Below, piece by piece: positions 1 through 43,942 of a stretch of 43,942 nt of DNA. The position numbers and the translations under genes were made by a program. This stretch comes from an uncultured Verrucomicrobia subdivision 3 bacterium (GTDB taxonomy: Bacteria; Verrucomicrobiota; Verrucomicrobiia; Limisphaerales; UBA11358). The notes beneath the pieces were generated by a model that worked only from the letters and a program-made list of their open reading frames with translations, was not told the origin of the DNA and did not search any database. The stretch spans positions 1-43,942 of the forward strand of contig CAILDU010000148.1 in NCBI GenBank assembly GCA_903833055.1, written 5' to 3'. How positions within the stretch are numbered: the first letter of the stretch is position 1; each line of letters begins with the position of its first letter.

Positions 1-379
1 GTGGTTTTGATTGCCAAAAAGGTGATTCCGATCCAAATTGATTTGAGCGAAATGACATTTCTCCTATTGGTTTATGTTCATACTTAATTCGATTTAGTTC
101 ATGATTTAACTTGTTTCTTAGTTCTATAACTTCTCTAGAATATTTGAAATTATCTTGTTTAATATCTTGTATTTGCTGTTTTAGTTCTGATGTTTTATTA
201 TAAATTGTGACACTTTCAATAGTGGCTTGATTTTTGATTTTTTTAATCTCACTTCTTAATTCACGGAAATCTTCTTTAAGTGCTCTTAAACGTCGTAAGG
301 TATAGATCAATAAGGCTATAGCACCAATACTTCCAACAGTGCCAATACTTCCTAAAATCAATGGTAGTTGTTCTTTCAC
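1..379 (-). CDS. membrane-anchored coiled-coil protein, 3' end cut by window edge
   Basis: The ORF track misses this gene because it starts with GTG and runs off the window without a stop. Reading the minus strand from GTG at 379 gives about 126 open codons. The start is supported by an AGAAGGA Shine-Dalgarno about 7 nt upstream, one of the best in the window. The N-terminus (KEQLPLILGSIGTVGSIG...LLIYTL) is one hydrophobic segment followed by basic residues (RRLRALK). A long charged region rich in heptad-like Leu/Ile/Lys/Glu follows, probably a coiled coil. I do not recognise a family. The DNA is clearly AT-richer than the rest of the window, suggesting separate origin. Its 5' end overlaps the first codons of the next plus-strand ORF. 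Confidence 0.6.
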   Translation of the reverse strand, partial: MKEQLPLILGSIGTVGSIGAIALLIYTLRRLRALKEDFRELRSEIKKIKNQATIESVTIYNKTSELKQQIQDIKQDNFKYSREVIELRNKLNHELNRIKYEHKPIGEMSFRSNQFGSESPFWQSKP

Positions 380-1038
380 GGATATTTCCTTCTCTATTTA
401 ATTTTTGCCCATTGTTCAGCCAAAACACCAACAACATTCCTCATATCGGCCAAAGCATCACCACCGACAACCAACCCAATCTCGTCGTCTCTGAATGGAG
501 TGGTGGGGCTCATTGCTGTTTCACCTACCACATCTTTCAAATCGGCAATCAGTTCAAATATCTTGGAAGTGTCGAGGGGGTCAATTCAGGCGTGGATTTC
601 AAGGACGTAAATCGGAACGGGGATTTGAGGCTGGTCGTTTATGATTGGACCTTTGAATACTGGCATGCCGGTTTTTCTGATTCCCCCTCTGCTCAAGTCA
701 TTCTGCGTTATCAGAAGGGGAAGTATAAACCAGATCTGGAGCTGATGAGGAAACCCGCGCCAACTCAACAAACGCTTAAAGCAAAGGCAAAGGAGATTGA
801 AAAGGCTTTTGGTGAAGTTGTCTCCGATCATGACCAGGCTTTTTCAGCACCATCCGTGTTGTGGGGCGAAATGCTAGACATCATTTACAGTGGAAACATG
901 AAGTCAGCTTGGGAATTGCTGGATCTGAGCTGGCCGACCGACAAACCAGGTAAATCAAAGTTTAGAAAGGCGTTCTTGAAGCAGCTGTCCACCAGTCCCT
1001 ACTACCGCTACATCTCACTCAAAAGCTTTCAGAACTGA
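361..1038 (+). CDS. hypothetical protein, probably 5'-truncated remnant
   Basis: A 225-aa ORF. From about residue 19 it looks like a conserved soluble domain of the kind that compares a query with a stored value (QPNLVVSEWSGGAHCC, then V.FKDVNRNGDLRLVVYDWTF, resembling FG-GAP/VCBS-like Asp/Asn-rich loops). A charged helical C-terminus follows. The first ~18 residues (MVVVLSRIFPSLFNFC) lie in the AT-rich segment that is the 5' end of the opposite-strand gene. They look like accidental coding, and no Shine-Dalgarno precedes the ATG. Proteins with this kind of core normally carry a signal peptide and more N-terminal sequence. I infer that the original 5' part was lost at a junction near base 400. 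Function unknown; it may be non-functional. Confidence 0.5.
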   Translation: MVVVLSRIFPSLFNFCPLFSQNTNNIPHIGQSITTDNQPNLVVSEWSGGAHCCFTYHIFQIGNQFKYLGSVEGVNSGVDFKDVNRNGDLRLVVYDWTFEYWHAGFSDSPSAQVILRYQKGKYKPDLELMRKPAPTQQTLKAKAKEIEKAFGEVVSDHDQAFSAPSVLWGEMLDIIYSGNMKSAWELLDLSWPTDKPGKSKFRKAFLKQLSTSPYYRYISLKSFQN

Positions 1039-1041
1039 CGC

Positions 1042-1254
1042 TCAAAACTGGTCTGGAAAAATGTCGCCAAGCTTGATTTTGAGCTTCGCCATCACGGTTT
1101 CAAGTTTCCGCAAAGTGATATGACGATCTCCAGTTTCGAGTTTGTGGATCATCGTGGCTGAAATACCAACTTTTTTGGCAAACAGGGCATACGACAAGTC
1201 GCCCCGTTTTTGGCGGAGATATTTTGCCAACTGAGCATCCAGACCGTTGCGCAT
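1042..1254 (-). CDS. XRE-family helix-turn-helix regulator
   Basis: A 70-aa protein made almost only of a Cro/CI-type HTH. Residues 8-30 form helix 1 and the LSYALFAKKVGIS turn (the usual 'tQ.eLA...gis' pattern). Then comes the recognition region TMIHKLETGDRHITLRKLETVMAKL, with the typical 'I...E.G.r.....tl.kia.aL' spacing. It is the size of single-domain antitoxin-type or phage-type repressors. It diverges from the membrane-protein gene at 1333, and a perfect 7-4-7 palindrome lies between them, so autoregulation and control of the divergent gene are likely. No obvious toxin (HigB/RelE) is encoded next to it. Confidence 0.85.
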   Translation of the reverse strand: MRNGLDAQLAKYLRQKRGDLSYALFAKKVGISATMIHKLETGDRHITLRKLETVMAKLKIKLGDIFPDQF

Positions 1255-1277
1255 AATCTGAATGTTGGCGGATTTCT

Positions 1278-1295
1278 CATTTACTATGGTAAATG
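1278..1295. promoter_or_regulatory. palindromic operator, probably for the adjacent XRE protein
   Basis: CATTTAC-TATG-GTAAATG is a perfect 7-bp inverted repeat with a 4-bp centre in the 78-bp gap between the XRE start (1254) and the divergent gene at 1333. TTTAC-N4-GTAAA is a common shape for XRE operators. The site is 23 bp upstream of the XRE start, in a position to block its promoter. The sequence is directly visible; the regulator assignment is inference. Confidence 0.6.
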
Positions 1296-1332
1296 TCCTG
1301 CTTGACTTGGAATTTGGGTCGAAGGCAGAATC

Positions 1333-1713
1333 TTGGGTATGAATACCGGCAAAACGTGGAATCTTTCTTCACAGGCCGTTGGGGTCCTAATCGCCATCTG
1401 CTTGGGCGCAATCTTCTATTTAGGATACAAAAGCGCTTCAAAAGTCCCCGATGCACCGCTCATCATCATGTGGCGCCCTTCTGCTATCAGCGGGCTTGTG
1501 ATGCAGGTCCACAACACGGGCGGCAATTATTTGAGTTGTGCTTTGGCCGTGGTCAATACGACACAAGGTCAGCGCCAAAATTATTCATTTTCACTAGATC
1601 CCCACGGTGAAAAGGAAGTCGGATTGTTGGAATGCAACTGGCAGTTTGAACATGGTGAGTCGGGAAACATTCAGGTGGAGGGATACACGAAAAAGGAGTT
1701 CACCGTTCCTTGA
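1333..1713 (+). CDS. small single-pass membrane protein
   Basis: A 126-aa protein with one N-terminal membrane helix (about residues 13-33, SQAVGVLIAICLGAIFYLGY). An extracytoplasmic domain of about 90 residues, apparently beta-rich, follows (LVMQVHNTGGNYLSCALAV..., then YSFSLDPHGEKEVGLLE). The TTG start at 1333 is preferred over the ATG at 1339 because a GAAGG box sits 7 nt upstream of the TTG. The tail domain alternates hydrophobic residues like a small Ig-like or FxLYD-type fold, but no family is assigned. It is followed at once by the short ORF at 1713 and the membrane protein at 1772. The three may be co-transcribed and controlled by the XRE operator. Confidence 0.6.
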   Translation: MGMNTGKTWNLSSQAVGVLIAICLGAIFYLGYKSASKVPDAPLIIMWRPSAISGLVMQVHNTGGNYLSCALAVVNTTQGQRQNYSFSLDPHGEKEVGLLECNWQFEHGESGNIQVEGYTKKEFTVP

Positions 1714-1775
1714 TGAAAAACGGGCGCAATTCTTTGGGCTGTTCAGCAACTACGTCATCCAAATTATCGATGTGA
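1713..1775 (+). CDS. possible 20-codon coupling ORF
   Basis: An ATG that overlaps the stop of the previous gene (TGATGA) opens 20 codons (MKNGRNSLGC...). The frame closes at a TGA that overlaps the GTG used here as start of the next gene (ATGTGA). Both ends overlap their neighbours, which would pass ribosomes from gene to gene. There is no recognisable peptide function. An AGGAG lies 14 nt upstream, longer than ideal. It may equally be a chance ORF or the trace of a frameshift. Confidence 0.25.
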   Translation: MKNGRNSLGCSATTSSKLSM

Positions 1776-2491
1776 AAACATTTTTTTGGATCGTTGTTGC
1801 GTGTGCCGGCTTGAGTTGGGGATACGCCTATTTGATGGAGAAAAGGATTCTGGGCAGCCAAGATTTTCAAAGCTTTTATCAACAGAAGCAGGACAGCGAC
1901 CACCAAATTGATCTGCTCTATGAAAAGATTTCCCCGATAAATTCAGGCGTGAGCAATCTGGTGGCGCAGATAAACGACATCGATCACAGCATTTCATCCC
2001 TTGCAACTGAAGCGGACAAATTGGTGCTTGAACGGACATCGCTCAGGGCAGAATACGACAGCACGCTTTCCCTCCCAACTCTGGTAAGCATGGGCGCACG
2101 GTCTTTTTTTGACGGTTTAACGCTGGGACAATTTGCAGAAAAAGGGCCAATGACGGAATCGCTAAAATTTCAAAACTGGTTGACCGACGTTTCAAAAAGG
2201 GATGCCGTCACCATTGAACGAGCCAACCAAATTCGCCAAAAGTGGGTGAACTTGGAGCAAGCGAGAAAGAGCGAGGCCACTGAATTGCTCAAGTTAAGGG
2301 AGCAAGGAATGGAATTGATAAAGCCTTTTACCGACGAATTGTGGCCCAAAAACGAGGAGTTGGTTTACAAGTTGAAGCCGTATCGGGATGAACTGCAAAC
2401 ATACGACCACCAAAGAACCGTAGGAGCCTTGGTTTTTTGGCCCGCCTTATGGTTTGCTTTGACCTTGAAACGCTCTTCAAAGCCAGCCTGA
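1772..2491 (+). CDS. membrane protein with central coiled coil
   Basis: The ORF track extends this frame back to 1607, but those 55 codons overlap the previous gene in another frame and read as non-coding (WNATGSLNMVSRETFRW). I place the start at the GTG at 1772, giving about 239 aa: MKTFFWIVVACAGLSWGYAY is an N-terminal membrane helix. A long helical section follows with coiled-coil spacing (SDHQIDLLYEKISPINSG..., SISSLATEADKLVLERTSLRAEY). The C-terminus has a second hydrophobic stretch (VGALVFWPALWFALTL) before a basic tail. Two membrane anchors around a coiled coil suggest a scaffold or sensor, but no family is recognised. Start confidence is moderate because no good ribosome site precedes it. 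Confidence 0.55.
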   Translation: MKTFFWIVVACAGLSWGYAYLMEKRILGSQDFQSFYQQKQDSDHQIDLLYEKISPINSGVSNLVAQINDIDHSISSLATEADKLVLERTSLRAEYDSTLSLPTLVSMGARSFFDGLTLGQFAEKGPMTESLKFQNWLTDVSKRDAVTIERANQIRQKWVNLEQARKSEATELLKLREQGMELIKPFTDELWPKNEELVYKLKPYRDELQTYDHQRTVGALVFWPALWFALTLKRSSKPA

Positions 2492-2510
2492 TATTTTAAC
2501 TCGCCCAAAT

Positions 2511-3209
2511 TCAACCCAAACACTCCGGCCCATCAAATTTCGCGCTGTTGACTTGTTTTGAAACGCTACGGCAATCCATGTCATTGGCTGGGTATGGGCG
2601 CAGCAATGTTTTCAGAAACTCGGGCTCAAACTTCGGTTCCAGCCACCACGAATAATGCTCTGGGCCTAGAATCACCGGCATTCGATCATGAACCTTCGCC
2701 ACCATCTGATTCGGTGTAGTCGTAATGATGGTGAATGACTCGACGATTTGATCCAGCCCAGGCCCTGTGTCATCCAAGCCAAGTTCGCCTTCACGATGGG
2801 GTCGATGCCATTTTTCCCAAAGACCGGCGATGCAGAAGAACCCCCGGTTTTTTCGTGAGAACCAGAACGGCTGCTTTCCAGTCGACATCGCTTGCCACTC
2901 GTAAAACCCGTCTGCTGGAATGAGGCATCGCTGTTTTTCAAACGGTTTGCGATAGCTGGGTTTCTCCGTAATGGTTTCGGCGCGGGCATTGGTGAGTTTG
3001 TCGCCAATTGTTTCATCCTTGGCCCAGCTAGGAATCAGACCCCACCTCATTTCCTTGAGCACATTTTGACCGTTTTCCCAGACCAGAACTGGAACGCGAG
3101 AACGAGGGGCAATGTTGTAGCGCGGCTTGAAGTCCGCGATTTTGCAGATGAACCGGACCAGTTTTTCAAGTTCAGCCAAATCCTGCGTAATGGTGTATCG
3201 GCCGCACAT
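2511..3209 (-). CDS. yedK: SRAP-family abasic-site DNA-protein crosslinking protein (YedK/HMCES)
   Basis: A 232-aa member of the SOS-response-associated peptidase family, close to the usual length. The family binds abasic sites in single-stranded DNA and makes a stable thiazolidine crosslink through Cys2. Visible hallmarks are MCGRYT at the start (Cys2 exposed after removal of Met), N32 in RYNIAP, MRWGLIPSWA (about 54-63), NARAET (74-79), CLIPADGFYEW with E104, and VHDRMPVIL with H174. These are the known active-site positions and all are retained. It lies 18 bp downstream of the Ig/LamG gene on the same strand and 4.5 kb from a Y-family polymerase, so the neighbourhood has a DNA-damage flavour. 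It could be read from its own promoter inside the upstream gene. Confidence 0.95.
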   Translation of the reverse strand: MCGRYTITQDLAELEKLVRFICKIADFKPRYNIAPRSRVPVLVWENGQNVLKEMRWGLIPSWAKDETIGDKLTNARAETITEKPSYRKPFEKQRCLIPADGFYEWQAMSTGKQPFWFSRKNRGFFCIAGLWEKWHRPHREGELGLDDTGPGLDQIVESFTIITTTPNQMVAKVHDRMPVILGPEHYSWWLEPKFEPEFLKTLLRPYPANDMDCRSVSKQVNSAKFDGPECLG

Positions 3210-3227
3210 TTTAACACTGGTAGCAGG

Positions 3228-6200
3228 TCACGGAGTGGTGACGCGGTAAAACTTCTGGGCGCTGTTGAGGTTGGTATCCATGAACTGCCAGACGCCATTG
3301 GTGTCAGCGGCGTTGGTCAGAACGGGAAGCCATTGAATTGGCGGCAGGAGATTCGTGGCGGTTTGCAAAATGTAGCTGTGTCCGGGCAGGCCGGTGAGAT
3401 TGATGCTCAGGTTTGGCCCGGCTCCAAGGCTGGTGGAGAGAACCTGCGGTGGCTGCAAGGTGGACTGTGATTCCAACAAATAGAGATACGCGACTTCGTC
3501 TGAGGACAAGGCGCGGTTGTAGATACGGATGTCGTCGATCAAACCAGCAGAAAAATAATAGCCTGCATCTCCGCCAAGAATTATTGGGGCTGTTTTGGTT
3601 GCGAGTGTTCCGGATATCGCGCCATAAAACGAACCATTGATGAACATGGCAACATTAGTTCCATCTCCGGTGAATATCAGGTTATACCAGCGGTTCGTTG
3701 AAAAAGTTCCCGCCGACGCAGTGACGTCATGGCTCTGACCGTTGGAATCCTGAAAGGCAATTCCCCCGCGGCCATCCTGCCAAAAGGCGATGCTAAAAAG
3801 CCCGTCGGCGAGATTCCAACTGCCGTGCATCAGCACTCGATCAGCAGTTGGTGAAGGTAGTCGCGTCAGTTTTACCCAGAGAGAAAGTCCCAAGCCTTGG
3901 TTGTTAAGCGCAATGCTTGCGGTGCTTAAAGGGTTTGGCGTAGTGAACGAGGCTGACATTGCAGGCTGCCCGAAACGATCGGCGGATAAATCTGGAATTG
4001 AACTGAAGTTTAAACCATGCCCACTGCTGTCATTCGCATTTCCAACAAATGGATAATAGGCAACCAGCCCTTTCCAAGTCGGGTCGGCGAAGCCGGTGAG
4101 GTTGAGCAAAGCACTGGCGCTAAACACGCCCGTAACTGTATTGCTTACCGCCACGGAATAGAATCCCACATAGGCGGCCTGCACATTGCTGAAGGTTAGA
4201 GCCGAATTGGTCGCACCGGTGACGTCCACGCCGTTCTTGCGCCATTGGTAGATGAGCGGATGGTTGGCGGTGGCGGTGACGTTGAAAGTTACCATGCTGC
4301 CAGCGTTTGCTGTTTGTGCCTGTGGTTGTTGAGTGATGACCGGCACGTCGGATTCCATAGAGTAAAGTGAAGTCACTTCGTTTGACGACAGGGCACGGTT
4401 ATAGAGGCGCACGTCGTCAATTGAACCTGAAAAATAATCGTTTATTGCCCCCGCAAATTTATTGGCACCTATTCGCCAATGCGGGTTTGAAGAATAATCT
4501 GAAGCGGCAAGGTATGCGGTGGCGTGGTCAAGCCGGCCATCAATATAAACCAGCAGGCTTGATGATCCATCCATGATATAGACAGCTTGATGCCATTGGT
4601 TGCCAAGGGAGGTTTGAGTGCTAAAGACGTCGTAATCGTTTCCCGCAGACCGGGTCTCTGTCTCAACCTGAGCGGTGCCATGAATTGAAAGATTGACGGA
4701 AAATATGCTGTCGCTCCCGCCGGGGGCGTCGTAGTCCGAAATAATAACCCCACTGCCTGATGTTTTAAACCAGGTTGAGACGGTGAATTGACCAGCGGGA
4801 GCCCCCAAAGAAATATTGGTTCCACAATCAATATAGGAGTTGGTTCCGTCGAATGAATAAGCGGAAGACGCTAAACCGAAGCGGTCAAGAGCAGCGGATG
4901 CTCCATTCACGACCCCGTTATTACCGAAACCACTGACATCATTCGCATTCCCGGTGAACGTGTAATAAGCGACAAGCCCCTGCCAATTCGAAAAGCTATA
5001 GCCGTTCAAGTTTAGCGCAGCGTTGGTGCTGGTCATGCCCGCCACGCCGTTGCTGACTGCCACGGAGTAATAGCCGATTTGGTTCGGTTGAACATTGCTC
5101 AAGGTCAATGTGATGTTGGTGGCGCTGTTCAACGCGAAGCCATCTTTGAACCATTGGTAAGTAAGTGCATGGTTGGCGATGGCGGTGACGCTGAAAGCCA
5201 CCGTGCCGCCGGCGCTATCGGTTTGCGGTTGAGGCTGCTGCGTAATGATCGGCAGGTCGGCTTCCATCGCGTAAAGCGAGGACACTTCGTTAGAGGACAG
5301 GGCGCGGTTGTAGATGCGGACGTCGTCAATTTGACCCGTAAAAAACCGGTTTCCGGACGAGGGGTCATTGCCAATAACCACGGACAGCAAACTGTTCGCT
5401 GCGTTTGGGGAGTAAGCAGACTGACTAGTAAATTGGCCGTCAACATATAGACTGATCCTGGAGGTGTTGTTGACGAATACCGCTTGATGCCAGACGCCAT
5501 CGGATGAGGATTTTGAATCGAGGACCGTGAGATTCACCGCATAATTATTGAACCCGATGTCAACTGTCCCGCCATAAACCCCGAGCCGTGCACCAATCCC
5601 CCCATCACTCCTCAATTTGGTTAGAATTCCATTCTCTTTTGAAACCGTGGCATTGGTGGTTTTGAACCAGGCGGAGAACGTCATCAAATCGTATGGCGAA
5701 ATGACATTCCCAATATCGATCCAATTGGTTTCATTAAATGCGTAGGCGTTGTTGGTATTGGCAAACCGGTCACTGATCAGAACCGCTCCGAAATTGGTGC
5801 CATCATTGCCATGCCCGCTGGCATCGTTGGCATTTCCGTTGAAGGGATAATACGCCACCAAACCATTCCAGACTCCATAATCGTAGCCGGTTAAATTTAG
5901 CGAGGCGTTGGAACTCACCGTGCCCCCAAACGCATTGGTCGCCGTCAGCGCGTAATAGCCAATCGTGACCGGTTGCAGATTGGTAAGGATGAGCGTCGCA
6001 TTGGTAGCACCCGGCAGTGGAATGTCATTTAACATCCATTGCACATTGATAGGCACCGTGCCGGTGACTACGCAACTGAACGTATTCGACCCGCCAAGGA
6101 TGTTGGTTGCCGAAATCGGTTGCTGCACTACCACGGGGGCATAACCGACGTTCACCACCGCCACGCTGCTGGTCGCGCTGCCGGATGAGTTTTCCAAAAC

Positions 6201-7562
6201 CACCTGATAATTCCCGGAGTCAACGATTTGCGCTGAATTGTTGGTGTAGGCAAACGTGGCCGGTCCAGTAAGATTCGTGGTCACTGTGACGGCATTGGAG
6301 ATGGCCAGCCCATCCTTAAACCATTTCCAAGAAATCGGGGCCGTGCCGGTGGCGGAGGCGAACAGAATAAAACTGTTCCCAACGGCGATGTTGCCGCCGA
6401 TGGGTTGCTGGCTGATGGTCGGCGGGTAGTAAACGATACTGACGTTGGCCACGCTGCTGGTAAGGCTGCCCAGGGAGTTGGTGATGACCACATCGTAACT
6501 GCCGGCGTGATTGGTTTGCGCTGCCGTCACGGTGTAGCTGGAAGCGGTCGCACCCGTAATCGCTGCGCCATTGGTGCGCCATTGATAAGCGACGGTTGGC
6601 ACGCCGCTGGCCGTGACACTGACGGTGAAGTTGGAGCCGACGCCTACCGTTTTTCCCACAGGCTGAATGGTGATGGTTGGTGGATAATAGACCGTCAGCC
6701 CCGCACCGGCGCTGATGACGTTGCCGAGAAAGTTACTGACCTGGCAGGTGTAGGCGGCGGCATTGGTCGGCACTGTGCTGGCAAAAGCGAGCGAGGAGTT
6801 GGTCTGACCGGAAATGAACGTGCCGTTTTTCTTCCAATAGTAATTGAGCGGCGTGCCGGTGGCGGTGACGCTGAAACTGGCGCTTTGTCCCTGCGTCACA
6901 ATCAAGCTGGAGGGCTGGCTGGTGATGGCCGGAACGATGCCCACGTTGAGCACGGCGTTGCTGCTGGTGATGGTGCCGGCGGCATTGCTGACGCGCACGT
7001 TGTAGGTGCCGGAATCGCTGATGAAAACCCCACTGATCGAATAAGCGTTCAGGGTTGCGCCGGATATCGGCGAGCTGTCTTTATACCATTGATAGGTGAA
7101 CGGGACGGTGCCGGAGGCCACCACTATGAAAGCCACCGTCGAGCCAACATTGGTATTGGCGCTCTTGGGTTGCGTGGTGATGGTTGGGGACACAACCACT
7201 GTGAGCGAAGCAATGCTACTGGTGATGGAGCCCGAGGAATTGGTGATGCGGCAGGTGTAATTGGCCTGATCGTTCGTGGTGATCGTGGTCAGGGTGACGA
7301 CGGTCGTGGTCGCACCCGAGATAGTCGCCGCGCCAGAAACCACCCCATTAACCAGGTTGGTGCCGTTCTTGCGCCACTGGTAAGCCAGAGTGCCGCCGCC
7401 GGTGGCGGAAACGGTGAACTGAATCGTCCCGCCCACCGCCGAACTTTGGCTTGCCGGTGGCACGACGATGGAGGGAGTTTGGGCGTGGGCTGACGCAATG
7501 ATGCCCAGACAACCCCAAAGCAACAGGGGCAGAATCAACCCGGACAATTTTCCCGCATTCAT
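3228..7562 (-). CDS. secreted multidomain Ig-like / LamG (concanavalin-like) protein, 1444 aa
   Basis: The signal peptide (residues 1-28, ending AHAQ) is followed by six Ig-like domains of about 85-95 aa, each opening with a 'PxIxxQPxS' strand and carrying the 'YQW.KNG...' Trp and 'G.Y.c.v.N..G' motifs. Then come three cycles of a ~205-aa LamG/concanavalin-like module (about 567-775, 860-1070, 1155-1360), separated by further Ig-like domains. Each LamG module begins with a 'GLVAYYPF.GNAND.SG.G' block and ends with 'DDVRIYNRALSSNEV'. The last ~70 residues (SYILQTATNL...W, then KFYRVTTP) are a tail shared with the S8-like protein at 39178 and may be an export or anchoring signal. The likely role is adhesion to, or binding of, glycans outside the cell; no catalytic motif is visible. 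Confidence 0.9.
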   Translation of the reverse strand: MNAGKLSGLILPLLLWGCLGIIASAHAQTPSIVVPPASQSSAVGGTIQFTVSATGGGTLAYQWRKNGTNLVNGVVSGAATISGATTTVVTLTTITTNDQANYTCRITNSSGSITSSIASLTVVVSPTITTQPKSANTNVGSTVAFIVVASGTVPFTYQWYKDSSPISGATLNAYSISGVFISDSGTYNVRVSNAAGTITSSNAVLNVGIVPAITSQPSSLIVTQGQSASFSVTATGTPLNYYWKKNGTFISGQTNSSLAFASTVPTNAAAYTCQVSNFLGNVISAGAGLTVYYPPTITIQPVGKTVGVGSNFTVSVTASGVPTVAYQWRTNGAAITGATASSYTVTAAQTNHAGSYDVVITNSLGSLTSSVANVSIVYYPPTISQQPIGGNIAVGNSFILFASATGTAPISWKWFKDGLAISNAVTVTTNLTGPATFAYTNNSAQIVDSGNYQVVLENSSGSATSSVAVVNVGYAPVVVQQPISATNILGGSNTFSCVVTGTVPINVQWMLNDIPLPGATNATLILTNLQPVTIGYYALTATNAFGGTVSSNASLNLTGYDYGVWNGLVAYYPFNGNANDASGHGNDGTNFGAVLISDRFANTNNAYAFNETNWIDIGNVISPYDLMTFSAWFKTTNATVSKENGILTKLRSDGGIGARLGVYGGTVDIGFNNYAVNLTVLDSKSSSDGVWHQAVFVNNTSRISLYVDGQFTSQSAYSPNAANSLLSVVIGNDPSSGNRFFTGQIDDVRIYNRALSSNEVSSLYAMEADLPIITQQPQPQTDSAGGTVAFSVTAIANHALTYQWFKDGFALNSATNITLTLSNVQPNQIGYYSVAVSNGVAGMTSTNAALNLNGYSFSNWQGLVAYYTFTGNANDVSGFGNNGVVNGASAALDRFGLASSAYSFDGTNSYIDCGTNISLGAPAGQFTVSTWFKTSGSGVIISDYDAPGGSDSIFSVNLSIHGTAQVETETRSAGNDYDVFSTQTSLGNQWHQAVYIMDGSSSLLVYIDGRLDHATAYLAASDYSSNPHWRIGANKFAGAINDYFSGSIDDVRLYNRALSSNEVTSLYSMESDVPVITQQPQAQTANAGSMVTFNVTATANHPLIYQWRKNGVDVTGATNSALTFSNVQAAYVGFYSVAVSNTVTGVFSASALLNLTGFADPTWKGLVAYYPFVGNANDSSGHGLNFSSIPDLSADRFGQPAMSASFTTPNPLSTASIALNNQGLGLSLWVKLTRLPSPTADRVLMHGSWNLADGLFSIAFWQDGRGGIAFQDSNGQSHDVTASAGTFSTNRWYNLIFTGDGTNVAMFINGSFYGAISGTLATKTAPIILGGDAGYYFSAGLIDDIRIYNRALSSDEVAYLYLLESQSTLQPPQVLSTSLGAGPNLSINLTGLPGHSYILQTATNLLPPIQWLPVLTNAADTNGVWQFMDTNLNSAQKFYRVTTP

Positions 7563-7670
7563 AAAGATTCACAGAACTTCCAGACGGTGATGCACTTGAC
7601 ATGATGAGCGCTCCCCCGCAAGCCTGGCAAGCTGATTTGGCAACTCTCAAATATAGCGCGGTCAAAATCT

Positions 7671-9032
7671 TCAAAACAACGATCCTTGAACTTGCTTCGC
7701 CGGCCCTTCAGTTCCCCACAATTTCGTTATCATTTCTCGCTGTGGCGTGAAGGGGCATTTGGCTTTGGGCTGCTTTTGGGTTTCGTCGATGTGTTGGAGA
7801 GCTAATTGCGCACCCGTTATCAAAGCCGTCTTGCCCAACTTCTGATTCAATTCATGTGTCGCATCGTCCAGAGCGCCCCATCGCTCCTCATTCGTCCTGC
7901 CCCATAAAGTTGGATGAGTGTCTAGTCGCTCCAAATTAAACATCGCAATCCTGATTTGCCTCACCGGTCTTTGTCTCCCACCCATGATTTCCCTGAACAT
8001 CTGCTCCAAAACTGAATTGATCACCGAATTCAGAAACTGCGGATGCTTGAACCTGAAACTCGTCCCAACCTCCGTAAAATCGTTGAACCTGACGGCTAAA
8101 CTAAATTCCCTGGCCTGCATCTGTTCCCGGCGCAATTGACCAGTTAAACGCGTAGCCTCACTCAACATAAATGTCAGAGCAGCTTCGTAATCATGTTCAT
8201 CTTGAGGCAGCGTAGTGGAGCTTGAAATCGTGGTTCGGTCTTTGATTTCCAATACCAGAGGCTCGTTCCACTGCCCATTCGAGAACAACCACATCTGCTG
8301 TCCCCAAATCCCAAACTTCTGCTTCAACAACATCGAAGGAAGTTTAGCGATATGGCCGAATGTCAAAGCGCCTAACGCAGCCAAACTTCGCTGCCTATTC
8401 TTGCCAATCCCGCTCATCTCTTGAACAGGTCGGTCTTTGAGAAATTCCTTTTCTCGACCAGCTTCCACTTCCAGAAAGCCCACGCCTTTTGCAGCATCTG
8501 TCGCGAGTTTTGCCATTTTTGCAGAGTTTCCGAGGCCAGCAGTGACAGGCAATCGAACCTCTTTTTTAATGCGTGACCTAATGTTCTGGACGTAATCGGT
8601 GGGTGTTGTGTTCCTCCAAATACATTCGTCAAAACTGGTCAAATCCAGAAAGCCCTCGTCAATGCTGTAAGGAACTAAGGTCGGTGCGTATTCCTCCAAA
8701 ATCAAAAACATCTGCCTGCTCAATTCTCTGTAAGCGTCGTAGTGAGGCCGGCAAAGAACACCAGATGGACACAACCGCTTCGCCTCAAAACAAGCCGTGC
8801 CAGTCTTGATGCCGTATTTTTTAGCTAGTCGATTTGCCGCGATCACAATGCCATCGCCTCTTCTCCCACCACCGACCCAAACTGGCCTGCCTTCCAAGCT
8901 CGAATCCAAAGCAATCTCACAGCTGGCGAAAAAAGAATCGCCATCTACGTGCAGGATTCGGTTGTTGCGTCGGCTCATTGGCAGCAGACACGTTACGTCT
9001 TCCGCTGCCTCCGTCCATGCCAAGTTGTTCAC
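7671..9032 (-). CDS. Y-family translesion DNA polymerase
   Basis: A 453-aa DinB/UmuC-type polymerase. The palm carries ILHVDGDSFFASCE (about 27-39, with the first metal-binding Asp) and SIDEGFLD (123-130, with the second Asp-Glu pair). The fingers contain IVIAANRLAKKYGI. HhH-like MSGIGKNRQRSLAALG follows, then a little-finger domain (about 265-370). The extreme C-terminus ends QGSLF, which fits the QxSLF-type sliding-clamp binding motif. The GTG start at 9032 overlaps the stop of the upstream gene (GTGA); an ATG at 8978 (MSRRNNRILHVDGD) is an alternative. It is co-transcribed with the small gene at 9029-9268. I leave the symbol blank because DinB, UmuC and ImuB-like forms cannot be separated by eye. 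Confidence 0.92.
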   Translation of the reverse strand: MNNLAWTEAAEDVTCLLPMSRRNNRILHVDGDSFFASCEIALDSSLEGRPVWVGGGRRGDGIVIAANRLAKKYGIKTGTACFEAKRLCPSGVLCRPHYDAYRELSRQMFLILEEYAPTLVPYSIDEGFLDLTSFDECIWRNTTPTDYVQNIRSRIKKEVRLPVTAGLGNSAKMAKLATDAAKGVGFLEVEAGREKEFLKDRPVQEMSGIGKNRQRSLAALGALTFGHIAKLPSMLLKQKFGIWGQQMWLFSNGQWNEPLVLEIKDRTTISSSTTLPQDEHDYEAALTFMLSEATRLTGQLRREQMQAREFSLAVRFNDFTEVGTSFRFKHPQFLNSVINSVLEQMFREIMGGRQRPVRQIRIAMFNLERLDTHPTLWGRTNEERWGALDDATHELNQKLGKTALITGAQLALQHIDETQKQPKAKCPFTPQREMITKLWGTEGPAKQVQGSLF

Positions 9033-9268
9033 ACAGGTAAAAGCCTCGGAAAATAGATCGGTTTACGTTCAGGTTCTTGGCGATGGAAATGTGTAAAAAC
9101 AATTTCATGGGCGAACAGCGAAGCCCACTCAAATGCAGTGGTTCGATCTTGGTCAGTTCCGCCAATCAATTCGTGTTGGCCGTTGGGAAGCTTGACGAGT
9201 TTTGCCTGACCAAATTGACGGATCAGTGTTGTGCGATAGCGTAGTGGAATCAGATTTTTCAGTTTCAT
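9029..9268 (-). CDS. small conserved-looking partner of the Y-family polymerase
   Basis: A 79-aa protein (MKLKNLIPLRYRTTLIRQFG...). It has a basic N-terminus, a compact middle (AKLVKLPNGQHELIGGT) and a Trp-centred helix (AFEWASLFAHEIVFTH). Its TGA overlaps the GTG of the polymerase by 4 bases, so the two are almost certainly translated together. The upstream palindrome at 9294 lies 26 bp before its ATG. The position resembles the small regulatory or accessory partners in SOS mutagenesis operons (UmuD-, ImuA-like), but there is no protease motif (no S/K dyad) and no RecA-like motif. Function unknown. Confidence 0.75.
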   Translation of the reverse strand: MKLKNLIPLRYRTTLIRQFGQAKLVKLPNGQHELIGGTDQDRTTAFEWASLFAHEIVFTHFHRQEPERKPIYFPRLLPV

Positions 9269-9293
9269 ACGCCACTACTTTACGGGAGAGGGT

Positions 9294-9310
9294 TGGACAT
9301 CCGCTGTCCA
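9294..9310. promoter_or_regulatory. perfect palindrome upstream of the polymerase operon
   Basis: TGGACA-TCCGC-TGTCCA is a perfect 6-5-6 inverted repeat 26 bp upstream of the ATG at 9268 on the minus strand, where an operator would sit. The operon encodes a translesion polymerase, so a damage-responsive repressor (LexA or another) is the obvious candidate. The box is not the Escherichia or Bacillus LexA sequence and the regulator is unknown. Confidence 0.55.
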
Positions 9311-9441
9311 GGTAAAATATTTATCGGGAGTATTTTCTGCAGCTACTGGAAATCGGGTCGCATTTTTATGACACAAATAGCGCTTCCCTTTTTTGGGAAT
9401 CCGTCCAAAGTTATGTCAGTTCTTTTAACAACGCAGTAAGG

Positions 9442-9611
9442 CATCAGAGTGATGCGGATGTAAATCCGCATCCAGCAACCTGGCAGGAGTAAGCTAAGGT
9501 GCTTTTCGCCGTAGCCCACAAGGGCGACGGCGGATGTGCGAAGACCGTGTGGTCCTCGAATGAAACTCCCCTGGAAACTGATGCCGTCGTTTTATTCACG
9601 ACGGCATTTTT
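9442..9611 (+). ncRNA. candidate structured RNA / terminator-ended leader
   Basis: The 388-bp gap from 9269 to 9656 holds no convincing gene but is packed with helices. GCATCA/TGATGC (9442-9456) competes with a 9-bp GATGCGGAT-GTAA-ATCCGCATC hairpin (9452-9473), because both use the same GATGC. AGCA(A)CCT pairs with AGGTGCT (9475-9504). GCCGT-a-GCCC-ACAA-GGGC-g-ACGGC forms a long hairpin (9509-9532). GACC-GTGT-GGTC (9543-9554) follows, and the segment ends in an intrinsic terminator (9581-9611). The order, with alternative helices first and a terminator just before an ORF, suits a riboswitch/attenuator or an independent small RNA. I could not match it to SAM, cobalamin, c-di-GMP, T-box, tmRNA or 6S consensus. 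Confidence 0.5.
9581..9611 (+). terminator. intrinsic terminator
   Basis: ATGCCGTCG, a 9-nt loop and CGACGGCAT form a perfect 9-bp stem followed by TTTTTGTTTT. It ends only 15 nt before the ATG at 9627, so it would act on a transcript started upstream (attenuation) or close a small RNA. Confidence 0.8.
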
Positions 9612-9626
9612 GTTTTCAGGCCTCTG

Positions 9627-9893
9627 ATGCGTGCTGGCAACCAAAACAACACGCATATGAAAAACGAAATCAAAGCGGTGGCGCGAGCCCAAGCCGGCAA
9701 CGCCAATCATCATCTCTGGAACAACAACGGCACCTGGTGGTGCCATCTGACGCTACATCTGTCAGATTATACCAAGCGCCGGTTGCGCTTGTCGCTGGGA
9801 ACTCACAACTTGACCGACGCCCGATGCCTGCGGGATTCCCTGCTGGCGCTGTTCGGCTGCCGGGTGCCATCCTCAACGACGGAGGTCGCATGA
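9627..9893 (+). CDS. mini protein resembling the N-terminal arm domain of tyrosine integrases
   Basis: An 88-aa ORF (ATG 9627 with AGG 6 nt upstream; an internal ATG at 9657 would give 78 aa). The core NGTWWCHLTLHLSDYTKR followed by RLRLSLGTHNLTDARCLRDS has the layout of the three-stranded arm-type DNA-binding domain at the N-terminus of phage and transposon integrases (aromatic beta strand, basic strand, 'SLGT.d...A...r' helix). No core-binding or catalytic (R..HxxR..Y) domain follows, so this is only the DNA-contacting piece. It sits directly after the structured RNA and terminator. Its TGA overlaps the ATG of the next gene by 4 bases, implying coupled translation. It may be a domesticated excision or regulatory factor, or an integrase remnant. 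Confidence 0.65.
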   Translation: MRAGNQNNTHMKNEIKAVARAQAGNANHHLWNNNGTWWCHLTLHLSDYTKRRLRLSLGTHNLTDARCLRDSLLALFGCRVPSSTTEVA

Positions 9894-10984
9894 ACCTTGA
9901 AATCATTTCTCCGGACATAGCGAATGGGGTGGACGTGCAACCAACCGTCGATATTCCCACTCGTAATCAGCTGCTAGAATCCTATCTGCAACGGGATGAC
10001 GCGGTCTGCCGCGCATTCCTAGACCAAAGCGCAAGCCCAGCGGACACAGAGGCGGTCCGGCTATTTTTTCCTTTTGTGCGAGAGCTCACGGCCTGTCGTG
10101 TCCCACGGGAATGGAGCAATGTTTCCGATTGCCTATTCTTTGCGTATTTCGCCGGACACAGTCTGGGTCGCCGTCATCCGGAATTGCAGGAAGAAATATT
10201 GCCGGGCGATGAAGTGCGCGAGGCCATCCGCCGGCTGCAAGTGCTGCATCAAAGCGCTCAGGGCGAGCGGTTGAACTGGCGCAGCCTAGACCATGCGTTT
10301 GAGACGGTGGCAGAATCCCATCGGCCCAAGGACGACAGCGTGAATACGAATGCATTGGTAAGCACGCTGCTGCTAAAATCGGCACGCGCAGGTTACGCCG
10401 CTGCGACGGTGGCATTGACGGATCCAGTCGTATTCGACCTGCTGGATGAATCGGTTGGGCGGCCTTTTCCAGCAACCTTTGAACGGGCTTTAGCAGCGGC
10501 TCCCTGGCGAACGCATGAAGAGGGTTGGCTATACCTGCCGGCACATCCGCTGCTGCGGTTGGCGCGAGAGCTGTATCCGGAACATTCGCTGGAGGGAAGA
10601 ACGGTGCACGGATTTCTGGAGGAACAGCTGCAAGTGTTCGGGGTAAAAAGCGAACAGGACTGCCCGACCGGTGAACTGGATCTGCTGGATTGGGTAGACG
10701 CCGGACTAACCTTCGGCCGACGACTGAAGAAGGAAAACCCGCAGTTATTGGCAGACATCCTCAAGGAAAGCGAAGGCAAACGGCTGCAAGATTCGCGGGC
10801 GGTGATCGAGCGGGTCACCGCCAAGGCTGGAAGCCATGAGCCGGTCCGATTGATCCGTCCGCTATTGGAATGGTATCGTGAAACGCATCAACCCGGCGAG
10901 CCACGCATTTACGGACAGCAGTTAGGCCGGGTAGGAGCCATCGCGGATTTTGCGGTGTGGATACCGTGGCTAGCTGAGGCCTGA
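9890..10984 (+). CDS. unknown helical protein with internal repeat, 364 aa
   Basis: The ORF track starts this frame at 9536, inside the structured RNA and across the mini-integrase ORF. The real start is the ATG at 9890, overlapping the previous stop (ATGA), giving 364 aa (MNLEIISPDIANGVDV). It appears mainly alpha-helical and soluble, with no signal peptide and no catalytic motif I recognise. Two segments resemble each other: about 80-104 (FAYFAGHSLGRRHPELQEEIL) and about 264-291 (LDWVDAGLTFGRRLKKENPQ, then LLADIL). This suggests an internal duplication of an 'aG.slGRR....P.L...IL' unit. Possibly a partner of the mini protein before it; function unknown. Confidence 0.75.
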   Translation: MNLEIISPDIANGVDVQPTVDIPTRNQLLESYLQRDDAVCRAFLDQSASPADTEAVRLFFPFVRELTACRVPREWSNVSDCLFFAYFAGHSLGRRHPELQEEILPGDEVREAIRRLQVLHQSAQGERLNWRSLDHAFETVAESHRPKDDSVNTNALVSTLLLKSARAGYAAATVALTDPVVFDLLDESVGRPFPATFERALAAAPWRTHEEGWLYLPAHPLLRLARELYPEHSLEGRTVHGFLEEQLQVFGVKSEQDCPTGELDLLDWVDAGLTFGRRLKKENPQLLADILKESEGKRLQDSRAVIERVTAKAGSHEPVRLIRPLLEWYRETHQPGEPRIYGQQLGRVGAIADFAVWIPWLAEA

Positions 10985-11040
10985 TTGTCGAATGAAAGCC
11001 AGAACTTGAAATCCAAATTGTCTGGGAGCAGACTCGCATA

Positions 11041-11571
11041 GTGCAATCGTTGGCGGACATGGCGGCGGTTTTGAATCGATCCACGGTTTATTTATCGGGA
11101 TTGCAGAAGCGGTTTGAACTGCCTGCCATTGAAACAACCCACCACCCAGAAGCGTATTTGGCCTTCGTTCGCACCGTCATTCATCTGCGGACTTTTGGGG
11201 TTTCCGAAGAATCGCTGCGTGAATTGTGGTTTCTGGAAAAGAAGCTTTTGACATTGCTGCACATTGACACGACCGGCAGCAAAACTTGGTTTCTGGATGC
11301 GTGTGGAAAAGCCACCCATCCTGAACGACGGCTTTTATTGAGCAACTACGATCTGGGCATTCGGCTAGGTTCGGCTCAAGAATTGCAGGCGGGCTTGGAT
11401 TTCAGCGACAAATTGCCTGAACTGTTCGAAGGCAAGGAAATGGGTGAGGATGCTTTGCGAGTTTTTGACCAGTGCTTAAAAGCGCGCAAAGATATTTTGA
11501 AGGAGGTGGCCGTTGAACTGCCTCAAGTGCGTGAATCGGTGAAGTGGGCGGGACATCTGCCTAAAGGTTAG
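11041..11571 (+). CDS. MerR-like winged-helix protein
   Basis: A 176-aa protein, GTG start at 11041 (GGGAG 12 nt upstream). The N-terminus QSLADMAAVLNRSTVYLSGLQKRFELP has the MerR-type 'HTH then wing' order, and AYLAFVRTVIHLRTFGVSEESLRELWFLEKKLLTLLH resembles the second helix pair and 'vs..elr.l' segment of that fold. No metal- or ligand-binding Cys cluster is present. In-frame codons before the GTG (EIQIVWEQTRI) are open back to a TGA at 10993 and read like continuing protein, so a non-standard upstream start or a lost ATG is possible. It is followed after 3 nt by the DUF429-like gene, an evident pair. Confidence 0.65.
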   Translation: MQSLADMAAVLNRSTVYLSGLQKRFELPAIETTHHPEAYLAFVRTVIHLRTFGVSEESLRELWFLEKKLLTLLHIDTTGSKTWFLDACGKATHPERRLLLSNYDLGIRLGSAQELQAGLDFSDKLPELFEGKEMGEDALRVFDQCLKARKDILKEVAVELPQVRESVKWAGHLPKG

Positions 11572-11574
11572 CCT

Positions 11575-12351
11575 ATGCCCCAATTTGAACGCTACATTGG
11601 CATAGACTACTCCGGCGCCGAGACGCCGACCTCAAGTTTGAAAGGGTTGCGTGTGTATTCCGGCGACTGGTTGATGCCTGCCTGCGAAGTTCTGCCGCCA
11701 CCCAGTCCGCGCAAATATTGGACGCGAAAAGAAATTGCCGAGTGGTTGGTGTCGCAATTGAACTGCAACAAACCAATCATCGTGGGCATTGACCATGGTT
11801 TTTCATTTCCACTGAAATATTTTCAAACGCACAAACTGCAGCATGATTGGCCGGCTTTTTTGGAGGATTTCCAAAAGCATTGGCCGACCGATGAGCCGAA
11901 TGTCTATGTTGATTTTGTTCGGGACGGACTCAACGGCAATGGTGCTGCAAGATCGGGCCAAAGCCGTTGGCGAAGGTTGGTTGAGGAGCGAGCCCGCGCC
12001 AAATCGGTGTTTCACTTTGATTGTCCAGGATCGGTTGCCAAGTCAACGCATGCCGGGCTGCCGTGGTTGCGCTTCATTCGACAGCGATGCCCGCAGGTCC
12101 ACTTCTGGCCATTCGATGGTTGGGAGGTGCCATCAGGGAAATCTCTGGTGGCGGAAATTTATCCAGCGCTCTGGATGCGCCAGTTTGCGCGAGAAGGACG
12201 CAATGAAGACCAGCAAGCAGCATATGCGGTGGCTGAATGGCTTCGGCAAACTGATTTAGCTGACGCTTTACCCGTCTACTTGAATCCTAAACTTGAAGAT
12301 GCCCAGCGGAAACAGGCGTTGATTGAGGGATGGATTTTGGGGGTAGCTTAA
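11575..12351 (+). CDS. DUF429-like predicted RNase H-fold protein
   Basis: A 258-aa protein. RYIGIDYSGAETPTSSLKGL at the N-terminus and PIIVGIDHGFSFPLKYF (about residues 61-78) carry the two strand-Asp motifs of RNase H-like folds. Later AEIYPALW and the C-terminal DEDQQAAYAVAEW-type acidic helix (NEDQQAAYAVAEWLR) complete the pattern seen in DUF429 proteins ('E.yPa', 'D..DA..a'). The family is predicted to act on nucleic acids but is not well characterised. It begins 3 nt after the MerR-like gene and should be co-expressed. The overlapping plus-strand ORFs at 11843 and 12021 are shadows. Confidence 0.7.
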   Translation: MPQFERYIGIDYSGAETPTSSLKGLRVYSGDWLMPACEVLPPPSPRKYWTRKEIAEWLVSQLNCNKPIIVGIDHGFSFPLKYFQTHKLQHDWPAFLEDFQKHWPTDEPNVYVDFVRDGLNGNGAARSGQSRWRRLVEERARAKSVFHFDCPGSVAKSTHAGLPWLRFIRQRCPQVHFWPFDGWEVPSGKSLVAEIYPALWMRQFAREGRNEDQQAAYAVAEWLRQTDLADALPVYLNPKLEDAQRKQALIEGWILGVA

Positions 12352-12455
12352 AAGCAACGAAGGAATTTTTGTCCGCTGCAAACAATCCACTTTTCAAACT
12401 AGCGGAGCAACAACTTCGCATTCAGTTTCACCCACCATTCAGGCGCACTTGGCTA

Positions 12456-13841
12456 TTACAAATGCCGGTAATCCTCATGCTGCAGCCAGGACGGTGGTTC
12501 GATGCGCTTCAGTTCACCATCAGCGCATTGGTTGAAGCGAGCACCCTGACGAACAAAAAACGCCTTCAAATTGTCGTCCGATCCAAACGTCTTCACCGCA
12601 TCCCGATCAAATGCCACATCCAAAACATAGCTGTCCACTGGATCACTTTCTTTGATGCGTGGCCGTTGCGTGTAAGCCGCTACCCGGATTTGCTGCGTCA
12701 TTGGCAAATAAGAGAACAATTCGGCCGCCAAAAACAGACACTGCCCCATCACCAGTTGCGCGTAATCTGATTGCCGTTCAGCTTGGTCACGGCGCACATC
12801 CTTGGCAGTGCCGTTCTTTTGGATCGCTTTGACCGTCTCGGGTATGACGTCTTCAATCTCCGGCAAATCTAGGTGCAGGCAAACGGTATCAGCCTCGTGC
12901 AGAAAATAATCACAGTGCGTCTTGAATGGCAGATGTAATCCCGTCAGCACTTCGGCCATGGTGTGATCCATTTCCTGCAAATCACCGGCCAACAGCTTTT
13001 GCACCCAATCAATCCGCTTAGCTTCGGTTTCATCCCATGTCCCTGATTCTGCTGCCACCGCCTGTTCGTATTGCTGAATCTGGTCATTGTATTGCTGTTG
13101 CATCTGGGCTTCACGTTCGGGCCAGGCTGCTATCAAATCCGTCTTGGCATCACTCCGGGCCACAAACCTAGGCAGAAACTTGTTGATGCCGGTATGCTCT
13201 TTGGCCGTCAATTCATCCAGCAGTTTGGCCTGTTCCACCTCCATATCGGGAGGAGTTGGCGGTTGGATTTGAGATTGAAAAGGACGTTTATTCAATGCTG
13301 TCTGCCATTCTTCTGCAGATGCGATAGCCGGCAGTGGTTTCCAGAAGTTGAGCAGATGCTGATATTCTTCGGCTTCGGTTTGGAGCTGAACTTGCAAATG
13401 TTCCAGCTTTTCCTTGAGTTCGTTGGCCGCGATCATGGTCTCCAGTTTTGCTGATGTGAGCCGGCGACCTGTATCCGGATCCATCATTTTGAACCGTGGA
13501 TCTGCGATATAGCGACGGGCTTCTTCCGGACTGACTGCCATGTTCTGGGTGCCCTCCTGAAAAAGCTTCACGGCAGCTTGGTCGTTCTCCCGGTTGCCGA
13601 TGCTTTTGATCTGGTCTTCCGTTAATGCGGGTGCTGGTGCTGAATACGAACGTGAAGTGCCACCAATGCGTTGGCGGTAGCTCATACCAGTGCCGGGCAG
13701 ACCGACGCTGGCGTAGGTTCCGCGTGAACCAAAATTGAGATGCGCTCCACGAACGCCGGCACTCAACGAAACACCACTACCGCTGAAGTTGAGCTTCAGG
13801 CCCGGCAAAATACCAATGCGTCGGCTGAATCGAAATCCCAT
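12456..13841 (-). CDS. DUF4236-domain protein with long helical region
   Basis: The N-terminal ~60 residues from MGFRFSRRIGILPGLKLNF through GLPGTGMSYRQ match DUF4236 (Arg-rich start, 'PG..lN.s..G.s.s.G.rG', 'GlPGTG.sY'). For that reason I start at 13841 rather than at the TTG at 13892 used in the ORF track; this gives 461 aa. A long charged section (about 100-300) follows with coiled-coil character (MIAANELKEKLEHLQVQLQT...; QYNDQIQQYEQAVAAE). A C-terminal region rich in aromatics lacks known motifs. DUF4236 is a short beta module of unknown role often joined to other parts. There is no membrane helix. It converges with the DUF429-like gene. Confidence 0.75.
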   Translation of the reverse strand: MGFRFSRRIGILPGLKLNFSGSGVSLSAGVRGAHLNFGSRGTYASVGLPGTGMSYRQRIGGTSRSYSAPAPALTEDQIKSIGNRENDQAAVKLFQEGTQNMAVSPEEARRYIADPRFKMMDPDTGRRLTSAKLETMIAANELKEKLEHLQVQLQTEAEEYQHLLNFWKPLPAIASAEEWQTALNKRPFQSQIQPPTPPDMEVEQAKLLDELTAKEHTGINKFLPRFVARSDAKTDLIAAWPEREAQMQQQYNDQIQQYEQAVAAESGTWDETEAKRIDWVQKLLAGDLQEMDHTMAEVLTGLHLPFKTHCDYFLHEADTVCLHLDLPEIEDVIPETVKAIQKNGTAKDVRRDQAERQSDYAQLVMGQCLFLAAELFSYLPMTQQIRVAAYTQRPRIKESDPVDSYVLDVAFDRDAVKTFGSDDNLKAFFVRQGARFNQCADGELKRIEPPSWLQHEDYRHL

Positions 13842-13943
13842 AGGCTTTTGACTATTTTTGGCTGTTTGATGGCAAACGGCAAGACCCTTCAAAAAGATGA
13901 TTCGAGGTGAAAGTCATCTGGTTGTGGCAGAGGTTTCATGAAA

Positions 13944-14177
13944 TCAGATCCATCCCTGCACCCATTTCGTCGGATCAGTCAATTCCTCCCACCTCATCGT
14001 AAAACTGCGCTTAGTCAACACCGCCTCCATCACCACCAACTCAATCAGGTGCTTGGGCTGTTCCGGATCAATCACCTTCGTCACCAGAAAATGCTTCTCC
14101 TTTTCTTTAGGATTCACCGCCGACCATTTGCTCAACCTCAGCTTCTTGGGGTTCAGTGGTCGGTTGGATTGTGTCAC
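13944..14177 (-). CDS. TIGR02450-like Trp-rich small protein
   Basis: A 77-aa protein with GTG start at 14177. It contains LSKWSAVNPKEKEKHFLVTKV near the start, a central acidic segment, and EAVLTKRSFTMRWEELTD with a C-terminal WVQGW. The order 'kL..SKWTa..P..kEKHF.V' ... 'eav.tkr.....W..L.d...W..GW' is that of the small TIGR02450 family of unknown function. Full length for that family. It stands alone on the minus strand upstream of the DUF4236 gene and could share its promoter. Confidence 0.8.
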   Translation of the reverse strand: MTQSNRPLNPKKLRLSKWSAVNPKEKEKHFLVTKVIDPEQPKHLIELVVMEAVLTKRSFTMRWEELTDPTKWVQGWI

Positions 14178-14258
14178 AGATTTAGTTTGGAATGAAATGG
14201 CCTAATCACGAACAAAAAAAATGAGCTGAAAAGCAAAAGGCGTATTGTCTCCATCACT

Positions 14259-14651
14259 ATGAAACCTTCCCCAGACAATTCGGCGAGTGAATTTGCCAAG
14301 ATCATGACTGCTGCTTGTGTTCGGCGCGGTTATTTGGAAAAACTCCATTCCGGCATCACTCCCATTACAAAAACCGGTGATTATTCTGATGTGAAGGTGA
14401 TTGATGCTGAAGGTCGGGAAATTCCATGGAACCAAGTTTCTCGAATTAATCAGAGCGAAATGAAAACTTTGATCACTGGAATCGTTGACCGCATATACAC
14501 CTTTTTGAGCAGAACTTTTTTATGCTCGTTTAATGATCAGGAGTTTAATCGGGCGTTGGAGAAATCAGCTTTGCCTTGGACAAAAAACTGGGATGAGCCG
14601 AAATATTTGCCTGAATTTTTGATGCAGGTGAATGAGGAAGATCGGAAATGA
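14259..14651 (+). CDS. hypothetical protein
   Basis: A 130-aa ORF starting ATG (MKPSPDNSASEFAKIM). Probably a soluble mixed alpha/beta protein: RRGYLEKLHSG..., then GDYSDVKVIDAEGREIPWNQVSRINQSEMKTLITGIVDRIYTFL. The acidic C-terminus includes DEPKYLPEFLMQV. Composition and codon use look like real coding DNA and no better ORF lies opposite. No family recognised. Confidence 0.55.
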   Translation: MKPSPDNSASEFAKIMTAACVRRGYLEKLHSGITPITKTGDYSDVKVIDAEGREIPWNQVSRINQSEMKTLITGIVDRIYTFLSRTFLCSFNDQEFNRALEKSALPWTKNWDEPKYLPEFLMQVNEEDRK

Positions 14652-14962
14652 GGTTGGTGATGTGGTTGAATGGGCTTACGATTGATTTGGGTTAGCCGAT
14701 CAAGATTAGTGTCTTTATGTGGATAGACAGGTGGAGCTTGTGCGTCCGGGCTAAAATCCCATTTGATATACGGTGCTGTAATTGGCAGAAATCAAATTTA
14801 GGGATTATACAGTTTACAGCAGCGAGTAGCCATCAACGAGAATTCGCACCAACGCCATGCGCGCAGATTAACGGTTCGCCGCCGCTGGCAAAAGAATTTC
14901 CCGATGGTGAAATGACTTTAGCTTTGCCGTCGCTTACGGTTTAATGTCGCGAATTTATTGAC
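14652..14962. other. 311-bp intergenic region before lspA
   Basis: No ORF with coding character is visible; the 75-aa ORF at 14717 has no plausible composition. The region should hold the lspA promoter, but I see no clean -35/-10 pair. No strong hairpin with a T-run is present either. Confidence 0.5.
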
Positions 14963-15487
14963 ATGGCCGCTGCCAATTCCATTTTCCAAAAGTCCAACCG
15001 CAACATCGCCGTCATCGCGGCGGTCGTGTTCATCCTCGACCAGTTCACGAAATGGCTCGTGCTGAACCTGCTCGAAAAAGGCGACGAAAAAATCATCATC
15101 AATGGGTTTTTCAAATTCGTTCACTGGGGCAACACTGGCGCGGCGTGGAGTTTGTTTCGCGGCAATAACGGCGCGCTCGCCTTCGTCGCGCTGCTCGCGT
15201 TTGTCGCACTGTTTCTCACACGGCATCATTTTAATTCCCACACCATTTCCGGCCAGATCGCGTTCGGCCTCATCTTCGGCGGCATCGCTGGCAACCTCAC
15301 CGACCGCCTGCTGCCCAGTCGCCATGAAGTCATTGATTTCATTTACTTTTTTATGCAGCAGCGCGGCGGCGGCGAAATCGGTTTTCCCGCGTTCAACATC
15401 GCTGACACCGCCATCTGCACCGGCGTCGGTTTGATTTTTCTCATCACTTGGCGCAACGAACACGCGCCGAAAATTAGTGGCGAGTGA
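14963..15487 (+). CDS. lspA: lipoprotein signal peptidase II
   Basis: A 174-aa inner-membrane aspartic protease that cleaves the signal peptide of diacylglyceryl-prolipoproteins. It shows the family's four membrane helices and conserved boxes: ILDQFTKWLV near residue 25, HWGNTGAAWSLF, GGIAGNLTDRL...HEVIDFI with the first catalytic Asp, and FPAFNIADTAI with the second. The substrate is likely to include the amidase lipoprotein at 21027. Its stop lies inside the inverted repeat at 15482 that separates it from rluD. The lspA-rluD order is a common pairing, so co-transcription is likely. Confidence 0.96.
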   Translation: MAAANSIFQKSNRNIAVIAAVVFILDQFTKWLVLNLLEKGDEKIIINGFFKFVHWGNTGAAWSLFRGNNGALAFVALLAFVALFLTRHHFNSHTISGQIAFGLIFGGIAGNLTDRLLPSRHEVIDFIYFFMQQRGGGEIGFPAFNIADTAICTGVGLIFLITWRNEHAPKISGE

Positions 15488-15576
15488 CGCGTGACGAGTG
15501 ACATGAAAAAATACCAACCGTCGCCCGCAGCCACTGGCTTGTCACTCATAACTCGTCACTCATAACTTTTCATGTC
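15482..15576. repeat. inverted repeat between lspA and rluD covering both gene ends
   Basis: GAGTGAC-N7-GAGTGAC (15482-15502) faces GTCACTC-N7-GTCACTC (15541-15561), an ~18 of 21 bp stem. Separately, GACATGAAAA (15500-15509) is perfectly complementary to TTTTCATGTC (15567-15576). The second pairing covers the rluD start codon (ATG 15572). The first arm overlaps the lspA stop. There is no T-run, so it is not a classic terminator. It may be a dispersed palindromic repeat or a start-codon-masking structure. Confidence 0.6.
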
Positions 15577-16519
15577 CTCTCGCACCGAAAATTTCACCGT
15601 CGAAGAATCGCTTCCGTCCGAGCGACTCGACATTTTTCTGCGATCCAAATTTCCCGCCGTCTCGCGCGGCGCGATGCAGCGCCTCATCGAGCAAGGCCAC
15701 ATCCGTGTTGATGGCAAAACCGTTAAACCTACGCATTCGCCGCGCGCGGGCGAAAAAGTTGAGATTCATTTTCCCGAACCAAAACCTGCCGCCGCGCAGC
15801 CGGAAGAAATTCCGCTTGATATTTTGTTCGAGGACAAATCGCTGCTCGTCGTCAATAAACCCGCCGGCCTCGTTGTGCATCCCGCCGCCGGTCACGAGGA
15901 ACACACGCTCGTCAACGCCCTACTCCACCATTGCCAAGGTTCGTTGAGCGGCATCGGCGGCGTCGCGCGACCCGGCATCGTCCATAGGCTCGACAAGGAA
16001 ACCAGCGGTTGCCTCGTCGTCGCAAAAAATGACGAGACGCACATTGCGTTGTCGGAACAATTTGCCAATCGCGTGGTGAAAAAAGTTTATCACGCCATCG
16101 TCTGCGGCGAAGTTCCGCGCGACGCGGGCGAGATTCACGCCGCCATCGCGCGCCATCCCACGCATCGCAAACGCATGGCGGTGCAAGATGATTCCGACGG
16201 TCGCGCCGCGCACACGAGCTATCGTGTGTTGGAGAAATTGAAGTGCGCCACCTACGTCGAGGTGCAAATTCACACGGGCCGCACGCATCAGGTTCGCGTG
16301 CATTTCCAGCACCTCGGCCATCCCGTCGTGGGCGATGACACTTACGGCTCGACGAAAAATAAGCGACTGAAAGAACTCGCGAACTACGCCGCGCCGCGCG
16401 TTTTGCTGCACGCGAAGGAATTATCTTTCGTGCATCCGCGCACGCAAAAGCTGGTGAAATTTTCCGCGCCACTGCCGGACGATTTCAAACTCGCGCTGAA
16501 ATTATTAAAGATGAAATAA
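15572..16519 (+). CDS. rluD: 23S rRNA pseudouridine synthase, RluD-type
   Basis: A 315-aa protein. The N-terminal S4 RNA-binding domain (about 17-65, ERLDIFLRSKFPAVSRGAMQ, then IRVDGK) is followed by a RluA-type catalytic domain with LLVVNKPAGLVVHPA, HRLDKETSGCLVVAK (catalytic D141) and HTGRTHQVRVHFQHLGHPVVGD. Length and domain order fit RluD/RluC, which modify helix 69 or other sites of 23S rRNA; I favour RluD. There is no Shine-Dalgarno, and the ATG is inside the inverted repeat. The last 29 codons (HPRTQKLVKFSAPLPDDF...) recur twice downstream at 18535 and 19413. Confidence 0.93.
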   Translation: MSSRTENFTVEESLPSERLDIFLRSKFPAVSRGAMQRLIEQGHIRVDGKTVKPTHSPRAGEKVEIHFPEPKPAAAQPEEIPLDILFEDKSLLVVNKPAGLVVHPAAGHEEHTLVNALLHHCQGSLSGIGGVARPGIVHRLDKETSGCLVVAKNDETHIALSEQFANRVVKKVYHAIVCGEVPRDAGEIHAAIARHPTHRKRMAVQDDSDGRAAHTSYRVLEKLKCATYVEVQIHTGRTHQVRVHFQHLGHPVVGDDTYGSTKNKRLKELANYAAPRVLLHAKELSFVHPRTQKLVKFSAPLPDDFKLALKLLKMK

Positions 16520-16520
16520 T
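16433..16520 (+). repeat. rluD 3'-end repeat, copy 1 (in the intact gene)
   Basis: The last 88 bp of rluD through its TAA. Copy 3 at 19413 aligns without gaps over the full length with about 14 differences. Copy 2 at 18535 aligns over about 68 bp with a one-base insertion. Confidence 0.85.
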
Positions 16521-16634
16521 TCTTGGTTGCCATAATGACATTGCAATGGGGAACCGACCCGCTCAAACTTGTAGCTTGGGCTGACGTGACTCATCAGCTT
16601 TGACCGTTAAATAAAAACTAAAACACGAGCCGCT

Positions 16635-18536
16635 GTGAAGCTCAAAACGCATTCATTTTTCTCTGCCATTATGAATTTTCGCTGGTTAAACGCATTGGTT
16701 TGGGGCAACTCCGTGGCACTCGCCTGGATGTGGGGACTCGGTTTGTTTTTCAGCGTGCAGATGACGTTCATGTTCGGCCTGCAAGGCTTGCTACTGTTCG
16801 CCATTCCGAATGCCGTGGGCCTGATGCTGTTTGGTTTTCTCACGCAGATCGTAGCCAATCGTCATGACGGCGGACGGGAATCGCTGGCAATTTTCTTTGA
16901 TAAATTCGCCAAACCGTTCCGGCTGATTTTTTATCTCTATCAAATCTTGGCGCTCACGCTCACGGTGTTTGCGTTGGCGCGCTATCTGTTCGTGCCGCTG
17001 CAACTCGCGTCCGGCGGACTTTTTGTCATCTACTTGTGCCTGATTGTATTTGTCATTCTCGCGGCGGGTTGTTTGTTCGGCGAAGAATTTGGCATTGAGA
17101 AAATTAAATACAGCCATGCGCTACTCGGCCTGTTACTGCTCGTTTGCGTCGGAATAATTCTGTGCGGCTTGCAACCGTTTCTGCCGGCGAACTTCACTTG
17201 GACCGCGCCATTCCCGAAAGAATGGACCGGCCCGACAATTTACGGTTACGCGATTCCGCTGACGGTCGGCTTGCTGGTTGGGCCGTGGTTGGATTTGCAA
17301 CATTGGCAACGCGCAATTCAAATTCACCGCGAAAACACTTCCATCCGTTTAAGTTATTTTTTTGGCGGCGGCATTTTTTTCCTGATGCTGCTCTTCCACG
17401 GCTGTCTGGCGTTGTGGGTGATGGATAAGCAAGACGCACCGCTGCCCGCCAATGTCGCGCTGGACGGTTTCAAATATGCCCACGATTTAGTGACCCATTA
17501 TTTCATCAACAACTCCGCCGCGTCCGGCTGGATGCCGCTGGCGTATTTTTCGTTCCTTTCGATTTGCGTGCTGACCACGCTGGACAGCGGCTACATCGCG
17601 CTCAAATGGTTTCTCGGCAGCAATGTGGAAAAAAGCCAGAACATGCTTGTCTCGCTCGTTCCCAAACAAATGATCAGCTCGCCGATACCGAGCTTCATGC
17701 TGGTCGGCGTCATCACGCTCGTCGGAATTTTTGCCAAGTTGGAACTGGAATATTTCATGGTCGCCTACGCGTCGTTCTTTGTCGGTTACGCGGCACTGGC
17801 TATCGCCCGCTGCTTTGTGCCGAACTCGCAACAGCCGTTGCCGCAAATCCGCATGATTTCCATGGCCAGCATGTCCATCGTGATTTTTGCGTTTGGTTAT
17901 CTCAACAGCCAGACGCCGCTGCTTTTTTTAGGTTCGTTGCTCCCGCTGATTTACGGCAGTTGGCTTGTGTTTAACACCGACCTGCTGCGCGTCGCCACCG
18001 AGAAAGCCAGCGAAGTGATTGAAGCCGCCGCCGAAATTCCCGCCATCCGCGCGCTGACCCATGCGACCGCCGCCGTGACAAATTCGGAAGTCAAAGCGCC
18101 GGCGGACACTCACGCGCTCGCCGGTCATTTCGAGGGCAAATGGTTTGTCTATTCCATGTTCGCCACTTACGCCGATACCAACTCCGTCGGCAATGTTTAC
18201 TTCGGTATGTATCCAATGTTCGTGGGCAAAACGCGCGAATTATTTTTCAACGCCACGATGCCGAACTTCGATCTCAAAACCACGACGTTTTACATTTTGA
18301 CCCGCAGCTTTGAACACAAATTTATTCGCGAAGCCCGCGAGTTCGACACCATCACCGTGAAAATCCGCATCGCCGAATACAACCGAAAATTCTGCACGCT
18401 CGAACATCAAATCTTCAATTCCGAACACGCCCTGCTGGGCAAAGGCAAGCAATCGCTTTTGTTCGTTTCATCCAAAGATTTCAGCCTGCTCGACATTCCG
18501 CCGGAAGTTTACACCTCGTTCATCCGCTACGCTTAA
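16635..18536 (+). CDS. transporter-like membrane protein fused to a hotdog thioesterase domain
   Basis: A 633-aa protein (GTG 16635, or ATG 16671). Residues ~15-455 carry about 12 membrane helices. A TM8-like segment (LSICVLTTLDSGYIALKWF) recalls the 'TaDS' region of sodium:solute symporters, so an SSS/APC-type transporter fold is likely. After a helical linker (ATEKASEVIEAAAE), residues ~495-630 form a hotdog domain: FATYADTNSVGNVYFGMYP, then VGKTRELFF, a middle FYILTRSFEHKF, and a C-terminal GKGKQSLLFV. The 'ETNxVGNVYF...Y...G..RE.F' pattern is that of CalE7/DynE7-type thioesterases of enediyne and polyene synthesis. The Asn and Arg believed to matter there appear kept. Cargo unknown; a polyketide- or fatty-acyl-linked role is inference. 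It sits between two copies of the rluD tail. Confidence 0.75.
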   Translation: MKLKTHSFFSAIMNFRWLNALVWGNSVALAWMWGLGLFFSVQMTFMFGLQGLLLFAIPNAVGLMLFGFLTQIVANRHDGGRESLAIFFDKFAKPFRLIFYLYQILALTLTVFALARYLFVPLQLASGGLFVIYLCLIVFVILAAGCLFGEEFGIEKIKYSHALLGLLLLVCVGIILCGLQPFLPANFTWTAPFPKEWTGPTIYGYAIPLTVGLLVGPWLDLQHWQRAIQIHRENTSIRLSYFFGGGIFFLMLLFHGCLALWVMDKQDAPLPANVALDGFKYAHDLVTHYFINNSAASGWMPLAYFSFLSICVLTTLDSGYIALKWFLGSNVEKSQNMLVSLVPKQMISSPIPSFMLVGVITLVGIFAKLELEYFMVAYASFFVGYAALAIARCFVPNSQQPLPQIRMISMASMSIVIFAFGYLNSQTPLLFLGSLLPLIYGSWLVFNTDLLRVATEKASEVIEAAAEIPAIRALTHATAAVTNSEVKAPADTHALAGHFEGKWFVYSMFATYADTNSVGNVYFGMYPMFVGKTRELFFNATMPNFDLKTTTFYILTRSFEHKFIREAREFDTITVKIRIAEYNRKFCTLEHQIFNSEHALLGKGKQSLLFVSSKDFSLLDIPPEVYTSFIRYA

Positions 18537-18604
18537 AAGTTTTCCGCCCCGCTTGCCGGACGATTTCAAGCTCGCGCTGAAATTGTTGCGGGTGAAAAAG
18601 TAAT
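18535..18604 (+). repeat. rluD 3'-end repeat, copy 2
   Basis: Starts at the stop codon of the transporter fusion gene. TTTTCCGCCCCGCTTGCCGG, ATTTCAAGCTCGCGCTGAAA and GCGGGTGAAA match the rluD tail, with one extra base in CCCCGCTTG that shifts the frame. It is closer to copy 3 than to rluD itself. The preceding CATCCGC-TACGC at the transporter's 3' end also resembles the repeat start, with a short gap. Confidence 0.7.
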
Positions 18605-18612
18605 CGTGCTGT

Positions 18613-19167
18613 TCACGAAACCAGCCGCCATTCGGATTCCAAACCACGCCGCTGAATCCATTCGTTCAAAGCCGTTCGATCCAGTTGCTCGCCTGAAACC
18701 GCAAGGATGGCGCGGATGTCGCGCAGATGTTTTTCGGCGCGGCCTTCACGATAGTATTCCAGCTTCCGCACGATGACATATTCCGGCGGCGCGAGCATGA
18801 TGGTTTCGCCCTCATATTCCACCGCACGTTTGCCGCGAAACGCCCAAGCATTCAATTCGTCGCGCCCAGTCGGATACATATCGGCTTTGAAGCCGGTGTC
18901 GCGGTGGATGAGATTGAAATGACCGTGCTGTTCCCGCGCCGTTTCGGCCAAGATGGTTTCCAGCGGCGGCAGATAAAATTCTTTTTCGGGGAAAACCGTG
19001 AGCAGCTTCTGAATGTCATTGGCATTTAGAAAAACAATGCAGTCCACATCATGCGTGAGGCGGGGTTCGCCGTAGAAAATGGCGGCCACACTGCCGCTGA
19101 CCACATAACGGATGCCCGCGCGGTTCAGCGGTCGCACAAAAAGCAGGAACAATTCAAGATCGGGCAT
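18613..19167 (-). CDS. nucleotidyltransferase-fold protein (toxin-like)
   Basis: A 184-aa protein with the polymerase-beta/MNT signature: RYVVSGSVAAIFYGEPRLTHDVDCIVFL holds the GS motif and the hD-x-D pair (about residues 20-45). The downstream FKADMYPTG supplies the third acidic position. LAPPEYVIVRKLEYYREG and KHLRDIRAIL match the helical part seen in AbiEii/MenT-like and 'nucleotidyl transferase' defence toxins. Its start overlaps the end of the small gene at 19154 by 14 bp, so the two form one operon. The nucleotidyltransferase-plus-small-partner arrangement suits a toxin-antitoxin or abortive-infection pair. Activity and target are unknown. It lies between rluD-tail copies 2 and 3. Confidence 0.8.
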   Translation of the reverse strand: MPDLELFLLFVRPLNRAGIRYVVSGSVAAIFYGEPRLTHDVDCIVFLNANDIQKLLTVFPEKEFYLPPLETILAETAREQHGHFNLIHRDTGFKADMYPTGRDELNAWAFRGKRAVEYEGETIMLAPPEYVIVRKLEYYREGRAEKHLRDIRAILAVSGEQLDRTALNEWIQRRGLESEWRLVS

Positions 19168-19357
19168 GGCTGAAAATCCGGCGCACCTCGTCGTCCAGGC
19201 GCGGCTCCGGCCAGTCGGGATGCTGGCTGCGCAAGCCCGCCGCTTTCATTTTGCGCGCCGACCAGTAGAGCCGCTCGGCCAGTTGCAGCCGCCGCGCGCC
19301 GGTCATGGCGCGCAACGCCGCAAACTGTTCGGGACTGGTCTGCTCATCCGTCAGCAT
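19154..19357 (-). CDS. small partner of the nucleotidyltransferase (antitoxin-like)
   Basis: A 67-aa, mostly helical, charged protein: SPEQFAALRAMTGARRLQLA followed by ERLYWSARKMKAAGLRSQHP, then EVRRIFSHA. The pattern 'l..m....R..lae.ly..ar......lr..hP......v...' is typical of small proteins found next to nucleotidyltransferases in this phylum. It is first in the operon and overlaps the second gene, the usual antitoxin-first order. No DNA-binding motif is evident. Confidence 0.7.
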   Translation of the reverse strand: MLTDEQTSPEQFAALRAMTGARRLQLAERLYWSARKMKAAGLRSQHPDWPEPRLDDEVRRIFSHARS

Positions 19358-19412
19358 GAAATCATCATGCGCCAGAAAAATGATTCGTGCAAGCGCCGGG
19401 CTTTTGTTGTTT

Positions 19413-19500
19413 CATCCGCGCACGCAGAAGCCGTTGAAATTTTCCGCCCCGTTGCCGGATGATTTTAAGCTCGCGCTGAAATTACTGCGGGTGAAATAAT
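19413..19500 (+). repeat. rluD 3'-end repeat, copy 3
   Basis: CATCCGCGCACGCAGAAG through GTGAAATAAT aligns with 16433-16520 without gaps, about 74 of 88 bases identical. It still encodes HPRTQKPLKFSAPLPDDF...LLRVK and a TAA stop. It has no gene of its own, being the detached tail of an rluD-like gene. It lies between the antitoxin-like gene and the AT-rich ORF at 19515. Confidence 0.85.
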
Positions 19501-19514
19501 AGAAAATAAATCCA

Positions 19515-20093
19515 ATGGAAAATCCTGGAGAAACTCTTGTAGGCGACTATTTAAGATTCGTTCTTGAATGCGACTTTGTTGATTTCAACGTTTACACAAA
19601 AACCGTTCAGGGGGAAATAGACGTGATTGGCATCAACAACACGACAAAGCACGTTTACATTTGCGAGGTGGTTACGCATTTGGCAACTGGTATGCAATAT
19701 ACGAAGGATAAAAGGCCAGATACTGGAGATCGCCTAGCGAGAAAATTTATAAAGGATATTGATTACGGCAAAGTGGCGTTTGAGGGATATGCAAAAACCT
19801 ATATGTTTTGGTCGCCAGTAGTTAAACCTTCAAATGGTAAAGTTGAATACAACCAGTTTCTTCATTTGCAGCAGGCTGTTGATGAAGTAAAGAAAGCGAC
19901 AGGCATTGAGATTAAACGAATCATCAATGAAGATTACGTCAAGGCGATCAATGACCTGCGGGATTTTGCTCAAAAAGAAACCAAGGAATTAAAATCGCCG
20001 ATCATGCGATTTTTACAGATAGAGCATTACGCCACACACAATCTCAAACGCCTCAAGAAAACTAGGTTCATCACCCCGCCGTCAGCCGGATGA
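19515..20093 (+). CDS. possible PD-(D/E)XK-like nuclease, AT-rich
   Basis: A 192-aa ORF. The N-terminal GEIDVIGINNTTKHVYICEV has the 'E..D......h..cE' spacing of the PD-(D/E)XK core seen in restriction-like and Mrr-like enzymes. However, the second motif reads EVVTHL, not ExK, so the catalytic Lys is missing or moved. Then LARKFIKDIDYGKVAFEGYAKTYMFWSP and a helical C-terminus (VDEVKKATGIEIKRIINEDY). It is visibly AT-richer than both neighbours. Its last 23 bp overlap the end of the convergent epimerase gene, so the C-terminus (ITPPSAG) may be borrowed. A recently gained defence-type gene is plausible. Confidence 0.55.
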   Translation: MENPGETLVGDYLRFVLECDFVDFNVYTKTVQGEIDVIGINNTTKHVYICEVVTHLATGMQYTKDKRPDTGDRLARKFIKDIDYGKVAFEGYAKTYMFWSPVVKPSNGKVEYNQFLHLQQAVDEVKKATGIEIKRIINEDYVKAINDLRDFAQKETKELKSPIMRFLQIEHYATHNLKRLKKTRFITPPSAG

Positions 20094-21030
20094 TTTCGCG
20101 GAGCGTCGTCTGCGGTTTGAAGTTCACGCAGCGTTCCAATTTTTCCACCAGCGGTTTGCGGCGGCGCATATCGTCAAAGCCCGGCGCGTAAGCCTGATCG
20201 TAGGGAATCAATTCGATTTGCGACTTTGAATCAAGCGTAGCCACGACGAGCTTGGCCAATTCTAAAATGGAAATTTCTTCCGTGCCGCCGATGTTGAAAA
20301 TTTCGCCACGCGCCGCATCGTTTTTCTGCAATCGCACCAAGGCTTCCACGACATCGTGGACGAGACAGAAGCAACGGGATTGCGCGCCGTCGCCAAATAC
20401 TTTCAGCGGCTCGTTGTTTTTCGCGGCGGAAATGAAGCGCGGCAAAACCATGCCGTAACGTCCGGTTTGTCTTGGCCCAACCGTGTTAAAAAGCCGCGCG
20501 ATGGTCACGGGCAAATTCTTCTCGCGCGCGTAGGCGAGCGCGAGAAATTCGTCCGTGAGCTTCGAGCACGCGTAACTCCAGCGCGATTGTCCAGGCGGCC
20601 CGATGAGCAAATCGTCGTCCTCGCTAAATTCCGGTTTCGCGCTCTTGCCATAAACTTCCGAAGTGGAAGTGAATAAAATCGGCGTTGAATTTTTCGCCGC
20701 CGCGCGCAGCAAAATTTGCGTCTCATTGAAACTCGCTTCCAAAACGTGCAACGCAGATTTCACGACCAGTTCCACGCCAACAGTCGCCGCAAGGTGAAAA
20801 ATAAATTCTGAATTTGCCGCGAGTTCCGGCAATTCCGCGAAGGCGGAAATCTTGGTCTGAATAAAACGGAAGTTTTTATTTTGCGCCACAGCACGCAAAT
20901 TGTCCCGGCTGCCGGTGGATAAATCGTCAATGACGACAACGCTTTTACCATCTTTCAACAATCGTTCCACCAAGTGCGCGCCGATAAAACCCGCGCCGCC
21001 GGTGACCAAAATATGTTTTCCATTTTTCAT
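20071..21030 (-). CDS. NAD-dependent sugar-nucleotide epimerase/dehydratase
   Basis: A 319-aa extended short-chain dehydrogenase. HILVTGGAGFIGAHLVERLL gives the GxxGxxG NAD site at the N-terminus. VIDDLSTGSRDNL contains the adenine-ribose Asp. FTSTSEVYGKS supplies Ser/Thr, and SYACSKLTDEF is the catalytic YxxxK. RLFNTVGPRQTGRYGMVLP and FGDGAQSRCF-LVHDVVEAL are typical of GalE/UDP-glucuronate decarboxylase-type enzymes of cell-surface sugar supply; the substrate cannot be chosen by eye. Its ATG overlaps the stop of the amidase gene by 4 bases (ATGA), so the two are co-translated. It converges with the ORF at 19515. Confidence 0.9.
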   Translation of the reverse strand: MKNGKHILVTGGAGFIGAHLVERLLKDGKSVVVIDDLSTGSRDNLRAVAQNKNFRFIQTKISAFAELPELAANSEFIFHLAATVGVELVVKSALHVLEASFNETQILLRAAAKNSTPILFTSTSEVYGKSAKPEFSEDDDLLIGPPGQSRWSYACSKLTDEFLALAYAREKNLPVTIARLFNTVGPRQTGRYGMVLPRFISAAKNNEPLKVFGDGAQSRCFCLVHDVVEALVRLQKNDAARGEIFNIGGTEEISILELAKLVVATLDSKSQIELIPYDQAYAPGFDDMRRRKPLVEKLERCVNFKPQTTLREIIRLTAG

Positions 21031-22175
21031 TTAAGTGCGTTCGCCACGGCTTCCGCCAGTTTCTCGCGAAATTCGGCGCTTTCAATTTTTTCCGTCTCAC
21101 GCGTGTTGGAAAGATAGCCACCTTCAATCAAAACCGCCGGACGCCTTTGGCCGAGCAGCACGCCCATGAACCGCGCGCGCCGGATGCCGCGATCTTCCTC
21201 GCCGCTCGCGTGCAAGACCGCCGCATGCAGCCGGACGGCGAATTGTAAATTTTCCACATCGAAAGCATTATTCGGATAATGGTCGCTCCACAAATCGCTG
21301 TAGCCGCGCGTGAGTGTGGAAGGCATTCCGCTCGGCGTCAGGCAATACGTTTCGAGGCCGTTCTGAATTTTGTCCGGCGCGGCGGAATTGAAATGCAGAC
21401 TGACAAATAAATCCGCATGATGCGCCTCGGCAAAGTTGACGCGATTGGAAAGCGCGAGGTCGGAATCATTCGTGCGCGTCAGAAAAACTTTCCATCCGTT
21501 CGTCGCGAGCAGCGTCTGAATACGCCGCGCCCAGTCGAGCGTAAATTCTTTTTCAAATCGTCCGTCCGTCAAACTGTGCGTGCCGACATTTGCGCCGCCA
21601 TGGCCGGGATCGAGCACGAGCACACGATTGGTTCCAAAGGCCAACGGTTCGTCGAGCAACAACGGCTCCAGATTTTTTTGCAAATCGAGACCGTAAACGA
21701 AAATCTGGTCGTCAATGATTTCGGGCGCAAAACCGAGGTGCATTGTCAGACCATTCCAACTCGCCTCGCGGCTGCCGATTTCCAAAATCATTGTGCCGTG
21801 GTGCGAACTAATGGAATAGCTGGCGACCGGAGAATTAGAAATTTTGCGCGGCGCGGCGAGTTTATTTTCCACCGCCCAACGGTCGAGCGAAGTCCAAGTC
21901 AAAATGGGCGCGGGTGGAGAAACTTTTTGCGGCGACGAAATCGGATGAACGGCTGGCGCAGAAATCGTTTTGACAACGGAGTGCGGCGGCAGATTTTTGG
22001 ACGGATTCCTTTTTACCAGCGCGGGCTGGACGACCTCATTCGTCAGCGACCATTCGCGTGGGGGTGGCTGCGCTTCCGAACCTTGATAAACGCTGTTGCA
22101 GCCCGTGAGGAGCAGCAGCATTCCGCCAAAAATGATTCCCGCAAATTTGAACACGCGCCAATTGTGCGGAAGCAA
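21027..22175 (-). CDS. N-acetylmuramoyl-L-alanine amidase (Amidase_3), lipoprotein
   Basis: A 382-aa protein. GGMLLLLTGC near residues 18-26 is a lipobox, so it is a predicted lipoprotein processed by LspA. A Pro-rich linker (about 30-90) precedes a beta-rich region. The zinc amidase domain (about 185-380) has VLVLDPGHGGANVGT (first His), RFEKEFTLD (Glu), DLFVSLHFNSAAP (second His) and PAVLIEGGYLSN (catalytic Glu). It would cut the peptide from MurNAc in peptidoglycan. The TTG at 22175 or GTG at 22154 are both possible starts; neither has a clear ribosome site. It diverges from holB and is coupled to the epimerase. Confidence 0.9.
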   Translation of the reverse strand: MLPHNWRVFKFAGIIFGGMLLLLTGCNSVYQGSEAQPPPREWSLTNEVVQPALVKRNPSKNLPPHSVVKTISAPAVHPISSPQKVSPPAPILTWTSLDRWAVENKLAAPRKISNSPVASYSISSHHGTMILEIGSREASWNGLTMHLGFAPEIIDDQIFVYGLDLQKNLEPLLLDEPLAFGTNRVLVLDPGHGGANVGTHSLTDGRFEKEFTLDWARRIQTLLATNGWKVFLTRTNDSDLALSNRVNFAEAHHADLFVSLHFNSAAPDKIQNGLETYCLTPSGMPSTLTRGYSDLWSDHYPNNAFDVENLQFAVRLHAAVLHASGEEDRGIRRARFMGVLLGQRRPAVLIEGGYLSNTRETEKIESAEFREKLAEAVANALK

Positions 22176-22360
22176 AATGCGGACTCAAGCTGTTTCAGAT
22201 TTTTTTCGTAAAAACAATTTTACCAGTTTGCCGGCCGCTCGAAACACCGGCTTGACGGACATTGACCGGACGTGCAACATCGCTTGTATTCATGGTGTTA
22301 AAGTGCGATTTGTGTCGGACGGCAAACGCCGGTCGCCAGCCGCACTTTCAAAAAATCGCA

Positions 22361-23386
22361 ATGGCTTTCACAAAATTTTCCGAACAATCGCAGGGCGTTC
22401 AACTGTTGCAACGCTCGCTGGCGCGTGGTCGCCTCGGCCACGCGTATTTGTTCACCGGCCACCAGCTTGAGGAACTCGAAACGCTCGCGCGCACGCTGGC
22501 AAAAACTCTGAACTGCCAGAATCCGGTCAAAACTTCTGGCGTCGCCACCGATTGCTGCGATGAGTGTTTAAACTGCAAAAAAATCGAGAACGATTCGCAC
22601 GCGGACATTCACTGGGCACGCGCGGAATCCAAGTCGCGCATTATTTCCGTTGATCAAACGCGTGAATTGACGCGGGAAATCCAACTCAAACCGACCGAAG
22701 CCGGTTACAAAATCGCCATCATTTCCGGCGCTGACCGACTCAACTCGCAAGCGGCGAATGCGTTTCTCAAAACGCTGGAAGAACCGCCGCCGAAATCCGT
22801 TTTGATTTTGCTCACGACCGAACCTTCACGGATTTTGGAAACCATTTTGTCGCGCTGTTTACGCCTTAATTTCTCCGCTGAAACCGCGCGCAAACTTTCC
22901 GCCGAGCAATCCATCTGGTTGCAACAATTCAGCTCCGCCGCTGCTGGCGAACAGAAAAGTTTATTCAGTCGTTATCGCCTGCTCGATTCATTGTTGCAAC
23001 ATCTTAACACGCTCCGCGCCCGCGTGGATGAAGCATTATCTGCGCGTTCGCCACTGGAAAAATACACCGACGCGGAAAAAGATTTGCGCGAAAAATGGGA
23101 AGAAGAATTGAAAGCCGGTATCGAGGCCGAGTATCGCCGCCAGCGCGCGGAAGTTTTATTGCTGCTGCAATGGTGGTTGCGCGATGTCTGGTTTTTGACG
23201 CTCGCCGCCGGCGAAGAATTGTTGCACCTGCCGCAAATCGCCGGCGCGAATGAAGTCGCTAAACGCATCAGCGCGCGGCAGGCGCAGGAAAATTTGGCGG
23301 TGCTTGAACAAACCCAGCGGCTGCTCCACAGCAACGTGCAGGAAGCGCTCGCGCTCGAAGTTGGCCTGCTGAAATTGCAGCTCTGA
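22361..23386 (+). CDS. holB: DNA polymerase III delta' subunit
   Basis: A clamp-loader AAA+ subunit of about 341 aa. The ORF track begins at 22262, but the first 33 codons do not resemble the family, whereas MAFTKFSEQSQGVQLLQRSL at 22361 is the canonical opening. GRLGHAYLFTGHQ stands in the P-loop region and lacks a proper Walker A Lys, as usual for delta'. CCDECLNCKK is the four-Cys zinc module. ADIHWARAESKSRIISVDQ and AFLKTLEEPPPKSVLILLTT, then ILSRCLRLNF (the SRC arginine-finger motif) follow. The C-terminal third is helical. It is followed 4 bp later by the O-antigen-ligase-like gene. Confidence 0.9.
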   Translation: MAFTKFSEQSQGVQLLQRSLARGRLGHAYLFTGHQLEELETLARTLAKTLNCQNPVKTSGVATDCCDECLNCKKIENDSHADIHWARAESKSRIISVDQTRELTREIQLKPTEAGYKIAIISGADRLNSQAANAFLKTLEEPPPKSVLILLTTEPSRILETILSRCLRLNFSAETARKLSAEQSIWLQQFSSAAAGEQKSLFSRYRLLDSLLQHLNTLRARVDEALSARSPLEKYTDAEKDLREKWEEELKAGIEAEYRRQRAEVLLLLQWWLRDVWFLTLAAGEELLHLPQIAGANEVAKRISARQAQENLAVLEQTQRLLHSNVQEALALEVGLLKLQL

Positions 23387-23390
23387 CGCG

Positions 23391-24767
23391 ATGAAAAATC
23401 TCACCGCGACGAAAATTTACGCGCTCGCGTTCGGACTTTTCCTCGGTCTCTGCATCTGGAAATTCGGCAACCCAGTCATCCTTGACCACAAAATTTCTGC
23501 GCCCACAACGCCGTCGGAATTTCTCAACGAAGCATGGCCGTTGCATTGGGCTAATTGGGTTTTATTGCCGCTCGCAGCTATCGGCGCAATTTTAATTTTT
23601 CAACAAAAGTTTTCGTGGACACACACGAAATGGCTATGGTTATTACCGATTGTGTGGCTCGGCTGGCAATTCATTTCCGCCACGCAAACCGTGGATGCCG
23701 ATTTAACGGCGGCGACGCTCTGGCAGTGTTGCGGCTGCGTGGCTTGTTATTTTTTGGGCGCGCTGATATTTGCGCGTGATAATTTGTGGCGCTGGCTGCT
23801 GCCGGGATTACTGGCGGCATTTGCCTTTTGTCTCGTGCGCAGCATTGATCAGCACCTCTTTGAATTTCCGCAAAACCACCAAATGCTCGTCGAAGGCGAA
23901 CGCAATGGCTGGACAAATTTTCCGCCTGCAACCGTCGCGGAAATGAAAACCAGCGGCGTCATCCTCACCACCAACGGCATGGACGTAGCCAACCCTGCCA
24001 TCCTTGAAAAATTTAAAAAGGGTCGCGTCGCTGGCACGCTTGTTTATCCAAATGCGCTCGCCGGAATCATTTTATTGCTCTGGCCGCTATCACTTGCGCT
24101 CGCGTTTGGCGTCACCAAACAATTGAAGCCGCTTATCCGCTTCGGCGTGGTCGGGCTGACCATTTTTCTCGGTAGCGCGGCTTTTTTCTGGAGCGGATCA
24201 AAACTCGGATGGCTCATCGCCCTCACCATTGTCGGAATTTTTCTGCTGCGGCTCGATTGGCCCAAGAAGATAAAACTGGCAACCGTTGCGTTTGCGCTCG
24301 CCCTCGGCCTCGGAATTTTTGCCGTTCGTTTCCATAATTATTTTTCTGCCGGCGCCACGAGCGTAGGCGCACGGTTTGATTATTGGTGGGCCGCCGTGCA
24401 AACCACCGCCGCCAAACCGGTTTTTGGCTCCGGGCCGGGAACTTTTCAGCGGCCTTACGCCCAGCTCAAATCGCCAGCGGCCGAAATGGCACGGCTCACA
24501 CACAATGATTACTTGGAACAATTTTCCGATTCCGGCGTGATCGGTGGACTAGCTTACACGGCTTGGATTTTACTGGCATTGAGCGCGGTGGGCAAAAGAC
24601 TATGGCGGTGTAGTGACACATTGAGCTTTGCCATCGCCGCCGGACTGTTCGGCTGGTTCGCGCAGAGCTTTGGCGAATTTGGTTTTTACATTCCAGCACT
24701 TGCTTGGACAGCTTTTACGTTATTGGGATGCCTAACCAAGCAAGATGGAATTGAATTAGACAAGTAA
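23391..24767 (+). CDS. O-antigen ligase / polymerase-like membrane protein
   Basis: A 458-aa protein with about 10-12 membrane helices and a large central periplasmic loop (about 160-215, FPQNHQMLVEGERNGWTNF...). The Wzy/WaaL-type signature is present: RVAGTLVYPNALAGIILLLWPL before the loop region, GSKLGWLIAL, and the second loop GSGPGTFQRPYAQLKSPAAE followed by LTHNDYLEQFSDSGVIGGL. These match the 'G.GpGtf' and 'aHNdyL....e.G..G' boxes of the ligase family, which joins or polymerises undecaprenyl-linked glycans at the outer face of the inner membrane. It starts 4 bp after holB and is probably co-transcribed. Confidence 0.88.
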   Translation: MKNLTATKIYALAFGLFLGLCIWKFGNPVILDHKISAPTTPSEFLNEAWPLHWANWVLLPLAAIGAILIFQQKFSWTHTKWLWLLPIVWLGWQFISATQTVDADLTAATLWQCCGCVACYFLGALIFARDNLWRWLLPGLLAAFAFCLVRSIDQHLFEFPQNHQMLVEGERNGWTNFPPATVAEMKTSGVILTTNGMDVANPAILEKFKKGRVAGTLVYPNALAGIILLLWPLSLALAFGVTKQLKPLIRFGVVGLTIFLGSAAFFWSGSKLGWLIALTIVGIFLLRLDWPKKIKLATVAFALALGLGIFAVRFHNYFSAGATSVGARFDYWWAAVQTTAAKPVFGSGPGTFQRPYAQLKSPAAEMARLTHNDYLEQFSDSGVIGGLAYTAWILLALSAVGKRLWRCSDTLSFAIAAGLFGWFAQSFGEFGFYIPALAWTAFTLLGCLTKQDGIELDK

Positions 24768-24792
24768 CAGGTGATTTAATAAGCTATCAACC

Positions 24793-25224
24793 ATGAAAGT
24801 TTTGTTTCTCAATGGCCCAAATTTGAACCTGCTCGGCACACGCGAGCCGGAAATTTATGGCCGCTTAACTTTGGCAGACATTGAAAAACAAGTTCGCACG
24901 CGCGCGGGGGAATTGAAAGTGGAAGTGGATTTTCGACAATCAAATATTGAAGGTGATCTGGTCGGATGGATTCAAGAGGCCAAAGGAAAATTTCAGGCAA
25001 TTGTAATTAATGCTGCAGCTTACACACATACTAGCGTGGCTATACACGATGCCATTTCGGCGGTTGGTGTGCCGACAATTGAAATTCATCTCTCTAACGT
25101 CCATGCCCGCGAAGAATTTCGCCATAAATCTTTGATTGCGTCCGTTTGCCGAGGACAAATTTGTGGATTCGGAGTTAAATCCTATATTTTAGGACTTGAA
25201 GCGTGCGTTTACGTTACCGAATAA
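24793..25224 (+). CDS. aroQ: 3-dehydroquinate dehydratase, type II
   Basis: A 143-aa enzyme of the shikimate pathway, the usual size for type [20 protein letters not shown] (catalytic Tyr and Arg on the flexible lid), [32 protein letters not shown] (Asn and Thr) and [17 protein letters not shown] (catalytic His) are all in place. The aroQ-accB-accC order seen here is a widely conserved linkage. The DNA is somewhat AT-richer than the preceding genes. A 189-bp AT-rich gap (25225-25413) before accB probably contains the acc promoter, though I see no clear -35/-10 pair. Confidence 0.97.
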
Positions 25225-25413
25225 AAATAGAGCGATTTTTTCGATAATACATGCCTTTTATTATTTTAAAATTCAGGCTTGACCTTCTCGCAGTAAGAAA
25301 TACACTCTTCAAAGTATCGTTTTTGTGTTCAGCAGAGCCTTTAATTGACCGCTGATTTTTGGCATAAAAACTATATTTTTACACTTTATAAAACACTTTA
25401 ACGAAAACGCATC

Positions 25414-25878
25414 GTGGAACTCAAAGATATAAAAGCCATCATTGATTTGATGAAGAAAAACTCCATCACGGAGTTCGAACTGGAAGAAAAAGATTCAAAG
25501 CTCCGCCTGAAACGTGGCTTAAATGGATCTTCGCCCGCAGTTCAAAGCGACGATTCATTTCAGATGATTCCGGTGCCGGTTACATCTCCAGCTTCTCCCA
25601 CAGCTGCGGCGGCAGCACCAGTTACAGTGAATTCTGGTGAAATTGACATCAAATCACCGATGATTGGAACTTTTTATCGTTCACCTTCGCCGGAATCAGC
25701 TTCTTATGCGGAAGTTGGTGCCGAGGTGAATGCCGACACGGTTGTTGCCATTATTGAAGCAATGAAGGTAATGAACGAAATTAAGGCCGAGGTTAAGGGT
25801 GTTATCACTCAAATTCTGGTTGAAAATGGCAAACCAGTTGAATTTGGCCAGCCAATGTTCAAAGTTCGTCCGACTTAA
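25414..25878 (+). CDS. accB: acetyl-CoA carboxylase biotin carboxyl carrier protein
   Basis: A 154-aa BCCP with GTG start. The N-terminal helical part ([20 protein letters not shown]) leads to a flexible Ala/Pro/Ser linker (about 38-75). The biotinyl domain contains [17 protein letters not shown] and [17 protein letters not shown] with biotinylated K118; Val replaces the more usual Leu in EAMKLMN. It carries carboxybiotin between AccC and the transcarboxylase in fatty-acid synthesis. accC starts 23 bp downstream. Confidence 0.96.
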
Positions 25879-25901
25879 ACGGTTTTTCAACCGCACTTAT
25901 C

Positions 25902-27284
25902 ATGTTCGAAAAAGTATTGGTCGCCAATCGCGGGGAAATTGCCGTCCGCATCATTCGCGCGTGCAAGGAAATGAACATCCGCACGGTCGCGGTGTATTCC
26001 GAAGTGGACGCGAATTCGATGCACGTTCAGATGGCGGACGAGGCGATTTGTATCGGTAAGGCGGCTTCTTCGGAAAGCTATTTGCGGATTGATCGTATTA
26101 TCAGCGCGGCGGAAATTGCTGACGTGGATGCGATTCATCCGGGCTATGGATTTTTATCGGAAAACGCGCACTTTGCGGAAGTTTGCGAAAGTTGCAACAT
26201 TCGTTTTATTGGACCGAGTCCGCGTGCGATGAGTGCGCTGGAAGATAAAGCGGTCAGTCGCGCCCTCGCCAAAAAAGCGGGCGTGGAAGTTCCGCCCGGT
26301 TCCGAAGGCACGGTTGACAACGAGAAAGACGCGTTGGCTATTGCCAAAAAAATCGGTTATCCGGTGATGGTGAAAGCCGTCGCGGGCGGCGGCGGGCGCG
26401 GAATGCGTATCGCTCACAATGACATTTCGTTGGTCAAGGGTTACCACACAGCGCGTTCCGAGGCGGAAAAATGTTTCGGCAATTCCGCCGTTTACATTGA
26501 AAAATTCATCGAGAACCCGCATCACATTGAGATTCAAATTCTCGGTGACACGAAGGGGAAAATCATCCACCTCGGCGAGCGCGACTGTTCGGTGCAGCGT
26601 CGCAATCAGAAGTTGATTGAGGAATCGCCGTCACCGTTACTGGAATATAAATTTAAGAAGTTGCGGGATAAAATTGGTAAGGCGGCCATCCGCATTGCCG
26701 AGGCGGCGCGTTACACGAATGCCGGCACGGTGGAATTCATCGTGGATGACAACGGCAATTTCTATTTTCTCGAAGTCAACAAGCGCATTCAAGTTGAACA
26801 TCCGGTCACGGAAGAAGTCACGGGCATTGACCTCGTGCGCGCGCAAATTGAAATCGCGATGGGCGAACCGCTCCGTTACTCGCAGAGCGACATCGTGATG
26901 AAAGGTCACGCCATTGAGTGCCGCATCAATGCGGAAGATCCTTTCAATGATTTTCGCCCCAGCCCTGGTCGCATCGAGATGTATTATCAGCCAGGCGGAC
27001 GGGAAGTGCGCGTGGACACGCACGCCTACGCGGGCTACACGATTCCGCCGACTTACGACTCGATGATCGGCAAGCTCATTGTGCGCGGTAAAGATCGCCG
27101 CGACGCGATTGACCGCATGAACCGCGCGTTGAACGAGTTTATGATTACCGGCGTGAAAACGACGATTTCATTTCAGCAAGCCATCATGCAGGATCCGAAT
27201 TTCCGACGCGGTGTGTATTCAACAAACTTTGTCGAACAACTGCTCGGCGGCGCGCGGCGCGAATTGATTGAGGAAAAAACCTGA
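25902..27284 (+). CDS. accC: acetyl-CoA carboxylase, biotin carboxylase subunit
   Basis: A 460-aa ATP-grasp enzyme. The N-terminal domain starts [20 protein letters not shown] and includes [11 protein letters not shown]. The ATP-grasp has [46 protein letters not shown], and the metal/bicarbonate part [20 protein letters not shown]. The C-terminal domain includes [13 protein letters not shown] and [12 protein letters not shown]. The length is a little over the Escherichia enzyme, from a short C-terminal tail. It is co-transcribed with accB. It uses ATP and bicarbonate to carboxylate biotin on AccB. Confidence 0.97.
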
Positions 27285-27336
27285 TTCAATTACGTCCCAT
27301 TCGCCGGCTGGCCGATTTTTTGTTTTAGAATTAAAT

Positions 27337-27364
27337 TTGACAGCACCCCTGCCCCGCTTATCTT
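27337..27364 (+). promoter_or_regulatory. sigma70-type promoter for the Pro/Ala-rich gene and trxA
   Basis: TTGACA, 16-bp spacer, TATCTT. The predicted start would fall only about 8 nt before the ATG at 27379, and no Shine-Dalgarno is visible, so the transcript may be nearly leaderless. Confidence 0.5.
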
Positions 27365-27378
27365 GAGCCTCAAACATT

Positions 27379-27888
27379 ATGGCTGACATTCCTCCGATTA
27401 ATCCCGTCCCCACGTCCGGACCAACCGGCGCAGTGACACCGCCTAAAAATGAAACTGGCGCGGTGCTGCCGCCGAAAAAAGAAACTGGCAAAGTTCAACC
27501 TAAAAAGGAAACCGTCCGCATCAATCTGCCGCCCAAGCCGACCGCCGCGCCGACCATCAAACTACCGACGCTGCCGCCCGGTGGACCGACCGGCGCGCCC
27601 AGTCCCGTGTCTGCAAACGCGCCTGCGCCTGCCGCACCTACGCCCGCTTTAAGGACTGCCGCCGCGCCCGCCGCTGCTGCTGCTGCACCCACCAAAGGAG
27701 CCGCACCCGTTGCTGCCGCACAAAAAGGCGCACCGATTCAACGCGCCGCCGCACCCATCGTGCCGTCCATCAAGACGGTTGATAAGGTTTTGATTTTCTC
27801 TGCTTGCGTCGCCAGCCTGGCTGCTATTGGCGGTGTGACGTGGGTATTTCTCACTTTGAAAAACGTCGTTGAAAATTTCTCCAGCTAA
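27379..27888 (+). CDS. Pro/Ala/Lys-rich protein with C-terminal membrane helix
   Basis: A 169-aa low-complexity protein. An N-terminal semi-repeat (GAVTPPKNETGAVLPPKKET then GKVQPKKETVRINLPPKP) is followed by a Pro/Ala/Gly stretch (about 60-125). One hydrophobic segment near the C-terminus (KVLIFSACVASLAAIGGVTWVFLTL) anchors a tail-in topology with a long cytoplasmic tether. Such proteins are frequent in this phylum and of unknown function. The gene ends 6 bp before trxA, so the two share a transcript. Confidence 0.75.
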   Translation: MADIPPINPVPTSGPTGAVTPPKNETGAVLPPKKETGKVQPKKETVRINLPPKPTAAPTIKLPTLPPGGPTGAPSPVSANAPAPAAPTPALRTAAAPAAAAAAPTKGAAPVAAAQKGAPIQRAAAPIVPSIKTVDKVLIFSACVASLAAIGGVTWVFLTLKNVVENFSS

Positions 27889-27894
27889 TAAATT

Positions 27895-28227
27895 ATGGCC
27901 TCACCTCTAATCGTCACCCTCACACAGGATAATTTTGAAACCGAAGCGCTGAAATCCGCCACGCCCGTGCTTGTGGATTTCTGGGCCGAATGGTGTGGCC
28001 CGTGCAAGATGATTGCGCCCGTGCTCGACGAACTTGCCACGGAATTTCAAGGCAAAGTCAAAATCGGCAAGGTCAACATTGATGAACATCAAGGCCTCGC
28101 CGCGCAGTTTGGCGTGCGCGCAATTCCAACTTTGCTCGTCATCAAAAACGGCCAAGTCGCCGAACAAATGGTCGGGGCCAAAAGCAAACGCGACTTGAAG
28201 GCCAGCCTCGACAAAGCGATTGCTTAA
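27895..28227 (+). CDS. trxA: thioredoxin
   Basis: A 110-aa cytoplasmic thioredoxin of standard length. [20 protein letters not shown] holds the redox pair C34/C37 in WCGPC. The buried Asp equivalent lies in PVLVDFW, and the cis-Pro is in [14 protein letters not shown]-terminal helix [10 protein letters not shown]. It reduces protein disulfides for enzymes such as ribonucleotide reductase. It is followed by a strong terminator. Confidence 0.97.
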
Positions 28228-28240
28228 ATAATTTCGACGC

Positions 28241-28280
28241 AAAACGGCAAGGCGGATTTTCCCGCTTTGCCGTTTTTCTT
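28241..28280. terminator. intrinsic terminator after trxA
   Basis: AAAACGGCAAGGCGG pairs with CCGCTTTGCCGTTTT (one G-U), followed by a T-rich tract; the A-run on the other side makes it work in both directions. It closes the trxA transcript. Confidence 0.85.
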
Positions 28281-28299
28281 TTTCCGCTAATTTAACCTT

Positions 28300-29448
28300 A
28301 TGACTTTGTCTGAAATTCTTTCCAACGAAGAACTGCGCCAGCACGAATTTCCCGTTGCGAAAAATAAAATTTTCCTCGGCCACGCCGGCGTCTGTCCGCT
28401 TCCGCGCCGCGTCGCGCAGGCGATGATTGACTGCGCCAACGGCGCCACGCTTGGCGATCAAGAAGCCTTCGTCATGCACAAAATTGCCGAAACGCGCAAG
28501 GCTGGTGCAAAATTATTGAACTGCGAGCCGGACGAAGTTTCGCTCGTCGGCCCAACTTCGCTTGCGTTGAGCCTCGTTGCGGCTGGATTAAAATTTCGCA
28601 AAGGCGACAACATCCTGATTTATCACGACGATTATCCGTCCAATGTTTATCCGTGGCTCGCGCTCGCCGACCAAGGCGTGAAAGTCCGCCTCCTCAACAC
28701 GCGTGGCCTCGGCATCATCCGCGCGATTGACGTGATGGGTCAGGTGGACGAAAACACGCGCCTCGTCGCACTCGCCTCGAATCATTTCATCAGCGGCTAC
28801 CGGCTCGACCGTAATGCGGTCGGAAAATTCCTGCGTGAACGCGGAATTTTATTTTGCCTCGACGCGATTCAAACGCTCGGCGCATTTCCAACGACGGTGG
28901 AGAATGTGGATTTTCTCGCCGCCGATTCGCACAAATGGCTGCTCGGCCCGTGCGGCGCAGGTTTGCTTTACGTCAAAAAGGATTTGCAGGAAAAATTAAA
29001 TCCGCCCATTTACGGCTGGCACAATGTTCGCAACCCAAATTTTGTCGCGCAGGCAAAAATTGAATTCCGTAGCGGCGCGGCGAAGTTTGAAGCGGGCACG
29101 CACAATTTAATCGGCCTTGTCGGTTTGCTGGCAGCGATGGAATTGGCGCTGGAACTCGGTGTGGAAAATATCGCCTCCGAATTATTACGCAAACGCGCGT
29201 GGCTTGTTCCCGCATTGCAGGCCAAGGGTTTTGTCGTGTTGAACGCCGAACCAAAAGCCGAAAACGCCAGCGGCATTACGACTTTTTTCACGCAGGGAAA
29301 AGACCTCGCGCCGCTGCACCAAAAATTAGCCGACGCCGGTGTCATCGCGTCATTACGCACCGACCGTAAGGGACAAAATTATATCCGCCTCTCGCCACAC
29401 TTTTACACCACCGACGCCGAATTGCAGCGCGTCGTAGAACTGCTTTAA
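28300..29448 (+). CDS. class V aminotransferase (cysteine desulfurase / kynureninase-like fold)
   Basis: A 382-aa PLP enzyme. NKIFLGHAGVCPLPRRVAQAM is the N-terminal 'yLnhag.gp.p..v..a' motif. VGPTSLALSLVAAGL binds the phosphate. VALASNHFISGYRLD and FCLDAIQTLGAFP hold the PLP-contacting His and Asp. AADSHKWLLGPCGAGLLYV has the Schiff-base Lys. No Cys loop of a canonical IscS/SufS is evident near the C-terminus, so the substrate is undetermined. Its TAA overlaps the stop of convergent opgH by 4 bases. Confidence 0.9.
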   Translation: MTLSEILSNEELRQHEFPVAKNKIFLGHAGVCPLPRRVAQAMIDCANGATLGDQEAFVMHKIAETRKAGAKLLNCEPDEVSLVGPTSLALSLVAAGLKFRKGDNILIYHDDYPSNVYPWLALADQGVKVRLLNTRGLGIIRAIDVMGQVDENTRLVALASNHFISGYRLDRNAVGKFLRERGILFCLDAIQTLGAFPTTVENVDFLAADSHKWLLGPCGAGLLYVKKDLQEKLNPPIYGWHNVRNPNFVAQAKIEFRSGAAKFEAGTHNLIGLVGLLAAMELALELGVENIASELLRKRAWLVPALQAKGFVVLNAEPKAENASGITTFFTQGKDLAPLHQKLADAGVIASLRTDRKGQNYIRLSPHFYTTDAELQRVVELL

Positions 29449-31598
29449 TTTTCCCGGTGACTGAATTCGCGAATCATCGCGCGCCACCACGGCGCGAGCT
29501 TTTCTTCAGGCCGCAGCCACGCTTGTTGATGCAGCCAAACCATCACACGCTGGTCGGCCATCACGGTCATGCGCTCGGACGAGTTTAATTTTTCCGGGCC
29601 ACCCGACAAAAGTTTTTCGCCAAGTTCCCGCGCCGCATCCGTGCCCGCGCCGATTTTGGTGAAGTGTTCCGCATACACTGGATTCAATTGCTTCTCGCGC
29701 AGCAGCGTGACGTGAATCGCATTCACATACGGGTCGAGCACGGCGGCGGCGAGTCCGGCGTGGACGTGGCAGCGTGGCGAATTATCTTCCGTCAGCTCGT
29801 GGATTTTCATCCGCGAACGCAGCGAAACAAGTTCCATCGGCGGCGCAGTTTCTTCCGGCGTTAAAAATAATCCGGCGCTTTTGGCGCGCGTGCCGAGGCT
29901 GCGGCGGCTCGTCAGCACGCTCAATGGAATTGAGAAAACCATGCCCGCCAGCACCGGCGTGAACCACCAGAAAAGTCCCGGATCCAGTTCCAAAGTGAAA
30001 CAGCCCCACGCGAGGCCGATGAGCGTGTGACCCCAATGACGTTGCACGGCGTAAAGCCAGTCCGTGCCGTCGGCAGTGCGACTTTGCGTCGTCCAGCCGA
30101 CGCTGATGCCGGCGATGTTGGTGATGACAAACCGCGTGTGCCAGAGCATGAGCAGCGGCGCGTGCAGCGTGGAAAAAATGGTTTCGCAGATGACGCCGCC
30201 GGTGGCGTTGAGCAATCCGCCGAACTGTTTGCGGCGCGGCCAGTCGTTCGCGAGATCAATGAGCGAGAGAAATTTCGGCAACATGATTACCGCCATGCAA
30301 ATGATGAAAACCAGCGATGCGTGCGCCGTGCCGCTCCAATTTTTGAGATACGGATTGAACGACTGCACGGTGATGTCCGACAGACCGGTCAGTTTTTGAA
30401 CGCAATAAATCCATTCAAACGTAATTAGAAACGCAAGCCAAAGCGGACTCGCGACGTAACCAAAAATTCCCAGAATCAAGTGCATCCGGCTCACGCCGCG
30501 CAAGCCTTTCGCAAACAGCACGAGGCCGTGTTGCAAATTTCCCTGACACCAGCGGCGTTCGCGCTGGGCGTTTTCGATCAATGCCTGCGGGGCTTCTTCG
30601 TAGCTGCCTTCCAAATCGTAGGCGAGCCAGACGGCCCAATTTTCGCGCAGCATCAGCGCGGCTTCGACAAAATCGTGCGAGAGAATTTGTCCGCCGAAAG
30701 GTTTGCGTCCGGGCAGCGACGGCAGGTCGCAAAACTGCATGAACGGTTCGGTGCGGATGATGGCGTTGTGGCCCCAATAATTTCCAAAATCGAGCGCCCA
30801 ATAATTCAGGCCGGAAATAAATACCGGCGCGTAGAGGCGATTCGCAAATTGCTGGATGCGGCCAAATAAACTTTCTGCATTTACGAGTGCTGGCACGGTT
30901 TGAATCAAGCCAGTGGTCGGATGCGCCTCCATCAATTTCACCAAGTCCACCAAGGTTTCGCCGCGCATCACGCTGTCGGCGTCGCAGCAGATGAAGTAGC
31001 GATAGCGCATGCCCCAAGTGTTGAGGAAGTCGCGGACGTTGCCGCTCTTGCGCGCTTCGTTGAACAAACGGCGGCGATAATAAATTTTTCCGAGCGCGTC
31101 GAGATCGCGCACGAGTTCCGACCAACGCGCTTCTTCCTCAACCCAGCGGTCAGGATTGGTCGAGTCGCTTAAAATAAAAAAATCGAATTGAGCAAGCTGG
31201 CCGGTGCGTTCGAGCGATTCGTAAGTCGCGCGCAAACCTTCGAGCACGCGCACGGAATCTTCATTGTAAATCGGAAAAATAATGGCGGTGCTTGTGCCAC
31301 TGATATTTTGTTCCTTGAAAGGTTTTAGCGCGGTGATACGGCGATTCGTGCCGAACGTGCGGATGAAAAATCCATACACGCCGTGCATGCAGCCGATGGC
31401 GGTGAGCAAAAATAAAATGATGAACAGAACGAGCAGCACGGTGCGCGAGGCGCTCCAGCCGGTGCGCCAAAGCAAATCGGCGAAGAGCATCGAGACGAAA
31501 CCAGTAAGCAGCACCGCCGAGGAGAAAAATAAAAACAGCCGCCAGCCGCGCCGAAGTCGCGGCGGAGTTACAGCGGTAATGTTCGGTGCGTCAGCCAT
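29445..31598 (-). CDS. opgH: periplasmic glucan glucosyltransferase, OpgH/MdoH-like
   Basis: A 717-aa inner-membrane family-2 glucosyltransferase. Two membrane helices precede the cytoplasmic GT domain: AIIFPIYNEDSVRVLEGLRA, FFILSDSTNPD, RKSGNVRDFLNTWG, FICCDADSVMRGET (DxD-like), then ILSHDFVEAALMLRENWAVW and QRERRWCQGNLQH, the (Q/R)xxRW processivity motif. Several further membrane helices follow. It is shorter than Escherichia OpgH (about 850 aa), mainly at the N-terminus; that cytoplasmic extension is absent here. It uses UDP-glucose to make the beta-1,2 glucan backbone. One base separates it from the upstream small gene, so translation is coupled. Confidence 0.93.
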   Translation of the reverse strand: MADAPNITAVTPPRLRRGWRLFLFFSSAVLLTGFVSMLFADLLWRTGWSASRTVLLVLFIILFLLTAIGCMHGVYGFFIRTFGTNRRITALKPFKEQNISGTSTAIIFPIYNEDSVRVLEGLRATYESLERTGQLAQFDFFILSDSTNPDRWVEEEARWSELVRDLDALGKIYYRRRLFNEARKSGNVRDFLNTWGMRYRYFICCDADSVMRGETLVDLVKLMEAHPTTGLIQTVPALVNAESLFGRIQQFANRLYAPVFISGLNYWALDFGNYWGHNAIIRTEPFMQFCDLPSLPGRKPFGGQILSHDFVEAALMLRENWAVWLAYDLEGSYEEAPQALIENAQRERRWCQGNLQHGLVLFAKGLRGVSRMHLILGIFGYVASPLWLAFLITFEWIYCVQKLTGLSDITVQSFNPYLKNWSGTAHASLVFIICMAVIMLPKFLSLIDLANDWPRRKQFGGLLNATGGVICETIFSTLHAPLLMLWHTRFVITNIAGISVGWTTQSRTADGTDWLYAVQRHWGHTLIGLAWGCFTLELDPGLFWWFTPVLAGMVFSIPLSVLTSRRSLGTRAKSAGLFLTPEETAPPMELVSLRSRMKIHELTEDNSPRCHVHAGLAAAVLDPYVNAIHVTLLREKQLNPVYAEHFTKIGAGTDAARELGEKLLSGGPEKLNSSERMTVMADQRVMVWLHQQAWLRPEEKLAPWWRAMIREFSHREN

Positions 31599-31599
31599 T

Positions 31600-32214
31600 T
31601 TAGTCGAACCATGATTTCACCTGCTCGAAGCCGCCGTGCGTGAGCCAGAAAACGGCGATGAGCAGCAGCGCAAAAAATCCCCACGCGAGCGCCATGCGGA
31701 CGTAAGGCAGTTTTCCAAAATTTGAAAGCGTCGTGAACGGGCCGAGGTCGAGCGGGCGCGGCGTCATTTTTGACAATTGAAAATCCGGGCCGGCGCGGAA
31801 GAAACTTTCGCGCATGGACTCGACGAATTCCTGCGGCCACGGACCGGGGCGGAGAAATTGATCCTGCCATTTGCCCGGCATATCCGCGAGCAGGAGCGCG
31901 AGACGTCCGCGCGTGGAAAGCGTTTGTTCACTGCCGATCGGCGAGGTTTGCAACACTTCGCCAAACCAGTCGGTGACGATGCGATCCATTTCTTCGGCGG
32001 CGATTTCGGTGGCGCTGCGCCGCGGTTCGGCGGGTGCGCGGCGCTGGGCGCGTTCGAGCACGCGCAGGACGAGCTGGCCGAGCAGCGGCTTGTTGCGGAT
32101 GCGCAGCGCGTGAAAATAATTTTCCACCTTCACATACGCCGCGTTCCATTCCTCCAGCGAGCGTCCGGCGATTTCGCCGGAAACATCCGGCAGAATTTTC
32201 AGGGCGGGCTCCAT
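31600..32214 (-). CDS. small membrane protein between opgG and opgH
   Basis: A 204-aa protein. About 165 charged, helical residues (NAAYVKVENYFHALRIRNKP then LLGQLVLRVLERAQRRAP) lead to one C-terminal membrane helix (VRMALAWGFFALLLIAVFWLTHGG). Its start overlaps opgG by 16 bp and its stop is one base from opgH, so it is locked into the operon. No family is recognised. The missing cytoplasmic N-terminal extension of OpgH makes it tempting to see this protein as a detached functional equivalent, but sequence similarity is not evident by eye. Confidence 0.75.
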   Translation of the reverse strand: MEPALKILPDVSGEIAGRSLEEWNAAYVKVENYFHALRIRNKPLLGQLVLRVLERAQRRAPAEPRRSATEIAAEEMDRIVTDWFGEVLQTSPIGSEQTLSTRGRLALLLADMPGKWQDQFLRPGPWPQEFVESMRESFFRAGPDFQLSKMTPRPLDLGPFTTLSNFGKLPYVRMALAWGFFALLLIAVFWLTHGGFEQVKSWFD

Positions 32215-33764
32215 TGATAAACCCAGGTTTCGCCGACGTTGTTCGTGCCTTGCTGCAACGAGCAGCGCAGGTCAATCGCGTCCTTGCTGCCGGCGGGCGG
32301 AATCATTTTCAGAATCACACGCCACGTTCCGAGAAAATCATTGCGCGTGACAAAGCTGTCCACGATGCGCGCGCCGCCGCTGCAATTGGCAACGACTGTC
32401 GGCGGTTTATTTTCGGGAATGGCGTCGAGTTTTGGCCCGTCGAAATCAATGACGAATTGGCGTCCGCCGAACTGCGCGTCCGGCCCGATGCGCGTGGAGA
32501 CAATACGATTTTCTGAACGCTTCGCATCCGCATCGCCGCCTTCCCAGTGTAGTGTGTAACCGAAACGATACGGTTGAAGCGGCGCGGGTTTATTTTTCGG
32601 ATCCCAGAAAGCGACAATGTTATCAAGGCCTTCGTAGCTGGTGCTCAATTCGACGAGGTGCAAGTCGCCGTCGCCCCAACTGCCGTCCGGCTCGACCCAC
32701 ACACTCGGCACTTGGTGATACAAATTAAAGGTGTCCTGATACGCGGAGAAATTTCTTTCGCGTTGGAGCAGGCCAAAACCCTTGATGTTGGGCGCGTGAA
32801 AAACTTGGTGGCGTGTGGCGGGCGGGTTGTCGAGCGGTCGCCAGAAAGATTCGCCGTTGCCCATGTGGACAAGCAAGCCGTCGCTGTCGTGAACCTCGGT
32901 GCGGTAGTCGTCAAACTTTCTTTCAGTATCTTTGCCGAACCAGAACATACTCGTCAGCGGCGCGAGGCCAATCGTCTTGGACGGTTTACGATTTTTATCT
33001 ACGGCGATGACGTTGTTCGTTTCGCGGAAAAACAAAACGGCGCGGATGCTCACGCTGGTGGTGTCGCCGGGCTTGATGAAAAATTCATACGCGCCCGCGC
33101 AACTTACGCTGTCGAGAATGGCGTAAAGGCGTAATTCGTTATCGCCGCTGCTGGGTTTGCCGAGCCACCAATCGGTGAAGATGGGAAATTCTTCGCCGCG
33201 ATCGCCTTCGCCGGAATCGAGCGCAAGGCCGCGGGCAGATTGTCCGTAACGCAGATTTTTTCCGAGCAAGCGGAAATAGCTCGCGCCGAGAAACGCGCCG
33301 AGTTCGTCGAGTTGATTGGTTTGATTCAGCGGATACAGCAAGCGAAAACCGGCGTAACCGGTCTTGGTGGGAATTTGATTCGCGATGTCGAGTTTGCCGT
33401 AATCAAAAAAGTCCTGCACGAAGCGAATGGGCTGCGTGTGCGTGAGTGTGAATTCGTTGACGTGCACCGGCTCCTGATACAAATAGCCGGGATGAAAAAA
33501 TTCGACGCGAAAGGGAAGTTGATCCGCCGACCAAAGTGCGCGATCTCGGCGAAAACGGATTTCGCGGTATTTGTCGTAGTCGAGATTGTCCTGCCGCAAA
33601 ACTTTCGGGAGGTCGGCGCGCGGCGAGTGGAAGGGTGACTTGGCGCGTTCGAGGGCGCGTTGCGCGACGTAATCCAGATTCACCTCGGCGGATTCCGCGC
33701 CGAGAATTTCCCGCGTGGTCAATAAACTTCCGATTAAAATCAGCAGGCCAAATGGTCGCGACAT
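32199..33764 (-). CDS. opgG: periplasmic glucans biosynthesis protein OpgG/MdoG
   Basis: About 521 aa from the ATG at 33764. The ORF-track start at 33812 adds 16 residues before MSRPFGLLILIGSLLTTREI, which is the natural signal-peptide start. VDYVAQRALERAKSPF-like NLDYVAQRALERAKSPFHSP opens the mature protein. The conserved blocks YDKYREIRFRRDRALW, LPFRVEFFHPGYLYQEPV, GYAGFRLLYPLN, FLGASYFRLLGKNLRYGQSA, RGLALDSGEGDRGEEFPIFT and RREWNFQ-region equivalent (FGLLQRERNFSAYQD) place it in the OpgG/OpgD family of periplasmic beta-sandwich proteins that process osmoregulated glucans. First gene of the three-gene opg operon. Confidence 0.93.
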   Translation of the reverse strand: MSRPFGLLILIGSLLTTREILGAESAEVNLDYVAQRALERAKSPFHSPRADLPKVLRQDNLDYDKYREIRFRRDRALWSADQLPFRVEFFHPGYLYQEPVHVNEFTLTHTQPIRFVQDFFDYGKLDIANQIPTKTGYAGFRLLYPLNQTNQLDELGAFLGASYFRLLGKNLRYGQSARGLALDSGEGDRGEEFPIFTDWWLGKPSSGDNELRLYAILDSVSCAGAYEFFIKPGDTTSVSIRAVLFFRETNNVIAVDKNRKPSKTIGLAPLTSMFWFGKDTERKFDDYRTEVHDSDGLLVHMGNGESFWRPLDNPPATRHQVFHAPNIKGFGLLQRERNFSAYQDTFNLYHQVPSVWVEPDGSWGDGDLHLVELSTSYEGLDNIVAFWDPKNKPAPLQPYRFGYTLHWEGGDADAKRSENRIVSTRIGPDAQFGGRQFVIDFDGPKLDAIPENKPPTVVANCSGGARIVDSFVTRNDFLGTWRVILKMIPPAGSKDAIDLRCSLQQGTNNVGETWVYQWSPP

Positions 33765-33917
33765 CACCACTATGAAAACCGAAAAAGTCGTGATTTGCAA
33801 GTTCAGCGGCATAACCTTCGGGACAATTTCGACAAGTTCATGCCGCCGGCAAGAACGTTTTGCTTTTGAGTGAGCGCGGGTGTCTTGTTTTGGGAATTAA
33901 TTGGCAAAGTTTTAGAC

Positions 33918-33948
33918 AAAAAAAGCCGCTGTCGAAACAGCGGCTTTT
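33918..33948 (-). terminator. intrinsic terminator of the prepilin gene
   Basis: GCCGCTGT-CGAA-ACAGCGGC is a perfect 8-bp stem. On the minus strand it is followed by a run of seven T, as expected after the gene ending at 33968. Confidence 0.85.
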
Positions 33949-33967
33949 AAGAATTACTGGCAACCAA

Positions 33968-34339
33968 TTATTGCAGACGATGCGCTGGGGTGAGCGTGCT
34001 CAAGGTGCAAGTCGGGTTGGTGCCGACTTTGGTGCAGGCATAAGTGCCACCGGCTGGGCAGGGCGGCAAACTGCCCGCTGAATTCATTTTGATGTAGGGC
34101 GTCAGATCTGTGGTCAAGGTGATGTCGTCGCCGGTTTTCTTGCCTTTTTCAATCGCGAACTGGCTGGCAGCATCGTCAATCTTGCGCAGGTTATTTATGC
34201 AGGCGTTGGCTTGTGAGGTGGCGCGGGCTTTCACGAAGTTGGGAATCGCAATTGCCGCCAACAGGCCGATGATGGCCACGACAATCATAATTTCCACCAG
34301 CGTAAAACCTGCTTTGCGGAGGTCTTTGGTCGGTTTCAT
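33968..34339 (-). CDS. type IV pilin / pseudopilin-like prepilin
   Basis: A 123-aa protein. The short basic leader KDLRKAG is cut before FTLVEIMIVVAIIGLLAAIAIPNF, the class III prepilin signal with Glu5 and the hydrophobic alpha-1 helix. The C-terminal part (INNLRKIDDAASQFAIEKGK) and a small beta/loop region with two Cys pairs (CPAGGTYAC, NPTCTL) resemble the type II secretion G-type pseudopilins common in this phylum. It stands alone: no other pilus genes are in the window, so it may be a minor or stand-alone secreted pilin. The leader upstream has a pseudoknot-like repeat arrangement (34364-34424). It ends at a strong terminator. Confidence 0.9.
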   Translation of the reverse strand: MKPTKDLRKAGFTLVEIMIVVAIIGLLAAIAIPNFVKARATSQANACINNLRKIDDAASQFAIEKGKKTGDDITLTTDLTPYIKMNSAGSLPPCPAGGTYACTKVGTNPTCTLSTLTPAHRLQ

Positions 34340-34363
34340 TTTGTTTACTTTCAGTTCACGCGG

Positions 34364-34424
34364 CGGAACGGTGCATCAGGCGGGTTATGATAATGACAGT
34401 GGCGTTCCGGTATTGCCTGATGCA
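34364..34424 (-). promoter_or_regulatory. pseudoknot-like inverted repeats in the prepilin leader
   Basis: CGGAACG (34364-34370) is complementary to CGTTCCG (34403-34409), and TGCATCAGGC (34372-34381) to GCCTGATGCA (34415-34424). The order A-B-A'-B' gives either a pseudoknot or two mutually exclusive hairpins 25 nt or more upstream of the prepilin ATG (34339). Confidence 0.5.
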
Positions 34425-34498
34425 ACCGCGCTCCACCATCAGTAGCAAGGTGAAATCCAAATGCAAGATACGACTGTATGACGCGGCCTAATTTTCCT

Positions 34499-34515
34499 GT
34501 AGGGCTAAACCCTAC
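34499..34515. repeat. short perfect hairpin GTAGGG-N5-CCCTAC
   Basis: A perfect 6-5-6 inverted repeat just downstream of the response-regulator stop. No T-run follows, so it is not a normal terminator. It may be an operator or part of the prepilin promoter region. Confidence 0.4.
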
Positions 34516-34537
34516 GCACCGGCGAGCGAAAATTCTT

Positions 34538-35188
34538 TTAACGCGGCGACTGGCTTTCGTGCCAGCGGACGGCATGAAAAATCAGCTCGTTGATGTTGGC
34601 CAGATTGAGCTTTTCTTTGATGCGGGCGCAATAGGCTTGAACCGTCTTGAAACTTACATTCATCTGCTCGGAAATCTGGCGCGTGTTGAGGCCACGTCCA
34701 AGCAGTTGAAAAACTTCCAGTTCGCGGTCGCTCAAAGACTCGACGACGGCGGGCTGGTCGCCCGCACCTTGCACCAGTTTTTGCGCGAGCTGGGCGTTGA
34801 CGGCATTGCTGAAAAAAAGTCCGCCCGCCAGCACCGCACGCAACGCGTCCAGCACTTTGCCCGTGGCCTCGCGCTTCATGATATAGCCAGATGCACCGGC
34901 ACGCATTGCGCGTTCGGCATAAAGCGACTCGTCGTGCATGGACAAAACAATCGTGTTCACTTTTGGGTGCTGCGCCTTGATATCCTTAATGAGCTCGAGT
35001 CCGGAACTGCCCTCGAGTGAAATGTCCACCACCGCCATGCGCGGCGATAATTTGCCAATCAAATCAAGCGCTTCACGCGCATTGGCCGCCTGTCCGCAAA
35101 CTTCGAAGTCGGTTTCTTCGTTAATTAAATTAGCCAGCCATTCGCGCACGAGCGGATGATCATCCACGAGTAAAATTTTATTTTTCAT
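34538..35188 (-). CDS. NarL/LuxR-family response regulator
   Basis: About 216 aa from the ATG at 35188. The ORF track's 32 extra residues precede MKNKILLVDDHPLVREWL and overlap the kinase in another frame. Receiver domain: acidic DD at 9-10, phospho-acceptor D55 in MAVVDISLEGSSGLELI, Ser in VLSMHDES, Lys in YIMKREAT. C-terminal LuxR HTH: SLSDRELEVFQLLGRGLNTR then QISEQMNVSFKTVQAYCARIKEKL. It overlaps the kinase by 11 bp and is the last gene of the queE-ABC-kinase run. It is the probable output of the adjacent kinase; the ABC exporter operon is a plausible target. Confidence 0.93.
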   Translation of the reverse strand: MKNKILLVDDHPLVREWLANLINEETDFEVCGQAANAREALDLIGKLSPRMAVVDISLEGSSGLELIKDIKAQHPKVNTIVLSMHDESLYAERAMRAGASGYIMKREATGKVLDALRAVLAGGLFFSNAVNAQLAQKLVQGAGDQPAVVESLSDRELEVFQLLGRGLNTRQISEQMNVSFKTVQAYCARIKEKLNLANINELIFHAVRWHESQSPR

Positions 35189-36227
35189 CGGCAATATTTT
35201 CCAAGTCAGGTTGGCTGGAATCCAATACACACACCGCGCGCGTGCCGCCCGCCGGCAAATTTTGAATATCAAAGGTCGCGCCAATCATGCCCGCACGATA
35301 ATCCATGATTCGCAAACCCATGCCCTTTTTTGCGCGCGCATCCGCCGACAAACCCGCGCCGTCATCGGTGACGGCCAGCATAATTTTTTTGCCCGAACCG
35401 GCGAGCGAGATAACAATGTTGCGGGCGCGACCGTGGCGAATCGCATTGCTCACCGCCTCTTGCGCGATGCGATACAAATGCGTATCGGCCTCGGAGGAAT
35501 TCAAAATCACGTCGCCAGAATTTTCAAAACGGCACGCGACATTAAACGCCTTGGAAATGTTTGTAGCTAGATTTTGCAATGCGTCCGCGAGTCCGTTCGC
35601 TTGCAATTCGATGGGATGCAAGCTGCGGGCAAGTTTGCGTGTAAGTTCAATCGCGTCCTCGACCATAACCACTAGACGGCCAGCAGCCTCAGCTTCGACC
35701 ACGGATTTGTCTGTCAATTTTTTCGCCAGAACTTTTCCCGCCAGCGCCGTTGCGGTCAGATGTTGCCCCAGACTGTCGTGCAAATCATGACCGATGCGGC
35801 GCTGCTCGCGTTCGCCAGCTTCGAGCAATTCTTTTTCAAGCCGGTTGCGCTGGCGGATTTCGTCCTGCAACTTTTCCGTCCGCTGTTGAACCAAAATTTG
35901 CAATTCATCCCGCGAAGAAACCAAAATAATTATGAGCAGAAATACTGAAAGACGAATGGCCATATTCCACAATGGCGTCAGCAAATCCGTGTAATGTTCC
36001 CCCGCCGCCATATTGACCAGCAACCAGACCACCGCCGACAACACGGCCATTGCAAACGCCAGTCCCTGCCCGGCTCCTCGCAGCACAAACAAGATCGGCA
36101 GCAGGTAAAAAATAAAAAATGTCAGCTGGTAGCCGGTGATGTAATCCGCCGCCGCCACCACCGCCAGCAACATCAGTCCGCCAACCACACCGGCGGTTTT
36201 TGATGATGCGCGAACGGTTTTTTCCAT
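35178..36227 (-). CDS. NarX-type sensor histidine kinase
   Basis: A 349-aa membrane kinase. Four hydrophobic helices fill residues ~12-105 with almost no external loop, so the signal may be sensed in the membrane. A short coiled coil (QQRTEKLQDEIRQRNRLEKE) leads to HisKA_3 with RRIGHDLHDSLGQHLTATAL (phosphorylated H150). The ATPase part has EAVSNAIRHGRARN (N box), VTDDGAGLSADAR (G1) and KGMGLRIMDYRA (G2). The intramembrane sensor plus ABC-2 exporter and NarL regulator resembles LiaS/DesK-like or bacitracin/cell-envelope stress modules. It lies 47 bp after the permease. Confidence 0.92.
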   Translation of the reverse strand: MEKTVRASSKTAGVVGGLMLLAVVAAADYITGYQLTFFIFYLLPILFVLRGAGQGLAFAMAVLSAVVWLLVNMAAGEHYTDLLTPLWNMAIRLSVFLLIIILVSSRDELQILVQQRTEKLQDEIRQRNRLEKELLEAGEREQRRIGHDLHDSLGQHLTATALAGKVLAKKLTDKSVVEAEAAGRLVVMVEDAIELTRKLARSLHPIELQANGLADALQNLATNISKAFNVACRFENSGDVILNSSEADTHLYRIAQEAVSNAIRHGRARNIVISLAGSGKKIMLAVTDDGAGLSADARAKKGMGLRIMDYRAGMIGATFDIQNLPAGGTRAVCVLDSSQPDLENIADEK

Positions 36228-36274
36228 GGCAAAAATGTGACGGGTTTAATCGCTGCGGACAAGCGAAAGAAAAA

Positions 36275-37405
36275 TCAATCCAGCGTCTGGCGATAGCGTT
36301 TGATGCCGATGATCAGCACGACGGTGAGGAACAACGCAATCGGCCACAAGTCCGGCAAGGTTTCTGCCAATCCATTTCCTTTCAGCAAAATCCCGCGCAC
36401 GACGCGCAGAAAATGTGTGAGCGGCAGGCATTCGCCGATGTTCTGCGCCCAGCCGGGCATTCCGCGAAACGGAAACATATAACCGGACAACAACAACGAC
36501 GGCAGAAAAAAGAAGAACGCCATCTGCACCGCTTGCAACTGATTTTTCGCGACCGTCGAAAACGTAATGCCCACCGCGAGATTCGCCACGATGAACAGCA
36601 GCACGAGCAAAAATAATAACGGCACACTGCCGAGCATTGGCACGTTGAATAAAAATTTTGCCGCCAGCAAAACCAGAATCACCTGCACATAGCCGACCAT
36701 GATGTAGGGAATGATTTTACCCACGATGACTTCGCCCGGATGCACGGGCGTGGACAAAAGATTTTCCATCGTCCCGCGCTCGCGTTCGCGCGTGATGGCG
36801 AGGCCGGTAATCATAATCATCGTCATCGTCAACATCACGCCCATGAGTCCGGGCACGATATTGTATTGGCTGATGCTTTCAGGATTGTAATGTTGATGCG
36901 CGACAATGTTGAACGGTGGCGCGGTCGCGCGCAGTTTCGCCAGCGGCCCGAGCAGATCTCGGTTCAGGACGGTCGCGACCAATCCGCTCACCGCCGCCTG
37001 CGCGAAACCGACGGCGGACGGATCGGTCGCATCAGCTTCGAGGAGTAAATCTGGTTTTTCACCGCGCACCAATTTGCGCGAAAAATCCACCGGAATGGTC
37101 ACAGCAAATTGAACTTTGTTTTCCGCGAGCAATTTATTTATTTCCGCCGGACTGCGGGCTTCGCGCACGAGATCGAAATAACTGCTGTTGCGTAAACCCC
37201 ATATAAATGAACGCGAAAACACACTATTATCCGCCGCATAAACCGCCGTCGGCAGATGTTTCGGATTCGAGTTGATGGCGTAACCGAACAAAATCAACTG
37301 GATCATCGGCACGCCGATCATCATGCCGAACGTCAGCCGGTCGCGCCGCATCTGAATAAATTCCTTCAGCACGATGGCAAACAGGCGTTGGAAATTGAAG
37401 CTCAC
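36275..37405 (-). CDS. ABC-2-type permease
   Basis: A 376-aa permease of the YhhJ/ABC2_membrane class. One N-terminal helix (LTFGMMIGVPMIQLILFGYAIN) is followed by a large extracytoplasmic domain (about 45-170, including VQFAVTIPVDFSRKLVRGEK). Then come five helices with the coupling segment TRERERGTMENLLSTPVHPGEVIVGKIIPY. It pairs with the ATPase encoded just upstream (4-bp ATGA overlap). Such exporters move antibiotics, lipids or polysaccharide; the substrate is unknown. Confidence 0.92.
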   Translation of the reverse strand: MSFNFQRLFAIVLKEFIQMRRDRLTFGMMIGVPMIQLILFGYAINSNPKHLPTAVYAADNSVFSRSFIWGLRNSSYFDLVREARSPAEINKLLAENKVQFAVTIPVDFSRKLVRGEKPDLLLEADATDPSAVGFAQAAVSGLVATVLNRDLLGPLAKLRATAPPFNIVAHQHYNPESISQYNIVPGLMGVMLTMTMIMITGLAITRERERGTMENLLSTPVHPGEVIVGKIIPYIMVGYVQVILVLLAAKFLFNVPMLGSVPLLFLLVLLFIVANLAVGITFSTVAKNQLQAVQMAFFFFLPSLLLSGYMFPFRGMPGWAQNIGECLPLTHFLRVVRGILLKGNGLAETLPDLWPIALFLTVVLIIGIKRYRQTLD

Positions 37406-38322
37406 GAGAAATTGTCCTTCGCCGCTTCCATCAGGCTAATAAAAACATCTTCTAGTCCCGATTCAATTTTCTCCCAGCGTTGCGCACCAGAAACAAATGG
37501 CGACACGCTCGCATTTAATTTTTCCGCATTGCGCCCGCTGACGTGCAGCGTCGTTCCAAACGCGACCACTTGTTCCACGCCCGGCAGCCCGCGAATTTTT
37601 TCCGCGAGCGCCGCCAAATTTTCGCCGGAAATTTCCCACGTCGTCAGCCCGCCGGCTTTCACAACTTCGGCCACCGTGCCGCTTGCGAGCAGATTCCCAT
37701 AGGCGATGTAAGCGAGTCGATTGCACCGCGACGCCTCGTCCATGTAATGCGTCGTGATTAGAAACGTCAATCCCGACGCGGCTAATTTGTGAATCTCGTC
37801 CCAAAAATCGCGCCGCGCTTTCGGGTCAACGCCCGCCGTCGGCTCGTCGAGCAAGAGCAATTGAGGCTCGTGAATCAGACACGCCGCGAGCGCGAGCCGC
37901 TGTTTCCAGCCGCCGGAAAGTGTTCCCGCAAGCTGCTTGCGCCGCTCGACCATGCCGAGCCGCTCCAGGCTTTTTTCCACGGCCATTTTCCGCTGCGGCA
38001 TCATGTAAAGCCGCGCAATGAAATCCAGATTCTCCTCGATGCTCAAATCTTCGTAGAACGAAAATTTCTGGGTCATGTAGCCGACGCGCTTTTTGATTTC
38101 AGCGGACTCGCTGCGAAAATCGAGGCCAAGACATTTTCCCTCGCCGCCATCGGGCGTGAGCAGTCCGCAAAGCATCCGCAAAAAAGTTGTCTTGCCGCTA
38201 CCGTTCGGTCCGAGAAAACCGTAAATCTCGCCGGGACGAACTTGCATCGCGATGTCGTTGACGACCGTGCGCGTCCCGAATTTTTTCGTGACGCCGCGAA
38301 CATCGATGGCGAAAGTTTCCAT
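37402..38322 (-). CDS. ABC transporter ATP-binding protein
   Basis: A 306-aa ATPase. Walker A GFLGPNGSGKTTFLRML (about 33-49), Q-loop YMTQKFSFYEDLS, signature TLSGGWKQRLALA, Walker B LLLLDEPTAGVDPKARRDFW and H-loop LITTHYMDEA are all intact. The C-terminal ~80 residues are the DUF4162-like extension seen in DrrA/CcmA-type exporters. It starts 3 bp after queE and overlaps the permease by 4 bp. It supplies energy to the adjacent permease. Confidence 0.95.
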   Translation of the reverse strand: METFAIDVRGVTKKFGTRTVVNDIAMQVRPGEIYGFLGPNGSGKTTFLRMLCGLLTPDGGEGKCLGLDFRSESAEIKKRVGYMTQKFSFYEDLSIEENLDFIARLYMMPQRKMAVEKSLERLGMVERRKQLAGTLSGGWKQRLALAACLIHEPQLLLLDEPTAGVDPKARRDFWDEIHKLAASGLTFLITTHYMDEASRCNRLAYIAYGNLLASGTVAEVVKAGGLTTWEISGENLAALAEKIRGLPGVEQVVAFGTTLHVSGRNAEKLNASVSPFVSGAQRWEKIESGLEDVFISLMEAAKDNFS

Positions 38323-38325
38323 GTG

Positions 38326-39069
38326 TCAGACGCCGCGCTGTTCCGGCGGCCAGATGATTTTGTGCTGCTGGATTTGGAATCGCACCGGCAGCGCGTCGGC
38401 AATGATTTTTTCCGCCAAATCTTTGCGCGAAATCGGTGTGAGTCCGGCGGGAACTTTTTTAAGAACTTTGTTTTGCTGTGCGGGCACGAGCGGATGCACC
38501 CACGAAAACAGCAATGGACATAAGCCTTCCAGCTTGTGCGCGACGATTTGCCGCTTCGCCCATTCGTAATCTTCCAGCGTGCCGATGACGAACTTAATTT
38601 CGTCGGTCGGACTTAAATGCGTAATGTTAGCAAAGAGATTTCTTTCAACTTCGCCGCTGCTCGGACATTTCAAATCCATGATGCGCCGGACGCGCGAATC
38701 AATTTTGGAAATGTCATGCGCGCCGCTGGTTTCAATCAAAACCGTGAAGCCGTCGTCGCAAAGTTGTTGCATCAACGGCCAGGAATTTTTTTGCAGCAGC
38801 GGCTCGCCACCCGTTAGTTCCACTAACGGGAGTATTGAGTTTTTAATTTTTAATTTTGAGTTGGAAAATGGTTTCGCCAGTTCGTGAACTTTTTCCAAAA
38901 CTTCCGCGAGCGTTTTCTTTTTGCCTTCCGTAAAAGCGTATGCGGTGTCGCAATACGAGCAGCGCAAATCGCAGGCGGTGAGCCGGATGAAAACGCACGG
39001 CAGGCCGGCAAAGGTGCTTTCACCTTGCAGGCTCAAATAGATTTCGTTGACGACGAGTGTTCCGATCAC
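38326..39069 (-). CDS. queE: 7-carboxy-7-deazaguanine synthase
   Basis: A 247-aa radical SAM enzyme of queuosine/7-deazaguanine synthesis. It converts carboxytetrahydropterin to CDG. The cluster motif is TACDLRCSYCDTAYAF (C33, C37, C40; CxxxCxxC). Substrate loop YLSLQGESTFAGLPCVFIRL and the SAM-binding GGEP in VELTGGEPLLQ are standard. Between them, at residues ~69-78, SNSKLKIKNS is an insertion encoded by a 29-bp repeat also found in thiD. No queC/queD is in the window. It heads the minus-strand run with the ABC transporter, with only 3 bp between them. Confidence 0.93.
   Translation of the reverse strand: MIGTLVVNEIYLSLQGESTFAGLPCVFIRLTACDLRCSYCDTAYAFTEGKKKTLAEVLEKVHELAKPFSNSKLKIKNSILPLVELTGGEPLLQKNSWPLMQQLCDDGFTVLIETSGAHDISKIDSRVRRIMDLKCPSSGEVERNLFANITHLSPTDEIKFVIGTLEDYEWAKRQIVAHKLEGLCPLLFSWVHPLVPAQQNKVLKKVPAGLTPISRKDLAEKIIADALPVRFQIQQHKIIWPPEQRGV
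38835..38863. repeat. 29-bp intragenic repeat, copy in queE
   Basis: TTGAGTTTTTAATTTTTAAT followed by TTTGAGTTG, identical over 29 bp with 41248-41276 in thiD. It is read in the same frame on the minus strand in both genes, encoding SNSKLKIKNS. It is far AT-richer than the flanking codons. Confidence 0.85.
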
Positions 39070-39177
39070 GCGCAGAGTTTAGACCGGCGCGCGGAAAATT
39101 GAAATGCGCTTTGCGCGATGCGGTTGGATTTTTGCGCCGCGATGGATTATTTTTCTGCGAACCATTCAGAAGTTTTG

Positions 39178-40773
39178 ATGAACCGATTGATTTGCCATGC
39201 CGCCGTTCTTGCCGTCGTGCTCACCGGCATTTGCTCCACACACGCGCAGTCGCTCGACCAAATCGGCGTCACGCTGCTGCGGTCGCAGACGACAAACGTG
39301 AACGGCTCGGACATTCGCGTCGCGCAGCCAGAAGCAAATCTTGACGGCGATCCCAGTCATCCCAGCGCATTTGAAGTCAATCCCGCCAACGTCAGCCAAT
39401 CGTCTAGCCGTTTTACTTATGCCTCGTCCGCTGGTTTAGCGAACGCGTATCCCAATCTGGTGGGCACAAATTCATGGCACGCTGACATTGTGGCTGGATT
39501 TTTTTATGGATTGTCCGGCGGCGTGGCAACCAACGTGGCGCATGTGGATAATTTCGACGCGGATTATTTCATCAATTATTACGTCGTCAGCAATCTCGCC
39601 GTGCTGGGTGATTCGGTGGTGAACCAGAGTTTTGCCTGGAGCCTGTCCACCAACATTCCCACGCCAGCTAATTATATTTCCGTCAGCGACCAACGGGACA
39701 TTGATTCAGCCTATGACGACTATGCCAATACCTACGGCACAATGTTCGTCTCGTCGGTGAACAATGGCGGTTTCGTCACTCCGCCCGGCACGGCCTACAA
39801 CAGCATCGGCGTGGCCTGCGCTGGCGCCGCTGATTCCCACTCCAGCGTCGGGCCGACCCTAGACAATGGCCGCTGCAAACCAGACCTCACCGTGCCTGCC
39901 TTTTCGACCAGCTCCGCCACACCCTGCGTTTCCGGCGCAGCGGCGGTGCTGATGCAAGCGGCCTTGCGCGGCGACGGTGGGAGCGACACGAACTCCGCCT
40001 TCGATATGCGGACAATAAAAGCGTTGCTGCTGAACGGTGCGGTGAAACCAGCGGACTGGACGAATTCAAATTCCTCGCCGCTCGATGCGCGCTACGGCGC
40101 GGGCGTGCTGAATGTTTTCAATTCCTACAAACAACTTGCCGGTGGAAAAAATAATTCCAGCGCGACAAATTTTATTTCCATTGGCGCAACGCATTTGCCA
40201 GTTGTGGCGACAAATTTTATTTCCGCCACGAGCGGCTGGAATTTTCAAACCATTTCCAGCACGGCGACGAACGGTGCGGTGAATCATTATTTCTTCAATT
40301 TCACCAATGGTTTTATCACGGCCACGCTCGTTTGGAATCGCCAACTTGCCGAGACCAACATCAATAATCTCGACCTGTTTTTATTCAATGCCGCCAACAG
40401 CAATCTCGTCGCGTGCAGCACCAGCCGTGTGGATAATGTGGAGCACATTTTTTTGCCGAAGCTCGCGGCGGGCAGCTACGATTTGCAAGTTTTGAAAAAC
40501 GGCGGCACAAATGTGGTGAGTAACAACGAGACTTACGCACTTGCGTTTGCCTTTGCACCGACAAAATTAAATCTCACGCGCGCGGGCACGAATGCCGTTT
40601 TGTCGTGGCCGGTTTATCCGGCGGGATTTTGCGTGGAAGCGACGACGAATCTGGCGACGCCGATGTGGAGCACCAATAATTTTTCCGCCACGCTCACGGG
40701 CAGCACGAACATTTTGATAGTGACGATGACGAATGCGGCGCAATTTTTCCGCCTGCGCCAGCCGAATTTTTAA
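39178..40773 (+). CDS. secreted S8 (subtilisin)-like protein with altered catalytic Asp
   Basis: About 531 aa from the ATG at 39178 (MNRLICHAAVLAVVLTGICS is a signal peptide; the 20 extra track codons are rejected). SWHADIVAGFF (H101) matches the catalytic-His box HGTHVAG. NQSFAWS (N149) is in the oxyanion region. FSTSSATPCVSGAAAVLMQA (S245) matches the GTS-A-P-V-G serine box. The usual Asp box reads VAQPEANL, so Asp seems replaced by Glu52. After about residue 330 comes a beta-sandwich (P/homoB-like) region. The final ~65 residues resemble the tail of the 1444-aa protein (EATTNLATPMW...FFRLRQP). Extracellular; activity uncertain. The 3' end overlaps thiD by 80 bp. Confidence 0.75.
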   Translation: MNRLICHAAVLAVVLTGICSTHAQSLDQIGVTLLRSQTTNVNGSDIRVAQPEANLDGDPSHPSAFEVNPANVSQSSSRFTYASSAGLANAYPNLVGTNSWHADIVAGFFYGLSGGVATNVAHVDNFDADYFINYYVVSNLAVLGDSVVNQSFAWSLSTNIPTPANYISVSDQRDIDSAYDDYANTYGTMFVSSVNNGGFVTPPGTAYNSIGVACAGAADSHSSVGPTLDNGRCKPDLTVPAFSTSSATPCVSGAAAVLMQAALRGDGGSDTNSAFDMRTIKALLLNGAVKPADWTNSNSSPLDARYGAGVLNVFNSYKQLAGGKNNSSATNFISIGATHLPVVATNFISATSGWNFQTISSTATNGAVNHYFFNFTNGFITATLVWNRQLAETNINNLDLFLFNAANSNLVACSTSRVDNVEHIFLPKLAAGSYDLQVLKNGGTNVVSNNETYALAFAFAPTKLNLTRAGTNAVLSWPVYPAGFCVEATTNLATPMWSTNNFSATLTGSTNILIVTMTNAAQFFRLRQPNF

Positions 40774-41572
40774 GCTGGCCAAGCGCAAAATATTTTCCAA
40801 TGCGGTAGCTGTCGGCAATCGCCTCCGTGATAAAGTTTTTTCCAATCTCCACCGCGTGCGGCAAATCGTGTCCGAGCGCGAGCGCGGCGCAAATCGCGGC
40901 GGAATAAGTGCAGCCGGTTCCGTGCGTGGAAACGCCTTTGACAAATGGCGCAGACAACAGCAATTCATTTTCGCCATCGAAGAAAACATCAATCGCCATG
41001 CGGGAATTCTTCAAGTGTCCACCTTTAACCAAAACTGCGCAGCCGTAGCGCGCATGAATTTCGCGGGCGACTAAGCGCAAGTCTTCCGGCGACGAAATTT
41101 TTTGTTCTGCGAGAATTTCCGCCTCGTCCAAATTGGGCGTTACGAGCGCGGCGAGCGGCAGCAGTTTTTCTATTAAAACTTTCAGTGCGGCAGGCTGCAA
41201 TAATTTTGCGCCGCTGGTGGAAATCAAAACGGGATCAACAATGAGTTTTGAGTTTTTAATTTTTAATTTTGAGTTGCTGAAAAACTTGGCGACGACGGAA
41301 ATGTTTTGCGCGGAAAACAGCATTCCGGTTTTTACCGCGACTGGATTCAGTTCTTCAAACACGGCTTCGATTTGTTGGCGCAGCATTTTTGGCGAACATG
41401 GTTCGACGGCCAGAACGCGTTTGGGATTTTGCGCGGTGAGGCACGCAATCGCGCTCGTGCCGTGGACGCCGAGCGCGGCGAAAGTTTTCAAGTCAGCTTG
41501 AATTCCCGCGCCGCCGCCGCTGTCGGAGCCGGCGATGGTGAGCGCGACGGGCAAAGTTGTTCTCGTAATCAT
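40694..41572 (-). CDS. thiD: hydroxymethylpyrimidine/phosphomethylpyrimidine kinase
   Basis: A 292-aa ribokinase-fold enzyme that phosphorylates HMP and HMP-P in thiamine synthesis. VALTIAGSDSGGGAGIQADLKTF at the N-terminus, VAVKTGMLFS, LIVDPVLISTSGAKLL, LVTPNLDEAEIL, VLVKGGH and VSTHGTGCTYSAAICAALA (anion hole and catalytic Asp-equivalent region) are characteristic. Residues ~99-108 (SNSKLKIKNS) come from the 29-bp repeat shared with queE, placed in the loop before the LIVDPV strand. The last ~27 residues (NSAGAGGKIAPHSSS...) overlap the end of the convergent peptidase gene by 80 bp and look like read-through tail. No other thi gene is present. Confidence 0.93.
   Translation of the reverse strand: MITRTTLPVALTIAGSDSGGGAGIQADLKTFAALGVHGTSAIACLTAQNPKRVLAVEPCSPKMLRQQIEAVFEELNPVAVKTGMLFSAQNISVVAKFFSNSKLKIKNSKLIVDPVLISTSGAKLLQPAALKVLIEKLLPLAALVTPNLDEAEILAEQKISSPEDLRLVAREIHARYGCAVLVKGGHLKNSRMAIDVFFDGENELLLSAPFVKGVSTHGTGCTYSAAICAALALGHDLPHAVEIGKNFITEAIADSYRIGKYFALGQLKNSAGAGGKIAPHSSSSLSKCSCCP
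41248..41276. repeat. 29-bp intragenic repeat, copy in thiD
   Basis: Identical to 38835-38863 in queE and in the same coding frame (minus strand). Confidence 0.85.
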
Positions 41573-41588
41573 AATTTGAAACCGTTGG

Positions 41589-41689
41589 AAAAATTTAACG
41601 CAAAGGCGCGGAGAGGCAAAGGCGCAAAGCGGAGATGATTTTATTTTCTTTGCGACTTCGCGCCTCTGCGTCTTGGCGTTAAAAATTTG
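41589..41689. repeat. long imperfect palindrome (MITE-like) before polX
   Basis: The arm AATTTAACGCAAAGGCGCGG (41592 on) continues into AGAGGCAAAGGCGCAAAG. It pairs with CTTTGCG..TTCGCGCCTCTGCG then CTTGGCGTTAAA (to 41683). The ~38-bp stem has a few mismatches and a short loop of about 12 bases. It fills nearly the whole thiD-polX gap. The 'cgcaaagrcgc' style is that of dispersed palindromic repeats in many bacteria; no transposase. Confidence 0.65.
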
Positions 41690-41721
41690 AACTTTGCGAA
41701 TTGCGCTTCATATTATTTGGC

Positions 41722-43479
41722 ATGGACAAAGACAAAGTTGCCGAGATTTTGACGGAGATTGGAACGCTGCTGGAATTGAAGGGTGAAAATCCGTTCAAGA
41801 CGCGCGCTTATGTGAACGGCGCGCGAACGATTGAGGGTTTGAATGAACCGCTGGCGACGATTGTTGCGGAAAAACGGCTGGGCGAAATCAAGGGCATCGG
41901 CGCGGCGTTGGAACAAAAAATCACGGAGCTGGTCGAGACGGGAAAGTTGAAATACTACGATGAACTCAAGGCTTCCATCGCACCGGGCTTGATTGAGATG
42001 CTGGAAATTTCCGGGCTGGGGCCGAAGAAAATTCAGGCGATGCACAAGCAGCTTGGCGTTGATTCCATTGAGAGACTGGAGGCGGCTTGCAAAGCCGGAA
42101 AAGTGGCGGAGCTAGATGGTTTCGGCGAAAAAACGCAGGCAAATATTTTGGAGGGCATCGCGCGCAAGCGCACTTACGCGAGCAAACATTTGTTGAGCGA
42201 CGCGTGGCTGGCGGCGGAGCCGTTGCTGGAAGATTTGCGATCGCACCCCGATGTGATTCGATGCAGCACGGCGGGCAGTTTGCGGCGGTTCAAGGAAGTC
42301 ATTGGCGACATTGATTTGCTCGCGTCGTCGAAAAATGCGGCGAGCGTGATTGAATTTTTTGTGTCGCAACCGGGCATCGTGAAAATTCTGGCGCGCGGCG
42401 AAACGAAGGCGAGCGTGATTTTGGAAGGCGGCATTCAATGCGATTTGCGCGTGGTGAGCGATGCGGAATTTCCGTTTGCGCTGGCGTATTTTACGGGCAG
42501 CAAGGAGCACAACATCGTAATGCGGCAGCGGGCGATTGCGCGCGGGTTGCGGCTCAACGAATATGGTTTGTTCAAGTCAAAAGAAGAGACGCGTGATGCG
42601 AAACTGCTCGTGTCGTGCAAAACGGAAGAAGACATTTTCGCCAAGCTGGACTTGGCGTTTGTGACGCCGGAGTTGCGCGAAGATCACGGAGAATTTTCGG
42701 CGGCGGAGAAAAATAATTTACCGAAACTGGTGGAGTGGTCGGACTTGAAAGGTGCGCTGCACAATCACTCGAACTGGAGTGACGGGCACAACACGCTGGA
42801 AGAAATCGCGGAGTTCATGGAAAATTTGGGGCTCGCGTATTGGGCGATTACGGATCACTCGAAGGCGTCATTTCAGGCAAATGGTTTGGACGTGAAACGG
42901 GTGCGCGAACAGATTTTGGAAATCAAAAAGTTGAACGAGAAAATCGCAGCGCGCGGGAGTGAGTTCAGATTGTTGACGGGAAGTGAAGTGGACATTTTGA
43001 AAGATGGTTTGGATTTTGAGGATGACGTGCTGGCGGAATTGGAAGTGGTCGTCGCGAGTCTGCACGTTCCAAGCGGCAGCGAGGCGGAGAATACGAAGCG
43101 GCTGATTCGCGCGGCGGAAAATCCGTTCGTCCACATGCTCGGTCATTTGACCGGACGGTTGCTTTTGGAGCGCGAGTCGTATCCGGTGAATGTGCCCGCG
43201 GTGATTGATGCGTGCGCGGCGACGGGGACGTGGATTGAGCTGAACTGCAATCCGTATCGGCTAGATTTGGACTGGCGGCATTGGCCTTACGCGACGAGCA
43301 AGGGCGTGAAATGTGTCTTGAATCCAGACGCGCATCGCAACGCGCACGCGGGATTTTTACGATTGGGCGCGGGCGTGGCGCGCAAGGGTTGGCTGAAAAA
43401 AACGGATGTGGTGAATACGTTGACGCTGGCGAAACTGCGGGAGGCATTGAAACAAAAGCGTTACAAACAGATGGCGTAA
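41722..43479 (+). CDS. polX: DNA polymerase/3'-5' exonuclease PolX
   Basis: About 585 aa from the ATG at 41722 (MDKDKVAEILTEIGTLLELK); the track's 7 extra codons are unlikely. The 8-kDa-like HhH region has ENPFKTRAYVNGARTIEGL and EIKGIGAALEQKI. A second HhH reads ISGLGPKKIQAMHKQL. The polymerase-beta palm has AGSLRRFKEVIGDIDLLASS (metal-binding Asp pair) and IQCDLRVV (third Asp). The C-terminal PHP phosphoesterase (about 345-585) has GALHNHSNWSDGHNTLEEIA, WAITDHSKAS, SEVDIL, VVASLH and NPDAHRN. Base-excision repair role by family. In the first PHP motif Ala replaces the common Asp (GALH for GDLH). Confidence 0.95.
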   Translation: MDKDKVAEILTEIGTLLELKGENPFKTRAYVNGARTIEGLNEPLATIVAEKRLGEIKGIGAALEQKITELVETGKLKYYDELKASIAPGLIEMLEISGLGPKKIQAMHKQLGVDSIERLEAACKAGKVAELDGFGEKTQANILEGIARKRTYASKHLLSDAWLAAEPLLEDLRSHPDVIRCSTAGSLRRFKEVIGDIDLLASSKNAASVIEFFVSQPGIVKILARGETKASVILEGGIQCDLRVVSDAEFPFALAYFTGSKEHNIVMRQRAIARGLRLNEYGLFKSKEETRDAKLLVSCKTEEDIFAKLDLAFVTPELREDHGEFSAAEKNNLPKLVEWSDLKGALHNHSNWSDGHNTLEEIAEFMENLGLAYWAITDHSKASFQANGLDVKRVREQILEIKKLNEKIAARGSEFRLLTGSEVDILKDGLDFEDDVLAELEVVVASLHVPSGSEAENTKRLIRAAENPFVHMLGHLTGRLLLERESYPVNVPAVIDACAATGTWIELNCNPYRLDLDWRHWPYATSKGVKCVLNPDAHRNAHAGFLRLGAGVARKGWLKKTDVVNTLTLAKLREALKQKRYKQMA

Positions 43480-43538
43480 TGATGTCAATTTCACGAATTT
43501 ATGCACAATAAATGGTGTGTAATTACTGGAAAAATGTT

Positions 43539-43568
43539 TTGACGGACAACTTGTCAGACTGTTAAATT
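43539..43568 (+). promoter_or_regulatory. possible promoter for the final gene
   Basis: TTGACG, 18-bp spacer, TAAATT about 73 bp upstream of the ATG at 43641. The match is moderate only. Confidence 0.3.
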
Positions 43569-43640
43569 TCCTTCGCTCTCGGCCATCAGATTTTTTTGAA
43601 TGGGAAGAAGTGTCAGTGGTCAAAGAGCAGTCGTCGTATC

Positions 43641-43942
43641 ATGAAAAGATATTTTGTCTTTGTCGGACTGGCTGCGGGTGCTGCCGGAATGCAATCGGCA
43701 TTCGCCCAAGCGATGGATGCAGGCGCTTCGCCGAAAATTTGGAATATCTCGTCGAACTTGCGCGGCTTCTACGACGACAACTACGCGGTAGCTCATGATA
43801 AACAAGGTAGTTTTGGCTTTGAGCTAAGTCCGTCCATTGGTGCTAATACTTCATTTCAGCAGACTGACATCGGCGTGCGCTACACGTTCGGAATGTATTA
43901 TTACCTGCAACGGGCGCAGAACGGAATTGACCCGCTGGATTA
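43641..43942 (+). CDS. predicted outer-membrane beta-barrel protein, cut by window end
   Basis: Missed by the ORF track because it has no stop in the window. ATG at 43641 opens about 100 codons: MKRYFVFVGLAAGAAGMQSA FAQ is a signal peptide ending at AFAQ. The mature part (IWNISSNLRGFYDDNYAVAH, then GSFGFELSPSIGANTSFQQT, then VRYTFGMYYYLQRA) alternates polar and aromatic/hydrophobic residues as in beta-barrel strands. It is probably an outer-membrane beta-barrel protein of this phylum; the specific family cannot be set from the fragment. Confidence 0.75.
   Translation, partial: MKRYFVFVGLAAGAAGMQSAFAQAMDAGASPKIWNISSNLRGFYDDNYAVAHDKQGSFGFELSPSIGANTSFQQTDIGVRYTFGMYYYLQRAQNGIDPLD

Follow-up and report, generated by a model that had tools for sequence, protein, structure and literature searches.

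Secondary carriers that are fused to metabolic enzymes are rare, and LplT-Aas is the best known of them. In this system, a lysophospholipid flippase and an acyltransferase/acyl-ACP synthetase are encoded by an operon pair in many bacteria and are fused to each other in some (PMC11416262). Carriers of the SSS/SLC5 family (PF00474; DUR3, NIS, CHT1, SGLT, SiaT) share the LeuT fold, in which TM1 and TM6 are broken, and have conserved core helices, and in the SLC5-STAC sensor kinases (CbrA, CrbS, MxtR) an SSS-like domain is joined to a cytosolic catalytic domain. The enediyne ACP thioesterases CalE7, DynE7, SgcE10 and EspE7 (PF13279; 2w3x, 2xem, 4i4j, 9ccr, 5vpj), finally, have a hotdog fold with the pattern TN(x)2GNVY(F/Y)...GxxRE(x)F, and carry an Asn in the place of an Asp. 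The protein described here has features in common with all these systems, and a literature search found no paper that describes a carrier-thioesterase fusion.

The window, i.e., the whole stretch of 43,942 nucleotides that was analysed, contains an intact open frame at 16635-18536 (+). Nearly all close relatives of its product start at MNFRW, and from this follows that the ATG at 16671 is the likely start rather than the GTG at 16635, so that the fusion gene (16671..18536, +) encodes 621 amino acids. When the full protein is modelled by AlphaFold from an alignment of 40 rows, with the plasmid-collection row left out, the model (pLDDT 80.7) has a 12-TM domain, followed by a floppy linker of about 45 residues and a cytosolic CalE7/DynE7-like hotdog thioesterase. 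The linker (residues 437-483; 17979..18119, +) has pLDDT values below 50 and is disordered at 437-481. The original prediction, that one ORF joins about 12 membrane helices to a C-terminal hotdog, therefore holds: the fusion has a two-domain architecture, where the C-terminus models as a hotdog and the N-terminus has transporter relatives by structure. For both domains, dN is 0.06-0.16 and dS above 1.3 in the two close pairs for which estimates could be obtained.

The thioesterase domain comprises residues 484-621 (18120..18533, +) and matches Pfam 4HBT_2 (PF13279) with 37 bits at a cut-off of 25.5 bits (E 5.5e-9), as do 41/41 members of the fusion family. The best solved relatives of these C-terminal 138 residues are 5vpj, EspE7 (9ccr), CalE7 (2w3x), SgcE10 (4i4j) and DynE7. 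With a profile of 28 relatives, 5vpj is found at 4e-13, DynE7 at 2.5e-12 and CalE7 at 2.6e-11, and other hotdogs, YbgC included, at 1e-6 or weaker; in Foldseek, the hotdog model reaches TMt 0.79-0.86 to CalE7, EspE7, SgcE10 and YbgC. The active-site stretch, YADTNSVGNVYFGMYPMFVGKTRELFFN (residues 500-527; 18168..18251, +), contains N504, Y514, R522 and E523, which are unvarying in 41/41 sequences. The first three of these align to N19, Y29 and R37 of CalE7, and an Asn is present where a catalytic Asp is usual, as in CalE7. By sequence and modelled fold the enzyme half belongs to the CalE7-like hotdogs and is a predicted thioesterase, as was originally claimed. Unlike the enediyne ACP thioesterases, it sits behind a carrier, has its own invariants LTR...H....E and NRK, and lacks a PKS partner in most of the genomes that carry the fusion. 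Hotdog thioesterases are dimers or tetramers, and for this reason the fusion protein probably works as an oligomer. CalE7-like motifs were also seen in a double-hotdog-like protein (L003, G020), the second half of which has ENSNWVGNIYF...RVRDLYF, and in stand-alone thioesterases outside actinomycete enediyne clusters, i.e., L002 (G035) and L035 (Sinorhizobium meliloti pSymA), with TNLVGNVYF and TNVVGNVYF.

The membrane domain (residues 4-435; 16680..17975, +) has no Pfam model, and no noteworthy Pfam or NCBIfam family is found for the first 435 residues of the protein. Modelled alone by AlphaFold it has 12 helices (pLDDT 87.6, pTM 0.89), of which TM1 (19-21) and TM6 (about 208) are broken, and breaks in these two helices are the hallmark of the LeuT fold. 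The top TM-scores in Foldseek (TMq 0.60-0.69) belong to SSS members, with 0.69 for DUR3, 0.67 for SGLT2, 0.66 for NIS, 0.64 for CHT1 and 0.62 for SiaT; members of APC/CCC are below these (TMq 0.42-0.57), although the E-values of some are better (lower) than those of SSS. The model thus identifies the membrane domain as a LeuT-fold carrier, with the SSS/SLC5 family as its nearest neighbour. When profiles are compared by hhalign with home-made SSF, APC and MFS alignments, the membrane-domain profile is colinear with SSF over 283 columns, a statistically weak match (E 0.026, probability 1.9%), and the match to MFS extends over 26 columns and no more. Pfam SSF (PF00474) is not matched by any of 41 members at E up to 5-10, and the extra helix ahead of the LeuT core in SSS proteins (13 or more TM) is absent, since there are 12 helices with TM1a from residue 4; because of these two differences the membrane half is not filed as SSS, from which it is set apart also by its C-terminal enzyme. 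It is nevertheless predicted from its modelled structure to work like an SSS/LeuT-fold carrier. What stands of the SSS/APC-like N-terminus originally proposed is accordingly the carrier fold by structure, and what does not stand is membership of Pfam SSF by sequence.

The sequence motifs of the fold can be followed through 41 sequences, including a Methylorubrum copy that is 33% identical. In the unwound TM1 stretch WMWGLGLF (residues 19-26; 16725..16748, +), where the model is broken at 19-21, residues W19, W21, G22 and G24 are invariant or nearly so. The unwound TM6 motif GPWLDLQHWQRA (residues 204-215; 17280..17315, +) is the putative counterpart of DQxxxQR in SSS, in the register given by hhalign, and its residues P205, W206, D208, Q210, W212 and R214 are kept in 41/41. 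The TM8 motif LTTLDSGY (residues 301-308; 17571..17594, +), an instance of S/T-T-x-x-S, has T303, D305, S306 and Y308 in 41/41, and T302 is T/S in 41/41. The weak SSF alignment puts these TM6 and TM8 motifs on DQxxxQR and MS(S/T)xxS (MSS/MST) of SSS, and we take the TM8 hydroxyls T302/T303, in this register and with PutP and vSGLT in mind, to be a putative Na2 site. Lys and Arg are found on those loops which are cytosolic in the LeuT fold, and by the positive-inside rule this locates the thioesterase in the cytosol.

Relatives of the fusion occur at 242 loci in named genomes, and the best 80 of these loci were read. Among about 90 loci read overall, essentially all complete copies are full-length and fused, and from this follows, together with the number of relatives, that the fusion is no artefact. 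The hosts among the best 80 of 242 are Akkermansiaceae, Luteolibacter, Prosthecobacter, Chthoniobacterales/Spartobacteria, Verrucomicrobiales MAGs and two Apibacter species, and one copy, with about 33% identity, is carried by a megaplasmid of Methylorubrum extorquens AM1. The hosts thus include this genetically tractable strain as well as cultured Luteolibacter and Apibacter. In a sample of 388 genomes of the phylum, the full-length fusion is present in 10, all in the same class, and the genomes that carry a close relative of the membrane domain have it in fused, full-length form in 10/10 cases. The copies from Apibacter (Bacteroidota, insect gut) are nested among those of Verrucomicrobiales MAGs (A. 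mensalis L085, A. muscae L106; L080, L082), which, as we read their names, are presumably of insect-gut origin too, and this suggests cross-phylum transfer of the fusion within insect guts. Among 297 Bacteroidota genomes only the query Apibacter itself was matched, and no copy of the fusion was found in viral contigs (IMG/VR).

The membrane-domain profile also recovers distant relatives of about 395 amino acids without the thioesterase, in another class of the phylum, which the original prediction had not foreseen. These TM-only proteins are homologues of the membrane domain of the fusion (hhalign E 1e-11 over 344 columns; none of the controls against SSF, APC and MFS significant), although they do not keep the TTLDS motif. 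Directly upstream of each TM-only gene, overlapping or abutting it, there is a gene of about 200 amino acids (pairs at L216 5237-7017, L217 5396-7212, L218 5069-6906, L219 5471-7257 and L220 4651-6438). Its product is unrecognised by Pfam and NCBIfam, but by profile it matches proteins of DUF4442 (PF14539), a family of PaaI-like hotdogs such as PA5026 (1sh8), with an hhalign E of 7e-7 compared to 0.1 or worse for control families; for a DUF4442 protein, in turn, the hotdogs PA5026 and PaaI are found as matches. That the partner has a hotdog fold is deduced from the profile match to DUF4442, from whose members it differs in escaping Pfam and in its coupling to a membrane gene. Partner and TM-only gene are present in exactly the same 7/388 genomes, which represent two genera only, and the fusion is in none of these. 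Judged by sequence, a carrier family without a Pfam model is thus linked to hotdogs of two subfamilies by two independent arrangements. That the carrier and its hotdog come either fused or as two genes, as in LplT-Aas, argues for a joint function, and the recurrence of the pairing in many related bacteria suggests that the transport of one molecule is coupled to its release. LplT-Aas differs in that it combines an MFS carrier with acylation, whereas here a LeuT fold goes together with predicted deacylation.

The best guess for this function is hydrolysis-coupled movement of an acyl-derived acid. In the favoured reading, which is held tentatively and with somewhat less than even confidence, an inner-membrane LeuT (SSS-like) carrier tethered to a CalE7-like acyl-thioester hydrolase forms a release-and-move unit. 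Next to the opening of the carrier, the hydrolase would cleave a thioester of ACP or CoA, and the carrier would transport the acid set free in this way, or a compound closely related to it, through the membrane, so that the pair may recycle ACP/CoA or prevent build-up of the free acid. Transport could go outward, as export of the product, or inward, driven by ions and with processing in the cytosol; the Na2-like residues suggest inward ion symport and speak against release followed by export, with which such symport fits poorly. The coupling of transport to thioester hydrolysis is plausible, and the separate pair of carrier and DUF4442-type hotdog adds weight to it. It is possible, with still less confidence, that the coupling is general, i.e., that this LeuT-fold family is always tied to a hotdog acyl-thioester enzyme, as a fusion of CalE7 type or as an overlapping gene pair of DUF4442 type, and that thioester cleavage determines how much of the transported acid is supplied or how steep its gradient is. 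With its repeated pairing with two hotdog subfamilies, this carrier family offers a case in which a metabolic coupling of transport to thioester hydrolysis can be tested.

Consider instead that the LeuT-fold domain is a sensor, which responds to a solute outside the cell or in the membrane by turning the thioesterase on its tether on or off, in analogy with the SLC5-STAC histidine kinases CbrA and CrbS, whose symporter domain is joined to a signalling output. The layout, an SSS-like N-terminus with a cytosolic catalytic C-terminus, is that of CbrA (PMC7918813), and a higher identity among relatives for the thioesterase domain (74%) than for the membrane domain (55%) would also be in accordance with a sensor. 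The carrier core and the Na2-like residues are, however, kept here, while CbrA has lost its Na2 residues (PMC7918813). The output would be a thioesterase and not a kinase, and neither a STAC nor a kinase domain is found by Pfam. The linker, moreover, is unstructured and varies among relatives from 41 to 70 in length, with 28% identity, and would therefore be a poor relay of a signal, and a version on separate chains exists. A sensor is for these reasons unlikely.

Regulation could also go in the reverse direction, with the hotdog binding an acyl-thioester as a signal that gates the carrier, and with hydrolysis slow or irrelevant. Transporters commonly bear cytosolic C-terminal regulatory domains, and the flexible tether would suit such gating, but all positions of the CalE7-type catalytic set are strictly kept, and a domain that only binds its ligand has no need of them, which makes this alternative improbable. 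More doubtful still is that the membrane domain no longer transports anything and only serves to keep at the membrane a thioesterase directed at lipids or ACP. Its divergence from every Pfam family is what an anchor of this kind has in its favour. The conserved residues, on the other hand, are not spread as they could be in an anchor, but cluster in the core helices of the LeuT fold: near-invariant positions are enriched in TM1/3/6/8 (52/120 vs 37/176, Fisher p 6e-5, with positions treated as independent). These are the substrate helices of the fold, and the concentration of near-invariant residues in them therefore indicates that the carrier site is under constraint.

That the enzyme releases the chain of an enediyne or polyene PKS for export by the carrier, a reading to which the original prediction alluded and to which the enediyne thioesterases as closest solved hotdogs and the Asn shared with CalE7 would point, is highly improbable and largely refuted. 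In 7/12 carrier genomes, this one (86% complete) included, there is no match to the type I PKS signature PF16197, so that polyene release is ruled out as a role of the family in general. PKS or polyene genes are also absent among the recurrent neighbours, as the original prediction had remarked for the surroundings of this gene. The genes around the fusion are housekeeping genes without relation to it, the commonest among 80 loci being genes on the opposite strand that we read from their sequences as ispH-like and PpiD-like. No functional partner, operon or biosynthetic cluster recurs beside the fusion among these loci, and an operon or biosynthetic-cluster reading was rejected on this ground. 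LuxR/LuxI-like genes about 6 kb from the fusion in Methylorubrum were judged coincidental.

In the present genome, the fusion lies on a 3.55-kb insert (16522..20074) at a site where sister genomes have about 4 bp between rluD and an SDR gene. The rluD, lspA and SDR genes of the contig are 91-96% identical to those of two sister genomes of the genus, and this rules out an artefact or a misbinned contig. The fusion is present in 0/35 other members of the genus in the sample, which give stand-alone hotdog matches only, and its neighbours in the gene tree, with full support, are copies of 84-85% identity that come for the most part from Akkermansiaceae MAGs. The fusion is not native to the genus, and entered the space between rluD and the epimerase-like (SDR) gene as a horizontal insert. 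The other ORFs of the insert encode a DUF2204-like nucleotidyltransferase, a weak match (18613-19167, -), and an AT-rich product of 192 amino acids without Pfam match (19515-20093, +), and no integrase was found near the insert. The 3' end of rluD, in rluD itself at 16433-16520, recurs twice in direct orientation: as a degenerate copy right after the stop codon of the fusion (18537..18587, +; 88% over 51 nt), and as a second copy after the nucleotidyltransferase gene (19413..19500, +; 84% over 88 nt). Two degraded copies of this kind are expected if DNA was added stepwise at the end of that gene, and the three direct rluD 3' ends look like the result of stepwise, cassette-like insertion there.
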